A program made the position numbers and the translations under genes. From Oceanococcus sp. (lineage in GTDB: Bacteria > Pseudomonadota > Gammaproteobacteria > Nevskiales > Oceanococcaceae), in NCBI GenBank assembly GCA_030147945.1, contig JASBUL010000035.1, positions 35,109 through 99,108 of the forward strand: 64,000 nt of DNA, written 5' to 3'. Positions 1-64,000 of this stretch are shown piece after piece. Under the pieces are notes generated by a model. It did no database searches and was not told where the DNA came from. It was given only the letters and a program-made list of their open reading frames with translations. How positions within the stretch are numbered: position 1 is the stretch's first letter; each line of letters starts with the position of its first letter.

Positions 1-470
<470 letters not shown>

Positions 471-486
471 TTAACTCCGTATCCGT

Positions 487-2637
487 TCAGCCGTAGTAGG
501 TTTCGCCGTTGGCGGCCATTTCACGCATGCGCTCAGTCGGCTCATACAGCTTGCCGAGATGGCTGTACTTGGCCGCCATGTCGATGACAGCCTGCAGCCC
601 CAGCGTGTCGGCGTACTTCAGGGCACCACCACGGAACGGCGGGAAGCCGATCCCCAGGATCAGGCCCATATCGGCCTCGTTGGGGGTTTCGACGATCTTC
701 TCTTCCAGGCAGCGAGCGGTTTCGATGATCATCGGAATCATCATGCGCTCGACGATCTCCTGCTTGTCGAACTCCTTCACACCGTCCGGCTGAACCTGCT
801 TGAGCATGTCCATCACGCCAGCATCGAAGACCTTCTTGGGACGCCCTTTACGGTCAACTTCGTAGACGTAGTAACCCTTATCGTTCTTCTGACCGTAACG
901 GGTTTCCTCGTACATCACGTCCAGCGAAGTGCGCTGCTCGGACTTCATGCGATCGGGGAAGCCTTCCGCCATCACTGCCTGAGCATGATGGGCGGTGTCG
1001 ATACCGACCACGTCGAGCAGGTAGGCCGGGCCCATCGGCCAGCCAAAGCCTTCCATGACCTTGTCGACCTGACGGAAATCAGCACCTTCGTTCATCAGCG
1101 CCTGGAAGCCGGCGAAGTACGGGAACAGGATGCGGTTGACCAAAAAGCCCGGGCAGTCGTTGACCACGATCGGGGTCTTGCCCATGGCCGCAGCGTAAGC
1201 CACGGTGGTGGCGACGGCCAGATCGGAGGACTTCTCGCCACGGATCACTTCCACCAGCGGCATCTTGTGCACCGGGTTGAAGAAATGCATGCCACAGAAG
1301 TTTTCCGGACGCTTGAGCGCCTGAGCCAGATAGGAAATGGAGATGGTCGAGGTGTTGGAGGTGATGATCGCATCCTCACCAACCTGATCTTCCACTTCGG
1401 CCAGCACCGCGTGCTTGACGTTGGGGTTTTCAACCACCGCTTCAACCACGATGTCGACGTCCTTGAAGTCGCCGTAATTCAGGGTTGCACGGATGTTGGC
1501 CAGGGCCTTGCCCATCTTGACCGCATCGATCTTGCCACGCTCGACCAGCTTGGCCAGCAGCTTGTTGGCTTCGTTCAGGCCCAGTTCGAGCTGCTCGGTC
1601 TTGATGTCCTTCATCACGATCGGCGTGCCCTTGGAGGCCGACTGGTAGGCAATACCGCCGCCCATGATGCCGGCACCCAGTACCGCAGCCAGTTCGACCT
1701 TGTTACCAGCCTTGGTTGCGCCCTTGGCTTTTTTCTTCAGCAGTTGGTCGTTGAGGAACAGACCGATCAGGCTGGCGGCCACCGACGTCTTGGCAACCGA
1801 CAAGAAGGCTTCGTGTTCGGCCTTCAGTGCTCCATCACGATCCTTGCCCGCGCCTTTCTGAATCGACTTCACAGCCGCCAGCGGGGCCGGGTAGTTCTTG
1901 CCGGCCTGGCCTGCGATGAAGCCCTTGGCGGTTTCAAACACCATCATGGATTCGACCATGTTGAGCTTGAGCTTGCCGGTTTTCTGAGCGCGGCGGGCCT
2001 TCCAGTCGAACTTGCCGTCAATCGCGTCCTTGAGCAGCGCCAGCGAGGCATCACGCAACGCATCAACACTGACAACCGCATCGACGGCGTGATTCTTGAG
2101 CGCGGCGTCGGCTTTCTGCGGCTTGCCGCTGGCAATCCATTCGATCGCATTGTCAGCGCCGATCAGGCGCGGCAGACGCACGGTGCCGCCAAAGCCCGGA
2201 ATAATGCCGAGCTTCACTTCCGGCAAACCGATCTGCGCCACATCCGCCATCACGCGGTAGTCGGTCGACAGCGCCATCTCCAGGCCACCGCCGAAAGCGA
2301 TGCCGTTGATCGCAGTGACCGACGGGAACGGCAGATCCTCGATCGTGTTGAAGATCGCATTGGACTGCGCACACCATTCCAGCAACTGCTCATCCGACTG
2401 CTTGAAACTCTCACCGAATTCGGTGATGTCAGCACCGACGATGAACACCGGCTTGGCGCTGCTGACCAGCAGACCTTTGACGTCACTGGCGCCCGCCAGC
2501 GTGTCACCAATCTGTTTCAATTCATCCAGCGTCTGGCGGTCAAACTTGTTGACCGACTCGCCTTGCAGATCAAAGATCAACTCGGCGATCCCATCGCCCA
2601 GCATCTTGAGCTGCAGGGACTGTCCCTGAAATTCCAT
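487..2637 (-). CDS. fadB: Multifunctional fatty-acid oxidation complex alpha subunit FadB
   Basis: A 716-residue enoyl-CoA hydratase/isomerase plus 3-hydroxyacyl-CoA dehydrogenase, close to the roughly 729 residues of E. coli FadB. The N-terminal crotonase domain (about 1-190) shows [17 protein letters not shown] and the GFGGT loop. The dehydrogenase half begins with a Rossmann motif [12 protein letters not shown] near residue 320 and carries [14 protein letters not shown], which holds the catalytic histidine, and [10 protein letters not shown]. It forms the heterotetramer with FadA, encoded 19 bases downstream. The upstream gap of 227 bases is shared with the divergent AlgP-like gene and should hold its promoter; I could not identify a convincing FadR or PsrA operator by eye. 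Confidence 0.97.
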
Positions 2638-2782
2638 GCTTCGCTCCGTGGTTGGTTGTCATGATCACGGGTGCGTCGCGCGCCCGCGCTTTGTGGACCG
2701 CGCATATTACCAGCCAGACGCGACAAACCGGTGAATGTAATCTCAGGCCACGGTTCGCGCGCCTATCACATCTGTTGAGCTT

Positions 2783-2812
2783 TTGACAGTGGCGCGCACA
2801 CACGCCTACACT
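2783..2812 (+). promoter_or_regulatory. Sigma-70 type promoter for the AlgP-like gene
   Basis: A TTGACA hexamer at 2783-2788 (consensus -35) is followed after 18 bases by TACACT at 2807-2812 (-10, four of six matches). Transcription would begin near 2819, giving a leader of about 45 bases before the ATG at 2865. Seen directly in sequence; activity is inferred. Confidence 0.6.
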
Positions 2813-2864
2813 GCGGCGGGGTTTTTCCTTTCGCCTGAACAGCTTGCGCACAGGGGGCGTCAAC

Positions 2865-3722
2865 ATGGCCACGAAGAAGAAGTTGAAGGATCTGAAGTCA
2901 AAAGTGGATGAGCTGCGGCTCATCATTTCCAACGGGTTCGAAAAACTGGTTGACCACGAGCTGAACGGGCTCAAGAACCACTACAAGGAACTGCAGAAAA
3001 GTCTCAAGGCGGCCAGCAAGAGCGGCAGCGTCAAAGGCGCGGCCAAAACTCAGCTGGCCATGCTCCAGGAGACCATGGACCGCATTCTGGAAAACCTGCG
3101 CGAGACCGCAGACATCATCAACGACACGCGGGCGGAAGTGGCCAAGCTGACCGGCAATACGCCGCCCCCCGCAACGCCCGTCGCCAAGGCCGAAGCCGCG
3201 GTGAAAACCACGGTTGCAAAAGCCAAGCCGGCCGCCCGGAAAGCGGCCAGCAGCGCCCGCACCACGGCGAAAAAAGCCACCGCAAGCGCGACGACAACCG
3301 CCAAAAAAGCCACCACCACGGCCAAAGCCAAAGCCAAGCCGGTAGCGCGCAAGGCCAGCAGTGCGGCAAGCACGGCGAGCAAGAAAGCCTCGAGCACAGC
3401 CAGCAAGGCCTCGAGCACGGCCAAGAAAGCGGCCAGCAGCACGGCGAAAAAAGCCAACACCACCGCCAAGAAGGCCACCACCACGGCACGCAAGACAGCG
3501 ACCCGTACCGGCACCCAGGCCAAGAAGGCGACCACGACGGCGCGCAAGACGGCAACGAGCGCTGCGAAGAAAGCCACCACTACGGCGAAAAAGGCCACCA
3601 CGACGGCAAAGTCGACCGCAAGCACAGCGCGCAAAAATGTGACTTCACGGGCCAAAGCCGCGACCTCACGCGCCAAGGCCGCGACCACGCAGGCCAAAGC
3701 CACGCCGGAAAAAAGCAGCTGA
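2865..3722 (+). CDS. AlgP-like, histone H1-like Lys/Ala-rich protein
   Basis: A 285-residue protein. Residues 1-100 form a predicted amphipathic, helical segment (DELRLIISNGFEKL, then ELNGLKNHYKELQ). From about residue 110 to the end it is almost only Ala, Lys, Thr and Ser in irregular repeats such as AKKATTTAKKA, the style of eukaryotic histone H1 tails. This layout matches AlgP (AlgR3) of Pseudomonas, a DNA-binding regulator linked to alginate expression. The role here, DNA or RNA binding, is inferred from composition. The ATG at 2865 is chosen over a TTG at 2844 because an AGGGGG ribosome-binding site sits 8 bases upstream. It is monocistronic, with its own promoter and terminator. Confidence 0.8.
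   Translation: MATKKKLKDLKSKVDELRLIISNGFEKLVDHELNGLKNHYKELQKSLKAASKSGSVKGAAKTQLAMLQETMDRILENLRETADIINDTRAEVAKLTGNTPPPATPVAKAEAAVKTTVAKAKPAARKAASSARTTAKKATASATTTAKKATTTAKAKAKPVARKASSAASTASKKASSTASKASSTAKKAASSTAKKANTTAKKATTTARKTATRTGTQAKKATTTARKTATSAAKKATTTAKKATTTAKSTASTARKNVTSRAKAATSRAKAATTQAKATPEKSS
3190..3715 (+). repeat. Degenerate intragenic Lys-Ala-Thr codon repeats
   Basis: Imperfect tandem units of about 12-36 bases (variants of gccaagaaggccaccac) run through the 3' two thirds of the AlgP-like gene. Codon choice varies between units, so the repetition is conserved mainly at protein level. Such tracts tend to change length by slippage or recombination, so copy number may differ between strains. 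Confidence 0.7.
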
Positions 3723-3741
3723 TAACTGCTGAGCCAGACAG

Positions 3742-3773
3742 GCGGTGCCCGCTGCGCGGTGCACCGCTTTTTT
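3742..3773 (+). terminator. Rho-independent terminator of the AlgP-like gene
   Basis: A 7-bp stem GCGGTGC (3742-3748) / GCACCGC (3761-3767) is followed by six T residues. It lies 20 bases after the stop and 9 bases before the stop of the convergent lipoprotein gene. Confidence 0.75.
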
Positions 3774-3781
3774 ATGCGCGC

Positions 3782-4489
3782 TCAGACCCGTTCAAGTATC
3801 CACGGCTCAACCCGGTCCTGCTCGTCAAACCACACCGGCAGCACCAGCTGCGGCCAACCCTCGACGTCACGCACGCTGCCAATACCAAAGGCAAACTCCC
3901 CGGCCAACGCACAGCCTTCCACCTCCATCGAGATGGCGTAAACATTGCGCTCTGGATGCGGAATCTCGACGTAGCCGAAGTATGCGCAACCCGCATCATC
4001 GTAGCCTTCGATCCAGCCAGCCTGGTCGATCGACAAGCTGATCTGCAACGCGGCGCTGTCCAGATAGTAGAGGCCCGCAATACGGGCGTAAGAGGCGTAC
4101 TCATAAGACTGGTCTGCGTTGTAGAACAGGCTGAGTGCAGCGTCCTCGCCGGGGCCGTACAAATCCGCCTCCATGCTGTCACCCGGCCAGGCCAGCCCGC
4201 GCAGCTGATAGTCCTGCTCACGCGCACCCACCTCATCGCGCGCTGCATACAAGCCCTCCAGATGGCCGTCCCGAAGGCGCAATTCGCCACTGTGCGCACG
4301 TTCGCCATCATGGCTGACCGCCAGCATCAGACCATCGAGCACATGGGCCTGCAGGGATTCGTGCTGTTTGGCGTCGCTGACCACGCCACGCCACACGCCA
4401 TTCAGAGCGACCGTATCCTGTTCATCAGCATCCGGTGACTGACACGCCACCATGCCCAGCAGGGTCACTATCATTACAACGATGCGCAT
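3782..4489 (-). CDS. Hypothetical lipoprotein
   Basis: A 235-residue protein of unknown function. The N-terminus MRIVVMIVTLLGMVAC is a lipoprotein signal peptide with lipobox GMVAC and acylated Cys16. The mature part is acidic and rich in Tyr/Leu with DG/GL turns, suggesting a beta-rich periplasmic or outer-membrane-anchored domain. I do not recognise the family. It is convergent with the AlgP-like gene, and the next gene on the same strand starts 61 bases upstream of its ATG, so co-transcription with the diguanylate cyclase gene is possible. Confidence 0.75.
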   Translation of the reverse strand: MRIVVMIVTLLGMVACQSPDADEQDTVALNGVWRGVVSDAKQHESLQAHVLDGLMLAVSHDGERAHSGELRLRDGHLEGLYAARDEVGAREQDYQLRGLAWPGDSMEADLYGPGEDAALSLFYNADQSYEYASYARIAGLYYLDSAALQISLSIDQAGWIEGYDDAGCAYFGYVEIPHPERNVYAISMEVEGCALAGEFAFGIGSVRDVEGWPQLVLPVWFDEQDRVEPWILERV

Positions 4490-4550
4490 ATGCCATATCC
4501 ATCCGGGTGTACGGCATTAACGCAGCATCATCGGCACGGTTGACCCGTGT

Positions 4551-5417
4551 TCAGATCCGGCTGACCTTGGCCGGGGTCACTGGCGCTGCAGCCATGACGC
4601 GATTGCGACCGGCTCGTTTGGCGGCATACAGGGCTTCATCCGCCCGCGACAGCATATCGGCCAACTCACCCTGACCGGCCCGCGCGCTGGCCACACCGAT
4701 CGACACCGTGGCCTCGACCTGATGGCCCTGAACCCGGGCACAATCGGCCTGCACCGCTTCACGCAGCAACTCGGCCAACGCCTCAGCCTGCTGCGGTTTG
4801 AGCTGCGGCATGATCACGGCAAACTCCTCGCCACCGTAACGCCCGAAATGACACTGCGGCGGCAGGTGGCGCTTGACCGCACGGCACAGCTGGCGCAGCG
4901 TTTCGTCGCCGATCAGATGTCCGTGTTCATCATTGACCTGCTTGAAGCGGTCAACATCCATCAACGCCACCGACACATACGGCAACGGTGTCTCATGCGG
5001 GGCCGGATGGCAGGCCACTTCACCCCAGGCAATCACGCTGCGCCGATTGAGTGCGCCGGTCAGCATGTCCAGCGTTGACAGACGAGCCAGCTCGGCACGC
5101 GTAGCCTCAAGGCGCTGCAACAGGGAGAACACCGCAATCAAGGTGGGTACACCCAGCACAAACGGAATGATGGTGGTGTTGAGCAGGCCGGTCACGCCAA
5201 TCGGATCACCGGTCAGATAGTGCGCGAGCGAGGCCAGCGCCACCGACATGGCGGACAAAGCAGCACAGGCCAGGAAGATCGATCCGCCCATGCCAACGCG
5301 CTCGATCAAACGCAGCAAACGCGAGGAATGCGATGAGGCGGCCAGTTCCAGAAAGCCTGGTTCATTCGGCGGCATGTCCGGCTGCAAAGCGGCGCCGGGA
5401 TTGTTCTTATCGATCAT
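4551..5417 (-). CDS. Membrane-bound diguanylate cyclase (GGDEF domain)
   Basis: A 288-residue protein made of an N-terminal region with two membrane segments (about residues 45-70 and 80-105), a short coiled linker and a C-terminal GGDEF domain. The active-site motif RYGGEEF lies near residues 192-198 and DVDRFKQVND gives the upstream substrate and metal site, so it should make c-di-GMP from two GTP. The RxxD inhibitory site that normally precedes GGEEF is replaced by PPQC, so allosteric product inhibition is probably absent. There is no recognised sensor domain. The ATG at 5417 is preferred; a GTG at 5441 would add eight residues. Confidence 0.85.
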   Translation of the reverse strand: MIDKNNPGAALQPDMPPNEPGFLELAASSHSSRLLRLIERVGMGGSIFLACAALSAMSVALASLAHYLTGDPIGVTGLLNTTIIPFVLGVPTLIAVFSLLQRLEATRAELARLSTLDMLTGALNRRSVIAWGEVACHPAPHETPLPYVSVALMDVDRFKQVNDEHGHLIGDETLRQLCRAVKRHLPPQCHFGRYGGEEFAVIMPQLKPQQAEALAELLREAVQADCARVQGHQVEATVSIGVASARAGQGELADMLSRADEALYAAKRAGRNRVMAAAPVTPAKVSRI

Positions 5418-5491
5418 GACCTGACCATGCGTACGGTTCACCTTGCTATACGCAAGATCGCACAGAATCCGGACAAGGTCGCGGTTTTTTT

Positions 5492-6502
5492 TCAGCGCGC
5501 GTAGGCCGAATGGCTGCGAGCCTGCTCCAGATAACGCTCGATCTCGGTGCGCTCCTGCGCAAAAGCGCGAGCCAGCGCACGCTGGAAACGCGCGTCGGCA
5601 AACCAGTGCGCCGAGCGGCTCAGCTCTGCCTCAAAACCGCGCAGGATGCGGTGACTGCCCTGCACACCGGCATCGAAGGTGGTCAACCCGTGGGCCAGGC
5701 AGTATTCGATGCCCTGGTAGTAACACAGCTCGAAATGCAGCTTGTCAGCGGCCAAACTGCTGCCCCAGTGGCGACCGTAGAGGGTGTCGTGATCGCGAAA
5801 GAAGAACGCCATCGCAACAAGCTCGCCATCGCGGCGCGCCACGCAGAACACGAATTGCTCGGCCAGGTCACGCGCCCAGGCCCGCAGACAGCTGGCCTCA
5901 AGGTAGGCCGCCTGACCGCGCACCGCGTAGGTATGGGTGTAGAGCCGATACAGTTGCTGCCATTCCTCGGCGCTGAATTCACCGGCATCCTGCCAGCGGA
6001 TGTCGAGGCCAAGCGCGGCCACACTGCGCCGTTCTGCACGAATGTTCTTGCGCTTCTTGCTCGCCAGGGCAGACAAAAAGCCTTCGAAATCAGCAAAACC
6101 ACGATCACGCCAGACATAGCGCAAATCCTGGCGGGCCAGCCAGCCAGCCTGGGTCAAGGCCTCGATATCCTCGGTCTGGGCGAACAGCACATGCGCGGAT
6201 GATGCCTCATGCTCCGCCACGGCCTGCTCAAGCGCGGGCGCCGTCAACCCGCACAGACGCGGGCCGCTGACCGGGGTGAAGGGCACGGCCAGAACCAGGC
6301 GCGGGTAGTACTCCATGCCAACCTGCCGGTAGGCATTGGCGATTTCGAAATCAAACACGAACTCGCCCCAGGAATGGCTTTTGAGGTAGGCCATGGGGGC
6401 AAGCTCAGGCAGGTGCTGCCAACCGCTCTCCGGCGACGCGCTGCCACTGCCGTGCAAGGCATCCAGATAGGCCGGCTGTATGAACAGCTCGCCATGGCTC
6501 AT
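5492..6502 (-). CDS. Predicted N-acyltransferase (COG3146-type, GNAT fold)
   Basis: A 336-residue cytosolic protein of the peptidogalycan-like GNAT family (formerly DUF482). Typical features are the N-terminal LKSHSWGEFVFDFEIANAY, the central basic KKRKNIRAERRSV and the C-terminal YGRHWGS, FELCYYQGIEYCL and FDAGVQGSHRILRG segments. Substrate unknown: relatives are only predicted acyltransferases. It is translationally coupled to the upstream TfoX-N gene by a 4-base ATGA overlap at 6499-6502. A run of eight T lies just beyond the stop on the plus strand, with no stem, so it is not a terminator for this gene. Confidence 0.85.
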   Translation of the reverse strand: MSHGELFIQPAYLDALHGSGSASPESGWQHLPELAPMAYLKSHSWGEFVFDFEIANAYRQVGMEYYPRLVLAVPFTPVSGPRLCGLTAPALEQAVAEHEASSAHVLFAQTEDIEALTQAGWLARQDLRYVWRDRGFADFEGFLSALASKKRKNIRAERRSVAALGLDIRWQDAGEFSAEEWQQLYRLYTHTYAVRGQAAYLEASCLRAWARDLAEQFVFCVARRDGELVAMAFFFRDHDTLYGRHWGSSLAADKLHFELCYYQGIEYCLAHGLTTFDAGVQGSHRILRGFEAELSRSAHWFADARFQRALARAFAQERTEIERYLEQARSHSAYAR

Positions 6503-6825
6503 GTTTTGCGCCCCCGCACAGCCGCATCCAGGGCCAGCCGTCCCCAGTAGCGCGCCGCATCCGGGTCGTCAAAAATCTCCTCCGGCGCGCGGTGGTAGGA
6601 CAGGGTCACGGGCTGGGCCTTGCGCTGGTAGACGAAGGGCTCAAGCTCCTTCTCCTCGAACGCTGCGCGGTTGTGGTCGTCCACTTTCAGGTACACCACC
6701 TCGTCAGCGACCAGCGCAAACATCAGCCCGTCGCAGAACAGACCGGCGCCTCCGAACATCCGCCGCACCGAGACATCACCCAGGTGAGAAAACTGCTCGC
6801 GCAGAAAATCGCTGAAGTCACTCAT
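6499..6825 (-). CDS. TfoX N-terminal domain protein
   Basis: A 108-residue protein consisting of a single TfoX-N domain (VSVRRMFGGAGLFCDGLMFALV, then VYLKVDD and LSYHRAPEEIFDD). It lacks the TfoX C-terminal domain, so it is not a full competence regulator; the molecular role of stand-alone TfoX-N proteins is unclear. The ATG at 6825 gives the family N-terminus; the open frame extends further upstream but has no family similarity. Its stop overlaps the start of the acyltransferase gene by 4 bases. Confidence 0.85.
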   Translation of the reverse strand: MSDFSDFLREQFSHLGDVSVRRMFGGAGLFCDGLMFALVADEVVYLKVDDHNRAAFEEKELEPFVYQRKAQPVTLSYHRAPEEIFDDPDAARYWGRLALDAAVRGRKT

Positions 6826-6893
6826 TGCGTCCTGGCGTTTTCGCCCTAGAATCCGGACACAAAGTGTAACCGCGCACTTTCTCTGGGGAGACC

Positions 6894-7916
6894 ATGACAA
6901 GAACATACGCCATTGCGGCCAGCCTGCTGACCGCAACACTCACCGCCTGCGGCGCCGATCGCGGCCCCGACAACAACATCGTCGATGCGCAAGACCTGTG
7001 CGTGAACTCCGCCTGCGGCGAGGTCATCGAACTGGTCAACATCCCGGATGCGGAGAACATTCACTTCACACCTGAAGGCCGTTTGTTCGTCACCGGCGGC
7101 AGCAACGCCTACGAGATCATTCAGCACAGCGACGACAGTTTTGAAGCCGTACCGCTGACCGAAGCAGGCTGCAACTTCACTGGCATGGCGCAAAAACAAC
7201 AGACCCTGTACGTGGTCTGCGGCGACGGCCAGTTGTTTGCCGCACCGCTGGACGACGTGGCCAGCCTGGCGCCGATCTTCCAGATGCAAGGCATGTGCAT
7301 CGCCAATGGTGCAGCGCTGGGGCCGGATGGTGAACTGTATGTGGTCGATGAACCACTGAATCCGACCTGCCTGCCGCCCGAACCCAAGATTGTGCGCCTG
7401 CGCATCGACCCGGCTGACAGCATGACCATCCTGGGCCAGGAAACCTGGGTTGATGGCGCCGCACTGGGCCTGCTGCCCTTCGGCGTGGGCGACCAGCCGC
7501 GCTTTCCCAACGGCCTGGCGGTCAGCGGGCAGCGTTTTTTCAGCACCGACGGTGGCAGCATCTTCTACGTTGATCTGCTCGACGATGGCAGTGCCGGGCC
7601 GGTCACACCGATCGCCTTCAATGTGGCGATCCACGATGACCTGAGTATCGCTGGCGACACCTTGCTGGTCACCGATTTTCTCGGCGGGCGCATTCTTCAG
7701 ATGTCGTTTGACGGTGAAATTCTGCAGAACACCAATCTGCTGACCTTCGATTTTCCGTCCGCCGTGCAGCTGGCGCGGCCACCCATGTTCCGCGCCGACG
7801 ACATCCTGGTCACGGAAAAAGGCGTGTTGCTGGAACAGAACCTGCCGATTGATGTGCTCAGCGTGTTCCGACGCAGCGGGTCAGACTCAGAAATGGATGG
7901 CCTGACCCAGCGCTGA
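6894..7916 (+). CDS. Lipoprotein with predicted beta-propeller fold (SMP-30/NHL-like)
   Basis: A 340-residue lipoprotein: MTRTYAIAASLLTATLTAC has a lipobox LTAC with Cys19. The mature chain repeats the pattern of beta-propeller blades (PEGRLFVTGGSNAYEI, GPDGELYVVDE, FPNGLAVSGQRFFSTDGG), as in SMP-30/gluconolactonase or NHL proteins. Five cysteines in the first half suggest disulphides. No catalytic residues can be assigned, so substrate binding is only inferred. The last 30 bases overlap the 3' end of the convergent lpdV gene, so neither gene can have a separate intergenic terminator. Confidence 0.7.
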   Translation: MTRTYAIAASLLTATLTACGADRGPDNNIVDAQDLCVNSACGEVIELVNIPDAENIHFTPEGRLFVTGGSNAYEIIQHSDDSFEAVPLTEAGCNFTGMAQKQQTLYVVCGDGQLFAAPLDDVASLAPIFQMQGMCIANGAALGPDGELYVVDEPLNPTCLPPEPKIVRLRIDPADSMTILGQETWVDGAALGLLPFGVGDQPRFPNGLAVSGQRFFSTDGGSIFYVDLLDDGSAGPVTPIAFNVAIHDDLSIAGDTLLVTDFLGGRILQMSFDGEILQNTNLLTFDFPSAVQLARPPMFRADDILVTEKGVLLEQNLPIDVLSVFRRSGSDSEMDGLTQR

Positions 7917-9287
7917 CAACGCGGCTTCATGGAAGGCTTCGCTGAGCGTCGGGTGCACATGGATGGTGCCGGCGATGTCATCCAGACGTGCGCCCATTTC
8001 CAGGGCGTGGGCAAATTCGCCGGAGAGCTCCGAGACATGCCGGCCAACCGCATGTATGCCAAGCACCAGATGGTTGTCGGCACGCGCGGTGATGCGCACG
8101 AATCCGCCATCCGCCCCGGCATCCATGCTCAGGGCACGACCATTGGCGCGTAACGGAAACTCTCCAACGGTGATGTCCAGCCCCTGGCCACGGGCATCAT
8201 CCGGACTCAGCCCCACGCCAACGATTTCCGGCTCGGTGAAACACACGGCCGCAATCGCACGCGGCTCGAAAGCCCGCTTATGCCCGGCGATCAACTCGGC
8301 CACCATCTCGCCCTGGGCACTGGCCTTGTGTGCCAGCATGGGCTCGCCGACCAGATCACCGATCGCATAGACCCCTCTGACCGAGGTGCGGCACGCCTCA
8401 TCGACTTTGACGAACGCGCCAGCGCGCTCGACCGGCATATTCTCCAGCCCCCAACCGGCGGTGTTGGGCTGGCGCCCGACGGTGACCAGCACTTTTTCCG
8501 CCGCCACGCTGATCTCGCCGCCCGCGGTTTGCACCAGCAGCGCCTGATCGGTCAGTGCGGACGCCTTGGCTTCAAGGTGAACGTCGATGTCATGACGGCG
8601 CAGCCAGTCTTCCACCGGCTTGACCAGGGCCTGGTCATACAACGGCAGGATACGATCCTGCGCCTCCACCAGGCTCACCTTGCAGCCCAGTTTGGCAAAC
8701 GCAATACCCAGTTCCAGACCGATGTATCCCGCCCCCACCACCGCCATGGAGGCCGGCAGCGCCTGCAAATCCAGTGCCTCGGTTGAAGACAGCACGCGCT
8801 CGCCATCAAACGGCATATGCGGCAGACCGCAGGCCACGGAGCCGGTCGCCAGAATGACCTGCTCGGCACGGATGCGCAGCGCACCCTCGGCGCTTGCGAC
8901 CACACAATGCTTGGCATCCTCGAACTGCGCCCAGCCTGCCACCACGCGCACACCAGCGCGCTTGAGCAAGCCGGCAACACCGCTGTTGAGACGATCGACC
9001 ACGCTGTTCTTCCATTGCACGGCATAGGCCATGTCGAACTGCGGCATGCTGCTGAGCCGGATACCCTGATGGCCCTGACCGACATGGGCCAGCATCTCCT
9101 CCAGTTTGCCGGCCACGTGAATCATGGCCTTGGAGGGTATGCAGCCGCGCATCAGGCAAGTGCCGCCCAGCCGGTCGGCTTCCACCAGGGTGGTCTTGAG
9201 ACCAAGCTGACCGGCCCGGATAGCGGCCACGTAGCCGCCCGGGCCACCTCCCACCACCAGCACCTGGGTGTCCACCTGCTGACTCAT
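7887..9287 (-). CDS. lpdV: Dihydrolipoyl dehydrogenase, E3 of the branched-chain 2-oxoacid dehydrogenase
   Basis: A 466-residue FAD enzyme that reoxidises dihydrolipoamide with NAD+. It shows the FAD dinucleotide motif VVGGGPGGYVAA, the redox disulphide GGTCLMRGCIPSK (Cys44 and Cys49), the NAD motif VVGAGYIGLELG and the C-terminal active-site pair HVHPTLSE (His445, Glu450). It closes the bkd operon, so it is assigned to that complex rather than to pyruvate dehydrogenase. The ATG at 9287 is preferred to the one at 9293 because AGGA lies six bases upstream and the overlap with bkdB becomes the usual 4-base ATGA. The 3' end overlaps the convergent lipoprotein gene by 30 bases. Confidence 0.93.
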   Translation of the reverse strand: MSQQVDTQVLVVGGGPGGYVAAIRAGQLGLKTTLVEADRLGGTCLMRGCIPSKAMIHVAGKLEEMLAHVGQGHQGIRLSSMPQFDMAYAVQWKNSVVDRLNSGVAGLLKRAGVRVVAGWAQFEDAKHCVVASAEGALRIRAEQVILATGSVACGLPHMPFDGERVLSSTEALDLQALPASMAVVGAGYIGLELGIAFAKLGCKVSLVEAQDRILPLYDQALVKPVEDWLRRHDIDVHLEAKASALTDQALLVQTAGGEISVAAEKVLVTVGRQPNTAGWGLENMPVERAGAFVKVDEACRTSVRGVYAIGDLVGEPMLAHKASAQGEMVAELIAGHKRAFEPRAIAAVCFTEPEIVGVGLSPDDARGQGLDITVGEFPLRANGRALSMDAGADGGFVRITARADNHLVLGIHAVGRHVSELSGEFAHALEMGARLDDIAGTIHVHPTLSEAFHEAALSALGQAIHF

Positions 9288-10564
9288 GACCATTCCTGCA
9301 TGAACAGCAGCGCGGGCGTTTCCAGCAGCTGCTTGATGCGTTGTATGAACGACGCCGCATCCCAGCCGTCGACGATGCGGTGATCGAAGGAGGACGACAC
9401 ATTCATCATCAGGCGCGGCACCACCATGCCGTGCTGGATCACCGGTCGCTCGACCATTTTGTTGACCCCGACGATGGCCACCTCAGGCGCGTTGATCACC
9501 GGGGTAGAGACGATACCGCCCAGCGGCCCCAGGCTGGATATGGTGATCGACGAGCCAGACAACTCCTCACGCTTGGCCGTGCCGCTGCGCGCTGCGTCGG
9601 CCAGACGTTTGAGCTCCGCCGCCATGGCCCAGATGTCCAGGGTTTCCGCGTGCCGCACCACGGGCACGACCAGGCCATTGTCGGTCTGCGCAGCGATGCC
9701 GATGTGCAGCGCGGCGATCTGGTGCAGCACGCCGGCCTCGTCGTCAAATTGCGCGTTGATCTGCGGGAATTCGGGGGCCACCTTGACCAGCGCCTGCATC
9801 AGAAAAGGCAGCATGGTCAGCTTGGCCTGATTCTCGGTGCGCTGCGCATTGAGTTGCTGGCGCAGCTTCTCCAGCTCGGTGACATCGCATTCCTCGACAT
9901 AGGCGAAATGCGGGATGCGCTGCTTGGCCCGCTGCATCGCCTCGGCGATCTTGCGTCGCACACCGATCACCTTGACGGACTCCACCGCCATGCGCGGCGC
10001 ACGCCCCGCACTTGCTGCGCCCGCGCCGTTGACGTGAGCATCCAGATCATCGTGGCTGATACGCCCCGCGGGTCCGCTGCCGCGCACCTTGGCAAGCTCG
10101 ATACCCAGCTCACGAGCCCGTTTGCGCACAGCGGGTGAGGCCAACGGCTTTTCACCCGGTGGTCGCGGTGCGGATGCGCTTGCGGACGCCGGCGCGGCGC
10201 GGCGCGGCGAAGGGCTGACCACAGCCGGGCTGCTGCCCCCGCTGCCGGCTTTGTTATCAGCCGACTGCGGCGTTAACTCAGGCTCTGGCGCCGCGCTCGC
10301 ATCTGCCTTAAGCGGCGCGCCGCCGGCCACTTCGATCAGCACCAATGGTCCGCCCACGGCAACCAGATCCCCGGCCGCTCCCTTGAGCTCGAGTATCTTG
10401 CCGGCCACCGGCGAAGGAATCTCCACCGCAGCCTTTTCAGTGAGCATGTCGCACAGCGGCTGATCCTCGACGATGTCATCGCCGACAGCGACCTTCCACT
10501 CGGCGATTTCAGCCTCGGCGATGCCCTCACCAATATCCGGCAGTTTGAAGGTATGCACGCCCAT
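9284..10564 (-). CDS. bkdB: Lipoamide acyltransferase, E2 of branched-chain 2-oxoacid dehydrogenase
   Basis: A 426-residue core subunit that moves the acyl group to CoA. It has one lipoyl domain (about 1-80; lipoylated Lys44 in DMLTEKAAVEI), a Pro/Ala/Ser-rich linker (about 90-135), an E3-binding domain (ASPAVRKRARELGI, RISHDDLDAH) and the catalytic domain with FDHRIVDG (His395, Asp399). The ATG at 10564 shares one base with the bkdA2 stop (TAATG), which implies coupled translation; the frame continues upstream to 10630, but that part has no family similarity. It overlaps lpdV downstream by 4 bases. Confidence 0.94.
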   Translation of the reverse strand: MGVHTFKLPDIGEGIAEAEIAEWKVAVGDDIVEDQPLCDMLTEKAAVEIPSPVAGKILELKGAAGDLVAVGGPLVLIEVAGGAPLKADASAAPEPELTPQSADNKAGSGGSSPAVVSPSPRRAAPASASASAPRPPGEKPLASPAVRKRARELGIELAKVRGSGPAGRISHDDLDAHVNGAGAASAGRAPRMAVESVKVIGVRRKIAEAMQRAKQRIPHFAYVEECDVTELEKLRQQLNAQRTENQAKLTMLPFLMQALVKVAPEFPQINAQFDDEAGVLHQIAALHIGIAAQTDNGLVVPVVRHAETLDIWAMAAELKRLADAARSGTAKREELSGSSITISSLGPLGGIVSTPVINAPEVAIVGVNKMVERPVIQHGMVVPRLMMNVSSSFDHRIVDGWDAASFIQRIKQLLETPALLFMQEWS

Positions 10565-11580
10565 TACGCCGCCTCCATGACCCGTTGCAAGGCTTCCTTG
10601 AGGCGCTTGGGCCCAGGGAAATATTCCCATTCAAAAGCATGCGGGTAAGGCGTATCCCAGCCGGTGACCCGCTCGATCGGCGCCTCCAGATGATAGAAGC
10701 AGTACTCCTGAACTTCGGCAATCAGTTCGGCACCGAAACCGGAGGTGCGGGTCGCCTCGTGGATCACCACGCAACGACCGGTCTTCTTGACCGACGCCAC
10801 GATGGTGTCGATGTCCAGCGGGATGATGCTGCGCAGGTCGATGATTTCGGCGTCGATTTCGGTTTCCGCCACCGCAGCTTCGGCCACGTGCACCATGGTG
10901 CCGTAAGCCAGCACGGTGACGGCCGCACCGGGCCGCACGATCTTGGCCTGACCCAGCGGTATGGCGTAATAGTCCTCGGGCACCTCGCCCAGCGGGTGCT
11001 TGGACCAGGGCGTCAAAGGCCGGTCGTGGTAACCCTCGAACGGGCCGTTGTAGATCCGCTTGGGCTCGAAGAACAGCACCGGATCATCATCCTCGATGGC
11101 GCTGATCAGCAGACCTTTGGCGTCGTACGGGTTGGACGGAATCACGGTCTTCAGACCGCATACGTGGGAAAACACCCCTTCCGGCGACTGGCTGTGGGTC
11201 TGTCCACCGTAGATGCCACCGCCCACCGGCGAACGCACCGTGATCGGGGCGTGAAACTCGCCGGCGGAGCGATAACGCAGGCGCGCCGCCTCGGAAACCA
11301 GCTGGTCAAAGGCCGGGTAGATGTAGTCGGCGAACTGGATTTCCGCCACCGGGCGCAGGCCATACACCCCCATGCCGATGGCCATGCCAAGAATGCCGGA
11401 CTCGGAAATCGGCGTGTCGAAACAACGCTGCTTGCCGTATTTCTGCTGCAAACCGGCGGTGGCGCGAAACACCCCACCGAAGTAACCCACGTCCTCACCG
11501 AAAGTGAGCACATCCGGGTCCCTGCTCATCATGATGTCCAGCGCCGAGTTGATCGCCTGGATCATGTTCATGCGTGCCAT
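10564..11580 (-). CDS. bkdA2: 2-oxoisovalerate dehydrogenase E1 beta subunit
   Basis: A 338-residue E1-beta subunit forming an alpha2beta2 thiamine-diphosphate decarboxylase with the upstream gene product. It shows NMIQAINSALDIMMSRDP, GEDVGYFGGVFRATAGL, ADYIYPAFDQLVSEAAR and PSNPYDAKGLLISAI, all typical of branched-chain-specific E1 beta. It starts 11 bases after the bkdA1 stop with a GAGGAG-like ribosome site and overlaps bkdB by one base. The complex converts 2-oxoisocaproate, 2-oxo-3-methylvalerate and 2-oxoisovalerate to branched acyl-CoAs. Confidence 0.95.
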   Translation of the reverse strand: MARMNMIQAINSALDIMMSRDPDVLTFGEDVGYFGGVFRATAGLQQKYGKQRCFDTPISESGILGMAIGMGVYGLRPVAEIQFADYIYPAFDQLVSEAARLRYRSAGEFHAPITVRSPVGGGIYGGQTHSQSPEGVFSHVCGLKTVIPSNPYDAKGLLISAIEDDDPVLFFEPKRIYNGPFEGYHDRPLTPWSKHPLGEVPEDYYAIPLGQAKIVRPGAAVTVLAYGTMVHVAEAAVAETEIDAEIIDLRSIIPLDIDTIVASVKKTGRCVVIHEATRTSGFGAELIAEVQEYCFYHLEAPIERVTGWDTPYPHAFEWEYFPGPKRLKEALQRVMEAA

Positions 11581-11591
11581 GCGAACGCTCC

Positions 11592-12845
<1,254 letters not shown>

Positions 12846-13895
12846 TCAGCTTGAACGCCCGAGTTTGTCTCGGGCCAGCGCATCCGCAATTTCGTTGGGG
12901 GGGTGTTTTTCGCGCTGCGAGCGCTGGAAAATCTCGGCCAGGCGTGGCCCGATGTCGGCCACCCGAGCATCCACTTCCGCCGCACTCAAGCCGCCGATGT
13001 ACTCGGCCGAACAACTGATGATGCCGCCGGCGTTGATGACGTAGTCCGGGGCATACAGAATGCCGCGCTCGAACAGGCGCTGACCGTCGGCATCGCGCAG
13101 CAGCTGGTTGTTGGCCGCACCGGCGACGATGCGCGCTTGCAGGCGCGGAATGCTGTCGCTGTGCAGCACCCCGCCAAGCGCACAGGGGGCCAGCACATCA
13201 ACGTCTTGGTAAAGAATCTCGTCGACCGCAACCGGGGTGGCATCAAAACGCTGGCAAACCTGCGCCACCGCTTCGTCATCAATGTCCGCCACCCACAGGC
13301 GTGCACCCGCCTCATGCAGCAGCGCGCACAGGTGGCGCCCCACATTGCCCAGGCCCTGCACCGCCACGCGCAAGCCGTCCAGGTCCTGGCGACGCAAACT
13401 GGCGCTGACCGCAGCCTGAATGCCACAGAACACACCCAGGGCCGTTTTCGGCGAGGGATCACCACCGGCGGCATCACCGTTCTGAGGCAGACCGCTGACA
13501 TACCGGGTATGACGCGCCACGATCTGCATGTCGGCCTCACACACGCCGACATCTTCAGCCGTGACGTACTGTCCGGCGAGTCCGTTGACGGCACGCCCGA
13601 AAGCCTCGAACAAGGCCTCGCTCTTGTCTCGCCGCGCGTCCCCCAGGATCACCGCCTTGCCGCCGCCCAAAGGCAGATCCGCCATGGCGTTCTTGTAGCT
13701 CATGCCACGCGACAGGCGCAGCACGTCCTGCAGGGCGGCGTCCTCGGAAGCGTAGTTCCACATCCGACAACCGCCCGCGCCCGGCCCCAACGCGCTGGAA
13801 TGGACAGCGATGATACCGCGCAAGCCCGAGTCGACATCGCGCACAAAGTGCACAAGCTCATGCTCGTCGTAGGCGGAATGGCTGAACAGCGACAT
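12846..13895 (-). CDS. Leucine/valine/phenylalanine-type amino-acid dehydrogenase
   Basis: A 349-residue NAD-dependent dehydrogenase that deaminates branched-chain amino acids to 2-oxoacids, the substrates of the BCKDH encoded just downstream. The glycine-rich loop GPGAGGCRMW and the lysine pair in SYKNAMADLPLGGGK (Lys68 and Lys80) coincide with the catalytic lysines of Bacillus leucine dehydrogenase. The Rossmann motif is QGLGNVGRHL. Preference among Leu, Val and Phe cannot be read from sequence; the operon favours Leu/Val/Ile. The ribosome site AAGGAG lies five bases before the ATG. As first gene of the operon it probably carries the main promoter. Confidence 0.9.
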   Translation of the reverse strand: MSLFSHSAYDEHELVHFVRDVDSGLRGIIAVHSSALGPGAGGCRMWNYASEDAALQDVLRLSRGMSYKNAMADLPLGGGKAVILGDARRDKSEALFEAFGRAVNGLAGQYVTAEDVGVCEADMQIVARHTRYVSGLPQNGDAAGGDPSPKTALGVFCGIQAAVSASLRRQDLDGLRVAVQGLGNVGRHLCALLHEAGARLWVADIDDEAVAQVCQRFDATPVAVDEILYQDVDVLAPCALGGVLHSDSIPRLQARIVAGAANNQLLRDADGQRLFERGILYAPDYVINAGGIISCSAEYIGGLSAAEVDARVADIGPRLAEIFQRSQREKHPPNEIADALARDKLGRSS

Positions 13896-13908
13896 CCAGT
13901 CTCCTTAA

Positions 13909-13922
13909 ATACAGTTATGTAT
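13909..13922. promoter_or_regulatory. Small dyad upstream of the leucine dehydrogenase operon
   Basis: ATACA (13909-13913) and TGTAT (13918-13922) form a 5-bp inverted repeat with a 4-base spacer, within an A/T-rich patch next to the AAGGAG ribosome site of the dehydrogenase gene. On the minus strand a TAATAT hexamer (-10-like) lies beside it. This could be an operator for an amino-acid-catabolism regulator; the evidence is only the symmetry and location. Confidence 0.3.
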
Positions 13923-13987
13923 ATTACAGCACGAAAGCGTACGCTGATCGCTCACGATTGCCAAGAGCACGCGATCCCGGAAGGGGT

Positions 13988-15034
13988 TTAAATCCAGCGC
14001 TTGCGACGGAAGAAAATCAGCACACCGGCGACCACCGACACCATCACGCCCCAGACGAACAGATAACCGAACTTCCAGCCCAGCTCGGGCAGGTTGTAGG
14101 GGCTGTCGGTGTTGAAGTTCATGCCGTACAGACCGACCAGAAACGACAGCGGCACGAACACCGTGGACATCACGGTCAGCACCTTCATCACATCATTCAT
14201 GCGATGGCTGATCAGGGCCAGATGGGTGTTCAGCAAATCCGCCGCACTTTCGCGCAAAAAGGCCAGCCCTTCGGCGTAGCGGTCGGCATGATCCAGACAG
14301 TCGCGCCAGAAAACATGCTGGTCGGCAATGCCATCGATCTGGTCGCTGTCGAGCAGCTCACGCACCACCTCCTGCTGGCGCTGCGCCTGGCGCAGCAGGG
14401 CCGACAGCTGGCGTCGCACGCTGTAGATGTCGCGGCTGAGATCGGCATGTGCCTCCTCGACCCGCTCCTCAAGCTCGTAGAGGTGCTCGGTGATGCTGCT
14501 GATCAGCGGAAACCCCAGATCCACGGTCAGATCCATCAGTGCGTAGAGCAGATAGTCCGCTCCACCGGCGCGAATCACTCCGCGCCCGGCTTCAAGGCGT
14601 CGCCGTACCGGATCAAAGAGATCACCGCGATCATGCAGAGAGATCACCAGATGCGGTCGAATGAACAGGCTGAGCTGCTCGAAGCGGGCGCCGGCATCCT
14701 CGACCGTCGGGATCTGCAAGACCGCGAAGGCATGATCGTCGAACTGCTCGAGCTTGGGCTTCTGTCCCTGATGCTGTACATCCTCCAGCGCCAGCCGATG
14801 CAAACCGTAGGCGGCGCCCAGGGCATCCAGCCCGCGCGTGCCCGGCACACCGAGGATGTCCAGCCACAGGCAATGCTGCTCGGGTATGGCCGGCAGTTCG
14901 GAAAAGTCCTGCAGCTCGCCCTGCTCCAGGGTTTCGCCGTCGTAGCGGGTCCACAATATGCGCACGCGGCTCTGCTGCTCGAACAGCATGCCGGGACGCT
15001 GGCCCGGCTTGATCGCATCAGTCTTGGCCCACAT
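13988..15034 (-). CDS. corA: CorA-family magnesium/divalent-cation channel
   Basis: A 348-residue CorA protein: large N-terminal cytosolic domain, long stalk helix, then two C-terminal membrane segments (about 285-307 and 320-342). The signature YGMNF at the end of the first segment is the ion-selectivity motif. Expected function is pentameric Mg2+ (possibly Co2+/Ni2+ or Zn2+) transport across the inner membrane. The basic tail FFRRKRWI fits the cytosolic anchor. Its start overlaps the end of the upstream mscS gene by 17 bases, so the two are probably co-transcribed. Confidence 0.92.
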   Translation of the reverse strand: MWAKTDAIKPGQRPGMLFEQQSRVRILWTRYDGETLEQGELQDFSELPAIPEQHCLWLDILGVPGTRGLDALGAAYGLHRLALEDVQHQGQKPKLEQFDDHAFAVLQIPTVEDAGARFEQLSLFIRPHLVISLHDRGDLFDPVRRRLEAGRGVIRAGGADYLLYALMDLTVDLGFPLISSITEHLYELEERVEEAHADLSRDIYSVRRQLSALLRQAQRQQEVVRELLDSDQIDGIADQHVFWRDCLDHADRYAEGLAFLRESAADLLNTHLALISHRMNDVMKVLTVMSTVFVPLSFLVGLYGMNFNTDSPYNLPELGWKFGYLFVWGVMVSVVAGVLIFFRRKRWI

Positions 15035-16136
15035 CGCTCTTCATCCATACATCGCGTTGGGGGAACGGTATCACCACCCCGTGCTCACGGAACACCTTGT
15101 CGATGGCAAAGCGCAAGTCACTGCCCACGCGGCCGCGCAGGTTGACGTCGCGGATGTAGGTGCGCAGCTCGAAGTTGAGCGAACTGTCACCGAAGCTGAC
15201 GAAATACGCGTGCGTGTCGGGCACTCCCGGCGTGCCCAGCGGCAGGGTTGCCTCATGCACCAGCCCGGTCTTGACCAGCAGCTCACGAACCAGCTCGGTA
15301 TCCGAGCCATAAGCCACTCCGACACTGATCACCACCCGGGTAAACGGATCGCGCAAGCGCCAGTTGTAAACCGCCGAGGCGATCAGTTCGGAATTCGGCA
15401 CCACCACGCTGACCCGATCGAGGGTTTCGATTTCGGTGGCACGGATATGAATCTTGCGCACCTCGCCTTCGACGCTACCGACCCGCACATAGTCACCGCG
15501 GCGCACCGGTCGCTCGCTGAGCAGGATCAGTCCGGAGACAAAGTTGTTGACGATGTTCTGCAAGCCGAAACCGATCCCCACCGACAGGGCACCGGCCACG
15601 ATGGCCAGATTGGTCAGATTGAACCCGGCCGCAGACAAGCCGATGAGGATGGCCAGCACGAATCCGACATAGCCCAGCATGGTGGCCACCGATTCACTGG
15701 TGGCGGTGTCGAACTGGCGCAGTTTGATCAGGCGCCGCTCGATCAGCGCGCGCAACATCCTGGCCAGGGTAATCAGCACCACCGCCAGCATCACGCCAAA
15801 CAGCAGGCGCACCGGCACCACATGGATGCCGGCCACATTGAAGCCGGCCTGGGCAAGGCGCTTGAGCACATCCGAGGCCACCTGCTGCATGCCCAAGGCG
15901 TGCAGGCTGAGCAGGCCTGCGCCGCACCACAGCAGGCACATCAGTGACCAGTGCAGCCACACCAGCTCGCTCATGCGCTGGCCGGGCCGCAGATGCAGGG
16001 CCGCGGTAATACGCTGGGCCCAGCTGGCCTGCAGACCCGGCAGACGCCGGATCAACACATACGACAGGATATGCAGCAACGCCGCTGCACCGACGATGGC
16101 AGCAACGGACAACCAGGGAGACATTGCTTCGGGCAT
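15018..16136 (-). CDS. MscS-family mechanosensitive channel
   Basis: A 372-residue small-conductance mechanosensitive channel protein. It has about five membrane segments; the last is the pore helix (AIVAGALSVGIGFGLQNIVN), followed by the beta domain (RPVRRGDYVRVGSVEGEV) and a C-terminal domain (RDVNLRGRVGSDLRFAID). It would release small solutes on hypo-osmotic shock. The ATG at 16136 is used: the open frame runs on to 16628, but the extra stretch is Arg/Pro-rich, overlaps the opposite-strand DUF3293 gene and has no family similarity. It overlaps corA by 17 bases. Confidence 0.88.
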   Translation of the reverse strand: MPEAMSPWLSVAAIVGAAALLHILSYVLIRRLPGLQASWAQRITAALHLRPGQRMSELVWLHWSLMCLLWCGAGLLSLHALGMQQVASDVLKRLAQAGFNVAGIHVVPVRLLFGVMLAVVLITLARMLRALIERRLIKLRQFDTATSESVATMLGYVGFVLAILIGLSAAGFNLTNLAIVAGALSVGIGFGLQNIVNNFVSGLILLSERPVRRGDYVRVGSVEGEVRKIHIRATEIETLDRVSVVVPNSELIASAVYNWRLRDPFTRVVISVGVAYGSDTELVRELLVKTGLVHEATLPLGTPGVPDTHAYFVSFGDSSLNFELRTYIRDVNLRGRVGSDLRFAIDKVFREHGVVIPFPQRDVWMKSDVGQD

Positions 16137-16201
16137 GCGAATGACGGCGTGATCAGATCGCCGGTATCCTCCGACCAGTTTGAGCACACTGTCAATCTGG
16201 C

Positions 16202-16642
16202 ATGCCGACAAACAGCGCTTTGCATCAGGCCTATCTTGCAACCTGCTACCGGGTGATACCGGATACGGCGTCAGCGCCGTTCGATCTGCGCATTGGCCAG
16301 CATCACGCCGTGCTGGACGAACACCTGCGCGCCCACGGCTTCGAACAGGCCGCCTTTGTGACCGCCTGTAACCCGTACAGCGTGGCGCTGAGCGCGGCAC
16401 ACAACCGCCAGCACATGGCGGCGCTGCACGCCGCATTGCGCGCCGAAGGCTGGTCCTTCTGGCCCGGCCTGGGCATTCCCGACCATCCCGGCTGGTCGGC
16501 CGAACCCAGCGTCCTGATTCTTGGCATGGACAGACCCACCGCCTGCGCCTGGGGCCGCCGTTATGCCCAGAACGCGATCGTCCATGTACAGCGCGACCAA
16601 GCCCCCGAACTGATCTGGCTTGAAGCACCCGCCCAGCCCTAG
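16202..16642 (+). CDS. DUF3293 family protein
   Basis: A 146-residue cytosolic protein. The pattern FVTACNPYSVALSAAHNRQ, HAALRAEGWSFWPGLG and EPSVLILGMDRP.A is typical of DUF3293, a small conserved family of unknown role. It is divergent from mscS (66 bases between starts). Its stop codon lies inside a perfect 24-base palindrome that may act as its transcription end. Confidence 0.8.
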   Translation: MPTNSALHQAYLATCYRVIPDTASAPFDLRIGQHHAVLDEHLRAHGFEQAAFVTACNPYSVALSAAHNRQHMAALHAALRAEGWSFWPGLGIPDHPGWSAEPSVLILGMDRPTACAWGRRYAQNAIVHVQRDQAPELIWLEAPAQP

Positions 16643-16662
16643 GGCCTGTTAACAGGCCCTAG
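16639..16662. repeat. Perfect 24-base palindrome over the DUF3293 stop codon
   Basis: The two 12-base arms CTAGGGCCTGTT and AACAGGCCCTAG are exact reverse complements centred at 16650/16651. As RNA it would give a 10-bp stem with a UUAA loop. There is no T run after it, so it is not a classical intrinsic terminator. It could be a Rho-independent pause, an mRNA end-stabiliser or a protein site. Confidence 0.6.
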
Positions 16663-16715
16663 TCGAAGGAATCCCGCGACCGCTATCATCAGCGCAGATT
16701 CTCCCAGGCTCAGCC

Positions 16716-17744
16716 ATGTCTTCACCCCGCGCCCTGATCACCCCGGACGGAGCCCCGCGCTTCGGCCATTTTTCTGATGCCCTGCACATCAATCTTGGCG
16801 ATTATCGGCACCGCACCCCGATGGGCCGCCCGGCCGGCCCGCTGGCCCGCTGGATCGGCTACAAACGCTTTCAGTATTTCGGCATCCTCAGCGATCAGGT
16901 GCTGGCCGGCTGCGCCCTGGTTCACCTGCGCCATGCCGCCATGGCGTTTGTCTACGTCTACTCGCCCGAGCACGGCATGCAATTCGAAAAGACCTTCCGT
17001 CTGCCGCTGGGGCTGGGCTGCCACCTGGCCGATGATCCCTGCAACGGTGTCAGTCGCCTGCGCAGCGGGCGCACCCGTATCGAACTCGGCTACAGCGACA
17101 ACCCGCGGGTCAAGACACTGCGCGTCAAAGTCCCCGGCAAACTGGAGATCGAAGCGCAATTCGACGAAACCGCCGGCCAATTCCAGCCCATGTCGCTGTG
17201 CACGCGCATTGGCCGCAACGGCTGGGTCTATGCGCACAAGGTCGCCGCGCTGCCGGCCCATGGACACATCGAATGCCGTGGCCAGCGCTACGATCTGGCC
17301 GATGTGCAGGCCTACGCTCACCACGATTTTTCCGCCGGCTACATGCGCCGCGAGACCTTCTGGAACTGGGCCTGCTTCTCCGGCACCTCGACCGCGGGCG
17401 AAGCGGTGGGCCTGAACGTGTCCTGCGGCGTCAACGAAACCAGCTATTCGGAGAACTGTTACTGGCGGCAGGGTCGGCTGCAGCATCTGGGGCCTTGCCA
17501 GTTCGAATACGACTGGGATGCGCCAAGTGAAAGCGACTGGCGGGTGACCAATCACGACGGCCGTCTGGATATGGTCTTCACCCCGGCCGGGGCCTACACC
17601 GAGCGCTTCAACCTCGGTTTTGCGGCGAGCGATTTCAAGCAGATTTTCGGCCATTTCAGCGGCCGCATCGTGGGCGCCGAGGGCGAGCTGATCGAGGTGC
17701 TGGCCATGCCCGGTTTCGTCGAAGACCAGTACGCCAAGTGGTAG
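16716..17744 (+). CDS. DUF2804 family protein
   Basis: A 342-residue soluble protein of the DUF2804 family. Recognisable stretches are KRFQYFGILSDQVLAGCALV, FDETAGQFQPMSLCTRIGRNG, AYAHHDFSAGYMRRETFWNWA and HFSGRIVGAEGELIEV. The fold resembles lipocalin-like double domains seen in AttH/carotenoid-binding families, but the function is not established. It ends nine bases before arfB and may be co-transcribed with arfB and the GNAT-C39 gene. Confidence 0.82.
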   Translation: MSSPRALITPDGAPRFGHFSDALHINLGDYRHRTPMGRPAGPLARWIGYKRFQYFGILSDQVLAGCALVHLRHAAMAFVYVYSPEHGMQFEKTFRLPLGLGCHLADDPCNGVSRLRSGRTRIELGYSDNPRVKTLRVKVPGKLEIEAQFDETAGQFQPMSLCTRIGRNGWVYAHKVAALPAHGHIECRGQRYDLADVQAYAHHDFSAGYMRRETFWNWACFSGTSTAGEAVGLNVSCGVNETSYSENCYWRQGRLQHLGPCQFEYDWDAPSESDWRVTNHDGRLDMVFTPAGAYTERFNLGFAASDFKQIFGHFSGRIVGAEGELIEVLAMPGFVEDQYAKW

Positions 17745-17753
17745 CGTGATGCC

Positions 17754-18173
17754 ATGCTGCACATCAACGAGCATCTGCAAGTTCCACTGAGCGAGATCGA
17801 GCTCAGCCCGATTCGGGCCCAGGGCGCCGGCGGACAGAACGTCAACAAGGTCTCCAGCGCGATACACCTGCGCTTCGATATCGGCGCCTCCTCCCTGCCC
17901 GAGCGCACCCGCGAGCGCCTGTTGCAGCAGTCGGACCAGCGCATCAGCAAAGATGGCGTGCTGATCATCAAAGCGCAGCAGTTCCGTACCCAGGAACAAA
18001 ACCGCGAGGATGCCCTGGCACGTCTGGCCGAATGCATCCGGCGCGCCGATTTCAAGCCCAAGGCACGCAAGGCCACACGCCCGACGCGCTCATCGCAACG
18101 CAAGCGCATGGACAGCAAAACCCAGCGCGGACGGGTCAAACAGCTGCGCGGCCGGATCAGCGAGCGTGACTGA
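17754..18173 (+). CDS. arfB: Alternative ribosome-rescue peptidyl-tRNA hydrolase ArfB
   Basis: A 139-residue class-I release-factor-like protein that hydrolyses peptidyl-tRNA on ribosomes stalled without a stop codon. The GGQ motif is at residues 26-28 (AQGAGGQNVNKVSSA). The C-terminal 30 residues are a basic tail (KARKATRPTRSSQRKRM...KTQRGRVKQLRGR), which in ArfB inserts into the empty mRNA channel. It has no stop-codon recognition domains and the length matches E. coli YaeJ (140). Its last eight bases contain the GTG start of the GNAT-C39 gene (GTGACTGA), implying coupled translation. Confidence 0.95.
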   Translation: MLHINEHLQVPLSEIELSPIRAQGAGGQNVNKVSSAIHLRFDIGASSLPERTRERLLQQSDQRISKDGVLIIKAQQFRTQEQNREDALARLAECIRRADFKPKARKATRPTRSSQRKRMDSKTQRGRVKQLRGRISERD

Positions 18174-19275
18174 TCTAACCCTGCGCGCGGCCCGGCCCGA
18201 GGATCTCGACGCCCTGTGTGCGCTGGAACAACGCTGTTTCTCCAGTGACCGCCTCAGTCGCCGGCGCCTGCGTCACTGGATCACGGCCAGCAATCGGGAA
18301 CTGCTGATCGCCCTGCGCGACGGCGCGGCCTTGGGCTACGGTCTGGTGCTGCTGCATCGTGGCACCCGCCTGGCCCGGCTGTACTCGCTGGCCGTGGCAC
18401 CGGAGGCACGCGGTCTGGGCCTGGGCAAACAGCTGCTCACCGCCCTGGAAGCGGCCACCGCGCGGCGCGGCCGCCTGTACATGCGCCTGGAAGTGGCCGA
18501 GGACAATCAGCAGGCCATCGGCCTGTATCAGTCGCTGGGCTATCAGCGCTTTGGGACCTGGAATGATTACTACGAAGATCACCAGAATGCCCTGCGCATG
18601 CAGAAGCGCATCCGCTACGTACCGGAAAATCTGCAGGCCAACCGGGTGCCCTGGTATCAGCAAACCACCCCCTTCACCTGCGGCCCCGCCGCGGCCATGA
18701 TGGCCATGGCCAGTCTGCGTCCGACCCAGGAACTCAGTCGTGGCGAAGAGCTGGACCTGTGGCGCGAGGCCACCACCATTTACATGACCGCCGGCCACGG
18801 TGGCTGTCACCCGGTGGGCCTGGCCCTGGCCGCACAGCGGCGCGGTTTCAAGGCCCAGGCGCTGATCAACCGGCAAGGCCCGCTGTTCCTCGACGGGGTT
18901 CGCAGCAGCGAGAAAAAGGCCCTGATCGAGCTGGTACACGAGCGCTTCATCGCCAGCGCCCAGGACAACGGCGTGACGGTCCGCTACCAGGATGTCAGCC
19001 AGGACGATCTGGCCCGCTGGGTCGCCCGTGGGGCGATGATTCTGGTCCTAATCAGCACCTGGCGCCTGGATCGCAAGAAAGCGCCACACTGGGTTGCGAT
19101 CACCGCGATTGACGAGGAATGCCTGTACATCAACGACCCGGATCCGGGCGATGATCAGACCGCACTGGATTGTCAGTCGATGCCGATCGCACGCAGCGAT
19201 TTCGACCGCATGTCACTGTTCGGCCGTGATCGTTTGCGCACCGCAGTGGTGATCGAAAACGTCCGGGCTGACTAG
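18166..19275 (+). CDS. GNAT acetyltransferase fused to C39-like peptidase
   Basis: A 369-residue fusion. Residues 1-150 are a RimI-like GNAT domain (LARLYSLAVAPEARGLGLGK is the acetyl-CoA loop, NQQAIGLYQSLGYQRFG the last helix). Residues 160-369 are a papain-fold C39-like domain with Cys172 (TTPFTCGPAAAM), His308 (KAPHWVAI) and Asn323/Asp324 (YINDPDPG) as probable catalytic set. There is no ABC transporter part, so it is not a bacteriocin exporter. The start is a GTG at 18166, overlapping the arfB stop by 8 bases; the frame upstream is only the shadow of arfB. The convergent neighbour is a RimK-like ATP-grasp protein, a known association for this family, suggesting that one enzyme adds a peptide modification and the other trims or acetylates it. 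Substrate unknown. Confidence 0.85.
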   Translation: MTDLTLRAARPEDLDALCALEQRCFSSDRLSRRRLRHWITASNRELLIALRDGAALGYGLVLLHRGTRLARLYSLAVAPEARGLGLGKQLLTALEAATARRGRLYMRLEVAEDNQQAIGLYQSLGYQRFGTWNDYYEDHQNALRMQKRIRYVPENLQANRVPWYQQTTPFTCGPAAAMMAMASLRPTQELSRGEELDLWREATTIYMTAGHGGCHPVGLALAAQRRGFKAQALINRQGPLFLDGVRSSEKKALIELVHERFIASAQDNGVTVRYQDVSQDDLARWVARGAMILVLISTWRLDRKKAPHWVAITAIDEECLYINDPDPGDDQTALDCQSMPIARSDFDRMSLFGRDRLRTAVVIENVRAD

Positions 19276-19302
19276 GGGCACGCTGAGGAATCCAGCGCTT
19301 TC

Positions 19303-20769
19303 CTAGCGTCCGCGTTTTTCCAGCCGTCGGGCGAATTCGCTCATGATCTGCATGTACAGCTCATCGCCTAAAAACGCATCCTCAACCCCGTGCTCCAGGC
19401 TCGGATTGTCGTTGACTTCAATCACGTAGACCTTGCTGCCCTGCTGCTTCAGATCAATGCCGTAGAGACCATCGCCGATGATCTTGGCGGCCTTGAGCGC
19501 GGCGGCCAGCACCGCCTTGGGCACCTCGTAGGTCGGCAGGGTTTCAAACCCACCACTGCCCACCCGGCCCTCGCCATGCTTGTAGATCTGCCAGTGGTTC
19601 TTGGCCATGAAATAGCGGCAGGCGTACAGCGGCCGGTTGTTGAGCACCCCGATACGCCAGTCGTACTCGGTGAACAGATATTCCTGGGCAATCACCAGTG
19701 CCGAGGTGTCGAGCATGCCGCGCAGCACGCTGTCGAGCTGGGCTCGGTTTTCCGCCTTCTTGACCCCGACCGAGAACGAGCCGTTGGGAATCTTGAGCAC
19801 CAGCGGATAACCGAACTGCTCTTCCAGGGCATCCAGCGCCGCCTCATCAGCCGATGAGACGATGCGCGTGCGCGGCGTGGGCACCCCGTTGTAGCTGAAC
19901 GCATCCTGCAGAAACACTTTGTTACAGCAGCGCAGGATCGAGGTCGGATCATCAATCACCACCAGGCCTTCGATCTGAGCCTTGCGGGAAAAATGATAGG
20001 TGTGGTGCGCAATCTCGGTGGTCTCGCGGATGAACAGCGCATCAAACTCGCCGAGCCGCGCATAGTCCGCCGGCTGGATGAATTCGGGACGGATACCAAC
20101 CTTGCGCGCGGCGCGCTCCAGCCGTTTGAGCGCCGCAGCGTCGCTCGGCGGCAAGGCTTCTTCGGGATTGACCAGGATGGCCATGTCCCAGCGGCTGGTC
20201 TTGCGCTGCCGCGGGCTCCGCCACAAGCTCTGGGTGAACTGCTCCAGCGCGGCGAGAAAGGCACCATGTTCGTCGGCCTCAAGCTCGGCAAAGGACGACG
20301 CCGCGATGCTGCTAATCTGCCATTGCTGCTGCCATTGCAGCACGACCTCCAGCACCGGACAGGCAAAGCGCTCGAACAGCCGCCGCGCCAGGGCCCCCAG
20401 GGCGGGGTTCTCGGTCTGGCCGAAATACACCTTGAAACGCAGTTCGCCCGCCGCTTTCAAAGCCGGCTCCTGGCGTTGCAGATCCTTGAGCAGATCATTG
20501 ATCTGCATCAGGTACAGGGCCTCGCTGGCCAAATCATTGAGCGTGTTGACCGCCGGTATGACCTTGTGCCCGCGCGCTTCCGCCAGCAGCGAACAGTAAT
20601 AGCCGCGACTCAAGTAACGGTCGGTGGCGCACAGGTTGATGATGCGGGTCTTTTTCTGGCCCTTGACCGGGTGCTCGGCCAGATAGGTGTCGAACGAAAT
20701 CACCCCCTGGCTGGGAAAGTCCGCCGGCCAGTTGTCCAGCTCATCAAGCACCAGAAAAATGTTCGACAT
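19303..20769 (-). CDS. RimK-like ATP-grasp ligase with RLAN N-terminal domain
   Basis: A 488-residue protein. The first half (about 1-200) is the RimK-like ATP-grasp N-terminal (RLAN) region (FDTYLAEHPVKGQKKTRI, NLCATDRYLSRGYYCSLLAEARGHK). The second half is an ATP-grasp fold: RTRIVSS, YPLVLKIPNGSFSVGVKKAE, VIAQEYLFTEYDWRIGVL, HGEGRVGSGGF and VIEVNDNPSLEHGVED, which holds the Mg-binding Glu and Asn. Such enzymes make amide bonds between a carboxylate and an amine, often adding amino acids to peptides or proteins. The ATG at 20769 has GAGG a few bases upstream and is preferred to a GTG at 20775. The stops of this gene and the GNAT-C39 gene are 27 bases apart. Confidence 0.88.
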   Translation of the reverse strand: MSNIFLVLDELDNWPADFPSQGVISFDTYLAEHPVKGQKKTRIINLCATDRYLSRGYYCSLLAEARGHKVIPAVNTLNDLASEALYLMQINDLLKDLQRQEPALKAAGELRFKVYFGQTENPALGALARRLFERFACPVLEVVLQWQQQWQISSIAASSFAELEADEHGAFLAALEQFTQSLWRSPRQRKTSRWDMAILVNPEEALPPSDAAALKRLERAARKVGIRPEFIQPADYARLGEFDALFIRETTEIAHHTYHFSRKAQIEGLVVIDDPTSILRCCNKVFLQDAFSYNGVPTPRTRIVSSADEAALDALEEQFGYPLVLKIPNGSFSVGVKKAENRAQLDSVLRGMLDTSALVIAQEYLFTEYDWRIGVLNNRPLYACRYFMAKNHWQIYKHGEGRVGSGGFETLPTYEVPKAVLAAALKAAKIIGDGLYGIDLKQQGSKVYVIEVNDNPSLEHGVEDAFLGDELYMQIMSEFARRLEKRGR

Positions 20770-20868
20770 CGCCACCTCGCATTGGTCAGACGCGCATCAC
20801 AGCAGGTTGTGCGATGCGCTGCAATGCTTATTTCATGCCTTGGCCTGCATGCCCCACGCGGTGGCCGA

Positions 20869-23800
20869 TCAGGGCTCGGCCGGGGGCTGGGTATCGGCGG
20901 CGCACAGCGGATAGGCCGGCCCGTTGCGGAAGCGGATCGGTGCACTGACTGCGGCCACTTCCGGACTTTGACCATCGCCATCAGCATCGCCCAGGTCCAG
21001 GATGCGCACGTAACGCCACTGCTCATCGTTGTCCGGCGTCACGTTGAAGCTGAAATTGGCACCATCATGCTCATGCAGCACAACACCGCCCGGCCCGATG
21101 ACCTGAATGCGCGGCGTAGCCAGACCAGACACCTCGACTTCAAAGCTCAGATTGTCTGCCGCCACGCGACTGCCCATGGGCCAGCGCACGTTGTTGCTGC
21201 TCAGCGCATCGAACGCGATCCGCACGGTGTTGTAGCCGTGAGCCAGGGCGTAGAAACGGCGCGCCTGCATGGCCGATTTGAGCGCCGCGCGCGAACGATC
21301 GGGCGCCAGCAGCACGGTCTTGGCCCGGTACGGCTGCGCCCACATCACACCATGCTCATCCTCGGCCCCGACCGGGCCCAAATGCCAGCCCTGATCCAGG
21401 GCGTGGGCGAACCAGCCGCCGTCCGGCGCATCGTGGTCCGCTTCGTAGTAATCGCCGGATTTGCCGAACATCTCGATCCCGACCATGTGCGCCGCAGCGT
21501 CTGGCCGGAATGCCAGATTGTTCCAGGCATAGGCCGGATCACCATCAATGACCAGTTCGCACGCGCTGTCCAGCGGACCGAAGTTGTCGCACACACTGTG
21601 GAAGGCATCCTCACGCCCGGGGTGGTTGAACACCGCCACCGCATCGTTGCCGCCGCCCAGGCTGGCCGGCAAGCCCAGCCACAGCCAGAAATCCTCCATA
21701 CTGGCCAGATAACCGGTGCCGGTTTTGGCATTGATGTTGTGCTCGGAGAAATACACGCTGATGTGGCCGAAACGGTCCGAGGTCCATTCGTAGCCGCGAA
21801 ACGCGCTGAACTGGTCATCGGAAGCCTCATCGGCCATGCGCTGGGTGGCTTGCCATTTCATCAGACCGTCCGGTGACAGCTGCAGACAATCCAGCAGCTC
21901 CGCCGAGGCACAGCCGGTATCCAGCGTGATCGGCAGCAACATGTTGTCGGAGTGCTCGGCACCGCCCATGAAATCCAGCCCCTGGGCTTTGCCGGCGGCG
22001 TAGTAATCCGCCGGCGTGGTGCCGATCTCACCGTCGGAGTAACCACTGTGCTCATGCAGGGAGCCGAGCAGGTGCATCAACGTCGGCGGCGTCGGCACAT
22101 GGCAAGCCGCCTGCGACGGTTCGCCCATCAGCGGCAGATCGGCCAGCGGCGGCGCGCTCAGCGGCACGGCCACCGCCTGCAGCGGCACGCGCACATTGTT
22201 GGCGTAGGGCTCGCCGATGTTGTGCGGGGTCTGTGTCGGCACGATGTACTGCCACTGGCGTGCGTCGATCTCGGTGCTGGTCAGCGGGGTGAAGGCGTTG
22301 TCGCTGTCATGGGTCACAAAGTAGTGAATGCCATGGCTGCCATAGGCGCCTTGACGCTGCTCACAGTCCTGCAGCGTGGCACCGCTGTAATCCAGCGGAT
22401 AGCCGGCCTGCTGGTCATACGACTGCCGCACCAGACCATTGCTCCACTCGTAGCTTTCCCCCGGATAGGGCCGCGCCACCGGATCATCGCCGGTGCCATC
22501 ATCCAGGCAGGCATCGTCACGGTAGTACGGGACCACCAGCGGATTGGCCAGCGAGGTCAGCCCAACCAGCTCGAAGCTGTAGATCAGCGACCCGGCATCG
22601 CCCTTGCCGGACACCTGCTCCCAGTTGTTGAAGGCCAGCGGCACGTTGAAGCTGGGGTCGGTGACATCGACGAAGAACGGACAACGGCCATTGCTGGCCG
22701 GCGGGATGGAGCCATCGTTGCCGACACACTCAAGCAGCGGAATCGGCGCGTAGCCGTCGACATTGCCCAGGTCATCGTTGCGCCCGTCGATCGGTACGCC
22801 CTGGGGCCGCAGCATGGTGTAGTAACGCCCCGCGGCAACCCCGGCAGCCGCTTCCTCGGCACTCGGCAGCATCGCCTCGCGGTTGTAATCCCAGCTGGTG
22901 TACAAACCATCTGGCGGGATCGGGTGCACGCGTACGCGGTAGTGGTAGCTGATGGCGTCGCGATAGAAGGTCTCGGTCTTGGTCACATTGGTGCCGGAAT
23001 CGGCACCCCAGACCTCGCGAATGCAGCGCACCGGGCCGCAACGCTCACCAATCAGGGCACTGTTGGCCTCCCAGTTGACCTGCTCATCCTCGAAGCCGAC
23101 CAGAGAGATGACCGAATCCGGCGACTGCTGGAATGCCCGACCCTTCCAGCGGTCGATCAGATCAGGCCGTTGCGCCCACTGCTCGGCCCCCTCGCTGTCA
23201 GGGGCGCGCACCCGCAGGTCACGCACCATCCAGCGGCCCGAAGCCTGGAACCGGTAAGTGTCGGTGGTCACGCTCAGACCGTCTCGCGGGAAGCGGTCGC
23301 TCGACGGGCACACATACATGTTCTCGCCGGCATCGAAGCTGCATTGCGCCGCATCACCGTGGTACTGCTCCAGCTCGGTCACGCACACCGTGCCGGACAG
23401 ATTGGCCCCGTACGAGGTGTTGCTGGTGCCCAATTTCTCCGGATCGTCGCCGGCAAACAGGTTGCGATCGATCCATTGATCGGCATCGGCCGCACGCTGG
23501 TAGTTGATGTAGCCGCTGGCGGCCGAGAAACTTGAACCGCCCGGACGCACCACCAGGTACACCGCGCGCACGCTTTGCGGTGCCAGCGGATCGAGCACAT
23601 TGATCAACTGCACGGCGTGCCAGTCGTCGGGGAAGTCCACCCCGCTATAGAGATCGCCTGCGTCACGCGCCATGAACACGATCTCATCGTCATCATCCAG
23701 GCCTTGCACCGGGTCGGGCTTGGCCCCTTGGCCTGCCGGATACTGCCGGGTGCAGGTGCCGTCGACCATCATCCAGCTTTCCACCCCGTGGGTGTGGCTG

Positions 23801-26049
23801 TCATCGCCGTTGTCCCACACATAGGTGTTCTCCGGATCGGTGCCGGAGTAGGTCGAGAAACCGGAATTGGCATTGGCCAGGAAATAAGGCGCGCGCTCAT
23901 CGACCTGCAACGGGATTTCGACAAACTCGCCGCTGTCAGCATCGAAACGGAACGCGGCCAGATTCTCGACCGCCACATGGCCCTGAGCACCGAGGCTGCC
24001 AGCCAGGGGATAAAGCATCTCGCCATTGTGCGCATCACGCACCTGACCAAGACCAACCGGGTCCAGCAGTATGCCGCTGTACAGCGCACCGGACGGGTAC
24101 GGATAGGCTACGCCGAAGGCCGCGGGCACCGACCACCCGGCCAGCTTGGAACCGGTCAGCACCACCGGCGCGGCGTCACGCGCCGTGCCCAGCAGCTGCA
24201 GCACCGCCTCGTCCAGCTCGCCGTCCAGGCCGACACCGGTTTCGCCAGGGCGCGTGGGATCGAAGCCTTCGGACAGATCAGACAGATTTTCGACCAGATT
24301 GCTCACCGCCGTTGCGGTGTGCTCGGCGACACTCTCGGGATTGCTGTCGAGCAGCGCGGTGAGCAGCGGACTGATGTCGGCGCTGGTGGCCGCCAGCAGA
24401 CCGAGCAAACCGCTGCCGTAGTCCGGCGCAGCGCCAGACACCTGCTGTGGCGTCACCGTGACGCGCACCGTGTCGGCATCGCTGGCCGCGTCGTCATCGA
24501 TGACACTCAACTCGAACAGCAGATCCGTGGCCACGGCCACCTCAGGCGCGGTGAAACTGGCCTGCAGTTGATCGGCATCATTCAGGGCAACCTGCGGCGC
24601 CCCATTGTCGAGCTGCGTCCACAACACGCTGCTGATCGTGCCATCGGGGTCGCTGCTGGCGCTGCCATCCAGGACCACGTCAGCGCCGCTTTGCGCCTGC
24701 TGATCCGCACCGGCGTCCGCGGCGGGCGGCAGGTTGTCGGTCTGGGCCGGTGACACGGCCACCGTGGTGGTGTCGCTGGCCTCGGCGTTGTCACTGTCGC
24801 GAACGGTCAGCTCGAACACCAGGTCGGTGGTTTGATCGACCTGCGGCGCCACAAAGCTGGCCTGCGCCTGATCGGCGTTGTTGAGCGTGACCGCCGGGCC
24901 ACTCAGCTGAGCCCAGAAAAAGCTCACGCTGCCTTCGTTGTCCGAACCGCTACCCGTCAGATCAACGTTATCGCCACTGAATACTGACTGGGCGGCCCCG
25001 GCATCGGCCAGCGGCGGCTGGTTGGGTGCCGGCGTCGGACTGTTCGACGGGGTGGCTGTTGGTGTCGCCGTAGGGCTGGGTGTCGCGCTTGGCGACGGAC
25101 TGACGCCCGGCGTGGGGCTGGCGCTGCTGGTCGGCGCCGGACTCGGCGAAGCACTGGTCTGCGGCGTTGCCGTCGGGGTCGGGCTGCCCTCGGGCAGGAT
25201 CGTGATTTGCACATCAGCGCTGTCGATCGCGCCATCGTCATCAGTGACCGTGAGGCGCAGCGTCACCTGTGTCTGCATGGACACGCTGGGCGCTATGAAC
25301 GTCGGTGAAGCCTGCTGCGCATCGCTGAGCTGAACCGTCGGCCCGTCCAGCTGCTGCCAGCGGAAACTGATCTGCCCATCGCTGTCACTGCCCAGCCCGG
25401 TGAGGCTGACGTCCCAGCCGGAAACGACGGTTGAGGGTGCCTGTGCAGCCGCCATCGGCGCCTGATTGGCCGCACCATGAAGCCGGATGTGATCAACAGT
25501 GGCGCCAAGATGGGCTCGGGTAGCCGCCATCGACACCAGTTGCGGGCAGCGCTCGGTGCCGCTGGCCTGAAGAAATGCCTCAAGCTGCGGGTCGCTGGCA
25601 AACGCGGCAGCAGCCTGATCAAACACCAGACTGCGTTGCTGCCCGGCCGCCCTCACCGGCGCAAGCAGCTGGATGCCGTTAGCCGGCTCGCAATCCGCAT
25701 CCAGCGTGAGCAACAACCTGGCAATATTGAACACCGCATCCGGGGCGTCGGACAGACCGTTCGCAGCGCGAAGATCCAGCGGAGTGACATAGGCTGCAGG
25801 GATCAGTTGGCCGAGTTGAATGTCGCCGATGGCGAAGCTCACTGGCTCATCGCCGAGGTAGCTGAAATGCCCCGCCGGGTCGGTCAGCCCCTGCCCACCC
25901 AAGCCGCTATAGGCCAGCCCCTGAACGGCGCTGTCGTGGAACTGCCCCACCTGGTTGGCGACTTGCCCGCCTCCGACGTCATCGCTGGAACAGCCCAGCA
26001 CAAAAACGCTGGCGCACAGCGCGGCCACACCTAACGGCGATCTGATCAT
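20869..26049 (-). CDS. Giant lipoprotein with PKD-like repeats and C-terminal DUF3604 (PHP-like) domain
   Basis: A 1726-residue protein. The signal peptide ends in VLGC (Cys20), giving a lipid anchor. After about 170 residues come three PKD/Ig-like modules (about 195-285, 347-440 and 445-545; hallmarks GLGSDSDGQISFRWQQLDG, GSGSDNEGSVSFFWAQLSG, DPDGTISSVLWTQLDNG). The first and second are separated by a 60-residue Ser/Thr/Pro linker. A large central region (about 600-1310) has many Cys and Trp and no family I recognise. Residues about 1320-1700 are DUF3604, with PHP-like metal ligands in GSLHEHSGYSDGE, GGAEHSDNM and VFNHPGRED. I infer an outer-membrane surface hydrolase; the substrate is unknown. 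No obvious operon partner. Confidence 0.85.
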   Translation of the reverse strand: MIRSPLGVAALCASVFVLGCSSDDVGGGQVANQVGQFHDSAVQGLAYSGLGGQGLTDPAGHFSYLGDEPVSFAIGDIQLGQLIPAAYVTPLDLRAANGLSDAPDAVFNIARLLLTLDADCEPANGIQLLAPVRAAGQQRSLVFDQAAAAFASDPQLEAFLQASGTERCPQLVSMAATRAHLGATVDHIRLHGAANQAPMAAAQAPSTVVSGWDVSLTGLGSDSDGQISFRWQQLDGPTVQLSDAQQASPTFIAPSVSMQTQVTLRLTVTDDDGAIDSADVQITILPEGSPTPTATPQTSASPSPAPTSSASPTPGVSPSPSATPSPTATPTATPSNSPTPAPNQPPLADAGAAQSVFSGDNVDLTGSGSDNEGSVSFFWAQLSGPAVTLNNADQAQASFVAPQVDQTTDLVFELTVRDSDNAEASDTTTVAVSPAQTDNLPPAADAGADQQAQSGADVVLDGSASSDPDGTISSVLWTQLDNGAPQVALNDADQLQASFTAPEVAVATDLLFELSVIDDDAASDADTVRVTVTPQQVSGAAPDYGSGLLGLLAATSADISPLLTALLDSNPESVAEHTATAVSNLVENLSDLSEGFDPTRPGETGVGLDGELDEAVLQLLGTARDAAPVVLTGSKLAGWSVPAAFGVAYPYPSGALYSGILLDPVGLGQVRDAHNGEMLYPLAGSLGAQGHVAVENLAAFRFDADSGEFVEIPLQVDERAPYFLANANSGFSTYSGTDPENTYVWDNGDDSHTHGVESWMMVDGTCTRQYPAGQGAKPDPVQGLDDDDEIVFMARDAGDLYSGVDFPDDWHAVQLINVLDPLAPQSVRAVYLVVRPGGSSFSAASGYINYQRAADADQWIDRNLFAGDDPEKLGTSNTSYGANLSGTVCVTELEQYHGDAAQCSFDAGENMYVCPSSDRFPRDGLSVTTDTYRFQASGRWMVRDLRVRAPDSEGAEQWAQRPDLIDRWKGRAFQQSPDSVISLVGFEDEQVNWEANSALIGERCGPVRCIREVWGADSGTNVTKTETFYRDAISYHYRVRVHPIPPDGLYTSWDYNREAMLPSAEEAAAGVAAGRYYTMLRPQGVPIDGRNDDLGNVDGYAPIPLLECVGNDGSIPPASNGRCPFFVDVTDPSFNVPLAFNNWEQVSGKGDAGSLIYSFELVGLTSLANPLVVPYYRDDACLDDGTGDDPVARPYPGESYEWSNGLVRQSYDQQAGYPLDYSGATLQDCEQRQGAYGSHGIHYFVTHDSDNAFTPLTSTEIDARQWQYIVPTQTPHNIGEPYANNVRVPLQAVAVPLSAPPLADLPLMGEPSQAACHVPTPPTLMHLLGSLHEHSGYSDGEIGTTPADYYAAGKAQGLDFMGGAEHSDNMLLPITLDTGCASAELLDCLQLSPDGLMKWQATQRMADEASDDQFSAFRGYEWTSDRFGHISVYFSEHNINAKTGTGYLASMEDFWLWLGLPASLGGGNDAVAVFNHPGREDAFHSVCDNFGPLDSACELVIDGDPAYAWNNLAFRPDAAAHMVGIEMFGKSGDYYEADHDAPDGGWFAHALDQGWHLGPVGAEDEHGVMWAQPYRAKTVLLAPDRSRAALKSAMQARRFYALAHGYNTVRIAFDALSSNNVRWPMGSRVAADNLSFEVEVSGLATPRIQVIGPGGVVLHEHDGANFSFNVTPDNDEQWRYVRILDLGDADGDGQSPEVAAVSAPIRFRNGPAYPLCAADTQPPAEP
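25010..25195 (-). repeat. Low-complexity Ser/Thr/Pro linker repeat in the DUF3604 gene
   Basis: About 60 codons encode alternating Ser-Pro, Thr-Pro and Ala-Thr units (for example SPSPSATPSPTATPTATPS). DNA units such as gccgtcgg and ggcgtcgg recur irregularly. It forms a flexible surface linker between the first and second PKD-like modules and is a likely site of length variation. Confidence 0.75.
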
Positions 26050-26153
26050 TTTGGTCTCCTACACCCCCGGCTCCGGATATCGTTGTGAATTTGACGGAGC
26101 GGCTGTGCAGGATTTTAGTCATAGAGGACTGGACCCACAGTCGTAATTTCTGG

Positions 26154-26645
26154 CTAGGACGCCACGTAAGCCAGTGGCAGCTCGGTGTTATCAATCACCC
26201 GCCGCAACACGAAACTGGAATGCACCCCGCTGACCCCGGGAATACGGGTCAGCCGGTTGAGCAGAAACTCCTGATAGGTGTCCATGTCCGGGACCACCAC
26301 CTTGAGCTGGTAGTCGGCCTCCTGACCGGTGATCAGATAGCATTCCTGCACCTCCGGATAAGCCGCCACCTGTTCCTCGAAGCTGGCGAATCGTTCCGGG
26401 GTGTGCCGATCCATGCCGATCAGCACGATCACAGTCAGCGACAAACCCAGCTTTCTGTGATCAAGCAGGGTCACGCGACGCCGGATCACACCGGCATCCT
26501 CCAGAGCCCGCACCCGGCGCGAGCACGGCGAGGCGGACAGACCGACACGCTCGGCCAACTGCTGGTTGGTCAGCCCCCCATCGCGTTGCAACTCATCGAG
26601 TATGCGCTGATCCAGCCGATCAAGACTGACTTGTTTTGTGGCCAT
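26154..26645 (-). CDS. Lrp/AsnC-family transcriptional regulator
   Basis: A 163-residue regulator with an N-terminal helix-turn-helix (LDQRILDELQRDGGLTNQQL, then SASPCSRRVRALEDAGVI) and a C-terminal RAM ligand-binding domain (EVQECYLITGQEADYQLKVV). Such proteins respond to amino acids, often leucine. It is divergent from leuA across a 172-base A/T-rich gap, so control of leuA or itself is likely but unproven. It could also act on the bkd operon 13 kb away. It is followed 104 bases later by the DUF3604 gene on the same strand. Confidence 0.93.
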   Translation of the reverse strand: MATKQVSLDRLDQRILDELQRDGGLTNQQLAERVGLSASPCSRRVRALEDAGVIRRRVTLLDHRKLGLSLTVIVLIGMDRHTPERFASFEEQVAAYPEVQECYLITGQEADYQLKVVVPDMDTYQEFLLNRLTRIPGVSGVHSSFVLRRVIDNTELPLAYVAS

Positions 26646-26817
26646 AAAGACGATTTATATCAAGATTTGATTTATTTTTAGCGATTCGTGCCAATTTGAC
26701 ATGAACAAAGGCCAAAAAAGCAAACCTATTGCGCCGCTTCGGGCGTACAATTTGTCCCATCGGCAGACCACCTGACCGGACCAAAACCCACACCGCAGCC
26801 GCGCGAAGAGAACACTT

Positions 26818-28491
26818 ATGGCTTTTGATCACAGCAAATACCGCCCGTTCGCCCCCATCCGCAAGACCGACCGGCGCTGGCCGGATCGCGTCATCGAGAG
26901 CGCGCCGACCTGGTGCGCGGTGGACCTTCGCGACGGCAACCAGGCGCTGATCAAACCCATGAACGTGCAGCAGAAACAGCGCCTGTTCGATCTGCTGGTC
27001 AAGATCGGCGTCAAGGAAATCGAAATCGGCTTTCCGGCCGCCAGCCAGCCAGATTTCGATTTCTGCCGCAAGCTGATCGAGGAAGAGCGGGTTCCGGAGG
27101 ATGTCACCATCCAGGTCCTGACCCAGGCCCGCCCGGAGCTGATCGCGCGCAGTTTTGAAGCCCTGAAAGGCGCGCGCCGCGCCATCGTGCATGTGTACAA
27201 CTCCACCTCCACGGTGCAGCGCGAGCAGGTCTTCGGCATGGACCGTGAAGGCATCAAGGGCATCGCTGTGCGCGGGGCCGAGATCGTCAAACAGCATGCC
27301 GAGCAAAATCCGCAAACCGACTGGACGTTCCAGTATTCGCCGGAAAGTTTCACCGGCACCGAACTGGATTACGCCGTTGAGGTCATCGACGCGGTGACCG
27401 GCGTGTGGCGCCCGGATCAAGGCCAGCGGGTCATCATCAACCTGCCGGCCACGGTCGAAATGGCCACCCCCAATGTGTATGCCGATCAGATCGAAACCAT
27501 CTGCGACAGCATCCGCTGGCGCGAGCACGTCGAGATCAGCCTGCACACCCACAATGACCGCGGTTGCGGCGTGGCCGCAGCCGAACTGGGCGTGATGGCC
27601 GGCGCCGACCGGGTCGAAGGCACCCTGCTGGGCAACGGCGAGCGCACCGGCAACATGGATCTGGTGACCGCCGCGATGAACCTGTACTCGCAGGGCGTCG
27701 ACCCTCGGCTGGATTTGTCCGGCATGCGCGAGATCATCGAAACGGTTGAAGCCTGCACCGAAATCAGCACCCACCCGCGCCACGCATACGCCGGCGAGCT
27801 GGTCTTCACCGCCTTCTCCGGCAGCCATCAGGACGCCATTCGCAAATGTCTGACGCAACGCAAGGACGGCGATGTGTGGAATGTGGCCTATCTGCCCATC
27901 GATCCGGCGGATCTGGGACGCCGCTACGAAGAAGTGGTGCGCATCAACAGTCAGTCCGGCAAGGGCGGCGTGGCCCATGTGCTGGAGCGTGATTACCGCA
28001 TCAGCCTGCCGCGCTGGCTGCAGATCGAGTTTGCCCAGGTGGTTCAGCGCGAAGCCGAAAACACCGGTGGCGAGATCGATTCACGCAGCATCCATCAGCT
28101 GTTCGAGCGCGACTATCTGAACATCGCAGCGGGCTGGGAGCTGCACGGCTACGACCTGCACCGCGGCGATGATGGTGTCGAAGCCGCCCTGAGCTTTGGC
28201 GAGATCAGCCTGCGCGGGCACGGGCACGGCGTGGTCGAAGCCGTGGTCGCCGCGCTGCAGCAGCACTGCGCGGCCGAAATCGCGGTCGAAGCCTATGACG
28301 AGTTTGCCCTGGGTGAAGGCACCGCAGCCAACGCACTGGCATGCATCCGCGTGCTGATCAACGGTGCGCCATTCAGCGCCGCCGCGCTGGCCGAAGACAC
28401 CACATCGGCAACCCTGCAGGCTTTGCTCAGCGCGGTTGCACGCGCTGGCGTGACCAGCCACAGCGCTGCACCCGCCGCCGCCACGGCTTAA
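26818..28491 (+). CDS. leuA: 2-isopropylmalate synthase (long LeuA2-type)
   Basis: A 557-residue enzyme that condenses 2-oxoisovalerate and acetyl-CoA in the first committed step of leucine synthesis. Signature segments are WCAVDLRDGNQALIKPM, EIEIGFPAASQPDFDFCRKL, LHTHNDRGCGVAAAELGVMAG and GNGERTGNMDLVT, which give the metal site and active residues. The length and the internal pattern match the long class found in yeast, actinobacteria and pseudomonads, with the C-terminal leucine-feedback domain (about 430-545). It is the only leu gene in the window. No long leucine-codon leader is seen upstream. A G/C-rich hairpin follows the stop by nine bases. Confidence 0.95.
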   Translation: MAFDHSKYRPFAPIRKTDRRWPDRVIESAPTWCAVDLRDGNQALIKPMNVQQKQRLFDLLVKIGVKEIEIGFPAASQPDFDFCRKLIEEERVPEDVTIQVLTQARPELIARSFEALKGARRAIVHVYNSTSTVQREQVFGMDREGIKGIAVRGAEIVKQHAEQNPQTDWTFQYSPESFTGTELDYAVEVIDAVTGVWRPDQGQRVIINLPATVEMATPNVYADQIETICDSIRWREHVEISLHTHNDRGCGVAAAELGVMAGADRVEGTLLGNGERTGNMDLVTAAMNLYSQGVDPRLDLSGMREIIETVEACTEISTHPRHAYAGELVFTAFSGSHQDAIRKCLTQRKDGDVWNVAYLPIDPADLGRRYEEVVRINSQSGKGGVAHVLERDYRISLPRWLQIEFAQVVQREAENTGGEIDSRSIHQLFERDYLNIAAGWELHGYDLHRGDDGVEAALSFGEISLRGHGHGVVEAVVAALQQHCAAEIAVEAYDEFALGEGTAANALACIRVLINGAPFSAAALAEDTTSATLQALLSAVARAGVTSHSAAPAAATA

Positions 28492-28499
28492 GCCCGCAG

Positions 28500-28527
28500 C
28501 GTGGCCTGCACAACAGCGCAGGCCACG
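28500..28527 (+). terminator. Hairpin after leuA, possible terminator
   Basis: CGTGGCCTGC (28500-28509) pairs with GCAGGCCACG (28518-28527) over 10 bp with an eight-base loop. No T run follows, so termination would need another factor; it could instead stabilise the mRNA 3' end. Confidence 0.45.
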
Positions 28528-28726
28528 TGCATCGTTCGGGCTCACTCTGCGCCCAGAGCGAAATTGCTGCACAGCAACATAACGCGTAGAATCCGCATCC
28601 GCGCGCTTGTCCGATCCGCCCCGTTCAGCGGCTCAAACCCCCACGACACAGCGCACCTGACCCCCGATGTTCTGCCGAGTGCGGCGCTCGCCTGCCCGCT
28701 CCCGGCTGCCTGCTGTGCAAATCAAC

Positions 28727-30205
28727 ATGATGCAAACCCTCCGCCAGGACTGGCTTTCCAATATCCGCAACGATGTGCTGGCCGGTCTGGTCGTGGCGCT
28801 GGCCCTGATCCCGGAAGCCATTGCCTTCTCGATCATCGCCGGGGTCGACCCCAAGGTTGGCCTCTACGCTTCGTTCTGCATTGCCGTGGTCATCGCCTTC
28901 ACCGGCGGCCGCCCGGGCATGATCTCAGCCGCCACCGGGGCCATGGCGCTGGTCATGGTCGGCCTGGTCAAGGAACACGGGCTGCAATACCTGCTCGCCG
29001 CCACCCTGCTCACCGGGGTGCTGCAGATCATCGCCGGCTGGGCCAGGCTGGGTGTGCTCATGCGCTTTGTCTCACGCTCGGTGGTGACCGGTTTCGTCAA
29101 CGCCCTAGCCATCCTGATCTTCGCCGCGCAGCTGCCGGAACTGATCAACGTGACCTGGCATGTCTACGCCATGACCGCAGCCGGGCTGGCCATCATCTAC
29201 ACCCTGCCGCGCTTTACCCGGGCAGTACCTTCACCGTTGGTGACCATCATCGTGCTGACGGCGGTGTCGATGGCCGCCGGCCTGGACATCCGCACGGTCG
29301 GCGACATGGGCGAGCTGCCCGACAGCCTGCCGGTGTTCCTGCTGCCCCAGGTGCCGTTCAATTTCGAAACCCTGATGATCATCCTGCCCTACTCCATCAC
29401 CCTGATGGTGGTCGGGCTATTGGAGTCGCTGATGACCGCGACCATCGTCGATGACCTGACCGACACCAAAAGCAACAAGAACCGCGAGTGCGTGGGTCAG
29501 GGCGTGGCCAACATCGCCAGCGGCCTGATCGGCGGCATGGCCGGCTGCGCGATGATCGGCCAGTCCGTGATCAACGTGAAATCAGGTGGCCGCGGCCGCC
29601 TGTCGACCCTGTGCGCCGGGGTATTCCTGCTCATCATGGTGGTGTTCCTGGGCGAATGGGTCAGCCAGATTCCGATGGCCGCGCTGGTTGCGGTGATGAT
29701 CATGGTCTCGATCGGCACCTTCAACTGGCAGTCCATACGCAATCTGCGCGAGCACCCGCCCAGTTCCAGCGTGGTGATGATCGCCACCGTGGTGGTCACC
29801 GTGGCCACCCACGATCTGGCCAAGGGCGTGCTCAGCGGGGTGCTGCTGTCCGGCTTCTTCTTCGCCCATAAGGTCGCCCGTATCCTCAGCGTGCACTCAC
29901 AGATTGCCGACGAAGGGCGCAGCCGTCGCTATCAGGTTTTCGGCCAGGTGTTCTTTGCCAGCGCCGACCGCTTCATCAATGCCTTCGATTACGATGAGGT
30001 GATCGACAAGGTTCACATCGATGTCAGCCGCGCGCACTTCTGGGACATCACCGCGGTCAGCGCGCTCGACAAGGTGGTGATGAAGTTCCGCCGCGAAGGG
30101 ACAGAAGTCGACGTCAGCGGCCTCAACGAGGCCAGCGTGACCCTAGTCGACAAATTTGCCGTCCATGACAAGGACGATGCCGAAGACCTGCTGCTGGGGC
30201 ACTGA
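28727..30205 (+). CDS. SulP-family anion transporter with STAS domain
   Basis: A 492-residue inner-membrane protein: about 11-14 membrane segments in the first 400 residues ([70 protein letters not shown]), followed by a C-terminal STAS domain ([20 protein letters not shown]). SulP proteins move sulfate, bicarbonate or dicarboxylates; BicA-like bicarbonate uptake is possible but not decidable from sequence. The ATG at 28727 is immediately followed by a second ATG; no good ribosome site precedes either, and the frame continues upstream without similarity. It ends three bases before a universal-stress-protein gene, a common pairing. Confidence 0.87.
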
Positions 30206-30208
30206 TCG

Positions 30209-31073
30209 ATGATGAAAACGCACGACAAAGTCATGGCCTGCGTTGACCAGTCGCATTTCGCCGACCACGTGGCCGACTACGCCGCATGGGCCGCGCAGCG
30301 CCTGGATGCGGCGCTGGAGTTGCTGCACATCATCGAGCGCCACGCCGAGATCGCCACCCAGGCCGATCACTCCGGCGCCATCGGCATCGACGCCCAGGAA
30401 ATGCTGCTGGACGAGCTGTCGCACCAGGACGAGACACGCAGCAAAGCGGCCCGCGAGCGCGGCCGGGTGTTTCTCAATCGTCTGCGCGAACGCGCTGGCG
30501 GCCGGTGTGGACAATGTCGACATGCGTCAGCGCCAGGGCTCATTGCACGACACCCTGCGCGAACAGCAGGCCGATGTGAGCTTGTTCGTGCTCGGCCGAC
30601 GCGGTGCCTCGGCCGAACACACCCAGCGCGACCTCGGGCGCAACGTGGAAAGCGTGGTGCGCAACCTCAACCAGCCGATCCTCACCGTGACCGAGGATTT
30701 TCGCCCGCCACGCTCGGCCCTGATCGCCTTCGATGGCGGACGCATGAGCCGCCGCGGGGTGCAGCTGGTTGCCCGCAGCACGCTGTTCAAAGGCATGACC
30801 GTGCATCTGCTGATGTCCGGCAAACCCCGCAACGAGGGGCAGAAGCTGCTCGATGCCGCCCACGCCACGCTGCGTGAGGCCGGCTTTGACGGCAGCGCCG
30901 AGATGATTGCCGGCGACCCCGAAACCGTGATCGCCCGCCAGGTTCAGCATCACGCCATCGATATGCTGGTGATGGGCGCCTACAGCCACTCGCCCATTCG
31001 CAGTCTGCTGGTCGGCAGCCGCACCACCGACCTGCTGCGTGCGGCCAAGATTCCCGCGCTGCTGTTGCGCTGA
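30209..31073 (+). pseudogene. Tandem universal stress protein (UspA), frameshifted
   Basis: Two USP domains in one gene of about 288 codons. The first part ([20 protein letters not shown]...) is read in the frame starting at 30209; after RLRER near base 30493 the similarity continues in the next frame as LAAGVDNVDMRQ and goes on to 31073 with a second USP domain (GRRGASAEHTQRDLG, PRSALIAFDGGRMSRRG, VGSRTTDLLRAAKIPALLLR). One extra base, or two missing, between about 30485 and 30500 explains this. As written the product would lose the second domain, so it is either a recent mutation or a sequencing error. It would be co-transcribed with the SulP gene. Confidence 0.85.
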
Positions 31074-31075
31074 GC

Positions 31076-33718
31076 TCAGTCCTCCGGGTCGTAACCCAGA
31101 TACGGCGCCAGCCACTTCTCAGCGGTCTCCAGCGTCATGCCGGTGCGCTCGGCGTAGTCAGCCACCTGGTCCTTGCCCAGTCGCCCGGTCACGAAATACT
31201 GTGATTCCGGGTGCGAGAAGTACCAGCCGGACACGGCCGCAGCAGGCCACATGGCGTAGCTTTCGGTGAGTTTGATCGCCGCGTTGGCCTCAACCTCCAG
31301 CATGCTCCAGAGCTTGCCCTTCTCGGTATGTTCCGGGCACGCCGGATAGCCGGGCGCAGGACGAATACCGCGGTATTTTTCCGCAATCAGGGCGTCGTTC
31401 TCGAGCGCTTCATCGGCCGCATAACCCCAGTATTCGCGACGCACTTTCTGGTGCATCAACTCGGCAAAGGCTTCGGCCAGTCGATCGGCCAGCGCTTCCA
31501 GCAGAATCGCGCGGTAGTCGTCGTGATCGTCCTTGAAGGCCTGCACCTTTTCGGCCACGCCAATGCCCGCGGTCACGGCAAAGGCGCCGATATAGTCGGG
31601 GTGGGCATGCCCGGCCGGCGCGATGTAGTCGGCCAGACTGCGATTGGGCACGCCGGCACGGTGCACCGACTGCTGACGCAGCATGCTCAGCACGGTGCTG
31701 CGCCCATCACCCAGGTCGACTTCGATGTCGTCACTGCCAACACGCTGGGCCGGGAACAGGCCGATCACCGCATTGGCCTGAATCCACTTTTCGGCGATCA
31801 GGGTGTCCAGCATCGCATTGGCTTCGTCATAGAGCTTGCGCGCTTCGGGACCGGTCGTGGGGTTGTTGAGTATGTCCGGATATTTGCCCTTCATCTCCCA
31901 GGAAATAAAGAACGGGGTCCAGTCGATGTAGGCGCGAATTTCGCTGAGGTCGAAATCCTCGAACACGCTCAGGCCAAGCTTCTTCGGCACCGGCGGGACA
32001 TAGTCCTGCCACTCGATCGGCGAGGCATTGGCCCGCGCCTCACTCAGCGCCAGCAACTTTTCCCGCCCGCGCTTGTTGGCATGACGCTCACGGATGCCGT
32101 CGTACTCGGTCTTGACCCCGGCCATGAACTCGGCCTTGCCACCGGACAGCAGTTTTGAGGCCACCGTCACCGAGCGCGAGGCGTCTTTCACCCACACCAC
32201 TTCGTTGTCGTAGGCGCCGTCGATCTTGACCGCCGTGTGCGCGCGCGAGGTAGTGGCGCCACCAATCATCAGCGGGATCTCAAAACCTTCGCGCTGCATT
32301 TCACTGGCGACGAACACCATCTCGTCCAGCGAGGGTGTAATCAGGCCGGACAAGCCGATGATGTCGACCTTTTCCTTGCGCGCGGTTTCCAGAATTTTGG
32401 CCGCGGGCACCATCACACCCATGTCGATGACATCGTAGTTGTTGCACTGAAGCACCACGCCAACGATGTTCTTGCCGATGTCATGGACGTCGCCCTTGAC
32501 CGTGGCCATCAGGATCTTGCCCTTGGCCTCGGCATCGTCGCTTTTCTCGGCCTCGATGAACGGGATCAGATGAGCCACCGCCTTTTTCATCACCCGCGCT
32601 GATTTCACCACCTGAGGCAGGAACATCTTGCCGGCGCCGAACAGATCACCAACCACGTTCATGCCGTCCATCAACGGCCCTTCGATCACTTCAATCGGAC
32701 GCCCGCCGGCTGCGGCAATCTCCAGGCGCAGCTCTTCGGCATCGTCTTCGGCGTAATCTGCGATCCCCTTGACCAGAGCGTAGGTGATGCGCTCACGCAC
32801 CGGCTTTTCACGCCATTCCAGGGTCACCGCTTCGGTTTTGTCACCCGAGCCGCGGTATTTCTCCGCCACCTCAAGCAAGCGCTCGGTGGCGTCTTCGCGA
32901 CGATTCAGTACCACGTCCTCAACCCGCTCGCGCAGATCCGGGTCGAGATCGTCGTAAACAGCCAGCTGGCCCGCATTGACAATCCCCATGTCCATGCCCG
33001 CCGCAATGGCGTGGTACAGGAACACCGAATGAATGGCTTCGCGCACCGGCTCGTTGCCGCGGAAGCTGAAAGACACATTGGAAACCCCACCGGAGATGTG
33101 CACACCGGGACAGGTTTCACGGATGCGCCGCGCCGCGTTGATGAAATCCACCGCGTAGTTGTTGTGCTCTTCGATCCCGGTGGCGATGGCAAAAATATTG
33201 GGGTCGAAGATGATGTCCTCGGCCGCCATGCCCACCACCTCGGTGAGCAGCTTGAAGCTGCGCTGGCAGATTTCGACCTTGCGCGCCTCGGTGTCGGCCT
33301 GGCCGGTCTCGTCAAAGGCCATGACCACCACCGCCGCGCCGTAACGACGAATCTTGCGTGCCTGCTCCAGAAACGGGGCTTCGCCTTCCTTGAGCGAGAT
33401 CGAATTGACCACGCCCTTGCCCTGGATGCATTGCAAGCCGGCTTCGATCACCTCCCACTTGGAGGAGTCGATCATGATCGGAACCCGGGCAATATCGGGC
33501 TCGGCTGCGATCAGATTGAGAAAACGCACCATCGCCGCCTTGGAGTCGAGCATGCCCTCGTCCATGTTGACGTCGATGATCTGAGCGCCGTTCTCGACCT
33601 GCTGGCGCGCCACTTCCAGTGCGGTGTCGTAGTCACCGTCCTTGATCAGGTTGCGAAAGCGGGCGGAGCCGGTGACGTTGGTACGCTCACCAATATTGAC
33701 GAATTGCGCTGTGCTCAT
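31076..33718 (-). CDS. metH: Methionine synthase MetH, folate/cobalamin/activation module
   Basis: An 880-residue protein carrying the last three of the four MetH modules. Residues 1-290 are the pterin-binding barrel ([31 protein letters not shown]), 300-400 the helical cap, 400-540 the cobalamin domain with [10 protein letters not shown], which contains the histidine ligand of cobalt, and 570-880 the SAM-dependent reactivation domain ([15 protein letters not shown]). Homocysteine-binding domain is absent: it is encoded as a separate gene just upstream, three bases before the start. The two polypeptides should act as a split methionine synthase. The 3' end stops two bases from the convergent USP gene. 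Confidence 0.96.
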
Positions 33719-33721
33719 GAC

Positions 33722-34774
33722 TTATGCCGAGGCCAGATTGAAGGGTTCCAGACCGGACAGGCGCATCTGGCCATCGGCCTGACGCGGGATCCGGGGCGAC
33801 AGCCCATCAACCGCCTGGGCAATCGCCGCGATGTGCTCAGGCGTAGTGCCACAGCAGCCACCCACCACGTTGAGCAACCCGGACTCCGCCCACTCACGGA
33901 TATGCACCGCCATGTCCTGCGGGCCCAGGTCATATTCGCCGAATTCGTTGGGCAAGCCGGCATTGGGGTGAGCGCTGACGGCACACTCGGCAATGCGCGA
34001 CAACTCGGCCACATACTGACGCAGCAGATCAGGCCCCAGCGCGCAGTTCAGACCAAAGCTCAGCGGCCGACTGTGGCGCAAGGAGTTGTAGAAGGCTTCG
34101 GTGGTCTGACCGGACAAGGTGCGCCCCGAGGCGTCGGTGATGGTGCCGGAAATCATGACCGGCAGCGACTCACGCCCTTCGAAGAACTGGTCGATGGCGA
34201 AAACCGCCGCCTTGGCATTGAGGGTGTCGAAAATGGTTTCCACCAGAATCAGATCGGCGCCGCCATCTTCCAGACCGCGCAAGGCCTCCAGATAGGACTC
34301 GACCAACTCGTCAAAGCTGACATTGCGGAAACCCGGATCGTTCACATCGGGCGATATCGATGCCGTGCGATTGGTTGGCCCGAGTACGCCTGCAACCCAG
34401 CGCGGCTTGTCCGGGGTGGCCACCTCATCGCAGGCCGCCCGCGCCAGTTCGGCCGAAACCTTGTTGAGTTCGTACACCAGCGACTCCATGCCGTAATCCG
34501 CCTGAGCGATGGCGGTGGAGTTGAAGGTGTTGGTCTCCACGATATCCGCGCCGGCTTGCAGGTAGCGCACATGGATGTCGCGGATGATGTCGGGCTGGGA
34601 CAAGGACAACAGGTCGTTGTTGCCTTTGACATCCTGCCCCCAGTCCGCGAACCGCTCACCGCGGTATGCCGCTTCATCGAGCTTGTGCTGCTGGATCTGG
34701 GTGCCCATGCCACCGTCGAGCACAAGAATGCGTTGGCTCAGTGCATGCGTGATGTCGACCGTCGAACTCATCAT
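33722..34774 (-). CDS. metH: Methionine synthase MetH, homocysteine methyltransferase module
   Basis: A 350-residue zinc enzyme matching the N-terminal module of MetH. It shows [45 protein letters not shown] and the C-terminal zinc site [14 protein letters not shown]. It transfers the methyl group of methylcobalamin to homocysteine. The gene ends three bases before the start of the companion gene holding the folate, cobalamin and activation modules. Start is ATG at 34774 or the next codon at 34771; both lie within or beside a large dyad (34773-34804), so the operator may also affect translation. Confidence 0.95.
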
Positions 34775-34804
34775 ATATCTTTGTATCCGGATAGAGGGAT
34801 ATAT
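34773..34804. promoter_or_regulatory. 32-base dyad over the metH start, probable operator
   Basis: ATATATC (34773-34779) and GATATAT (34798-34804) are exact inverted repeats, and between them TATCCGGATA (34784-34793) is a perfect palindrome with the same centre. The two spacers of four bases are not complementary. The element overlaps the metH start and sits in the 95-base gap facing rubredoxin. It fits neither the MetJ box (AGACGTCT) nor the MetR site (TGAA-N5-TTCA). Confidence 0.6.
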
Positions 34805-34869
34805 TAGTACACCCCGGCGCCAGACGCTATCATCCTGCGGCTCTCCCTACCTACACACGATGAGATTTC

Positions 34870-35043
34870 ATGGCTAACAAGATTTGGCGCTGCCTGGTTT
34901 GCGACTTTGAATACAACGAAGCCGAAGGCATGCCCGACGAAGGCATTGAACCCGGCACCGCATGGGAAGACGTACCCGACGACTGGACCTGCCCCGATTG
35001 CGGCGCACCCAAATCCGATTTTGAAATGGTTGAGGTCGGCTGA
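34870..35043 (+). CDS. Rubredoxin
   Basis: A 57-residue iron protein: four cysteines at 8, 11, 41 and 44 in two CxxC motifs ([10 protein letters not shown] and [16 protein letters not shown]) bind one iron. Conserved rubredoxin elements [16 protein letters not shown] lie between. It would be a one-electron carrier; partners such as alkane hydroxylase are not in the window. It is too short for usual ORF cutoffs. It is divergent from metH and followed 74 bases later by a TetR regulator gene. Confidence 0.96.
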
Positions 35044-35064
35044 GGCGGACTTCACTTGTCGGGC

Positions 35065-35101
35065 CGGTCAGTGCCGTGGTTATACTCGCAGGCACTGACC
35101 G
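35065..35101. promoter_or_regulatory. 11-bp inverted repeat flanking a -10-like element, possible TetR operator
   Basis: CGGTCAGTGCC (35065-35075) and GGCACTGACCG (35091-35101) are exact inverted repeats separated by 15 bases that include TTATACT (35080-35086), a good -10. It lies 17 bases before the tetR start and just after rubredoxin. It may be the autoregulatory operator of the TetR gene; as RNA it could also form a hairpin ending rubredoxin transcription, but no T run follows. Confidence 0.55.
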
Positions 35102-35117
35102 ATCGGACAATTCATTG

Positions 35118-35756
35118 ATGGCGCGCAAGCCGGCCAACGAACAGGGCGACACACTCGAACGCATCCGCGAACATGCCTTTCTGATGTTTGGACGCTATGG
35201 CTTTGATGGCGTATCCATGCTCAAGGTGGCGGAGGCGGCAGGCATCACCAAGGCCGCCCTGTACTGGCATTTCGACAGCAAGGAAGCCCTCTATCTGGAC
35301 TGCCAGCGCATGCTGCACCAGATTTTCAACCAGCATGTGATCGGTCGCATGCAGCGCGCCAGCGAGACCGGCGACCAGCTCTGCCAGATGTTCTACGGCG
35401 TTGTCGATCTGCTGCGCGACAGCCGTATTCGCAATGGCGTCGCCGGCTACTGGCTGGGCTCCGGCAGCCTCAACACCAATGCGGCCATTCAGGCGCACCG
35501 GCGTTTCGACCAGGCCTCGATCCAGACCATCGAACACATCATGCAGCGCGCCCTGGACGAGGGTGTGATGCGCACGGATATTCCCGCCCACGACATGGCC
35601 CGCACCGCAGTGGCCGTGTGGGAAGGCATTGTCCTGCCCCTGCGGGTCGAACCGTTCGAGGTCGTGGAACGCCTGATGCTGACCCTGGGCAAGACCTATT
35701 TCCGCGCGCACGGCGCGCATGAGCTGGCGGATCAGCTGGTGCCACAGGGCACCTGA
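35118..35756 (+). CDS. TetR/AcrR-family transcriptional regulator
   Basis: A 212-residue regulator with an N-terminal helix-turn-helix (about 15-60; GFDGVSMLKVAEAAGITKAA, LYWHFDSKEALYLDC) and a variable ligand domain (about 80-205). Target genes are not evident. The inverted repeat immediately upstream is a candidate self-operator. The ATG at 35118 opens with a typical N-terminus; the open frame reaches 35076 but runs through the operator. Confidence 0.9.
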   Translation: MARKPANEQGDTLERIREHAFLMFGRYGFDGVSMLKVAEAAGITKAALYWHFDSKEALYLDCQRMLHQIFNQHVIGRMQRASETGDQLCQMFYGVVDLLRDSRIRNGVAGYWLGSGSLNTNAAIQAHRRFDQASIQTIEHIMQRALDEGVMRTDIPAHDMARTAVAVWEGIVLPLRVEPFEVVERLMLTLGKTYFRAHGAHELADQLVPQGT

Positions 35757-35773
35757 CAAAATGCGTCAGGTGC
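35749..35773 (+). terminator. Hairpin at the end of the TetR gene
   Basis: GCACCTGAC (35749-35757) pairs with GTCAGGTGC (35765-35773), nine bp with a seven-base loop. It includes the stop codon and is followed by ATTGACGTTTTG, a short T-rich tract a few bases away. A weak terminator is likely. Confidence 0.5.
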
Positions 35774-35836
35774 ATTGACGTTTTGTTGACGCCCTGAGCG
35801 GTGTAATGGCGGCTCAACTGGCCTGAGAGCCCCGCC

Positions 35837-36136
35837 ATGTCACGCTTTGTCTTCATTTTCCTGGCAGCATCCCTGAGCATGAGTGCTCACGCTCGATCGA
35901 CAGCCGCTGCGGCGGACATCGCCGATTATGAAGTCCTGATTCGCGCCGCCTGGCCGCATGTGAGCCTGCGCGCGGAACAACGCCAGTGGCTGGCCACACG
36001 CTCTGCCGTTGCCTTGCAGCAATGCCAGAGCGCTGGCCGCTCCGAGATCCATTGCCGTATGGTGGTCCGCGAAGGCTTGCGTGAGACTCTGGGCTCGGAA
36101 CCGATTGCCGCGGGCCTTGCCTCGCGCAGCTGGTAA
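35837..36136 (+). CDS. Small exported protein of unknown function
   Basis: A 99-residue protein with a signal peptide (MSRFVFIFLAASLSMSAHA, cleavage likely after residue 19 or 20). The mature 80 residues are helical and contain two cysteines (LQQCQSAGRSEIHCRMVV) that could form a disulphide. No family recognised. It lies 19 bases before the REC-EAL gene in the same direction, so the two are probably co-transcribed, hinting at a role in the sensor pathway. Confidence 0.7.
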   Translation: MSRFVFIFLAASLSMSAHARSTAAAADIADYEVLIRAAWPHVSLRAEQRQWLATRSAVALQQCQSAGRSEIHCRMVVREGLRETLGSEPIAAGLASRSW

Positions 36137-36155
36137 GCCCCGGCGAACTGCTTTC

Positions 36156-37361
36156 ATGGCCATTCACGCACTTGTCGTCGATGACGACCCGGTCACCCGC
36201 GGACTTGTTGCCGAACAGCTGATGTCGCTGCAGGCCACGTCGGTCCGCACGGTCGAATCCGGACGCGCAGCGCTCAACATGGTGCGTGAACATCCGCAGA
36301 TCAATCTGATGGTCACCGATCTGCGCATGCCCGATCTGGACGGCATTGCCCTGATCGCAGCGCTGGACAAATTTCGCCATCGTTTGCGCGTCATCATCAT
36401 GAGCGCGCTGGGCGACAAGATCATGCAGGCGGCCTCACGCATTGGCGTGGGCCACGACCTGTCGGTGCTTGGCGTGCTCAAGAAACCGGTCAGCCGGCGC
36501 ATGCTCAGCGACATGCTGGCCGAGTTCCGCCACCTTCCCCCCATCGACAGCAGCCTGACCCGCCAGGAATCACCCGCGGTCAATGTCGATGACATCCGCG
36601 AAGCACTGCGCCAGGGCGGCCATCACATCGTGGTTCAACCCGAGGTTCGCGCCAGCGACATGACCCTGGAGGCCGTCGAGGTGCTGAGTCGCTGGACTCA
36701 CCCCAATCTTGAGGGCCGCTCCCCGGCCGATGTCATCGTTGCTGCCGAACAAGCCGGCATCATCGGCGAGCTCAATCAGAACCTGGTCGATGCGGTCGGC
36801 AAAGCTTGGAAAAACTGGGCGCCGCACCGACTTTCACCGCGACTGAGCCTGAACATTTCGGCCGTCACCATGGCCGATACCGCATTCCCAGAATGGCTGG
36901 CCGCGCGCACCGCGGCGCACGGGATCAGCCCGCAAGACGTGATCCTGGAACTGACGGAAACGGCGGTTCCGGCCACCGGCACCGGCAATCTGGAAGTCGC
37001 CTGCCGGCTCGGGCTGCTGGGTTACGAGCTGTCCGTGGATGACTTCGGCACCGGCTTCGCCAACCTCAAGCAACTCCAGGACATGCCGTTTCGCTGGCTC
37101 AAGATTGATCAGACCTTCGTGCGCCAGATCGAGCGCTCCGAAGATGCCCGCTCCATCGTCAAATCGAGCATTCGCATGGCCCATGATCTGGGTCTGGAAA
37201 CGGTTGGTGAGGGTGTGGAAACGGCCTCTCAGTTCCGCACGCTGCGCGAGCTCGGCTGTGATCTGCTGCAGGGCTACTTGATCGCCAAGCCGATGCGCCC
37301 GGAGATGCTGCCCAGCTGGTATCAGAACTTCCGCAAACAGCGCAGCACCATCGCCGCCTGA
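36156..37361 (+). CDS. Response regulator with EAL phosphodiesterase domain
   Basis: A 401-residue protein: REC domain (about 1-125, acidic pocket Asp10/Asp11, phospho-acceptor Asp55 in VTDLRMPD) and EAL domain (about 145-390). The signature is EVL (VEVLSRW) rather than EAL, but the glutamate is kept, as are LNIS, LELTET, VDDFGTGF, LKID, EGVE and QGYLIAKPM, so hydrolysis of c-di-GMP is likely. The architecture matches RocR of Pseudomonas. It is convergent, three bases apart at the stops, with the hybrid kinase, its probable phospho-donor. The ATG at 36156 is chosen because REC begins there; the frame upstream overlaps the small exported gene. Confidence 0.9.
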   Translation: MAIHALVVDDDPVTRGLVAEQLMSLQATSVRTVESGRAALNMVREHPQINLMVTDLRMPDLDGIALIAALDKFRHRLRVIIMSALGDKIMQAASRIGVGHDLSVLGVLKKPVSRRMLSDMLAEFRHLPPIDSSLTRQESPAVNVDDIREALRQGGHHIVVQPEVRASDMTLEAVEVLSRWTHPNLEGRSPADVIVAAEQAGIIGELNQNLVDAVGKAWKNWAPHRLSPRLSLNISAVTMADTAFPEWLAARTAAHGISPQDVILELTETAVPATGTGNLEVACRLGLLGYELSVDDFGTGFANLKQLQDMPFRWLKIDQTFVRQIERSEDARSIVKSSIRMAHDLGLETVGEGVETASQFRTLRELGCDLLQGYLIAKPMRPEMLPSWYQNFRKQRSTIAA

Positions 37362-37364
37362 AGC

Positions 37365-40232
37365 CTAGGCCGCCGGCCGGCAGGCCAGCGCGCTCAACTC
37401 TTGCAGCAAACCATCCATCTCGCTCTCGATCAGGACGAGCTGTGCCTCGCGCCAGGCCACCGGCATCTGGGCGGCCTGCTCCAGCTGCTCCAGCGCATCA
37501 CCCAGACGTTGTCCGCCCAGTGAACGCGATGAACCCTTGAGACGATGCAGCAGCTCGTGCAGATCAGCCCAACGCGCATCCTCAACAGCGGTTTTGCAGG
37601 CTTCAAGCAGCGGCCGGTTGGCCTGGCTGAAAGCCTCGACGAAGCGGCCCAGGCCATTCAATTCAGGTCCCATCACATCGACCAGCAGCGCCATGTCGAC
37701 ATAACACAGGCTCTCCGTCGCCACCGCTTCGGCGGCGGTCGCCTCGCCCGCTGACGGCGCCAGCTCAGCAAGAAACGCGGCCAGCGCAGACAAGGTCAAC
37801 GGCTTGACCAGTTTGCAGGTGATGCCGAGACGATCCAGATCACGCATATCCTGGGCACTGGCGCTGGCCGTCAGCACGGCAACCGGAATGTCTGACGGGT
37901 TGATGTGATCACCGGCGCGGATTTCCCGGGCCAGTGCGTAGCCATCCATCAGCGGCATATGCAGATCAGTGATAACAAGATCGAAACGCGTCTCGCGCAA
38001 CTTGGCCAAGCCGACCTCACCGTTCTCGGCTGCACGGTGGGTGCACCCCAGCTGATCAAGCTGGCGACAGATCAGGTCGCGATTGATCGCCTGATCCTCG
38101 ACCACCAGCACGTGCAGGCCATACTGTCCGGCTTGCGCCGCCGCAGCCGCAGCGCTGTCTGCTCCACCTTCGAGCATCTGCGCGATATCCCTGGCCAAGC
38201 GGTGCGGGTGCACCGGACGCAGCAAGCGTCTTTGCAGCTGCCGGCCATGCTCGTGGATGGTGAGCTGAATGTCGCCCTCCAGCGCCTTGATGATGATGCT
38301 GCGCGCCGGCACCTCGCGTGCCGCCCGCGGCTCAGAGACGATCAGCGCACCGGCGGCGCGCAAGGCATCCACAACGCTGAGACGCTCGCTGCCTTCGAGC
38401 TCGACAACCACCGGCCAGCCGTTGAGAGGCTGCGTCTGTGGGCGTGCGCCCTGCACCACCTCAACCGGCACGCTGAGGCGGAAGGTCGCACCGCAACCCG
38501 GCGCCGAATCCAGGCTCAGACTGCCGTGCATGAACTCGGCCAGACCCAGCGAGATGGGCAATCCCAGACCGGTGCCGCCATAACGCCTGGTGGTTGAGGC
38601 ATCCGCCTGCACGAAGCGCTGAAAAATGCGCTGCTGACTGTCCAGCGGAATGCCCGGCCCGGTGTCCGAGACATCAAAGCTGCAATGCGTGCGCCCGTTG
38701 ATCTCGCTGGTGCGCAGGCGAATGGAAACATCACCACGGCTGGTGAACTTGATCGCATTGGAGACCAGATTCAGAAGAATCTGGCGCAGCTTGCCGCGGT
38801 CGGCACGAATCCTGGCCGGCAGATCGACCACCGGCAGTACTTTGAGCGCCAGTGACTTGGCCCGCGCGCTGCCCGCGCACGCCTCGGCCACCTGCTCCAG
38901 CAGTTCGCAGGGGTCGAAGTCCTCTTCATTGAGCGTCATGGCATCCGCCTCGATCTTGGAATAATCGAGCACGTCATTGATGATGCCCATGAGGTTGTTG
39001 GTGGACTCCAGAATCATCCGCGTCATGCGCTGCTGATCATCATCCAGGCGGGTGGTTTCGAGGATCTCGGCGAGTCCGATGATGCCGCTCATGGGGGTGC
39101 GGATTTCATGACTCATGGTCGCCAGAAAACGTGACTTGGCTTCGCTCGCCGCCTCAACGCTGTGCAATTTGCCCAGCTCGTCACTCAGCCACAACAGCGA
39201 ATCGCGCATGGCGTCGACCTCATCACGCCAGCGGCTTTCGGGGAAAGCCCGCTCAAGACGTCGGCGGGTTTGCTGCTGGTCGTCGCTGGACATCTCCGGC
39301 AACAACGCAATAAGCGCGCGCAGACGTCGCAGGCTGCCGGACAGCAACCACACGATCAGCCCCAGCACGATGCCCATCAGGATCACCTGAGCGGCAAGAT
39401 TGAACACCGCCTGCTCGCGCGCCTGACGGAAACTCGCGCTCAGATCCAGCAGCGAAACCGCGATCGGCGACACCGGACCCAGCGAAACGCTGGCCAGATT
39501 GGTGACCCGATAGGCCCAGCTGCCATAAAGATTGGAGTTGGGTACATTGCGAGGCGCCTGCCAAGCCATGCGCAACAGACGCGGCTCTGCGATGTCGGGG
39601 CGGGACAGCGCCACGCTGCGAGGCGTACCACCTGCACCGCGCACCAGCAGGGCCAGATCGCCCCCGGTCAGCTTGGCGTAAGCGTGCACCAGATCAGCCA
39701 GCGGCGCGGACATGAGCAACAGCAGCTGGCGACCGCCGGCCGTGGTCACCGGCGCCGCCATCAGATACTCGCACGTCTGCTCGCAGTGCAAGGCCCCTTC
39801 GGGCCGCAGATTGCGCCGCGCCCGGGCCAGCAGTTGCTGATAGACCGTCTCGGCGCCAGCCAGAGGCTCATCAGCCGGCGACCATTCCAGCAATTGCTGG
39901 CCGTCGGCATCATGCAATCTCAAACCATTGAGTCGGGCAAACAGATCGGGCGAGCGGTTCAGCGAACTCAGCCACTCCTGCTCACCACCCGCACTCAGAT
40001 TGACCACCAGATTGGAGCCGGTCTGCGCCAGTTCGTCGCGCAGCTGCACCATCAGCTCGTCGAGCACCCGCGCATCACCGGCCAGCTCAACTTCGGCGGT
40101 CTCCAGCGTCCGCTGCGACCAGCCCGACCAGGAGCGGTAGACAATCCCGCCCGCCACCAGCAGGACCACCGCGAGGGTCGGAATCACCAGTTTCCAGACC
40201 AGACTCACACGCAGATGGCGGGGTGCTGACAT
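37365..40232 (-). CDS. Hybrid sensor histidine kinase with receiver and Hpt domains
   Basis: A 955-residue inner-membrane kinase. Segments at about 12-34 and 275-300 flank a periplasmic sensor domain of about 240 residues with a Cys pair (CEQTC). Then come HisKA (FLATMSHEIRTPMSG, His about 374), HATPase (DTGPGIPLDSQQRIFQRFVQ, YGGTGLGLPIS), a stretch of about 110 residues that looks like a degenerate receiver, a true REC (VLVVEDQAINRD, ITDLHMPLMDGYA, Asp about 755) and Hpt (LLHRLKGSSRSLGG, His about 895). It is a four-step phosphorelay of the EvgS/RocS type. It starts 12 bases after the porin stop, so sensor, porin and PstS-like gene form one operon. Confidence 0.92.
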   Translation of the reverse strand: MSAPRHLRVSLVWKLVIPTLAVVLLVAGGIVYRSWSGWSQRTLETAEVELAGDARVLDELMVQLRDELAQTGSNLVVNLSAGGEQEWLSSLNRSPDLFARLNGLRLHDADGQQLLEWSPADEPLAGAETVYQQLLARARRNLRPEGALHCEQTCEYLMAAPVTTAGGRQLLLLMSAPLADLVHAYAKLTGGDLALLVRGAGGTPRSVALSRPDIAEPRLLRMAWQAPRNVPNSNLYGSWAYRVTNLASVSLGPVSPIAVSLLDLSASFRQAREQAVFNLAAQVILMGIVLGLIVWLLSGSLRRLRALIALLPEMSSDDQQQTRRRLERAFPESRWRDEVDAMRDSLLWLSDELGKLHSVEAASEAKSRFLATMSHEIRTPMSGIIGLAEILETTRLDDDQQRMTRMILESTNNLMGIINDVLDYSKIEADAMTLNEEDFDPCELLEQVAEACAGSARAKSLALKVLPVVDLPARIRADRGKLRQILLNLVSNAIKFTSRGDVSIRLRTSEINGRTHCSFDVSDTGPGIPLDSQQRIFQRFVQADASTTRRYGGTGLGLPISLGLAEFMHGSLSLDSAPGCGATFRLSVPVEVVQGARPQTQPLNGWPVVVELEGSERLSVVDALRAAGALIVSEPRAAREVPARSIIIKALEGDIQLTIHEHGRQLQRRLLRPVHPHRLARDIAQMLEGGADSAAAAAAQAGQYGLHVLVVEDQAINRDLICRQLDQLGCTHRAAENGEVGLAKLRETRFDLVITDLHMPLMDGYALAREIRAGDHINPSDIPVAVLTASASAQDMRDLDRLGITCKLVKPLTLSALAAFLAELAPSAGEATAAEAVATESLCYVDMALLVDVMGPELNGLGRFVEAFSQANRPLLEACKTAVEDARWADLHELLHRLKGSSRSLGGQRLGDALEQLEQAAQMPVAWREAQLVLIESEMDGLLQELSALACRPAA

Positions 40233-40244
40233 CACCGGCAACCT

Positions 40245-41414
40245 CTAGAACTGATAGGCAATCATCACCAGACCCATGGTCCAGTAACGCTGCACATCGC
40301 GCCCCACGTTGTCCTGGGCGCGGACATTGGCGGTGCCGTCAACATAATGAAACTCGCCGAATACGCCCCAGTTTGAGGTCGGGGCCCACTGGAAACCGGC
40401 CACATGACTGCGGCTGAAACGGGTGTAGCGCGGCGCTCCGGTGCTGGCTTCAGCCCGATAACCACGCCGATCGTTACGATCCAGCGCGTTGAGGTCATAG
40501 CGCAGATAGCCTGACCACTGCTGGCCGAACTGGCGACGATACTGCACGTAGGCCGAATCACTCTTGCTCTGGCTGCGGCTGCCCGCCGTCACCGTGGTGG
40601 CTTCGGTCAGGCGGTACTCAGCGGTCAGGCTGCCGTTGGACCACAGGCGCTGCAGCGACAACACCCACAGATCGGCCTCCAGACGCGTCGCCGGCAGCAC
40701 CGAGGCATCCTCGGGGCGCAGCCGCAGATTGCCACCGAAGTAGCTGATCCCGGTGCGTAGGCTGCCGCCGGCCCATTCTCCTATCCACTGGGCGGTGAGC
40801 AGATCATCAATCTCGACGTCACCACCGATGTCCATGCCCGCGGCACGCTCGAACTCGTCGGTGGCATCACGTTCGCGTCCCCAGCCAACCACCAGGTGCG
40901 AAAGGCTCGGGCCCAGCTCCCAGTGGGAGTAACCCTGCACGCCTTCAGAGGCGAACAGCAGATCGCGGATACCGGTGTCTTCCAGATACACCGAAGGCAG
41001 CAAAATGCCCGGGCGCGAAAACACGATGTCGCGGCTGTCGTTGTAAAAGCCCACCGGATTCTTGAGTTTGCCCAGGCGAAGACCGGCACTGCCGCTCAGT
41101 GCACGCCAGAACTGATAATCCAGCTGCAGGTAGTCGAGGCGCATACGCCCGTCATCGCTGGTGCCATAATCGCGCGCCATGAGCTGTCCGGCGACCAGCA
41201 GTTCGGGGGTCAGGCTGGTGCGGGCGTTGATCGCAACCTCGTACACATTGTTGGTGCCCTGAGTGCTGCTGCTCAGGTAATTGTTGCCGGACGATTTGAT
41301 ATAGCCCATGGCCAAGGCACCATGCACCTCCAGTTCCGGATCGCTATGCGCTTGAACCAGCGGCTGCGTCAGCGCCAGGCTCAGCATGAAAGTCAGTTTG
41401 GCTATGCGGTTCAT
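40245..41414 (-). CDS. Outer-membrane porin-like beta-barrel protein
   Basis: A 389-residue protein with signal peptide (MNRIAKLTFMLSLALTQPLVQA), then beta-strand-like alternation of aromatic and polar residues (LDYLQLDYQFW, SGSAGLRLGKLKNPVGFYNDSRD, YVQYRRQFGQQWSGYLRYDL) ending in Phe (MGLVMIAYQF), the outer-membrane sorting signal. The N-terminal part LGKLKNPVGFYNDSRDI resembles OprO/OprP-type and other porins. The pore substrate is unknown. It overlaps the PstS-like gene by 4 bases (ATGA) and precedes the hybrid kinase. Confidence 0.82.
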   Translation of the reverse strand: MNRIAKLTFMLSLALTQPLVQAHSDPELEVHGALAMGYIKSSGNNYLSSSTQGTNNVYEVAINARTSLTPELLVAGQLMARDYGTSDDGRMRLDYLQLDYQFWRALSGSAGLRLGKLKNPVGFYNDSRDIVFSRPGILLPSVYLEDTGIRDLLFASEGVQGYSHWELGPSLSHLVVGWGRERDATDEFERAAGMDIGGDVEIDDLLTAQWIGEWAGGSLRTGISYFGGNLRLRPEDASVLPATRLEADLWVLSLQRLWSNGSLTAEYRLTEATTVTAGSRSQSKSDSAYVQYRRQFGQQWSGYLRYDLNALDRNDRRGYRAEASTGAPRYTRFSRSHVAGFQWAPTSNWGVFGEFHYVDGTANVRAQDNVGRDVQRYWTMGLVMIAYQF

Positions 41415-41857
41415 GATGGGCTCCTTGCCGTCTCATCGCGCGGCGCAACGGGGACGTATCCAATCGCCCCCTGCGTTCTCTCAACGCGACGACGCATGTC
41501 TTCTATGCTGTCCACACGGACCGGCAACAGGCCGGTCCCGGTGTAACTCGTACGATTCCAGGATTTGCGCAATACATACGGGTAGGTCGCCAGATGCTCC
41601 TGGCAGAAACGGATGTGCAGTGGATCGCTGTCGTCCAGTACGAACACACGGATGGGCTGACCATCCGGCCAGGTACGCACACGCAGGGAGAACACGGCGC
41701 GCAGGAAGCTGCGGGTCAGGTATTGCTGGTCAATGCTGGCATGCGTGAAGATTTCGACGTTGGCGTCATCTGCACGTACCGTCGGCGCACTGAGCAGACC
41801 GATCAGTGCAATCAGCACGATCAGCCCCCAGCGTGGCAGCGGCAGCACGGCATGCAT
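41411..41857 (-). CDS. Small PstS-like periplasmic substrate-binding protein
   Basis: A 148-residue exported protein. The signal peptide (LPRWGLIVLIALIGLLSAPTVRA) is followed by a half-length PBP-like domain: FTHASIDQQYLTRSFLRAVF, WPDGQPIRVFVLDDSDPLHI, CQEHLATYPYVLRKSWNR, VERTQGAIGYVP. These match the short phosphate ABC transporter substrate-binding-like proteins usually found beside a porin and a sensor gene, not a full PstS. There is no phosphate transporter gene here. The ATG at 41857 is preferred to a GTG at 41890, which has no spaced ribosome site. Confidence 0.78.
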   Translation of the reverse strand: MHAVLPLPRWGLIVLIALIGLLSAPTVRADDANVEIFTHASIDQQYLTRSFLRAVFSLRVRTWPDGQPIRVFVLDDSDPLHIRFCQEHLATYPYVLRKSWNRTSYTGTGLLPVRVDSIEDMRRRVERTQGAIGYVPVAPRDETARSPS

Positions 41858-42011
41858 GCTCGGCTTGTATTGGATACTTGAAGCGGACACCCCTCACCCG
41901 ACATTCGTCTGTTCAGGGACTCAGTTGATCAGGTCAAACGTCAAAAAATTGTCATCGCAATCCAGGCTGGCGGATTAGAATCCGCACACGCCTCATCACC
42001 ATCGCCCCATC

Positions 42012-42578
42012 ATGCCCAAAGCAGCCGAACTCAAATCCGGAATGGTTGTTGCCATCGACGGCAAACCCTACATCGTGCGTCAGGTTCAGGCCCACAACCC
42101 GACAGCACGCGGCGCCAGCACGCTGTACAAGGTCAGGCTGAACCACGCCCAGAGCGGACAAAAACTCGATCAGACGTTCAAAGGGGACGATCTGCTGCCT
42201 GATGTCGACTTTCGACGCCGCCAGGTGCAGTACCTGTATCAGGATGCCGACGGCTATACCTTCATGGATAGCGAGGATTACAGCCAGTTCACGCTCAATG
42301 CAGAGCAGTTGGAGAATGTCACGCCGTTTTTGATCGACAACGCCGAGGGCTACACGGCCCTGATCGTGGAAGAGGTGTGCGTCGGCATCGAACCGCCTGG
42401 TACGGTTGAACTGACCGTCACCGAGACCGCGCCAGCGATCAAGGGCGCAAGCCAGAGTGCGCGCTCGAAAACAGCGGTCCTGGAATCAGGTCTGGAAATT
42501 CAGGTACCGGAATATCTGGCCGAAGGCGAGGTGGTGAAGGTCAATACGCTGACCCGGGAATTCATCTCCCGGGCCTGA
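42012..42578 (+). CDS. yeiP: Elongation factor P-like protein YeiP (EfpL)
   Basis: A 188-residue three-domain EF-P paralogue that relieves ribosomes stalled at proline-rich or related motifs. The N-terminal KOW-like domain has SGMVVAIDGKPYIV; the tip loop reads NPTARGASTLYKV, where EF-P would carry its modified lysine, and instead has Arg as in YeiP. Middle and C-terminal OB domains follow (YTALIVEEVCVGIEPP, GLEIQVPEYLAEGEVVKVNT). Length and loop support YeiP rather than EF-P. The convergent gene follows 6 bases later. Confidence 0.93.
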   Translation: MPKAAELKSGMVVAIDGKPYIVRQVQAHNPTARGASTLYKVRLNHAQSGQKLDQTFKGDDLLPDVDFRRRQVQYLYQDADGYTFMDSEDYSQFTLNAEQLENVTPFLIDNAEGYTALIVEEVCVGIEPPGTVELTVTETAPAIKGASQSARSKTAVLESGLEIQVPEYLAEGEVVKVNTLTREFISRA

Positions 42579-42584
42579 GCCGGA

Positions 42585-42806
42585 TCAATCCTGTTCGAAC
42601 AGAATTTCACCGAACAGCCACAACGCGGGAACACCCATCCACGCGACGGCACCGATGGTGACACCCAGCCAGCCGCCCACAGACACCGCAGCCGCGGTAC
42701 CGGCCATCCAGCCGACCAAACTGACGAGAAACGGCGCACCCCACGACTGCCGCGCCGGTTCACGGGCGGTGCTTGAGATCAAATTGTGGTCGTGAATGGT
42801 GTGCAT
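42585..42806 (-). CDS. Small inner-membrane protein, unknown
   Basis: A 73-residue protein with two hydrophobic segments (about 25-46 and 48-68: GAPFLVSLVGWMAGTAAAV, GGWLGVTIGAVAWMGVPALW) and an acidic C-terminus. Family not recognised. The start ATG has no strong ribosome site, so the annotation is moderate. It is convergent with yeiP. Confidence 0.55.
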   Translation of the reverse strand: MHTIHDHNLISSTAREPARQSWGAPFLVSLVGWMAGTAAAVSVGGWLGVTIGAVAWMGVPALWLFGEILFEQD

Positions 42807-42899
42807 GGCCTGACCCTCGCAGTGCTTTGAGCTTCACCATGCTCCCGCGCGCGTGAAAAAACTGTCAAAACCGGGTGGCCAAAGTCACGCGACCCGAAA

Positions 42900-42927
42900 T
42901 TGACGTGTAAGCATTTGATTCCATAAC
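42900..42927 (+). promoter_or_regulatory. Possible sigma-70 promoter of prpB
   Basis: TTGACG (42900-42905, five of six matches) is followed after 16 bases by CATAAC (42922-42927, four of six). It lies about 80 bases upstream of the prpB ATG. An activator might be needed because spacing is short. Propionate regulator PrpR sites are not evident. Confidence 0.4.
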
Positions 42928-43004
42928 GATTTGGGAAACGCCTATCGCGGGTGAGAAAATATGCGCCCGATATTTCTCCACGTTCGTGAATGAAGGAGTG
43001 CCCC

Positions 43005-43895
43005 ATGAGCACGCAAGCGTCCGCAGGCGCCCGTTTCCGCGCCGCCCTTGCCGAAGAACAACCGCTGCAGGTGATTGGTGCGATCAACGCCAACCATGCC
43101 CTGCTGGCCCAGCGCGCTGGCTTCAAAGCGATCTACCTGTCCGGTGGCGGCGTTGCCGCCGGCTCGCTCGGCCTGCCGGATCTGGGCATTTCCGGGCTTG
43201 AGGACGTCCTCATTGACGTGCGCCGCATCACCGATGTTTGCGACACACCGCTGCTGGTCGATGTCGACACCGGTTTCGGCAGCTCGGCCTTTAACGTGGC
43301 CCGCACCACCAAGGCTCTGATCAAAGCCGGCGCCGGCGCCATGCACATCGAAGACCAGGTTGGCGCCAAACGCTGCGGCCATCGTCCGAACAAGGAAATC
43401 GTCACCCAGCAGGAAATGGTCGATCGCATCAAGGCCGCCGTCGATGCCCGCACCGACGATGACTTCGTGATCATGGCGCGCACCGACGCGCTGGCCGTCG
43501 AAGGCCTGGAATCGGCGATCGAACGCGCCATCGCCTGCGTCGAAGCCGGCGCCGACATGATCTTCCCCGAAGCCATGACCGAGCTGCCGATGTACAAACA
43601 GTTCGCCGAAGCCGTTGGCGTACCGGTGCTGGCCAACATCACCGAGTTCGGCGCAACCCCGCTGTACAGCGTTGACGAACTGCGCGAGGTCGGCGTCGGC
43701 CTAGTGCTGTACCCGCTGTCTGCCTTCCGCGCCATGAACAAGGCTGCACAGAACGTCTACGAAGCGGTCCGCCGCGACGGCACACAGAAAAACGTGGTCG
43801 ACACCATGCAGACCCGCATGGAGCTGTACGAGTCGATCAACTACCACGATTTCGAACAGAAGCTGGATGCGCTGTTTGCCCAGGGCAAAAAGTAA
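43005..43895 (+). CDS. prpB: Methylisocitrate lyase PrpB
   Basis: A 296-residue enzyme that splits 2-methylisocitrate into pyruvate and succinate. The ICL/PEP-mutase signature is [10 protein letters not shown] (Lys122, Cys124, His126), and [16 protein letters not shown] and YPLSAFRAM complete the active site. The ATG at 43005 has AAGGAG seven bases upstream; the frame extends five codons further up but the ribosome site decides. It is the first gene of the methylcitrate cluster and precedes acnD by 152 bases without prpC. Confidence 0.95.
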
Positions 43896-43920
43896 CACCA
43901 GCAAGCGTTGAATCGCCGCA

Positions 43921-44023
43921 GAGCCTTGATGCTTGGTGCGCGGACCGTCGGCGACCTGGACGGTCGCCGTCGAGCGATACACGGACGTACTTGCGCGCGT
44001 CCGCGCAGCAAGCATCAAGGCTC
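43921..44023 (+). repeat. Long imperfect hairpin between prpB and acnD
   Basis: Arms 43921-43944 and 44000-44023 are complementary over 24 bases with a single mismatch. The 55-base interior holds a perfect 8-bp hairpin (CGGCGACC 43949-43956 with GGTCGCCG 43962-43969). An alternative pairing CGGACG (43982-43987) / CGTCCG (43998-44003) would compete with the outer stem. No T run follows. It could be an mRNA processing or stability element, an attenuator, or a short mobile repeat; no target-site duplication is visible. Confidence 0.65.
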
Positions 44024-44047
44024 CCCTCCGCTAACGAGAGCGCAAGC

Positions 44048-46642
44048 ATGAACACCGAATACCGTACAAAACTTCCAGGCACCGACCTGGACTATTTCGA
44101 CACCCGCGCCGCCGTCGAGGCGATCCAGCCCGGCGCCTACGCCACCTTGCCCTACACCTCGCGGGTGCACGCCGAAAACCTGGTCCGTCGCTGCGATCCG
44201 GCCATTCTCGAGGATTGCCTCAAGCAGCTGATCGAACGCAAACGCGAGCGTGACTTCCCCTGGTTCCCCGCCCGCGTGGTCTGCCACGACATCCTCGGAC
44301 AAACCGCACTGGTTGATCTGGCCGGCCTGCGTGATGCCATTGCCGAAGCCGGTGGCGATCCGTCCAAGATCAACCCGGTGGTGCCGACCCAGCTGATTGT
44401 TGACCACTCGCTGGCCGTGGAACACGCCGGCTTCGAGGCCGACGCCTTCGACAAGAACCGCGCCATCGAAGACCGCCGCAACGAAGACCGCTTCCACTTC
44501 ATTAACTGGACCAAGAAGGCCTTCAAGAACATTGATGTGGTGCCGCCGGGCAACGGCATCATGCACCAGATCAATCTGGAGAAAATGTCGCCGGTGATCA
44601 TGACCGGCGACGGCGTGGCCTATCCCGACACCTGTGTGGGCACCGACTCGCACACCCCGCATGTCGATGCACTCGGCGTGATCGCCGTGGGTGTGGGCGG
44701 CCTGGAAGCCGAATCGGTCATGCTCGGCCGCGCCTCATGGATGCGCCTGCCGGAAATCGTTGGCGTGGAACTGACCGGCAAGCGTCAGCCCGGCATCACC
44801 GCCACCGACATCGTGCTCGCTCTGACCGAATTCCTGCGCGCCCAGAAAGTGGTTGGTGCTTATCTGGAATTCTATGGCGAAGGCGCCGCCAGCCTGACCC
44901 TGGGCGATCGTGCCTCGATCTCCAACATGACCCCCGAGTACGGTGCCACCGCCGCACTGTTCTCGATCGACGACATGACCCTGGATTATCTGCGCCTGAC
45001 CGGTCGTGACGATGCCCAGGTCGCACTGGTCGAGACCTACGCCAAGACCGCCGGCCTGTGGTCGGACGATCTGGCCCAGGCCCAGTATGAGCGCACCTTG
45101 AGCTTCGATCTGTCGAGTGTCGGCCGGACCATGGCCGGGCCGTCCAACCCGCACCGCAAGTTGCCGACCTCGGCCCTGGCCGAGCGCGGCATCGCCGCAC
45201 AATGGACGCAGGAAGACGGTCTGATGCCGGATGGCGCCGTGATCATCGCCGCCATCACCTCCTGCACCAACACCTCCAATCCGCGCAACGTGGTTGCCGC
45301 CGGGCTGCTCGCGCGCAACGCCAACGCCCGCGGGCTGAGCCGCAAGCCGTGGGTTAAATCCTCGTTCGCGCCAGGCTCGAAAACCGTACAGCTGTACATG
45401 GAACAAGCCGGCCTGCAGAAAGAACTGGATGCCCTGGGTTTCGGCATCGTGGCGTTCGCCTGCACCACCTGCAACGGCATGTCCGGCGCGCTGGACCCCA
45501 AGATTCAGCAGGAAGTGATCGACCGCGATCTCTACGCCACCGCCGTGCTGTCCGGCAACCGCAACTTTGACGGCCGCATTCATCCCTACGCCAAGCAGGC
45601 CTTCCTGGCCTCGCCGCCGCTGGTGGTGGCCTACGCCATTGCCGGCACCGTGCGCTTCGACATCGAGAAAGACGTGCTCGGGCATGATGCCGACGGCCAG
45701 CCGGTCACCCTCAAGGACATTTGGCCCAGCGACGAAGAGATCGACGCGGTGGTCGCCGCCAGCGTCAAGCCGGAACAGTTCCGTGCGGTGTACGACCCGA
45801 TGTTCAACTTCGAAATCGTCGAAGACGAAGGCCTGTCGCCGCTGTATGACTGGCGCGAGATGAGCACCTACATCCGTCGACCACCCTACTGGGAAGGTGC
45901 GATGGCGGCCAAGAACTCGCTCACCGGCCTGCGTCCGCTGGCCGTGCTAGGTGACAACATCACCACCGACCATCTGTCGCCCTCGAATGCCATCCTGGCC
46001 TCCAGCGCCGCTGGCGAATATCTGGCCAAGATGGGCCTGCCGGAAGAGGACTTCAACTCCTACGCCACCCACCGTGGCGATCATCTGACCGCCCAGCGGG
46101 CCACCTTCGCCAATCCGAAACTGTTCAATGAGATGGTCACCGACGAGAACGGTGAAGTGCGCCAGGGCTCCCTCGCCCGGGTCGAGCCGGAAGGTGAGGT
46201 GATGCGCATGTGGGAGGCGATCGAGACCTACCAGCAACGCAAACAACCGCTGATCATCATCGCCGGGGCTGACTACGGCCAGGGCTCCTCGCGCGACTGG
46301 GCCGCCAAGGGCGTCCGTCTGGCCGGCGTGGAAGCGATCGTGGCCGAAGGTTTCGAGCGCATCCACCGCACCAACCTGATCGGCATGGGCGTGATGCCCC
46401 TGCAGTTCATGGACGGCACCACGCGTAAAACCCTGGGCATCGACGGCACCGAAACCTTCGACGTCAAGGGCGAGCCGGCCCCTGGCGCCAGCCTGACCCT
46501 GGTTATCCATCGCGCCTCAGGCGAATCGCTGGAAACACCGGTGCTGTGCCGCCTGGACACCGCCGAGGAAGTGTCGATCTATTCCGCCGGTGGGGTACTG
46601 CAGCGCTTCGCTCAGGATTTTCTGGCCGCAGAGGCTGCCTGA
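44048..46642 (+). CDS. acnD: Fe/S-dependent 2-methylcitrate dehydratase AcnD
   Basis: An 864-residue aconitase-family enzyme that dehydrates 2-methylcitrate to 2-methyl-trans-aconitate; PrpF is needed to complete the route to cis form. The 4Fe-4S cysteines are at 406 (ITSCTNTSNPRNVV) and 472/475 (FACTTCNGMSG). VGTDSHTPHVDALG and QGSSRDWAAKGVRL are substrate-binding segments. The AcnD-type fits the presence of prpF in the same cluster; an aconitase A assignment would be the alternative. ATG at 44048 is chosen by alignment with the family start; upstream frame enters the hairpin. Confidence 0.93.
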   Translation: MNTEYRTKLPGTDLDYFDTRAAVEAIQPGAYATLPYTSRVHAENLVRRCDPAILEDCLKQLIERKRERDFPWFPARVVCHDILGQTALVDLAGLRDAIAEAGGDPSKINPVVPTQLIVDHSLAVEHAGFEADAFDKNRAIEDRRNEDRFHFINWTKKAFKNIDVVPPGNGIMHQINLEKMSPVIMTGDGVAYPDTCVGTDSHTPHVDALGVIAVGVGGLEAESVMLGRASWMRLPEIVGVELTGKRQPGITATDIVLALTEFLRAQKVVGAYLEFYGEGAASLTLGDRASISNMTPEYGATAALFSIDDMTLDYLRLTGRDDAQVALVETYAKTAGLWSDDLAQAQYERTLSFDLSSVGRTMAGPSNPHRKLPTSALAERGIAAQWTQEDGLMPDGAVIIAAITSCTNTSNPRNVVAAGLLARNANARGLSRKPWVKSSFAPGSKTVQLYMEQAGLQKELDALGFGIVAFACTTCNGMSGALDPKIQQEVIDRDLYATAVLSGNRNFDGRIHPYAKQAFLASPPLVVAYAIAGTVRFDIEKDVLGHDADGQPVTLKDIWPSDEEIDAVVAASVKPEQFRAVYDPMFNFEIVEDEGLSPLYDWREMSTYIRRPPYWEGAMAAKNSLTGLRPLAVLGDNITTDHLSPSNAILASSAAGEYLAKMGLPEEDFNSYATHRGDHLTAQRATFANPKLFNEMVTDENGEVRQGSLARVEPEGEVMRMWEAIETYQQRKQPLIIIAGADYGQGSSRDWAAKGVRLAGVEAIVAEGFERIHRTNLIGMGVMPLQFMDGTTRKTLGIDGTETFDVKGEPAPGASLTLVIHRASGESLETPVLCRLDTAEEVSIYSAGGVLQRFAQDFLAAEAA

Positions 46643-46694
46643 AGCAGGAGCCGGTATGCTGCGGTCTGACTGAACACCGTCAAGAGGCCTTGCC

Positions 46695-47561
46695 ATGCGA
46701 CACCTCATCAGTCTGACCGTTTGCCTGGCCCTGGCGGCTACCGCCGGGGCGTTGGCCTGGCTGGTCGACGACAGCAGCCAAAGCTGGGCGTCGGTGCCAC
46801 CTCTGGTGGTGCTGGCGCTGCTGGCGTTCGCCGTGCAATGGCTGGCTTTCGTGCCCGCCTTTGTGGCCCAAACCGAGCACTACTACGACCTCACCGGCTC
46901 AGCCACCTACGCCAGTGTGGTCATCCTGGCCCTGCTGCTGGGGCCTGCCCATCCACGCGCCTGCTTGCTCGGCCTGCTAATCGGCATCTGGTTCTGCCGT
47001 CTGGGCAGCTTTCTGTTCCGGCGCATCAAACGCGATGGCAAAGACGGGCGCTTCGACGCGATCAAACCGAACTTCGGCAAATTTCTGCTGGCCTGGACCC
47101 TACAGGGTCTGTGGGTGTTTCTGACCTTGCTGGCGGCGCTCATTGCGATGCTGAATCCGCTTGAGGCATCACTCGATGCCTGGGCCCTGATCGGCGCCCT
47201 GATCTGGCTGATCGGCTTTTCCATCGAAGCCATTGCCGATGCGCAGAAATCGGCCTTCAAGCAGGCACCCGGCTCGCGCGATCAGTTCATACAAAGCGGC
47301 TTGTGGGCCTGGTCGCGCCACCCCAACTATTTCGGCGAAATTCTGCTCTGGAGCGGCATCTGCGTAATTGCCTGGCCGAGTTTTTCCGGCTGGTCATACG
47401 CCGGCCTGATCTCCCCGTTGTTCGTGGCCTGGCTGCTGATCAAGGTCAGCGGCATCCCCTTGCTGGAACAACGCGCCGACCAGCGCTGGGGCGGGCAGGA
47501 CGACTACGAACGCTACAAGGCCAATACGCCGGTGCTGCTGCCGCGACCTCCCCGCTCATGA
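46695..47561 (+). CDS. DUF1295 membrane protein (steroid 5-alpha-reductase-like)
   Basis: A 288-residue membrane protein with about seven hydrophobic segments. The C-terminal motif SGLWAWSRHPNYFGEILLW is typical of the DUF1295/ICMT-like family of methyltransferase- or reductase-type membrane enzymes. The substrate is unknown. It lies within the prp cluster, 52 bases after acnD, and overlaps dedA by 4 bases (ATGA). Confidence 0.85.
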   Translation: MRHLISLTVCLALAATAGALAWLVDDSSQSWASVPPLVVLALLAFAVQWLAFVPAFVAQTEHYYDLTGSATYASVVILALLLGPAHPRACLLGLLIGIWFCRLGSFLFRRIKRDGKDGRFDAIKPNFGKFLLAWTLQGLWVFLTLLAALIAMLNPLEASLDAWALIGALIWLIGFSIEAIADAQKSAFKQAPGSRDQFIQSGLWAWSRHPNYFGEILLWSGICVIAWPSFSGWSYAGLISPLFVAWLLIKVSGIPLLEQRADQRWGGQDDYERYKANTPVLLPRPPRS

Positions 47562-48064
47562 ACGACGCCCTGATCAACTGGGCCCAACAGCATCAGCAGC
47601 ACGCCCTGCTGCTGGTCCCGCTGTTTGCCTTCATGGAAACCTGCGTCGGCATCGGATTGTTCATCTCCAGCGTTTTCCTGGTGGTAATCTGCTCGATTTT
47701 CTATGCCAACGGCTGGGCCAGCATGACCCACATGGCGCTGCTCGCTGCGGCGGGATCCTCGCTGGGCGACCACGCGGGTTATTACTTCGGCCGCGTCATC
47801 GGCCCTGGCATCCACCACCTGAACATCGTCAAGCGGCATCGCAGCAAGTGGGATCGCACCGAGGCACTGGTGCGCCGCTACGGCCCCGGCGCCATCTTCA
47901 TCGGTCGCTTTCTACCGGCGCTGCGCTCACTGGTTCCGGCCATGCTTGGGATCAGCGGCTTCGCCCGCCTGCGCTACACCTTGTTTGATATCTCAGCCTG
48001 TAGCCTGTGGGCCCTGGGGCTGACTGCGATAGTACTTGGCGCCCACCAACTTTTCGTCCAATAA
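47558..48064 (+). CDS. DedA-family membrane protein
   Basis: A 168-residue DedA protein with about four hydrophobic segments (LLLVPLFAFMETCVGIGLFI, VVICSIFYANGW). The conserved stretch GSSLGDHAGYYFGRVIG and the Arg-rich FIGRFLPALRSLVPAMLGIS are DedA hallmarks, consistent with roles in membrane homeostasis or lipid flipping. It is about 30 residues shorter than usual. The ATG at 47558 overlaps the stop of the DUF1295 gene; the frame extends upstream only as its shadow. Confidence 0.88.
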   Translation: MNDALINWAQQHQQHALLLVPLFAFMETCVGIGLFISSVFLVVICSIFYANGWASMTHMALLAAAGSSLGDHAGYYFGRVIGPGIHHLNIVKRHRSKWDRTEALVRRYGPGAIFIGRFLPALRSLVPAMLGISGFARLRYTLFDISACSLWALGLTAIVLGAHQLFVQ

Positions 48065-48069
48065 AACCC

Positions 48070-49251
48070 ATGACGCATCCCGCACAAATCAAGATTCCCG
48101 CCACCTACATGCGTGGTGGCACGTCCAAAGGCGTTTTCTTCCGGCTGGAAGACCTGCCCGCAGCCTGTCAGACACCGGGGCATGCTCGCGACCGTCTGTT
48201 CCAGCGCGTAATCGGTTCACCCGACCCCTACGCCAAACACACCGATGGCATGGGCGGCGCTACCTCCAGCACTAGCAAATGCGTGATCGTGTCACCCAGC
48301 CGTCAGCCGGATCATGATGTCGACTACCTGTATGGGCAGGTCAGCATCGACACCGATTTTGTCGACTGGTCCGGCAACTGCGGCAACCTGTCGACCGCGG
48401 CCGGGGCCTTTGCCATTCACGCCGGTTATGTCGACCCGGCGCGAGTGCCGGACAACGGCATCTGCACGGTGCGCATCTGGCAGGCCAACATCGGCAAGAC
48501 CATCATCGCCAAGGTGCCGGTTTGCGACGGCCAGGTTCAGGAAAGCGGTGATTTCGAACTCGACGGCGTGACCTTCCCCGCCGCAGAAATCGTGCTGGAA
48601 TTCCTCGATCCGGCTGACGAGGAAGGTGGCGCCATGTTCCCGACCGGCCAGCTGGTCGATGAGCTGGAGGTGCCGATGCTCGGCACGCTCAAAGCCACCA
48701 TGATCGCGGCCGGCATCCCGACCGTGTTCGTCAATGCCGCGGATATCGGCTTCACCGGCACCGAACTGCAGTCGGATATCAACGACAGCCCGGCCATACT
48801 GGAGAAGATGGAGCGCATCCGCGTGGCCGGCGCGTTGGCCATGGGCCTGATCCAGACGCCGGAGGAAGCCGCCAAGCGCCAGCACACGCCCAAGGTGGCG
48901 TTCGTTTCACCCGCCCAGGCGTATACCGCGTCGAGTGGCAAAAGCATCGCGGCCGAGGCCATCGACCTGAATGTTCGCGCGTTGTCCATGGGCAAGCTGC
49001 ACCACGCCATGATGGGCACCGCGGCGGTGGCGATTGGCACGGCTGCAGCCATCCCCGGCACGCTGGTCAACCTGGCCGCCGGTGGCGGTGAGCGCGAGGC
49101 GGTGAACTTTGGTCACCCCTCAGGCACCCTGCGTGTGGGCGCCGTGGCCGAACAGCACAACGGTCAGTGGACCGCCAAGAAGGCCATCATGTCGCGTTCT
49201 GCGCGGATCTTGATGGAAGGCTGGGTGCGCATACCCGCAGACGCCATCTAA
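48070..49251 (+). CDS. prpF: 2-methylaconitate cis-trans isomerase PrpF
   Basis: A 393-residue diaminopimelate-epimerase-fold protein that converts trans- to cis-2-methylaconitate and so works with AcnD. Signature YMRGGTSKGVFFRLEDLP opens the protein; GMGGATSSTSKCVIVS contains Lys70, which probably corresponds to the catalytic lysine of Shewanella PrpF. DWSGNCGNLSTAAG and HPSGTLRVGA are also present. The start at 48070 lies 6 bases after dedA. A stem-loop follows 20 bases after its stop. Confidence 0.94.
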   Translation: MTHPAQIKIPATYMRGGTSKGVFFRLEDLPAACQTPGHARDRLFQRVIGSPDPYAKHTDGMGGATSSTSKCVIVSPSRQPDHDVDYLYGQVSIDTDFVDWSGNCGNLSTAAGAFAIHAGYVDPARVPDNGICTVRIWQANIGKTIIAKVPVCDGQVQESGDFELDGVTFPAAEIVLEFLDPADEEGGAMFPTGQLVDELEVPMLGTLKATMIAAGIPTVFVNAADIGFTGTELQSDINDSPAILEKMERIRVAGALAMGLIQTPEEAAKRQHTPKVAFVSPAQAYTASSGKSIAAEAIDLNVRALSMGKLHHAMMGTAAVAIGTAAAIPGTLVNLAAGGGEREAVNFGHPSGTLRVGAVAEQHNGQWTAKKAIMSRSARILMEGWVRIPADAI

Positions 49252-49270
49252 AGCCGCCGATCAGAGTTTG

Positions 49271-49293
49271 AAGCCCCGCGCGGGCGGGGCTTT
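49271..49293. terminator. Stem-loop between convergent prpF and lipase genes
   Basis: AAGCCCCGC (49271-49279) pairs with GCGGGGCTT (49284-49292), nine bp and a GCGG loop, then TTGG. It is symmetric and lies between two converging genes (stops at 49251 and 49302), so it may end both. U tract is short. Confidence 0.6.
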
Positions 49294-49301
49294 GGACTCA
49301 C

Positions 49302-50381
49302 TCAGTTGCTCTGATCCGCATCCAGGGCGGTCTGGGCATAGTCGCGCAGAGGCGGCTCGCCGACACTCAGGTGCAGGGCCGAGGGCGGGCCGTTCTCGAA
49401 TTCCAGCGCCGGAATCGCCGCGCCGCCGGAAATCAGCCCCGGCACGCTGATGCTCAGCTCGGGCAGCAATGGCAGGCCACACAGCGCCGTGCCGCCAGCG
49501 CGTTCGATGTTGGCCGGCCCCGGATGGTTGATCGCATCCAGCGCCAGATTGAAGGTCACCGCATCGGCCAGGCCAATCAGCGCATGCTCCATGACATACC
49601 CCGGACACAGATCCTGCAGCAGCAGATTGGTCACATTGGGATTGCCCTTGCCGAAGTCCACGGCGGCCACCGGCACGGGCGTAACCGGCTGCACCAGTTC
49701 ATCGAACAGGGTGTAAATCGCGGTGTAGGAGATGTCGCCCGGTGTTTCGTCCTGCCAGTTGCTGGCGCGTATGAACTGCGAGCCGTAAGCCATCTGATGA
49801 AACGCCGCTGGCAACGGCAGGTCGGCGCCGGTCAAGGGCAGCTCGATACCCAACAAGCGTTCCAGTATCGCGGCAGGGTCGGCTATCGCCGTGCCCTGAT
49901 TGGGGCCGGCAATCATGACGAAATCATCCACCGCTTCACGCGCCGAGGCCCACCATTTGATCGCCCAGCGCGGCACCGCCACGCCCTGGCTGTGGCCGAT
50001 CACGGCAACCTTGCGCCCGGTCATCTCGTGAATACGCCGCAGGGCGTGAACCACGTACTCGGCTGAGTTCTGCAAATCACCCAGGCCGCGGTCCGGATAC
50101 GTGGTTGTGCACACGTCGTAGCCCAGCTCGCTGAGCACCGGGATGTAACTCCATTCGTACTGCTCCCAGCCGGCAGTGAACGTGCCATGCACGAGCAGGA
50201 TGGGCGGCTTGTCCGCATGGCTGAAGTCGGTGCAGCGCAGCTGAGCCTCGAGGGTTTCGTAGCTGTTCTTAAGCTCGGGTTCGGCCGCTGCATTGGGCGG
50301 ATTTTCAAACTGGGGATCGTCGGAGATCTGGCAGCCGGCCAGCAGCCATCCACCGACAAAGATCCATGCGTATTTTTTCAT
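49302..50381 (-). CDS. Alpha/beta-hydrolase lipase, lipoprotein
   Basis: A 359-residue protein. MKKYAWIFVGGWLLAGC has a lipobox with Cys17, so it is anchored in the envelope. The catalytic serine sits in VAVIGHSQGVAV (about residue 130), after the oxyanion-loop motif LLVHGTFTAGWEQYEWSYIP; Asp and His are likely in the C-terminal third (DLCPGYVMEHALIG). The pattern resembles CalB-type and LipA/EstA lipases of COG1075. It would hydrolyse esters of lipids or polymers, consistent with the nearby beta-oxidation genes only by inference. Confidence 0.85.
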   Translation of the reverse strand: MKKYAWIFVGGWLLAGCQISDDPQFENPPNAAAEPELKNSYETLEAQLRCTDFSHADKPPILLVHGTFTAGWEQYEWSYIPVLSELGYDVCTTTYPDRGLGDLQNSAEYVVHALRRIHEMTGRKVAVIGHSQGVAVPRWAIKWWASAREAVDDFVMIAGPNQGTAIADPAAILERLLGIELPLTGADLPLPAAFHQMAYGSQFIRASNWQDETPGDISYTAIYTLFDELVQPVTPVPVAAVDFGKGNPNVTNLLLQDLCPGYVMEHALIGLADAVTFNLALDAINHPGPANIERAGGTALCGLPLLPELSISVPGLISGGAAIPALEFENGPPSALHLSVGEPPLRDYAQTALDADQSN

Positions 50382-50422
50382 TGGTGTTTCACGTGTGTCT
50401 CCTCGTGAAAACCAACCATACG

Positions 50423-51625
50423 CTAGTAAAGCAATAGATCTTTCGTCTGTTCGTACCAGAAGATTTCATCTGGTTGAACGGCCTCATCTAAGTCATGAGG
50501 CCCTACCTGCGCATCGTCGACCCATTCGCGCAGCAGCGGTCCACCATTGATCAGATCAATGGCCAGGCGGTCGTTTTCATACTCGGAGGGAAAGTCGCGC
50601 CACAAGGGATACTCGGGTTGCAGCTGACGGATAGCCTTGAAAGCCACGGCCATCAAGCGCCAGGGCTGAAATTGTGTGTGCACATAGCTGCACGCTTCGA
50701 CATGGATTTGCACGCCGGCACACAGCTGGCCGACATGCTTGTGGAAGGTCGGCTCGAACCAGCACGGACGCAGCCGGCATCCCTCCAGCCACTGCGGTGC
50801 GAGCGCGTGCATGGTCTCGATCACGGCCTCGGCATCCAGATCCGGCGCCCCGAACAGCTCCAGCGGGCGGGTCGTGCCGCGCCCCTCAGACAGGGTCGTG
50901 CCTTCCAGCATCACCGTGCCGGCGTAGGCCCGCGCCATCGACAGATTGGGTGCATTGGGGCTGGGGTTGATCCACTCCCTGTGGCCCAATGGCCAGCCAT
51001 ATCCGGGGGCTGCCTCCGGCTGCCAGCCTTCCATGGTGACGGCATGAAACTCGACATCCAGCTTGAACTCGCCGATGAACCACTGCGCCATCTCGGCCAT
51101 GCTCAAACCGTGGCGCATGGGCAAAGGCCCGGCACCGACAAAACTTTCCCAGCCCGGTTGCAGCAGATTGCCTTCGACCGGCCGCCCAGCCGGATTGGGC
51201 CGATCCAGCACCCACACGCTTTTGCCCTGCTCGGCCGCCGCCTCCAGCACATAGCGCAAGGTGGTGATGAAGGTGTAGATCCGGCAACCCAGATCCTGCA
51301 GATCAACCAGCAGCACATCGAAGCTGTCGAGCATGGCTGGGGTGGGACGACGCACCTCGCCGTACAGACTGAACACCGGAATCCCAAGTTTGGGGTCGGT
51401 GTAGTCGTCGGATTCGACCATGTTGTCCTGCTTGTCGCCGCGCAGACCATGCTGCGGCCCGAATGCGGCGGTCAACTTCACATCCGGCAATGCGGCCAGC
51501 GCGTCCAGGCTGTGCCGCCAATCCGCGGTCAGCGACGCCGGATGGGCCAGCAGGGCAACACGACGCCCAGCCAGCGGTTTACGCAGATCGGCCTCGTTGA
51601 GCAGACGGTCAATACCGAACTTCAT
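50423..51625 (-). CDS. DUF1343 protein, NamZ-like exo-beta-N-acetylmuramidase family
   Basis: A 400-residue protein of the DUF1343 family, whose characterised member NamZ (GH171) removes N-acetylmuramic acid from peptidoglycan fragments. Conserved blocks seen are VALLAHPASLTAD, FGPQHGLRGDKQDN, FSLYGEVRRPTPAMLD, DLQDLGCRIYTFITTL, DRPNPAGRPVEGN, EWINPSPNAPNL and EGTTLSEGRGTTRPLELFGA. There is no signal peptide, so the site of action would be the cytoplasm, in muropeptide recycling. It is coupled to the DOMON-like gene by a one-base overlap (TGATG). Confidence 0.88.
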   Translation of the reverse strand: MKFGIDRLLNEADLRKPLAGRRVALLAHPASLTADWRHSLDALAALPDVKLTAAFGPQHGLRGDKQDNMVESDDYTDPKLGIPVFSLYGEVRRPTPAMLDSFDVLLVDLQDLGCRIYTFITTLRYVLEAAAEQGKSVWVLDRPNPAGRPVEGNLLQPGWESFVGAGPLPMRHGLSMAEMAQWFIGEFKLDVEFHAVTMEGWQPEAAPGYGWPLGHREWINPSPNAPNLSMARAYAGTVMLEGTTLSEGRGTTRPLELFGAPDLDAEAVIETMHALAPQWLEGCRLRPCWFEPTFHKHVGQLCAGVQIHVEACSYVHTQFQPWRLMAVAFKAIRQLQPEYPLWRDFPSEYENDRLAIDLINGGPLLREWVDDAQVGPHDLDEAVQPDEIFWYEQTKDLLLY

Positions 51626-52161
51626 CAGCGCCGCACCGGTATACGCATCAGATCCGGATGATGAAAATCGGGTTTGCCCGGCGCATGCAGCAACGCCCAG
51701 TAACTCAGCTGGCCCTGCACATCCTTGAGCACCACCGCAGGCCCCAGGTGCGCCGCCATATCGGGAACGGCATCATCACTGAGCACAATGTCTGCGCGGT
51801 AGGCGCTGGCGCTGCGACTGGATTCCAGACTGGCAAGCGGAGAGGCCCGCAGCGGACGCGCCGCACTGCGATACCCATCAAAGTCGAAACCGCCCCAGGC
51901 TCCACTGGGCGCCATGTTCAACTCACGATAACCATGACTGCTGCGGGCGATGAACAGCTCGAAGCAGGTACTCTTCCACAGCTCATGCCCCGGCCTCGGG
52001 CCGAGCTCGGCAGGCAGTTCAAGCTGATCCACCTGGCCGAACACCTCATAGGCCAGACGCCAGTTGTCGGGCGACAGGTCGTAGCCAAAGCAGACCCGCT
52101 CGACCCCCTGCCGGGGTGAGTCCGGGTGCAACGTCAAATCGATCCAGTGGTAGTGCGCCAC
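51625..52161 (-). CDS. DOMON-like domain protein
   Basis: A 178-residue beta-rich protein. The segments CFGYDLSPDNWRLAYEVFG, ELWKSTCFELFIAR and YRELNMAPSGAWGGFDFDGY are typical of DOMON-like ligand-binding modules. No signal peptide is present. Function is unknown; a sugar- or haem-binding role is only general family knowledge. It lies nine bases after the hemolysin III gene and overlaps the DUF1343 gene by one base. Confidence 0.75.
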   Translation of the reverse strand: MAHYHWIDLTLHPDSPRQGVERVCFGYDLSPDNWRLAYEVFGQVDQLELPAELGPRPGHELWKSTCFELFIARSSHGYRELNMAPSGAWGGFDFDGYRSAARPLRASPLASLESSRSASAYRADIVLSDDAVPDMAAHLGPAVVLKDVQGQLSYWALLHAPGKPDFHHPDLMRIPVRR

Positions 52162-52170
52162 GTTGAATTC

Positions 52171-52827
52171 CTATGCAGCAGGGGGGCCGGGGACCACGTA
52201 CCACAGTACCGCAAGGTACTGCAGCACACTGCCCAGCATGACGAACACATGCCAGATGGTGTGGTTGTACGGCAGGCTACGCCACAGATAGAACGCCGCG
52301 CCCACGGTGTAGGACACACCACCAGCTGCCAGCCAGGCCAGACCGGCCAGCGGTACGGCCTCAAGCACCGGCTTGGCGAAAGCCACCACCAGCCAGCCCA
52401 TGGCCAGATACAGGCCGACCGACAGCTTGTCGAAACGTCCGGTGAAAAACAGTTTGAAAATCACCCCGGCCAGCGCCATCGACCAGACCAGGCCAAATAA
52501 CCACCAGCGCACCGCGCCCTCCAGACACACCAGCGCGAACGGGGTGTAGGTTCCGGCAATCAGCACATAGATCGCCGCGTGATCCAGGGTGTGCAGCACT
52601 GGCTCGGCTGCCGGAATGGGGATGCTGTGATACAGCGTCGATGCGGTGTAGAGCAGGATCAGGCTGCCGCCGAAAATGCTCACCGCCACGACATGCAGCA
52701 TGCTGCCATACAGACTGGCATAGGCCACCAGCACGGCCAGCCCGACGATACTCGCAACCGCCGCAACACCGTGCGACACGGCATGGGCGATCTTCTCGTT
52801 AATGGTATAGGGGCGGTGAACTTTCAC
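52171..52827 (-). CDS. Hemolysin III / TrhA-family membrane protein
   Basis: A 218-residue protein with seven predicted membrane segments of the PAQR/hemolysin III family. Motifs are NEKIAHAVSHGVAAV, STLYHSIP, TLDHAAIYVLIAGTYTPFAL and NHTIWHVFVMLGSVLQYLAVL, with the His/Asp residues thought to bind zinc. The GTG at 52827 is chosen because GGAG lies six bases upstream; the frame reaches 52920 but that part is not conserved. Confidence 0.9.
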   Translation of the reverse strand: MKVHRPYTINEKIAHAVSHGVAAVASIVGLAVLVAYASLYGSMLHVVAVSIFGGSLILLYTASTLYHSIPIPAAEPVLHTLDHAAIYVLIAGTYTPFALVCLEGAVRWWLFGLVWSMALAGVIFKLFFTGRFDKLSVGLYLAMGWLVVAFAKPVLEAVPLAGLAWLAAGGVSYTVGAAFYLWRSLPYNHTIWHVFVMLGSVLQYLAVLWYVVPGPPAA

Positions 52828-52867
52828 CTGTGCTCCGACTCCGGGCCAAGGCGCATTCTGACAGGAT

Positions 52868-53749
52868 TCAGAACGCCAACAAACGCTGGCGGATACCACT
52901 GCCGAAAGCCAGTTCATCACACAGACGCTGCAGCGCCGCGTGGTCGACCGGACGCCGCTGCCAAACCGGCTCTGGCAACGGCAGGTCGCGCGGAATGCCG
53001 GTCAGGCGGCGCGACAAAAAGGCCTGTTCGCGCCCCGCTTCCAGCTTCAGCTTGAGCGATTTGGCTCCGCGCACGGCAAGATCCGGCACCTCATCCAGGC
53101 GCTCATACACCTGTTCCAGAGTGCCAAAGGCTTGCAGCAGGGCACTCGCTGCCTTGGGCCCGACCCCGGCAACGCCGGGAATATTGTCGACTGCATCCCC
53201 GGTCAGGGCCAGATAGTCGGCGATCTGCTCCGGCCAGACGCCGAACTGGGCCTTGATGCCATCGCTGTCCAGACGCTTGTCGGCGGCGAAATCCCACAAG
53301 TGATCCTGCGGTGTAATCAGCTGCGCCAGATCCTTGTCACGGGTCACGATACTCACCGCCCGACCGCGCGATTTGGCCATGGCTGACCAGGTTCCGATCA
53401 GATCGTCGGCCTCCCAGCTACTATCAGCCTGCCAGTGCAGCCCGAGCGCCTCGCAGAGTTGCTGGCACCACTGGAACTGTCGTTTCAGCTCGATCGGCGC
53501 CGGTGGCCGGTTGGCTTTGTAGTCCGGAAAAATTTCATTGCGAAATGAAGAGCTTAGACTTTCATCAAAGGCCACAAGCAGCGGATCAGGGTTGCTGCGC
53601 TTGAGCATATCTGCGATAAAGCCGGCGAATCCGTAAACGGCATTGCAGGGTTCGCCCTGAGCCGTTTTCATGTGATCCGGTATCGAATGCCAGGCACGAA
53701 AGATGTAGACGCTGGCGTCGATCAGGTAGATTATGGGCTGTTCTGTCAT
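52868..53749 (-). CDS. 5'-3' flap exonuclease (ExoIX-like)
   Basis: A 293-residue FEN-family protein without a polymerase domain. Metal-binding acidic residues appear in YLIDASVYIFRAW, LLVAFDESLSS, SWEADDLIGTWS, SIVTRDKDLAQL and LTGDAVDNIPGVAGVGPKAA, which also gives the helix-hairpin-helix. It may be a stand-alone exonuclease like E. coli ExoIX or the 5' nuclease of PolA. The ATG at 53749 fits the family start; the longer frame to 53902 is not conserved. The start is divergent from pntAA, 167 bases away. Confidence 0.88.
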   Translation of the reverse strand: MTEQPIIYLIDASVYIFRAWHSIPDHMKTAQGEPCNAVYGFAGFIADMLKRSNPDPLLVAFDESLSSSFRNEIFPDYKANRPPAPIELKRQFQWCQQLCEALGLHWQADSSWEADDLIGTWSAMAKSRGRAVSIVTRDKDLAQLITPQDHLWDFAADKRLDSDGIKAQFGVWPEQIADYLALTGDAVDNIPGVAGVGPKAASALLQAFGTLEQVYERLDEVPDLAVRGAKSLKLKLEAGREQAFLSRRLTGIPRDLPLPEPVWQRRPVDHAALQRLCDELAFGSGIRQRLLAF

Positions 53750-53916
53750 GGCTAGAGCTGTGCGAGCGGAGGCATCCGGCCTGACATCCAGCAGCCAGAA
53801 GAAATATGACCCGAGGCACGGCCGGGTCACGCATAAATCAAGCCACAACTGTCTCTCGCTGGCAACGGTGAAGGGGCTTTTGCGGCCTGTCGGAAATACC
53901 AACAGGGAGTAACCCG

Positions 53917-55050
53917 ATGCCGATAAAAATCGCGATACCCAAGGAAAACGCGAGCGGCGAAAAGCGCGTGGCGATGGTACCCGCGGTGGTGCCGAAGCTG
54001 AAAAAACTGGGCGTGGATATCAAGGTGCAGAAAGGCGCCGGCGTAGCCACGCGAATTCCTGATGAGGCCTGGGGTGAAGACGTCAGTCTGACCAGCGGCC
54101 CGGCGAAAACCCTGAGCGGTGCGGATATCGTGCTGCGCGTGGGCCCGCCGTCGATCAAGGAAGTCGAAGATCTCAAACCCGGCACCGTGCTGTTCAGCTT
54201 TGTCTACGCCAACCGCAACCCGGATGTGGTCAAGGCATTGCGTGACAACAAGATCACCTGCTTCGCCATGGAACTGGTCCCGCGCACAACCCGCGCCCAG
54301 GCCATGGACGCGCTGTCCTCGCAGGCCGCGCTGGCTGGTTATCACGGCGCCCTGCTCGGCGCCACGCACCTGGCCCGCATCCTGCCGATGATGACCTTCG
54401 CGGTCGGCTCCATCCGCCCCGCCAAGGTGCTGGTCATGGGTGCCGGTGTGGCCGGTCTGCAGGCCATTGCCACGGCACGCCGTCTGGGCGCCATGGTGGA
54501 AGGCTACGACGTCCGCTCGGCGGTCAAGGAACAGGTCGAATCACTCGGCGCCAAGTTCGTTGATACCGGCGTCAAAGCGGAAGGTGAAGGCGGTTACGCA
54601 CGTGAGCTGACCGACGATGAGAAAGCCCAGGTGCGCGAGGTCATCACCAAGCACATCCAGGCTGCCGACGTGGTCATCACCACGGCCGCCATCCCGGGTC
54701 GCCCGTCACCCAAGCTGATTGACGACGAGCAGATCGCCGGCATGAAGTCGGGTGCGGTGATCATCGACCTCGCGGCGGAAGGCGGCGGTAACACCACCGC
54801 AACCAAGCCGGGCGAATCGGTGGAAGTGGGCAGCGTGCTGATCGAAGCGCCGCTGAACATCCCCAGCCGTCTGGCCGAGCATGCCAGTGAGCTGTACGCC
54901 AAGAACCTGATCAACTTCCTCGGCCTCATCGTCACCGAAGAGGGTGAGCTGAACCTGAACTGGGAAGACGACATCGTCGCCGGTTCGGTGCTTACGCACG
55001 AGGGTGAAATCAAGCACGAAGCCAGCCGTCAGGCTGTCGAAGGAGAATAA
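53917..55050 (+). CDS. pntAA: NAD(P) transhydrogenase subunit alpha, NAD-binding part (PntAA)
   Basis: A 377-residue soluble domain I of proton-translocating transhydrogenase, which exchanges hydride between NADH and NADP+ using the proton gradient. It shows IAIPKENASGEKRVAMVP, the Rossmann motif KVLVMGAGVAGLQAIATARRLG and ITTAAIPGRPSPKLI. The membrane half is encoded separately two bases downstream, as in Rhodospirillum rubrum. It is the first gene of the pnt operon, with AGGGAG upstream of the ATG. Confidence 0.95.
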   Translation: MPIKIAIPKENASGEKRVAMVPAVVPKLKKLGVDIKVQKGAGVATRIPDEAWGEDVSLTSGPAKTLSGADIVLRVGPPSIKEVEDLKPGTVLFSFVYANRNPDVVKALRDNKITCFAMELVPRTTRAQAMDALSSQAALAGYHGALLGATHLARILPMMTFAVGSIRPAKVLVMGAGVAGLQAIATARRLGAMVEGYDVRSAVKEQVESLGAKFVDTGVKAEGEGGYARELTDDEKAQVREVITKHIQAADVVITTAAIPGRPSPKLIDDEQIAGMKSGAVIIDLAAEGGGNTTATKPGESVEVGSVLIEAPLNIPSRLAEHASELYAKNLINFLGLIVTEEGELNLNWEDDIVAGSVLTHEGEIKHEASRQAVEGE

Positions 55051-55052
55051 GC

Positions 55053-55337
55053 ATGCTCACAGGATTTGTAGCGCTTTACATCTTCATGCTCGCCGCCTTC
55101 ACCGGCTACGAAATCATCGGCCGCGTGCCGGCGATTCTGCACACGCCGCTGATGTCCGGCTCCAACTTCGTCCACGGCATCGTGCTGGTCGGCGCCATGG
55201 TTGCGCTGGGCACGGCCGAAGGCTGGCTGGAAATCACCATCGGCTTTGTGGGCACCGTGATGGCGGCGGTCAACGCCTCCGGCGGTTATGTGGTGACCGA
55301 GCGCATGCTCGAAATGTTCAAGAGCAGCAAGGACTAA
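55053..55337 (+). CDS. pntAB: NAD(P) transhydrogenase subunit alpha, membrane part (PntAB)
   Basis: A 94-residue membrane subunit with three hydrophobic segments (about 5-24, 36-58 and 62-84: LTGFVALYIFMLAAFTGYEI, GIVLVGAMVALGTAE, ITIGFVGTVMAAVN). It forms the domain II half contributed by alpha in split transhydrogenases. It starts two bases after pntAA and ends three bases before pntB. Confidence 0.93.
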   Translation: MLTGFVALYIFMLAAFTGYEIIGRVPAILHTPLMSGSNFVHGIVLVGAMVALGTAEGWLEITIGFVGTVMAAVNASGGYVVTERMLEMFKSSKD

Positions 55338-55340
55338 GCC

Positions 55341-56741
55341 ATGACGACATTGATTCAATTCAGTTACCTCGCGGCGGCCTTCCTGTTCATCTTTGGCCTC
55401 AAGCGCATGTCCTCGCCCAAGACCGCCCGTTCGGGCATCGTCTGGGCTGGCGTGGGCATGGTTGTGGCCACGGTCGTCACCTTCCTCTACCCGCAGATCC
55501 TGCACGCCGGTATCGGCCGCATTCTGCTGATCGCCGTGGCCGTGGCCATCGGTACGATCTGGGCCTGGCGCTGGGGCAAATCGGTTGCCATGACCGACAT
55601 GCCGCAGATGGTCGCGATCTACAACGGCATGGGTGGCGGCGCCGCCGCAACCATCGCCGCGATCGAGCTGATCAAGCTGTCCAAGGGCAGCGGCGTGCAC
55701 CATGACGGTATCGCCATCGCGCTGGCCGTGATCGGTGGCCTGATCGGTTCAGTGTCGATGACTGGCTCGGTGATTGCCTGGGCCAAGCTTGACGGCCGCA
55801 TGGACAAAGCACCGCGGATTCCGGGCGGCCATCGCACCAACTTCGTGATGCTGGCCATCGCAATCATCAGCGGCATCATGGTGATGAGCGCTGACCATCC
55901 GTCCGGCATCATGCTGTTCATCTTCTTCGCCAGCGCCCTGGCCTTCGGCATCATGATGACGCTGCCGATTGGTGGCGCCGACATGCCGGTGATCATCTCG
56001 CTGTACAACGCCCTGACCGGTCTGGCCGTGTCGTTCGAAGGCTACGTGCTGCAGAACCCGGCCATGATCATCGCCGGTATGGTGGTGGGTGCAGCGGGCA
56101 CCTTGCTGACCCTGCTCATGGCCCGCGCCATGAACCGCTCGATCAGCAATTTGATGTTCTCAGGCATGGGCACCGGCGATGCTGCCGATGGCGATGGTCC
56201 GCAGGGCGAGATGAAGGAAATCAGCGCAGAAGATGCGGCGATTTCCATGGCCTACGGTGAGAAGGTGATCATCGTGCCCGGTTACGGCATGGCCGTGGCC
56301 CAGGCTCAGCACAAGCTGTGGGAATTCGTACAGATGCTGCAGAAGCGCGGCGTGGAAGTGGCCTTCGCCATTCACCCGGTGGCCGGTCGTATGCCGGGTC
56401 ACATGAACGTGCTGCTGGCTGAAGCCGGTGTCCCCTACGACATCATCTTCGACCTGGAAGACATCAACGAAGAGTTCGGCACCGCCAGTGCGGCGATCGT
56501 GATCGGGGCCAATGACGTGGTCAATCCCGCGGCACGGACCAACAAGTCCAGCCCGATCTACGGCATGCCGATCCTGAACGCCGACCACGCCGAGAACGTT
56601 TACGTCCTCAAGCGAGGCCAGGGCACCGGCTTCTCCGGTATCCAGAACGAGCTGTTCTTCGGTGAAAACACCCGCATGGTCTACGGCGACGCACAGAAGT
56701 CCTGTGCCGCCTTCATCGCCGGGGTCAAATCGGTCAGCTAA
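55341..56741 (+). CDS. pntB: NAD(P) transhydrogenase subunit beta (PntB)
   Basis: A 466-residue protein with about eight or nine membrane segments (residues 5-265) and a C-terminal NADP-binding domain III (about 290-466: VIIVPGYGMAVAQAQHKL, HPVAGRMPGHMNVLLAEA, DVVNPAARTNKSSPI). Together with PntAA and PntAB it couples NADPH formation to proton entry. A strong terminator follows 20 bases after the stop. Confidence 0.96.
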   Translation: MTTLIQFSYLAAAFLFIFGLKRMSSPKTARSGIVWAGVGMVVATVVTFLYPQILHAGIGRILLIAVAVAIGTIWAWRWGKSVAMTDMPQMVAIYNGMGGGAAATIAAIELIKLSKGSGVHHDGIAIALAVIGGLIGSVSMTGSVIAWAKLDGRMDKAPRIPGGHRTNFVMLAIAIISGIMVMSADHPSGIMLFIFFASALAFGIMMTLPIGGADMPVIISLYNALTGLAVSFEGYVLQNPAMIIAGMVVGAAGTLLTLLMARAMNRSISNLMFSGMGTGDAADGDGPQGEMKEISAEDAAISMAYGEKVIIVPGYGMAVAQAQHKLWEFVQMLQKRGVEVAFAIHPVAGRMPGHMNVLLAEAGVPYDIIFDLEDINEEFGTASAAIVIGANDVVNPAARTNKSSPIYGMPILNADHAENVYVLKRGQGTGFSGIQNELFFGENTRMVYGDAQKSCAAFIAGVKSVS

Positions 56742-56760
56742 GTGCGACAGCACTCCTCGA

Positions 56761-56786
56761 AAAGGGCAGCTTCGGCTGCCCTTTTT
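56761..56786 (+). terminator. Strong intrinsic terminator of the pnt operon
   Basis: AAAGGGCAGC (56761-56770), loop TTCG (56771-56774), GCTGCCCTTT (56775-56784), then more T: a 10-bp stem with a stable UUCG tetraloop and T run. Confidence 0.92.
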
Positions 56787-56874
56787 TGTTTTTGCCTTCC
56801 ACTACCCGGCGGCGTAGTCTGAAGGCGCGAGTGCGCACGATGTGCACTCCGGGGACAACAACAAAGGGGTCATC

Positions 56875-57243
56875 ATGGATTGGTACTTGCAGGTTCTGCA
56901 GAAATACGCGGTGTTCGAGGGGCGGGCGCGGCGTAAAGAGTATTGGTTCTTCGTACTCTTCAACTTCATCATCAGCATTGTCATCAGCGTGGTAGAAGCC
57001 GGCATTGGCACCGGCGGCATACTCGGCCTGATCTACGTGCTCGGCGTGTTCCTGCCCTCCGTGGGCGTGGGCATCCGGCGTCTGCACGACACCGACCGCA
57101 GCGGCTGGTGGCTGCTCGTCGGCCTGATCCCACTGATCGGGTTCATCATTCTGATCGTGCTGCTGGCACTGGACAGCACCCCGGGCGACAACCGCTTCGG
57201 CCCCAATCCCAAGGGTGAGGCGGCCAGCGACAGCCTGGTATAA
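56875..57243 (+). CDS. DUF805 membrane protein
   Basis: A 122-residue inner-membrane protein. The N-terminus WYLQVLQKYAVFEGRARRKE, followed by YWFFVLFNFIISIV, and GVGIRRLHDTDRSGWWLLVG then LIPLIGFIILIVLLAL are typical of DUF805, which has three or four membrane segments. Function unknown. The ATG at 56875 is preceded by AAGGGG seven bases away; a frame extension to 56842 has no support. Confidence 0.9.
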   Translation: MDWYLQVLQKYAVFEGRARRKEYWFFVLFNFIISIVISVVEAGIGTGGILGLIYVLGVFLPSVGVGIRRLHDTDRSGWWLLVGLIPLIGFIILIVLLALDSTPGDNRFGPNPKGEAASDSLV

Positions 57244-57267
57244 GACGTGGCTGGAGTGCCCTTGGCC

Positions 57268-57600
57268 CTAGGGGCGCGGGCACTCCACCTCTTCACCTTT
57301 GCGCTTGCGCCGATAGCAATCGCGTAGCGCCTCCCGCTGAGCCTCGGGCAAAGCGCGAAACTTGTCCCACTTGGCACGCGCGCGCTGCTTTTCCTCGGGT
57401 GACATGTTCTGCCAGCGCGCATGGTTGCGCAGGATGCGCTCGCGCTTGTCAGCCGGCATCTGATCCCAGCGCTCGGCATAACGCTGAAGTTCCTGGCGTT
57501 GCGCCGGACTCAGCTCCTGCCACTGCGGCTGTGCACTCAGCACCCCGCTGAACAACAGCGTGGTGACCATCAGCAAGGCCCTAAACACCGCCATCCTCAA
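57268..57600 (-). CDS. DUF3106 exported protein
   Basis: A 110-residue protein with signal peptide (MRMAVFRALLMVTTLLFSGVLSA) and a helical mature part with repeated motifs of the DUF3106 type (PQWQELSPAQRQELQRYAER, WDQMPADKRERILRNHARW, NMSPEEKQRARAKWDKFRAL). Related proteins are found near sigma-factor and DUF3619 genes. Function unknown, possibly periplasmic. Its start overlaps the end of the DUF3619-like gene by 20 bases. Confidence 0.85.
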   Translation of the reverse strand: MRMAVFRALLMVTTLLFSGVLSAQPQWQELSPAQRQELQRYAERWDQMPADKRERILRNHARWQNMSPEEKQRARAKWDKFRALPEAQREALRDCYRRKRKGEEVECPRP

Positions 57601-57913
57601 GCCACATCACCAGATCAAGATCGGCGATCAAGGCCGCATCCTCAGCCTGATGCACACCCTCTCCAGCGGGCGTGCCAACCTGCATCTGCCAGGCCAGCAG
57701 CACCGCGCAGGTCGCCCCTGCCGCGGCCGCACTCCAGCGTGACCACAACAGCGACCACCAGGACGCGGCCTGGGCCTGCATGTGATCCAGCGCCCGATAG
57801 CGCGCCGCACGCAAACGCGCCCGGGTCAGCTCATCCGGCTCTGCAACCTGCTCATCCAGCGCCTCACGAATGGATTGCGCCAGCCTGTCCTGATCAAACT
57901 CTGATTGGCTCAT
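57581..57913 (-). CDS. DUF3619-like membrane protein, possible anti-sigma factor
   Basis: A 110-residue protein with a soluble N-terminal helical half (RLAQSIREALDEQVAEPDEL, TRARLRAARYRALDHMQAQ), one membrane segment (about 63-80: SAAAAGATCAVLLAWQMQV) and an acidic C-terminal tail. It fits DUF3619, and the position between ECF sigma and DUF3106 suggests an anti-sigma or companion role, which is inference. ATG at 57913 overlaps the sigma stop by 4 bases. Confidence 0.72.
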   Translation of the reverse strand: MSQSEFDQDRLAQSIREALDEQVAEPDELTRARLRAARYRALDHMQAQAASWWSLLWSRWSAAAAGATCAVLLAWQMQVGTPAGEGVHQAEDAALIADLDLVMWLEDGGV

Positions 57914-58458
57914 GCCCAAAATACCTCCACCTTGTCGCGCAAGGTGTTCATGGCGCGCGACAAATGAGTTTTTACGCTGCCCTCACCACAACCCATGATG
58001 CCTGCAGTCTGAGCCACGTTGAAGCCCTCCCAGACCCGCAAAAGAACCGCCTCGCGCTGGCGCTGTGGCAACTCGGACAACGCCGTCTCCAGCGCCGCGA
58101 TCGCGTCGCGCTGGGCCAGCTGGCGCTCCGGATCATCGGCGGCCGGGCGCTCGAGGGCGTAATCGGCATCATCCACGAAGCGCCGCGCGGCCCGCTGGTC
58201 ATCCCGAACCCGGTTCATGAGTATGCGAAAGAACAGCGGCGCCCATTGCTCCTGCGGCTTGTGCTGATATTTCTGCACCAGCCGGATCATGGCATCCTGC
58301 ACCGCATCCAGAGCAGCGTCGCGATCACGCAGCTGGCTCAGCGCCAGCCGATAGGCCTGGCTCTCGATCGAGGCCAGGAAATGATCCATCGCATTGCGTC
58401 GTGCCGCGGCGCTGTCCGCTTTTTTTGTCGACAAACCCAGTTCTACCGAGGTGGCCAT
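57910..58458 (-). CDS. ECF-type RNA polymerase sigma factor
   Basis: A 182-residue sigma-70 family protein with region 2 (LALSQLRDRDAALDAVQDAM, IRLVQKYQHKPQEQWAPLFF) and region 4 (ALSELPQRQREAVLLRVWEG, AGIMGCGEGSVKTHLSRAMN). ATG at 58458 has GGAGGA seven bases upstream. It heads an operon with the DUF3619-like and DUF3106 genes, each overlapping the next. Its target promoters are unknown. It is divergent from priA. Confidence 0.9.
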   Translation of the reverse strand: MATSVELGLSTKKADSAAARRNAMDHFLASIESQAYRLALSQLRDRDAALDAVQDAMIRLVQKYQHKPQEQWAPLFFRILMNRVRDDQRAARRFVDDADYALERPAADDPERQLAQRDAIAALETALSELPQRQREAVLLRVWEGFNVAQTAGIMGCGEGSVKTHLSRAMNTLRDKVEVFWA

Positions 58459-58577
58459 GCCATTGTCCTCCCGGCCTGACCACCACTGGGTTGGGATGAC
58501 ATACCGAGTAAACGCATAAACGCTCCTTCGCACGTGACACACTATAACGCTGATCCAACGCACTCAGGCGCGATCCG

Positions 58578-60743
58578 TTGACACCCATTTGCCAGGTTGC
58601 CCTGCCCGTTCCACGTGGCGAAACCTACGACTATCTGTGCCCCTTCCCGGTCACGCTGGGGGCCCGCGTGCGCGTGCCTTTCGGGCCGCGACGGCTGGTT
58701 GGTGTGGTCACCGCGCTGGGCGACGCCTCTGAAGTGCCGGGCAATCGGCTCAAGGCGGTGCTCGAAGTGCTTGATCAGGAACCGCTGCTGGGCCCACCCG
58801 AGCTGGATTTGCTGGGCTTCGCAGCACGCTATTACCAGGCGCCGCTGGGCCAATGCGTGGCCACCGCGCTGCCCAAACTGCTGCGCAACGGCAAGGCGGC
58901 CAGCCCGGTGCTCAACACCCGCTGGCAGCTGACCGCACAAGGCCGCACAACCGAGCCGCAAACGCTGGCCCGCGCGCCCCGCCAGGCCGCCGCTCTGGCC
59001 GCATTGCAGGCCAGCGAAAGCGCATTGGCGGCGGCCCAGATCGGGGCCCAGGGCACCCCCAGCGCGATACTCAAGGCCCTCGCTGACAAAGGCCTGATCG
59101 AAGCGCTGAACCATCTGACACTGGACAGTCACGAGGTCGAGACGCCAACCCTTAACGATGCACAGGCCAGCGCTGTTGAGCGGATCCGCTCGGCCTCCGG
59201 CTTCAGCTGTCATCTGCTCGACGGGGTCACCGGCAGCGGCAAAACCGAGGTTTATCTTGCCCTGGCCCGCGAACAAACCCGGCTCGGCCGCCAGAGCCTG
59301 ATCTTAGTCCCGGAAATCGGCCTGACGCCGCAGATGGTCGAGCGCGTGCGCCGCCACACCGGGGCACGCACCGTCGCGCTGCACTCCGGGCTGGCCGACG
59401 GGGAACGTCACAACGCCTGGCTGGCGGCCCGCGCCGGTGAGGCCGACATCGTGCTCGGCACCCGCTCGGCGGTGTTCGTGCCACTGGCACGGCCGGGGCT
59501 GATCGTGGTCGACGAGGAACATGACAGCTCGTACAAGCAGCAGGACGGGATCCGCTACCACGCCCGCGATCTGGCCGTACGCCGCGCTCAGCAATTCGCC
59601 ATTCCGGTGATTCTGGGGTCGGCCACACCCTCGCTGGAAAGCCATTTCAACGCCGCCCAGGGGCGCTATCAGCATCTCACCCTGGATCAACGTTACGGCC
59701 AGGCCAAACCACCGCGCATCAGCATGATCGACCTGCGCGGCCAGCGCTGTCCGGACGGGCTGTCCAACGCCCTGATCGCACGCGTCGGCCAGCATCTGGA
59801 GGCGGGCCATCAGGTTCTGCTATTCATCAACCGGCGGGGCTATTCCCCGATCATGCTGTGTCACGACTGTGGCTGGACCGCCCTGTGCGAGCGCTGCGAT
59901 GCACGCCTGATCAGCCATCAGCGCAGCCGCAGCCTGCGCTGCCACCATTGCGGCCATCAGCGGCCAATCCCACCGACCTGCCCGGACTGCGGCAGTGAAG
60001 AGCTGCACCAGCTGGGTCAGGGCACCGAACGCATCGATGCGCGCGCGGCGCAGCTGTGGCCCGGCGTCGAGCGTATTCGCCTGGACCGCGACCAGGTCAG
60101 TCGTCGCGGCGAGCTGGAAGCGGCACTGGAGCGCATCCGTAGCGGTCAGGCAAGGCTCATCATTGGCACCCAGATGCTGGCCAAGGGGCATGACTTCCCG
60201 GATCTGTCGCTGGTGGGCATCATCGACGCCGACCAAGGGCTGTACGGCCAGGATTTTCGTGCGACCGAGCAGCTCGCCCAGCAGATCACCCAGGTGGCCG
60301 GGCGCGCCGGACGACGCGACATCCCCGGAGAAGTGGTGGTGCAGACCCACAATCCGGAGCATCCGTTGCTCGGCCTGCTGGCACCGGGCCGTTATGCACG
60401 CATCGCCGAAGCGCTGCTGGCCGAACGCGAGCAGCTGGCCTGGCCACCGTATGCACGCCTGGCCCTGATTCGCGCCGAAGCGAGTACGGCACAAACGGCC
60501 ATGAACGTGCTTGAGGAGATTGCCGAGCCTCTGTTCGGCAGCGACGACATCGACGTGCTCGGCCCGGTTCCCGCGCCGATGGAGCGGCGCGGCGGGCGTT
60601 ATCGCTGTCAGTTGCTGCTGCGCAGCCACAAGCGCAGCGTTTTACAGGCACAATTGGGGCATATTCGTCAGCAACTGGAAACGCGCCCGTCCGCGCGGCA
60701 ACTGCGATGGTCCATCGACGTCGATCCACAAAGCCTCGACTGA
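58578..60743 (+). CDS. priA: Primosomal replication protein PriA (3'-5' helicase)
   Basis: A 721-residue helicase that restarts stalled replication forks. N-terminal DNA-binding domain (CQVALPVPRGETYDYLCPF), Walker A DGVTGSGKTEVYLA (about 216-227), Walker B VVDEEHDSSYKQQDG (about 312), zinc-binding cysteines in CHDCGWTALCERCDA and CHHCG...CPDCGSEEL (about 430-475), and helicase motifs up to QVAGRAGRRDIPGEVVVQTH. The only start consistent with the N-terminus is TTG at 58578, since an in-frame TGA occurs nine codons earlier and no ATG or GTG follows in between. It overlaps the DUF3999 gene by 37 bases. Confidence 0.95.
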   Translation: MTPICQVALPVPRGETYDYLCPFPVTLGARVRVPFGPRRLVGVVTALGDASEVPGNRLKAVLEVLDQEPLLGPPELDLLGFAARYYQAPLGQCVATALPKLLRNGKAASPVLNTRWQLTAQGRTTEPQTLARAPRQAAALAALQASESALAAAQIGAQGTPSAILKALADKGLIEALNHLTLDSHEVETPTLNDAQASAVERIRSASGFSCHLLDGVTGSGKTEVYLALAREQTRLGRQSLILVPEIGLTPQMVERVRRHTGARTVALHSGLADGERHNAWLAARAGEADIVLGTRSAVFVPLARPGLIVVDEEHDSSYKQQDGIRYHARDLAVRRAQQFAIPVILGSATPSLESHFNAAQGRYQHLTLDQRYGQAKPPRISMIDLRGQRCPDGLSNALIARVGQHLEAGHQVLLFINRRGYSPIMLCHDCGWTALCERCDARLISHQRSRSLRCHHCGHQRPIPPTCPDCGSEELHQLGQGTERIDARAAQLWPGVERIRLDRDQVSRRGELEAALERIRSGQARLIIGTQMLAKGHDFPDLSLVGIIDADQGLYGQDFRATEQLAQQITQVAGRAGRRDIPGEVVVQTHNPEHPLLGLLAPGRYARIAEALLAEREQLAWPPYARLALIRAEASTAQTAMNVLEEIAEPLFGSDDIDVLGPVPAPMERRGGRYRCQLLLRSHKRSVLQAQLGHIRQQLETRPSARQLRWSIDVDPQSLD

Positions 60744-61867
60744 TCCTGCTCATCCTGGGCCTCGTCAGCCCGTGCCTGTGGGCCAGCACACTCGAGGTGC
60801 ACAGCCCGCATGACGCGCTGCGCTTCGAAGTGCCCGATCTGCTCTATCAGGCTGGCGCAACGGCCGACTTTGCCAGCCTGCAGATCATCGACGGTGCGGG
60901 CCAGAATCTGGCCTATGCCGTGTGTGCCGAACGCGACCAGCGTCGCGCCCAGGTCACCATCCCGGTGATGGGACTGCCCGATCTGGCGCGCCCCCAGCTT
61001 GGCGCTGATGGTCAGTTGAGCTATTCCCATCCGGCCGGGGTCAGCGGCACACCCCAGATCGTCGAATGGATACTCGATCTGCGCCCGCTCAAGGGCGCGA
61101 CCGGCACCCTGATCGGTCTGCCACCCATTGGCGAACTGCGCATTTCGCCCAATCTGCAGCAGTGGAGCGCCGAACTCGAGTTTCAGCAGAACGCGCAGAC
61201 ACTGTCGTTCGAGCCACGCCCGCTCAGTTTTGTGCGGGTTCGCCCGCTCAAACCCGTCACCGGCACGCCACCACCCCCTGCGGTGATCGCGCTGGAGGAG
61301 CAACGCAGCCAGGCCCGTGCGATTCACTGGTTTGATCCGCCACGCAACGCCCAGGGGCACTATCTCAACCCGCGGCGGCTGCCCATTTTTGCCGCGCGCC
61401 TGAAGACCGACGGCGCTATCGCCAGCGCCGACTGGGCCCTGCAATCCCGCCAGGGCGAGTGGGATGCGTGGAAACCGCGAGGGCGCTTGAGCGCCGGCAG
61501 CCAGCCTCCGCTGTTGCGTTTCAGTGCTGTCACCGACCCGCAATGGCGAGTGAGTCAGCGCGACACCGACGCGCTGGAGCTCGGCCACGCCCGCTATGAG
61601 CTGCGCATTCCCGACATCGCCCACTCCGGGCCGTTGCGCATGCTGCTGCACAAGCGCGGCGGTTTCGGCCCCAGCCTGTCCTGCCGCAGCACCGAAGATC
61701 TTCCACCACAGCCCCCCGAGCGCATCGTGGCGCTGGATGATGACGACCAGATCACACATGCCAGGCAACCCAACAACCTGCGCAATGGCTTCCTTCTGCT
61801 GGTCATGCTGGCTGTCGGCGGCGGCCTGATCGCAAGACGCTTCCTCCTGCGCCGGCAAGGACGCTAA
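60707..61867 (+). CDS. DUF3999 family membrane-anchored protein
   Basis: A 386-residue protein with N-terminal signal (RLILLILGLVSPCLWA) and a C-terminal membrane segment (about 359-379: GFLLLVMLAVGGGLIARRF), with a beta-rich exported middle (LEVHSPHDALRFEVPD, AHSGPLRMLLHKRGGFGPS). This is the DUF3999 pattern. DUF3999 genes usually sit beside DUF2339, but none is here; function unknown. ATG at 60707 starts inside priA; the overlap of 37 bases suggests coupled translation. Confidence 0.82.
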   Translation: MVHRRRSTKPRLILLILGLVSPCLWASTLEVHSPHDALRFEVPDLLYQAGATADFASLQIIDGAGQNLAYAVCAERDQRRAQVTIPVMGLPDLARPQLGADGQLSYSHPAGVSGTPQIVEWILDLRPLKGATGTLIGLPPIGELRISPNLQQWSAELEFQQNAQTLSFEPRPLSFVRVRPLKPVTGTPPPPAVIALEEQRSQARAIHWFDPPRNAQGHYLNPRRLPIFAARLKTDGAIASADWALQSRQGEWDAWKPRGRLSAGSQPPLLRFSAVTDPQWRVSQRDTDALELGHARYELRIPDIAHSGPLRMLLHKRGGFGPSLSCRSTEDLPPQPPERIVALDDDDQITHARQPNNLRNGFLLLVMLAVGGGLIARRFLLRRQGR

Positions 61868-61897
61868 AATGGCTGGTTTTGCGCTGCCGCATACCGT

Positions 61898-63625
61898 ATG
61901 AAGGACACTCTTCAAGCCCTGCTCAATCAGGCTGCCGACACTCTCGGCATTGCCGTACCCGACGCGGCGAAGATCGAATCCACCCGTGACAAGGCGCACG
62001 GCGATCTGGCTTCCAATATCGCCATGGTCTGCGCCAAGCAGGCCGGCAAGCCCCCTCGTGAGCTGGCTCAGGCCCTGATCGAGGCGCTGCCGGCGCATCC
62101 GGCCGTGGCCAAGGCCGAGGTGGCCGGTCCGGGCTTCATCAATATCTTCCTGGCCAGCGACCGCTATCACGCCATGCTGCGCGAGATCGTCAGCGCGGGT
62201 GAGCGCTGGGGCCAGGCTGAACCGGACAGCGGCGACCGGGTCCTGCTCGAATTCGTATCCGCCAACCCCACCGGCCCGTTGCACGTGGGGCATGGTCGCG
62301 GCGCGGCCTACGGCGATTGTCTGGCCCGCCTGCTGCGCGCAGCAGGCCCTCAGGTCGACAGCGAGTACTACGTCAACGATGCCGGCCGTCAGATGGACAT
62401 CCTGGCCCTGTCGGTGTGGCTGCGCCACATCGAGCAGCAGGGCGTGGCCGTGGTCTTTCCCGGCCGGGCCTACCAAGGCGACTACGTGCGCGAATCGGCC
62501 CAGCGTCTGGACGCTGATGGGCTGAACAGTGCTGATGCCACCTTGTTCGACGATCTGCCCGCCGATGACGCAGAAACCGGCGACGCACGTCTGGATGCAT
62601 TGATTGAGCGGGCCAAGCAGACACTCGGCAAAGACGGTTTCGCACGTGTGCTCGACCATGCGCTGAAAGAGCAGCTGGGCGGCATCGCCGATGACTTAAA
62701 CGCCTTCCGGGTTGATTTCCAGGCCTGGGCTTCGGAGCGCAGCGTGGTCGACAAGGGCGAAGTCAGCAAAGCCCTGGCGCAGCTGGAAAAAGGCGGACAC
62801 ACCTACCGCCAGGACGGCGCCCTGTTGTTTGCCAGCAGCCGCTTCGGTGATGACAAGGACCGCGTGCTGCTGCGCGCCAATGGCAGCGCCACCTACTTTG
62901 CCAACGACATCGCCTACCACCTGGACAAGCTGGAGCGCGGTTACGATCGCTTGATCGACGTCTGGGGTCAGGACCATCACGGCTACATCAAGCGCATGAG
63001 TGCCGCCGTCGAAGCGCTGACCGGTCAGTCCAACAAACTCGACGTGCAGCTGGTGCAGTTCGTCAGCCTGCTGCGTGACGGCGAAAAGGTTTCGATGTCG
63101 ACCCGCGCCGGCACCTACGAAACCCTGGAAGACTTGCGCAAGGAAGTCGGTGTGGACGCCGCACGCTTCTTCTATGTAATGCGTTCCAACGACCAGCAGC
63201 TTGAGTTCGACCTCGCCCTGGCTACCCAGAAGAGCAACGACAACCCGGTTTTCTATGTGCAATACGCCCATGCGCGCGTGGCCAGCGTGTTCCGTCAGTT
63301 GAGCGAAAAGCAGTGGACCTTTGATGCCGAGCGTGCGGCAGAGCAGCTCGACCAACTGGATGCTGACATCGAACGCGAAGTGCTCAAGCAACTGGCCCGC
63401 TTCCCCGACATGGTTCAGGCTGCGGCTACGCAGCTGGCCCCGCAACTCATCGTGCATTACCTACGTGAGCTGGCCGAGCTGTATCACCGCTACTACAACA
63501 GTTCGGCCTTCCTGATCGAAGACGCTGCCCTGCGCGATGCCCGCCTGTACCTCAATCTGGCGGTTCAACAGGTCTTGCGCAATGGTCTGGCCCTGCTTGG
63601 CGTGGACGCACCGGACAAGATGTAA
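61898..63625 (+). CDS. argS: Arginyl-tRNA synthetase
   Basis: A 575-residue class I synthetase charging tRNA-Arg. N-terminal additional domain (1-110), catalytic core with VSANPTGPLHVGHGRGAAYGD (HVGH at about 129), WGQDHHGYIKRMSAAVEAL and the KMSKS-like loop GEKVSMSTRAG (about 395), and a helical anticodon domain (about 455-575). KMSKS is degenerate as in most ArgRS. It ends in TAATG, giving a one-base overlap with the SPOR gene. Confidence 0.97.
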   Translation: MKDTLQALLNQAADTLGIAVPDAAKIESTRDKAHGDLASNIAMVCAKQAGKPPRELAQALIEALPAHPAVAKAEVAGPGFINIFLASDRYHAMLREIVSAGERWGQAEPDSGDRVLLEFVSANPTGPLHVGHGRGAAYGDCLARLLRAAGPQVDSEYYVNDAGRQMDILALSVWLRHIEQQGVAVVFPGRAYQGDYVRESAQRLDADGLNSADATLFDDLPADDAETGDARLDALIERAKQTLGKDGFARVLDHALKEQLGGIADDLNAFRVDFQAWASERSVVDKGEVSKALAQLEKGGHTYRQDGALLFASSRFGDDKDRVLLRANGSATYFANDIAYHLDKLERGYDRLIDVWGQDHHGYIKRMSAAVEALTGQSNKLDVQLVQFVSLLRDGEKVSMSTRAGTYETLEDLRKEVGVDAARFFYVMRSNDQQLEFDLALATQKSNDNPVFYVQYAHARVASVFRQLSEKQWTFDAERAAEQLDQLDADIEREVLKQLARFPDMVQAAATQLAPQLIVHYLRELAELYHRYYNSSAFLIEDAALRDARLYLNLAVQQVLRNGLALLGVDAPDKM

Positions 63626-64000
63626 TGGCCCGCGATTACGCACGACAGCGCAAGGAAGCGCCGCGCCGCACGCACACCAACAACAGCCGCGGGCTACCCG
63701 GCTGGTTGTGGGCGCTGTGCGGCCTGACCCTGGGCTTGGGCATCGCTGCGATCGTGTTCATCGTCTACCGTCCGGTGGAATCGCCAGCCGTGGTCCAGGG
63801 CCCGCCCAGCCGTCCGGTGGCCACCCCAACGCCAGGGCCGGTGGTGCCGCCACGTCAGGAGTCGCGCTTCAAATTCTACGATGGGCTGGCCAAAGCCCAG
63901 GTGCGCCCCAACGAGGATGCGTACAAAGTCGAACCGCCCCCGCCTGCGGCCGAAGACACCAGTCGCTATGTCATCCAGGCCGGCTCCTTCCGGGCTCGCG
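63625..64000 (+). CDS. SPOR-domain cell-division protein (FtsN-like), 3' part outside window
   Basis: The first 125 residues of a protein with a short cytosolic, basic N-terminus (MARDYARQRKEAPRRTH), one membrane segment (about 26-46: GWLWALCGLTLGLGIAAIVF), a Pro-rich linker and the beginning of a SPOR peptidoglycan-binding domain (SRYVIQAGSFRAR). The pattern matches FtsN-type proteins downstream of argS. The gene continues beyond the right edge. Confidence 0.88.
   Translation, partial: MARDYARQRKEAPRRTHTNNSRGLPGWLWALCGLTLGLGIAAIVFIVYRPVESPAVVQGPPSRPVATPTPGPVVPPRQESRFKFYDGLAKAQVRPNEDAYKVEPPPPAAEDTSRYVIQAGSFRAR

What the first reader, a model, noticed from the sequence alone, without database searches (positions are those of the whole stretch)
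18166..20769. GNAT/C39-peptidase fusion convergent with an RLAN ATP-grasp ligase: a candidate peptide-modification system
Seen: a 369-residue GNAT plus C39-like protease with Cys172, His308 and Asn323/Asp324 faces a RimK-like ATP-grasp ligase; stops are 27 bases apart. Established: RimK-like ATP-grasp enzymes join amino acids to peptides or proteins, and comparative genomics has already linked RLAN-type ligases with GNAT/peptidase partners. Inference: they form a charge-and-trim cycle in which one adds amino-acid tags and the other cleaves or acetylates them. The substrate is not known to me, so this remains one of the least explained pieces here.
Basis: partly seen in the sequence, partly recalled or inferred. 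Interest (0 to 1): 0.78.

Follow-up and report, generated by a model that had tools for sequence, protein, structure and literature searches.

The report
Acetylase-peptidase paired with peptide ligase
A predicted amino-acid-joining enzyme lies beside a two-part enzyme predicted to acetylate and cut peptides; in the bacteria surveyed the acetylating part is the joiner's near-constant partner, so the two likely cap, lengthen and trim the ends of the same, still unknown, peptide or protein tail.

Summary
In detail: a 369-aa GNAT/C39-like (DUF3335) protein faces an RLAN-type RimK-like ATP-grasp ligase, stops 27 bases apart, catalytic residues intact and conserved. The pairing is real and far beyond chance: of 398 genomes of the window's phylum, 58 have DUF3335 and 57 of these also RLAN; in 55 of the 57 the two lie within 4 kb, in four relative layouts, of which the facing one seen here is the rarest. 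The pairing itself was already predicted (Iyer et al. 2009, recalled). What the survey adds: the constant partner is the GNAT, not the peptidase. All 15 RLAN genomes without DUF3335 have a stand-alone GNAT near RLAN; three loci have a GNAT fused to the ligase. These GNATs form one group, apart from RimI (100/99 support). The peptidase is an add-on; two further optional genes, DUF2817 (M14-like) and DUF155 (human RMND1 family), were found beside the C39 form and beside none of 27 stand-alone-only loci; neither was found in this assembly. Best reading: N-terminal acetylation plus C-terminal extension of one chain, with peptidases processing it. Function and substrate are inferred, untested.

The parts
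18166..19275 (+). GNAT N-acetyltransferase fused to C39-like (DUF3335, PF11814) cysteine peptidase, 369 aa
18166..18645 (+). GNAT domain (residues about 1-160), closest solved structures RimI and Ard1/Naa10 N-terminal acetyltransferases
18646..19257 (+). DUF3335 peptidase domain (residues 161-364), 302 bits
18679..18681 (+). Cys172 codon, predicted nucleophile, invariant in 114 rows
19087..19089 (+). His308 codon, predicted catalytic
19135..19137 (+). Asp324 codon, predicted third catalytic residue (Asp/Glu)
19303..20769 (-). RLAN + RimK-like ATP-grasp ligase, 488 aa
20254..20691 (-). RLAN domain (residues 27-172), 162 bits
19309..20196 (-). ATP-grasp region (residues about 192-487), best structural matches RimK and ArgX/LysX
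19255..19325 (.). region around the two stops; possible shared terminator hairpin (z -2.39), untested
17754..18173 (+). ArfB ribosome-rescue hydrolase; its end overlaps the GNAT/C39 start by 8 bases; local neighbour, not conserved with the system

Best explanation
The two genes likely form a write-and-erase pair for the two ends of one peptide chain: the RLAN ATP-grasp enzyme is predicted to add amino acids to its C-terminal carboxylate, the RimI-like GNAT to acetylate its N-terminal amine, and the fused C39-like peptidase to cut it. Shown: both genes intact, catalytic residues conserved, GNAT and ligase almost inseparable across families, ligase-GNAT fusion in one family, partner GNATs one group apart from RimI with shared substrate-side residues, peptidase domain variable. 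Inferred: the reactions themselves, that they share one substrate, that the substrate is a short peptide or exposed protein tail, and that the peptidase reverses or processes the product. By analogy with RimK the added residue would be Glu, but that is a guess. In some lineages with the C39 form, an M14-type DUF2817 peptidase and a DUF155 protein with a predicted membrane anchor join; neither was found in this assembly (93.5% complete).
For: 57 of 58 DUF3335 genomes carry RLAN, n=398 (Fisher p 1.1e-53, not corrected for kinship; RLAN in 25 families, both in 20); 55 of 57 within 4 kb, four layouts. 15 of 15 RLAN genomes without DUF3335 have a stand-alone GNAT within 1.5 kb of RLAN. Of 155 RLAN loci (L107 and L166 appear to be the same genome), 7 are cut by contig ends with no partner visible; of the other 148, 142 have a GNAT within 2.5 kb and one (L080) only the C39 remainder at a contig end; the 5 left lie in genomes that hold DUF3335 elsewhere. 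Partner-GNAT profile hits: 144 in 742 kb within 2.5 kb of RLAN, 1 in 1,285 kb beyond (the profile was built from these GNATs). GNAT fused to RLAN-ATP-grasp in L093, confirmed by Pfam, and in L100, L106 by the profile. Tree: 47 partners on one side of a branch, 26 RimI on the other, 100/99. E21, R71, Y73 over 96% in C39-fused and complete in 33 stand-alone/ligase-fused; Arg71 and Tyr73 in none of 28 RimI rows. Ligase nearest RimK, ArgX, LysX; GNAT nearest RimI/Ard1/Naa10.
Against: No substrate, product or expression evidence. The GNAT could act on a free amino acid, polyamine or other amine; small-molecule acetyltransferases are also among its fold matches. The ligase scores far below the RimK equivalog (47 vs 331 bits) and carries an extra N-terminal domain of unknown role. 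C39 and GNAT could act on different molecules. The C39 domain's presence changes at least 3 times on the GNAT tree, so a peptidase is not essential to the core. No conserved substrate gene was seen nearby (largest clusters only).
Confidence: 0.42

Rival explanations
1. Protein-tag cycle: the ligase adds amino-acid tails to a protein (as RimK does to ribosomal protein S6) and the C39-like peptidase removes them, with the GNAT regulating either.
For: RimK/RimB is a published ligase-protease pair on RpsF (PMC11957791 and PMC12239564, passages seen). The ligase's best structural matches are RimK and ArgX, including RimK with RpsF. GNAT nearest protein N-terminal acetylases.
Against: DUF3335 is absent in 15 of 72 RLAN genomes, so removal would need another enzyme there. 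The window's own genome has a separate RimK (233 bits) and RimI (128 bits), so those substrates look served already.
Confidence: 0.22
2. Small-metabolite pathway like N-acetylglutaminylglutamine amide: GNAT plus ATP-grasp make a short N-acetylated peptide (for example an osmolyte) and peptidases recycle it.
For: Same kit of GNAT + ATP-grasp + unrelated peptidase (the NAGGN trio is recalled); GNAT-ligase fusion exists; GNAT half matches TIGR03103 weakly (39 bits). Two unrelated peptidase families occur beside the ligase. No precursor gene seen among the largest clusters of short ORFs.
Against: TIGR03103 far below cut-off in the own genome (39 vs 569 bits); no amidotransferase among the six window proteins scanned.
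Confidence: 0.22
3. Maturation of a ribosomally made peptide (graspetide-like): the ligase cross-links, the C39 peptidase removes a leader.
For: [quoted passage not shown]
Against: Among 5,113 short ORFs near the pairs, the 14 largest clusters printed are ORFs shared by Marinobacter records and unnamed loci L055-L057, and one (11 loci) that in L064 lies antisense inside DUF155. Precursors too divergent for this test could be missed. The window's peptidase carries no transporter domain.
Confidence: 0.05
4. The GNAT and the peptidase protect the cell from a toxic ligase product by acetylating and cutting it (self-immunity or overflow control).
For: GNATs often detoxify amines (general knowledge); the pair stays together in all layouts.
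Against: The GNAT's best family and structure matches are RimI/Ard1/Naa10 rather than resistance GNATs, though the latter are also among its matches. No toxin or exporter family among the six window proteins scanned.
Confidence: 0.07

Closest known systems
RLAN (PF14401) ATP-grasp ligases with GNAT/papain-like peptidase neighbours (Iyer et al. 2009, recalled; paper not held)
   Same: Domain composition and gene pairing; this locus is a member. That DUF3335 is often fused to GNAT, with a citation of Iyer et al., is in PMC10318531 (passage).
   Different: Here the GNAT is identified as the constant partner and the peptidase as optional; the DUF2817 and DUF155 links were counted.
RimK-RimB ribosomal protein S6 glutamylation system
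   Same: RimK-like ATP-grasp ligase plus a peptidase of another fold.
   Different: RimB is a retropepsin; no GNAT in that description; the RLAN ligase has an extra N-terminal domain; RimK and RimI exist separately in this genome.
N-acetylglutaminylglutamine amide 'trio' (TIGR03103)
   Same: GNAT and ATP-grasp on one product, with a peptidase nearby (recalled).
   Different: Below cut-off here; the RLAN ligase does not match TIGR03103.
RimI / Naa10 N-terminal acetyltransferases
   Same: Fold and nearest sequence family.
   Different: Separate group on the tree, different substrate-side residues, fused to a peptidase.

Membership tests
RLAN ATP-grasp (PF14401) | RLAN domain above Pfam cut-off followed by a RimK-like ATP-grasp domain | tested here: met
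   162 bits vs 25; PF08443 45 bits vs 21; active-site residues 155/155
DUF3335 C39-like peptidase (PF11814) | full-length domain above cut-off with Cys/His/Asp | tested here: met
   302 bits vs 25, profile 1-206/206; residues conserved
DUF3335 C39-like peptidase (PF11814) | proteolytic activity | not testable with these tools
   sequence only
RimI S18-alanine N-acetyltransferase (TIGR01575) | score above equivalog cut-off 86.4 | tested here: not met
   77-80 bits; apart from RimI on the tree, 100/99. Two C39-fused partner GNATs in other genomes do pass (91.8 and 87.9 bits)
RimK S6 ligase (NF007764) | score above equivalog cut-off 331 | tested here: not met
   47 bits
N-acetylglutaminylglutamine synthetase (TIGR03103) | score above cut-off 569 | tested here: not met
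   39 bits in own genome
Graspetide (RiPP) cluster | precursor peptide gene beside the ligase | tested here: inconclusive
   none among the 14 largest short-ORF clusters; divergent precursors could be missed
Ligase-protease tag cycle (RimK/RimB-like) | tail added to and removed from a protein | not testable with these tools
   needs mass spectrometry
Amino-group carrier (LysW/LysX/ArgX) pathway | LysW-type carrier protein gene | not tested
   ligase structurally near ArgX/LysX, carrier not searched

The most novel reading that the evidence does not exclude
A four-part ribosome-linked modification module: a RimI paralogue (GNAT) and a RimK-like ligase write on the two ends of a translation-machinery protein, the C39 and M14 peptidases erase, and DUF155, the bacterial counterpart of the human mitochondrial-translation protein RMND1, tethers the module to the membrane; the window carries its minimal two-gene form. 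If so, bacterial RLAN loci would give a simple system in which to find what RMND1 does.
Probability: 0.1. Interest if true: 0.82.

Novelty: new member of a known kind. Interest (0 to 1): 0.5.

Why it matters
The pair occurs in 57 of 398 sampled genomes of its phylum, yet my searches of the held library showed no study of its function. Splitting it into a constant core (ligase + N-terminal-type acetylase) and optional peptidase-side genes says which single deletions to compare, and the DUF155 link, if functional, offers a bacterial handle on a human disease protein family whose biochemistry is, to my knowledge, open.

Tried and rejected
Considered and set aside: (1) canonical RimI/RimK: both exist elsewhere in the genome. 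(2) NAGGN synthetase: below cut-off. (3) RiPP cluster: no conserved precursor among the largest short-ORF clusters, inconclusive. (4) ArfB as a system component: its end overlaps the GNAT start, but in the other loci searched only L070 and L071 have an ArfB, 4.8 kb away. Inconclusive, not evidence of new folds. (6) Cys47, Cys59 and His68 of RLAN are invariant in 39 relatives but vary among 155, so I dropped a catalytic role. (7) DUF2817 in the own genome: only a 19-bit partial M14 match.

Searches scored only 7,998 and 8,000 candidates and list 120 each. The samples overlap (at least L107 = L166). Fisher tests ignore kinship. The GNAT profile was built from the loci in which it was then counted. 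In one search one row labelled RimI (L227) was in truth the RLAN partner of G046; one search leaves it out and uses the window plus every second other C39-fused row (26 of 51). The 28 RimI rows are best RimI-like hits: 23 pass the RimI cut-off, 5 (L222-L226) fall just below. In one search the sets counted as 34 and 29 include the window itself. One search's 86 genomes include weak partial M14 matches; I counted the 50 with full-length matches by reading its table. DUF2817 and DUF155 are common without RLAN (25 of 50 and 17 of 38 genomes), and 3 of the 25 DUF2817+RLAN genomes (G016, G075, G220) lack DUF3335. Adjacency of both is dominated by one family: f40 gives 11 of 14 genomes for DUF155 and 13 of 14 sampled loci for DUF2817; the named loci add other lineages. 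rest on simple ORF calling, so gene starts are rough. Only some stand-alone or fused GNATs were checked by Pfam (L041, L081, L093, L166).
Full report
WHAT IS THERE. The window (contig 112 of a 3.14-Mb assembly in 133 contigs, 93.5% complete; [quoted passage not shown] The stops are 27 bases apart. It is the only RLAN match in the assembly. Close homologues of the same length exist elsewhere (98% and 94% identity), so the genes are not an accident of this assembly.

CO-OCCURRENCE. In a sample of 398 genomes of the window's phylum (drawn evenly by the tool) RLAN occurs in 72 and DUF3335 in 58; 57 have both. The single DUF3335 genome without RLAN is G008. In 55 of the 57 the domains lie within 4 kb; the two exceptions are G006 and G193. 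Over 75 RLAN places the DUF3335 domain is upstream on the same strand in 28, upstream opposite in 18, downstream same in 5, downstream opposite in 4 (the window's layout; families f1 and f74), and not within 4 kb in 20. Adjacency kept through four layouts and 19 family codes is hard to explain without a shared job.

THE CONSTANT PARTNER IS THE GNAT. The 15 RLAN genomes without DUF3335 all have a GNAT (open frames of 150 to 323 aa) within 1.5 kb of RLAN. Three loci (L093, L100, L106, all family f74) carry a GNAT fused to the front of the ligase and, beside it, a separate GNAT-C39. L107 and L166 (identical ligase and contig length, evidently one Neptunicella genome) have a stand-alone GNAT overlapping the ligase stop and a GNAT-C39 1.5 kb off. 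In total, of 155 RLAN loci, 7 are cut by contig ends with no partner visible; of the remaining 148, 142 have a GNAT within 2.5 kb and one (L080) only the C39 remainder at a contig end; the other five (L044, L121, L122, L150, L192) lie in genomes that have DUF3335 elsewhere. As a background, the same GNAT profile gives 144 hits in 742 kb within 2.5 kb of RLAN and 1 hit in 1,285 kb further out. In a non-redundant set of 77 loci (under 75% identity) the picture is the same: 4 cut by contig ends, and a partner in 70 of the other 73.

ONE GNAT GROUP. Of 30 RLAN genomes searched for RimI, 22 have a hit over the RimI cut-off, in two of them also the RLAN partner itself (91.8 and 87.9 bits). On a tree of 47 partner and 26 RimI domains the two groups separate with 100/99 support (the bootstrap had not fully settled, and several RimI branches and one partner branch are long). 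Glu21, Arg71 and Tyr73 are conserved in over 96% of C39-fused partners and in all 33 stand-alone and ligase-fused ones; Arg71 and Tyr73 are in none of 28 RimI rows. So the three architectures probably act on the same kind of substrate. On that tree the C39 label changes at least three times (starred branches), so the peptidase domain has been gained or lost repeatedly.

TWO FURTHER OPTIONAL GENES. Clustering of neighbours turned up DUF2817 (PF10994, 346 bits), whose conserved HxxE, His and Glu look like an M14 metallopeptidase (residues; interpretation recalled), in 29 RLAN loci, and DUF155 (PF02582, 167 bits) in 19, plus locus L114. Of 35 RLAN loci with either, 34 have the C39 domain and one is cut by a contig end; 0 of 27 stand-alone-only loci have them. 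In G006 the split is physical: RLAN with a stand-alone GNAT at 2.35 Mb, and GNAT-C39, DUF2817 and DUF155 together at 0.246-0.249 Mb. Genome-wide, DUF155 is in 38 of 398 genomes, 21 of them with RLAN, all 21 also with DUF3335, and in 14 of the 21 within 6 kb of RLAN or DUF3335 (p 4.5e-8 for co-occurrence with RLAN); 11 of these 14 belong to one family, f40. Full-length DUF2817 is in 50, 25 with RLAN (p 2.3e-8), but 3 of these 25 lack DUF3335, so the tie to the C39 form holds for neighbourhoods, not strictly for genomes. Both families also live without RLAN. The DUF155 proteins have a C-terminal hydrophobic stretch fit for a membrane anchor in all 20 loci examined, weakest in L066. Human RMND1, of the same family, supports mitochondrial translation and has been proposed to tether mitochondrial ribosomes (PMC7564844, passages seen). 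The window's assembly has no DUF155 match and only a 19-bit partial hit for DUF2817.

MECHANISM. The most economical reading is a core of two writers, one for each end of a chain: an N-terminal-type acetylase and a C-terminal amino-acid ligase, with peptidases that process or reverse. RimK-RimB shows that an ATP-grasp ligase and an unrelated protease can form such a cycle (PMC11957791, PMC12239564, passages), and MyfB shows a RimK homologue making polyglutamate on a coenzyme (PMC8141765, passages). Whether the chain here is a free peptide or a protein tail is not settled by anything here. No dedicated encoded precursor was seen among the largest clusters of short ORFs. All activities remain predictions.

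WHAT WAS KNOWN. PMC10318531 (passage) states that DUF3335 members are often fused to GNAT domains and cites Iyer et al. 2009. Searches for RLAN, DUF3335, NCBI-style product names, the Pfam numbers, DUF2817, and DUF155 with RimK or ATP-grasp (listings only, apart from the papers named here) showed no experimental study of this pair and no report of the DUF155 link in the held library, which lacks most subscription papers.

VERDICT. A true, conserved and previously predicted gene pair; a member of a known kind. Added here are the counts, the core-versus-add-on split, and the DUF2817/DUF155 associations. Interest moderate, higher if the DUF155 link proves functional.

Noticed in passing
L062, L064, L066, L068-L071, L074, L079, L080, L083, L107, L110, L114, L131, L152, L166, L176, L177, L194 (not in the window): DUF155 (RMND1 family) genes with a C-terminal hydrophobic stretch sit near GNAT-C39/RLAN loci; 21 of 38 DUF155 genomes have RLAN and all 21 have DUF3335.
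   Followed up: partly
window 17754-18173: ArfB ribosome-rescue gene whose end overlaps the GNAT/C39 start by 8 bases, suggesting translational coupling here; not conserved in the other loci.
   Followed up: partly
window 20869-26049 (-): 1,726-aa protein with a lipoprotein-like start (eye only), three PKD-type stretches and, near the C-terminus, a stretch reading like a PHP-type phosphoesterase (eye only).
   Followed up: no
window 16202-17744 (+): DUF3293 and DUF2804 proteins of unknown function upstream of ArfB; neither is found in the other loci searched.
   Followed up: partly
window 19255-19325: Hairpin spanning the gap between the convergent stops with an A-run and a T-run, possibly a shared two-way terminator (z -2.39).
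   Followed up: no
L126:9562-10692: A FemAB-like (PF04339) gene directly downstream of RLAN in a Methylobacter record, another amino-acid-adding family.
   Followed up: no
L117 (G197:C15) and L116 (G274:C39): Extra, divergent DUF3335 proteins without RLAN nearby; the GNAT-C39 profile matches them only in part.
   Followed up: no
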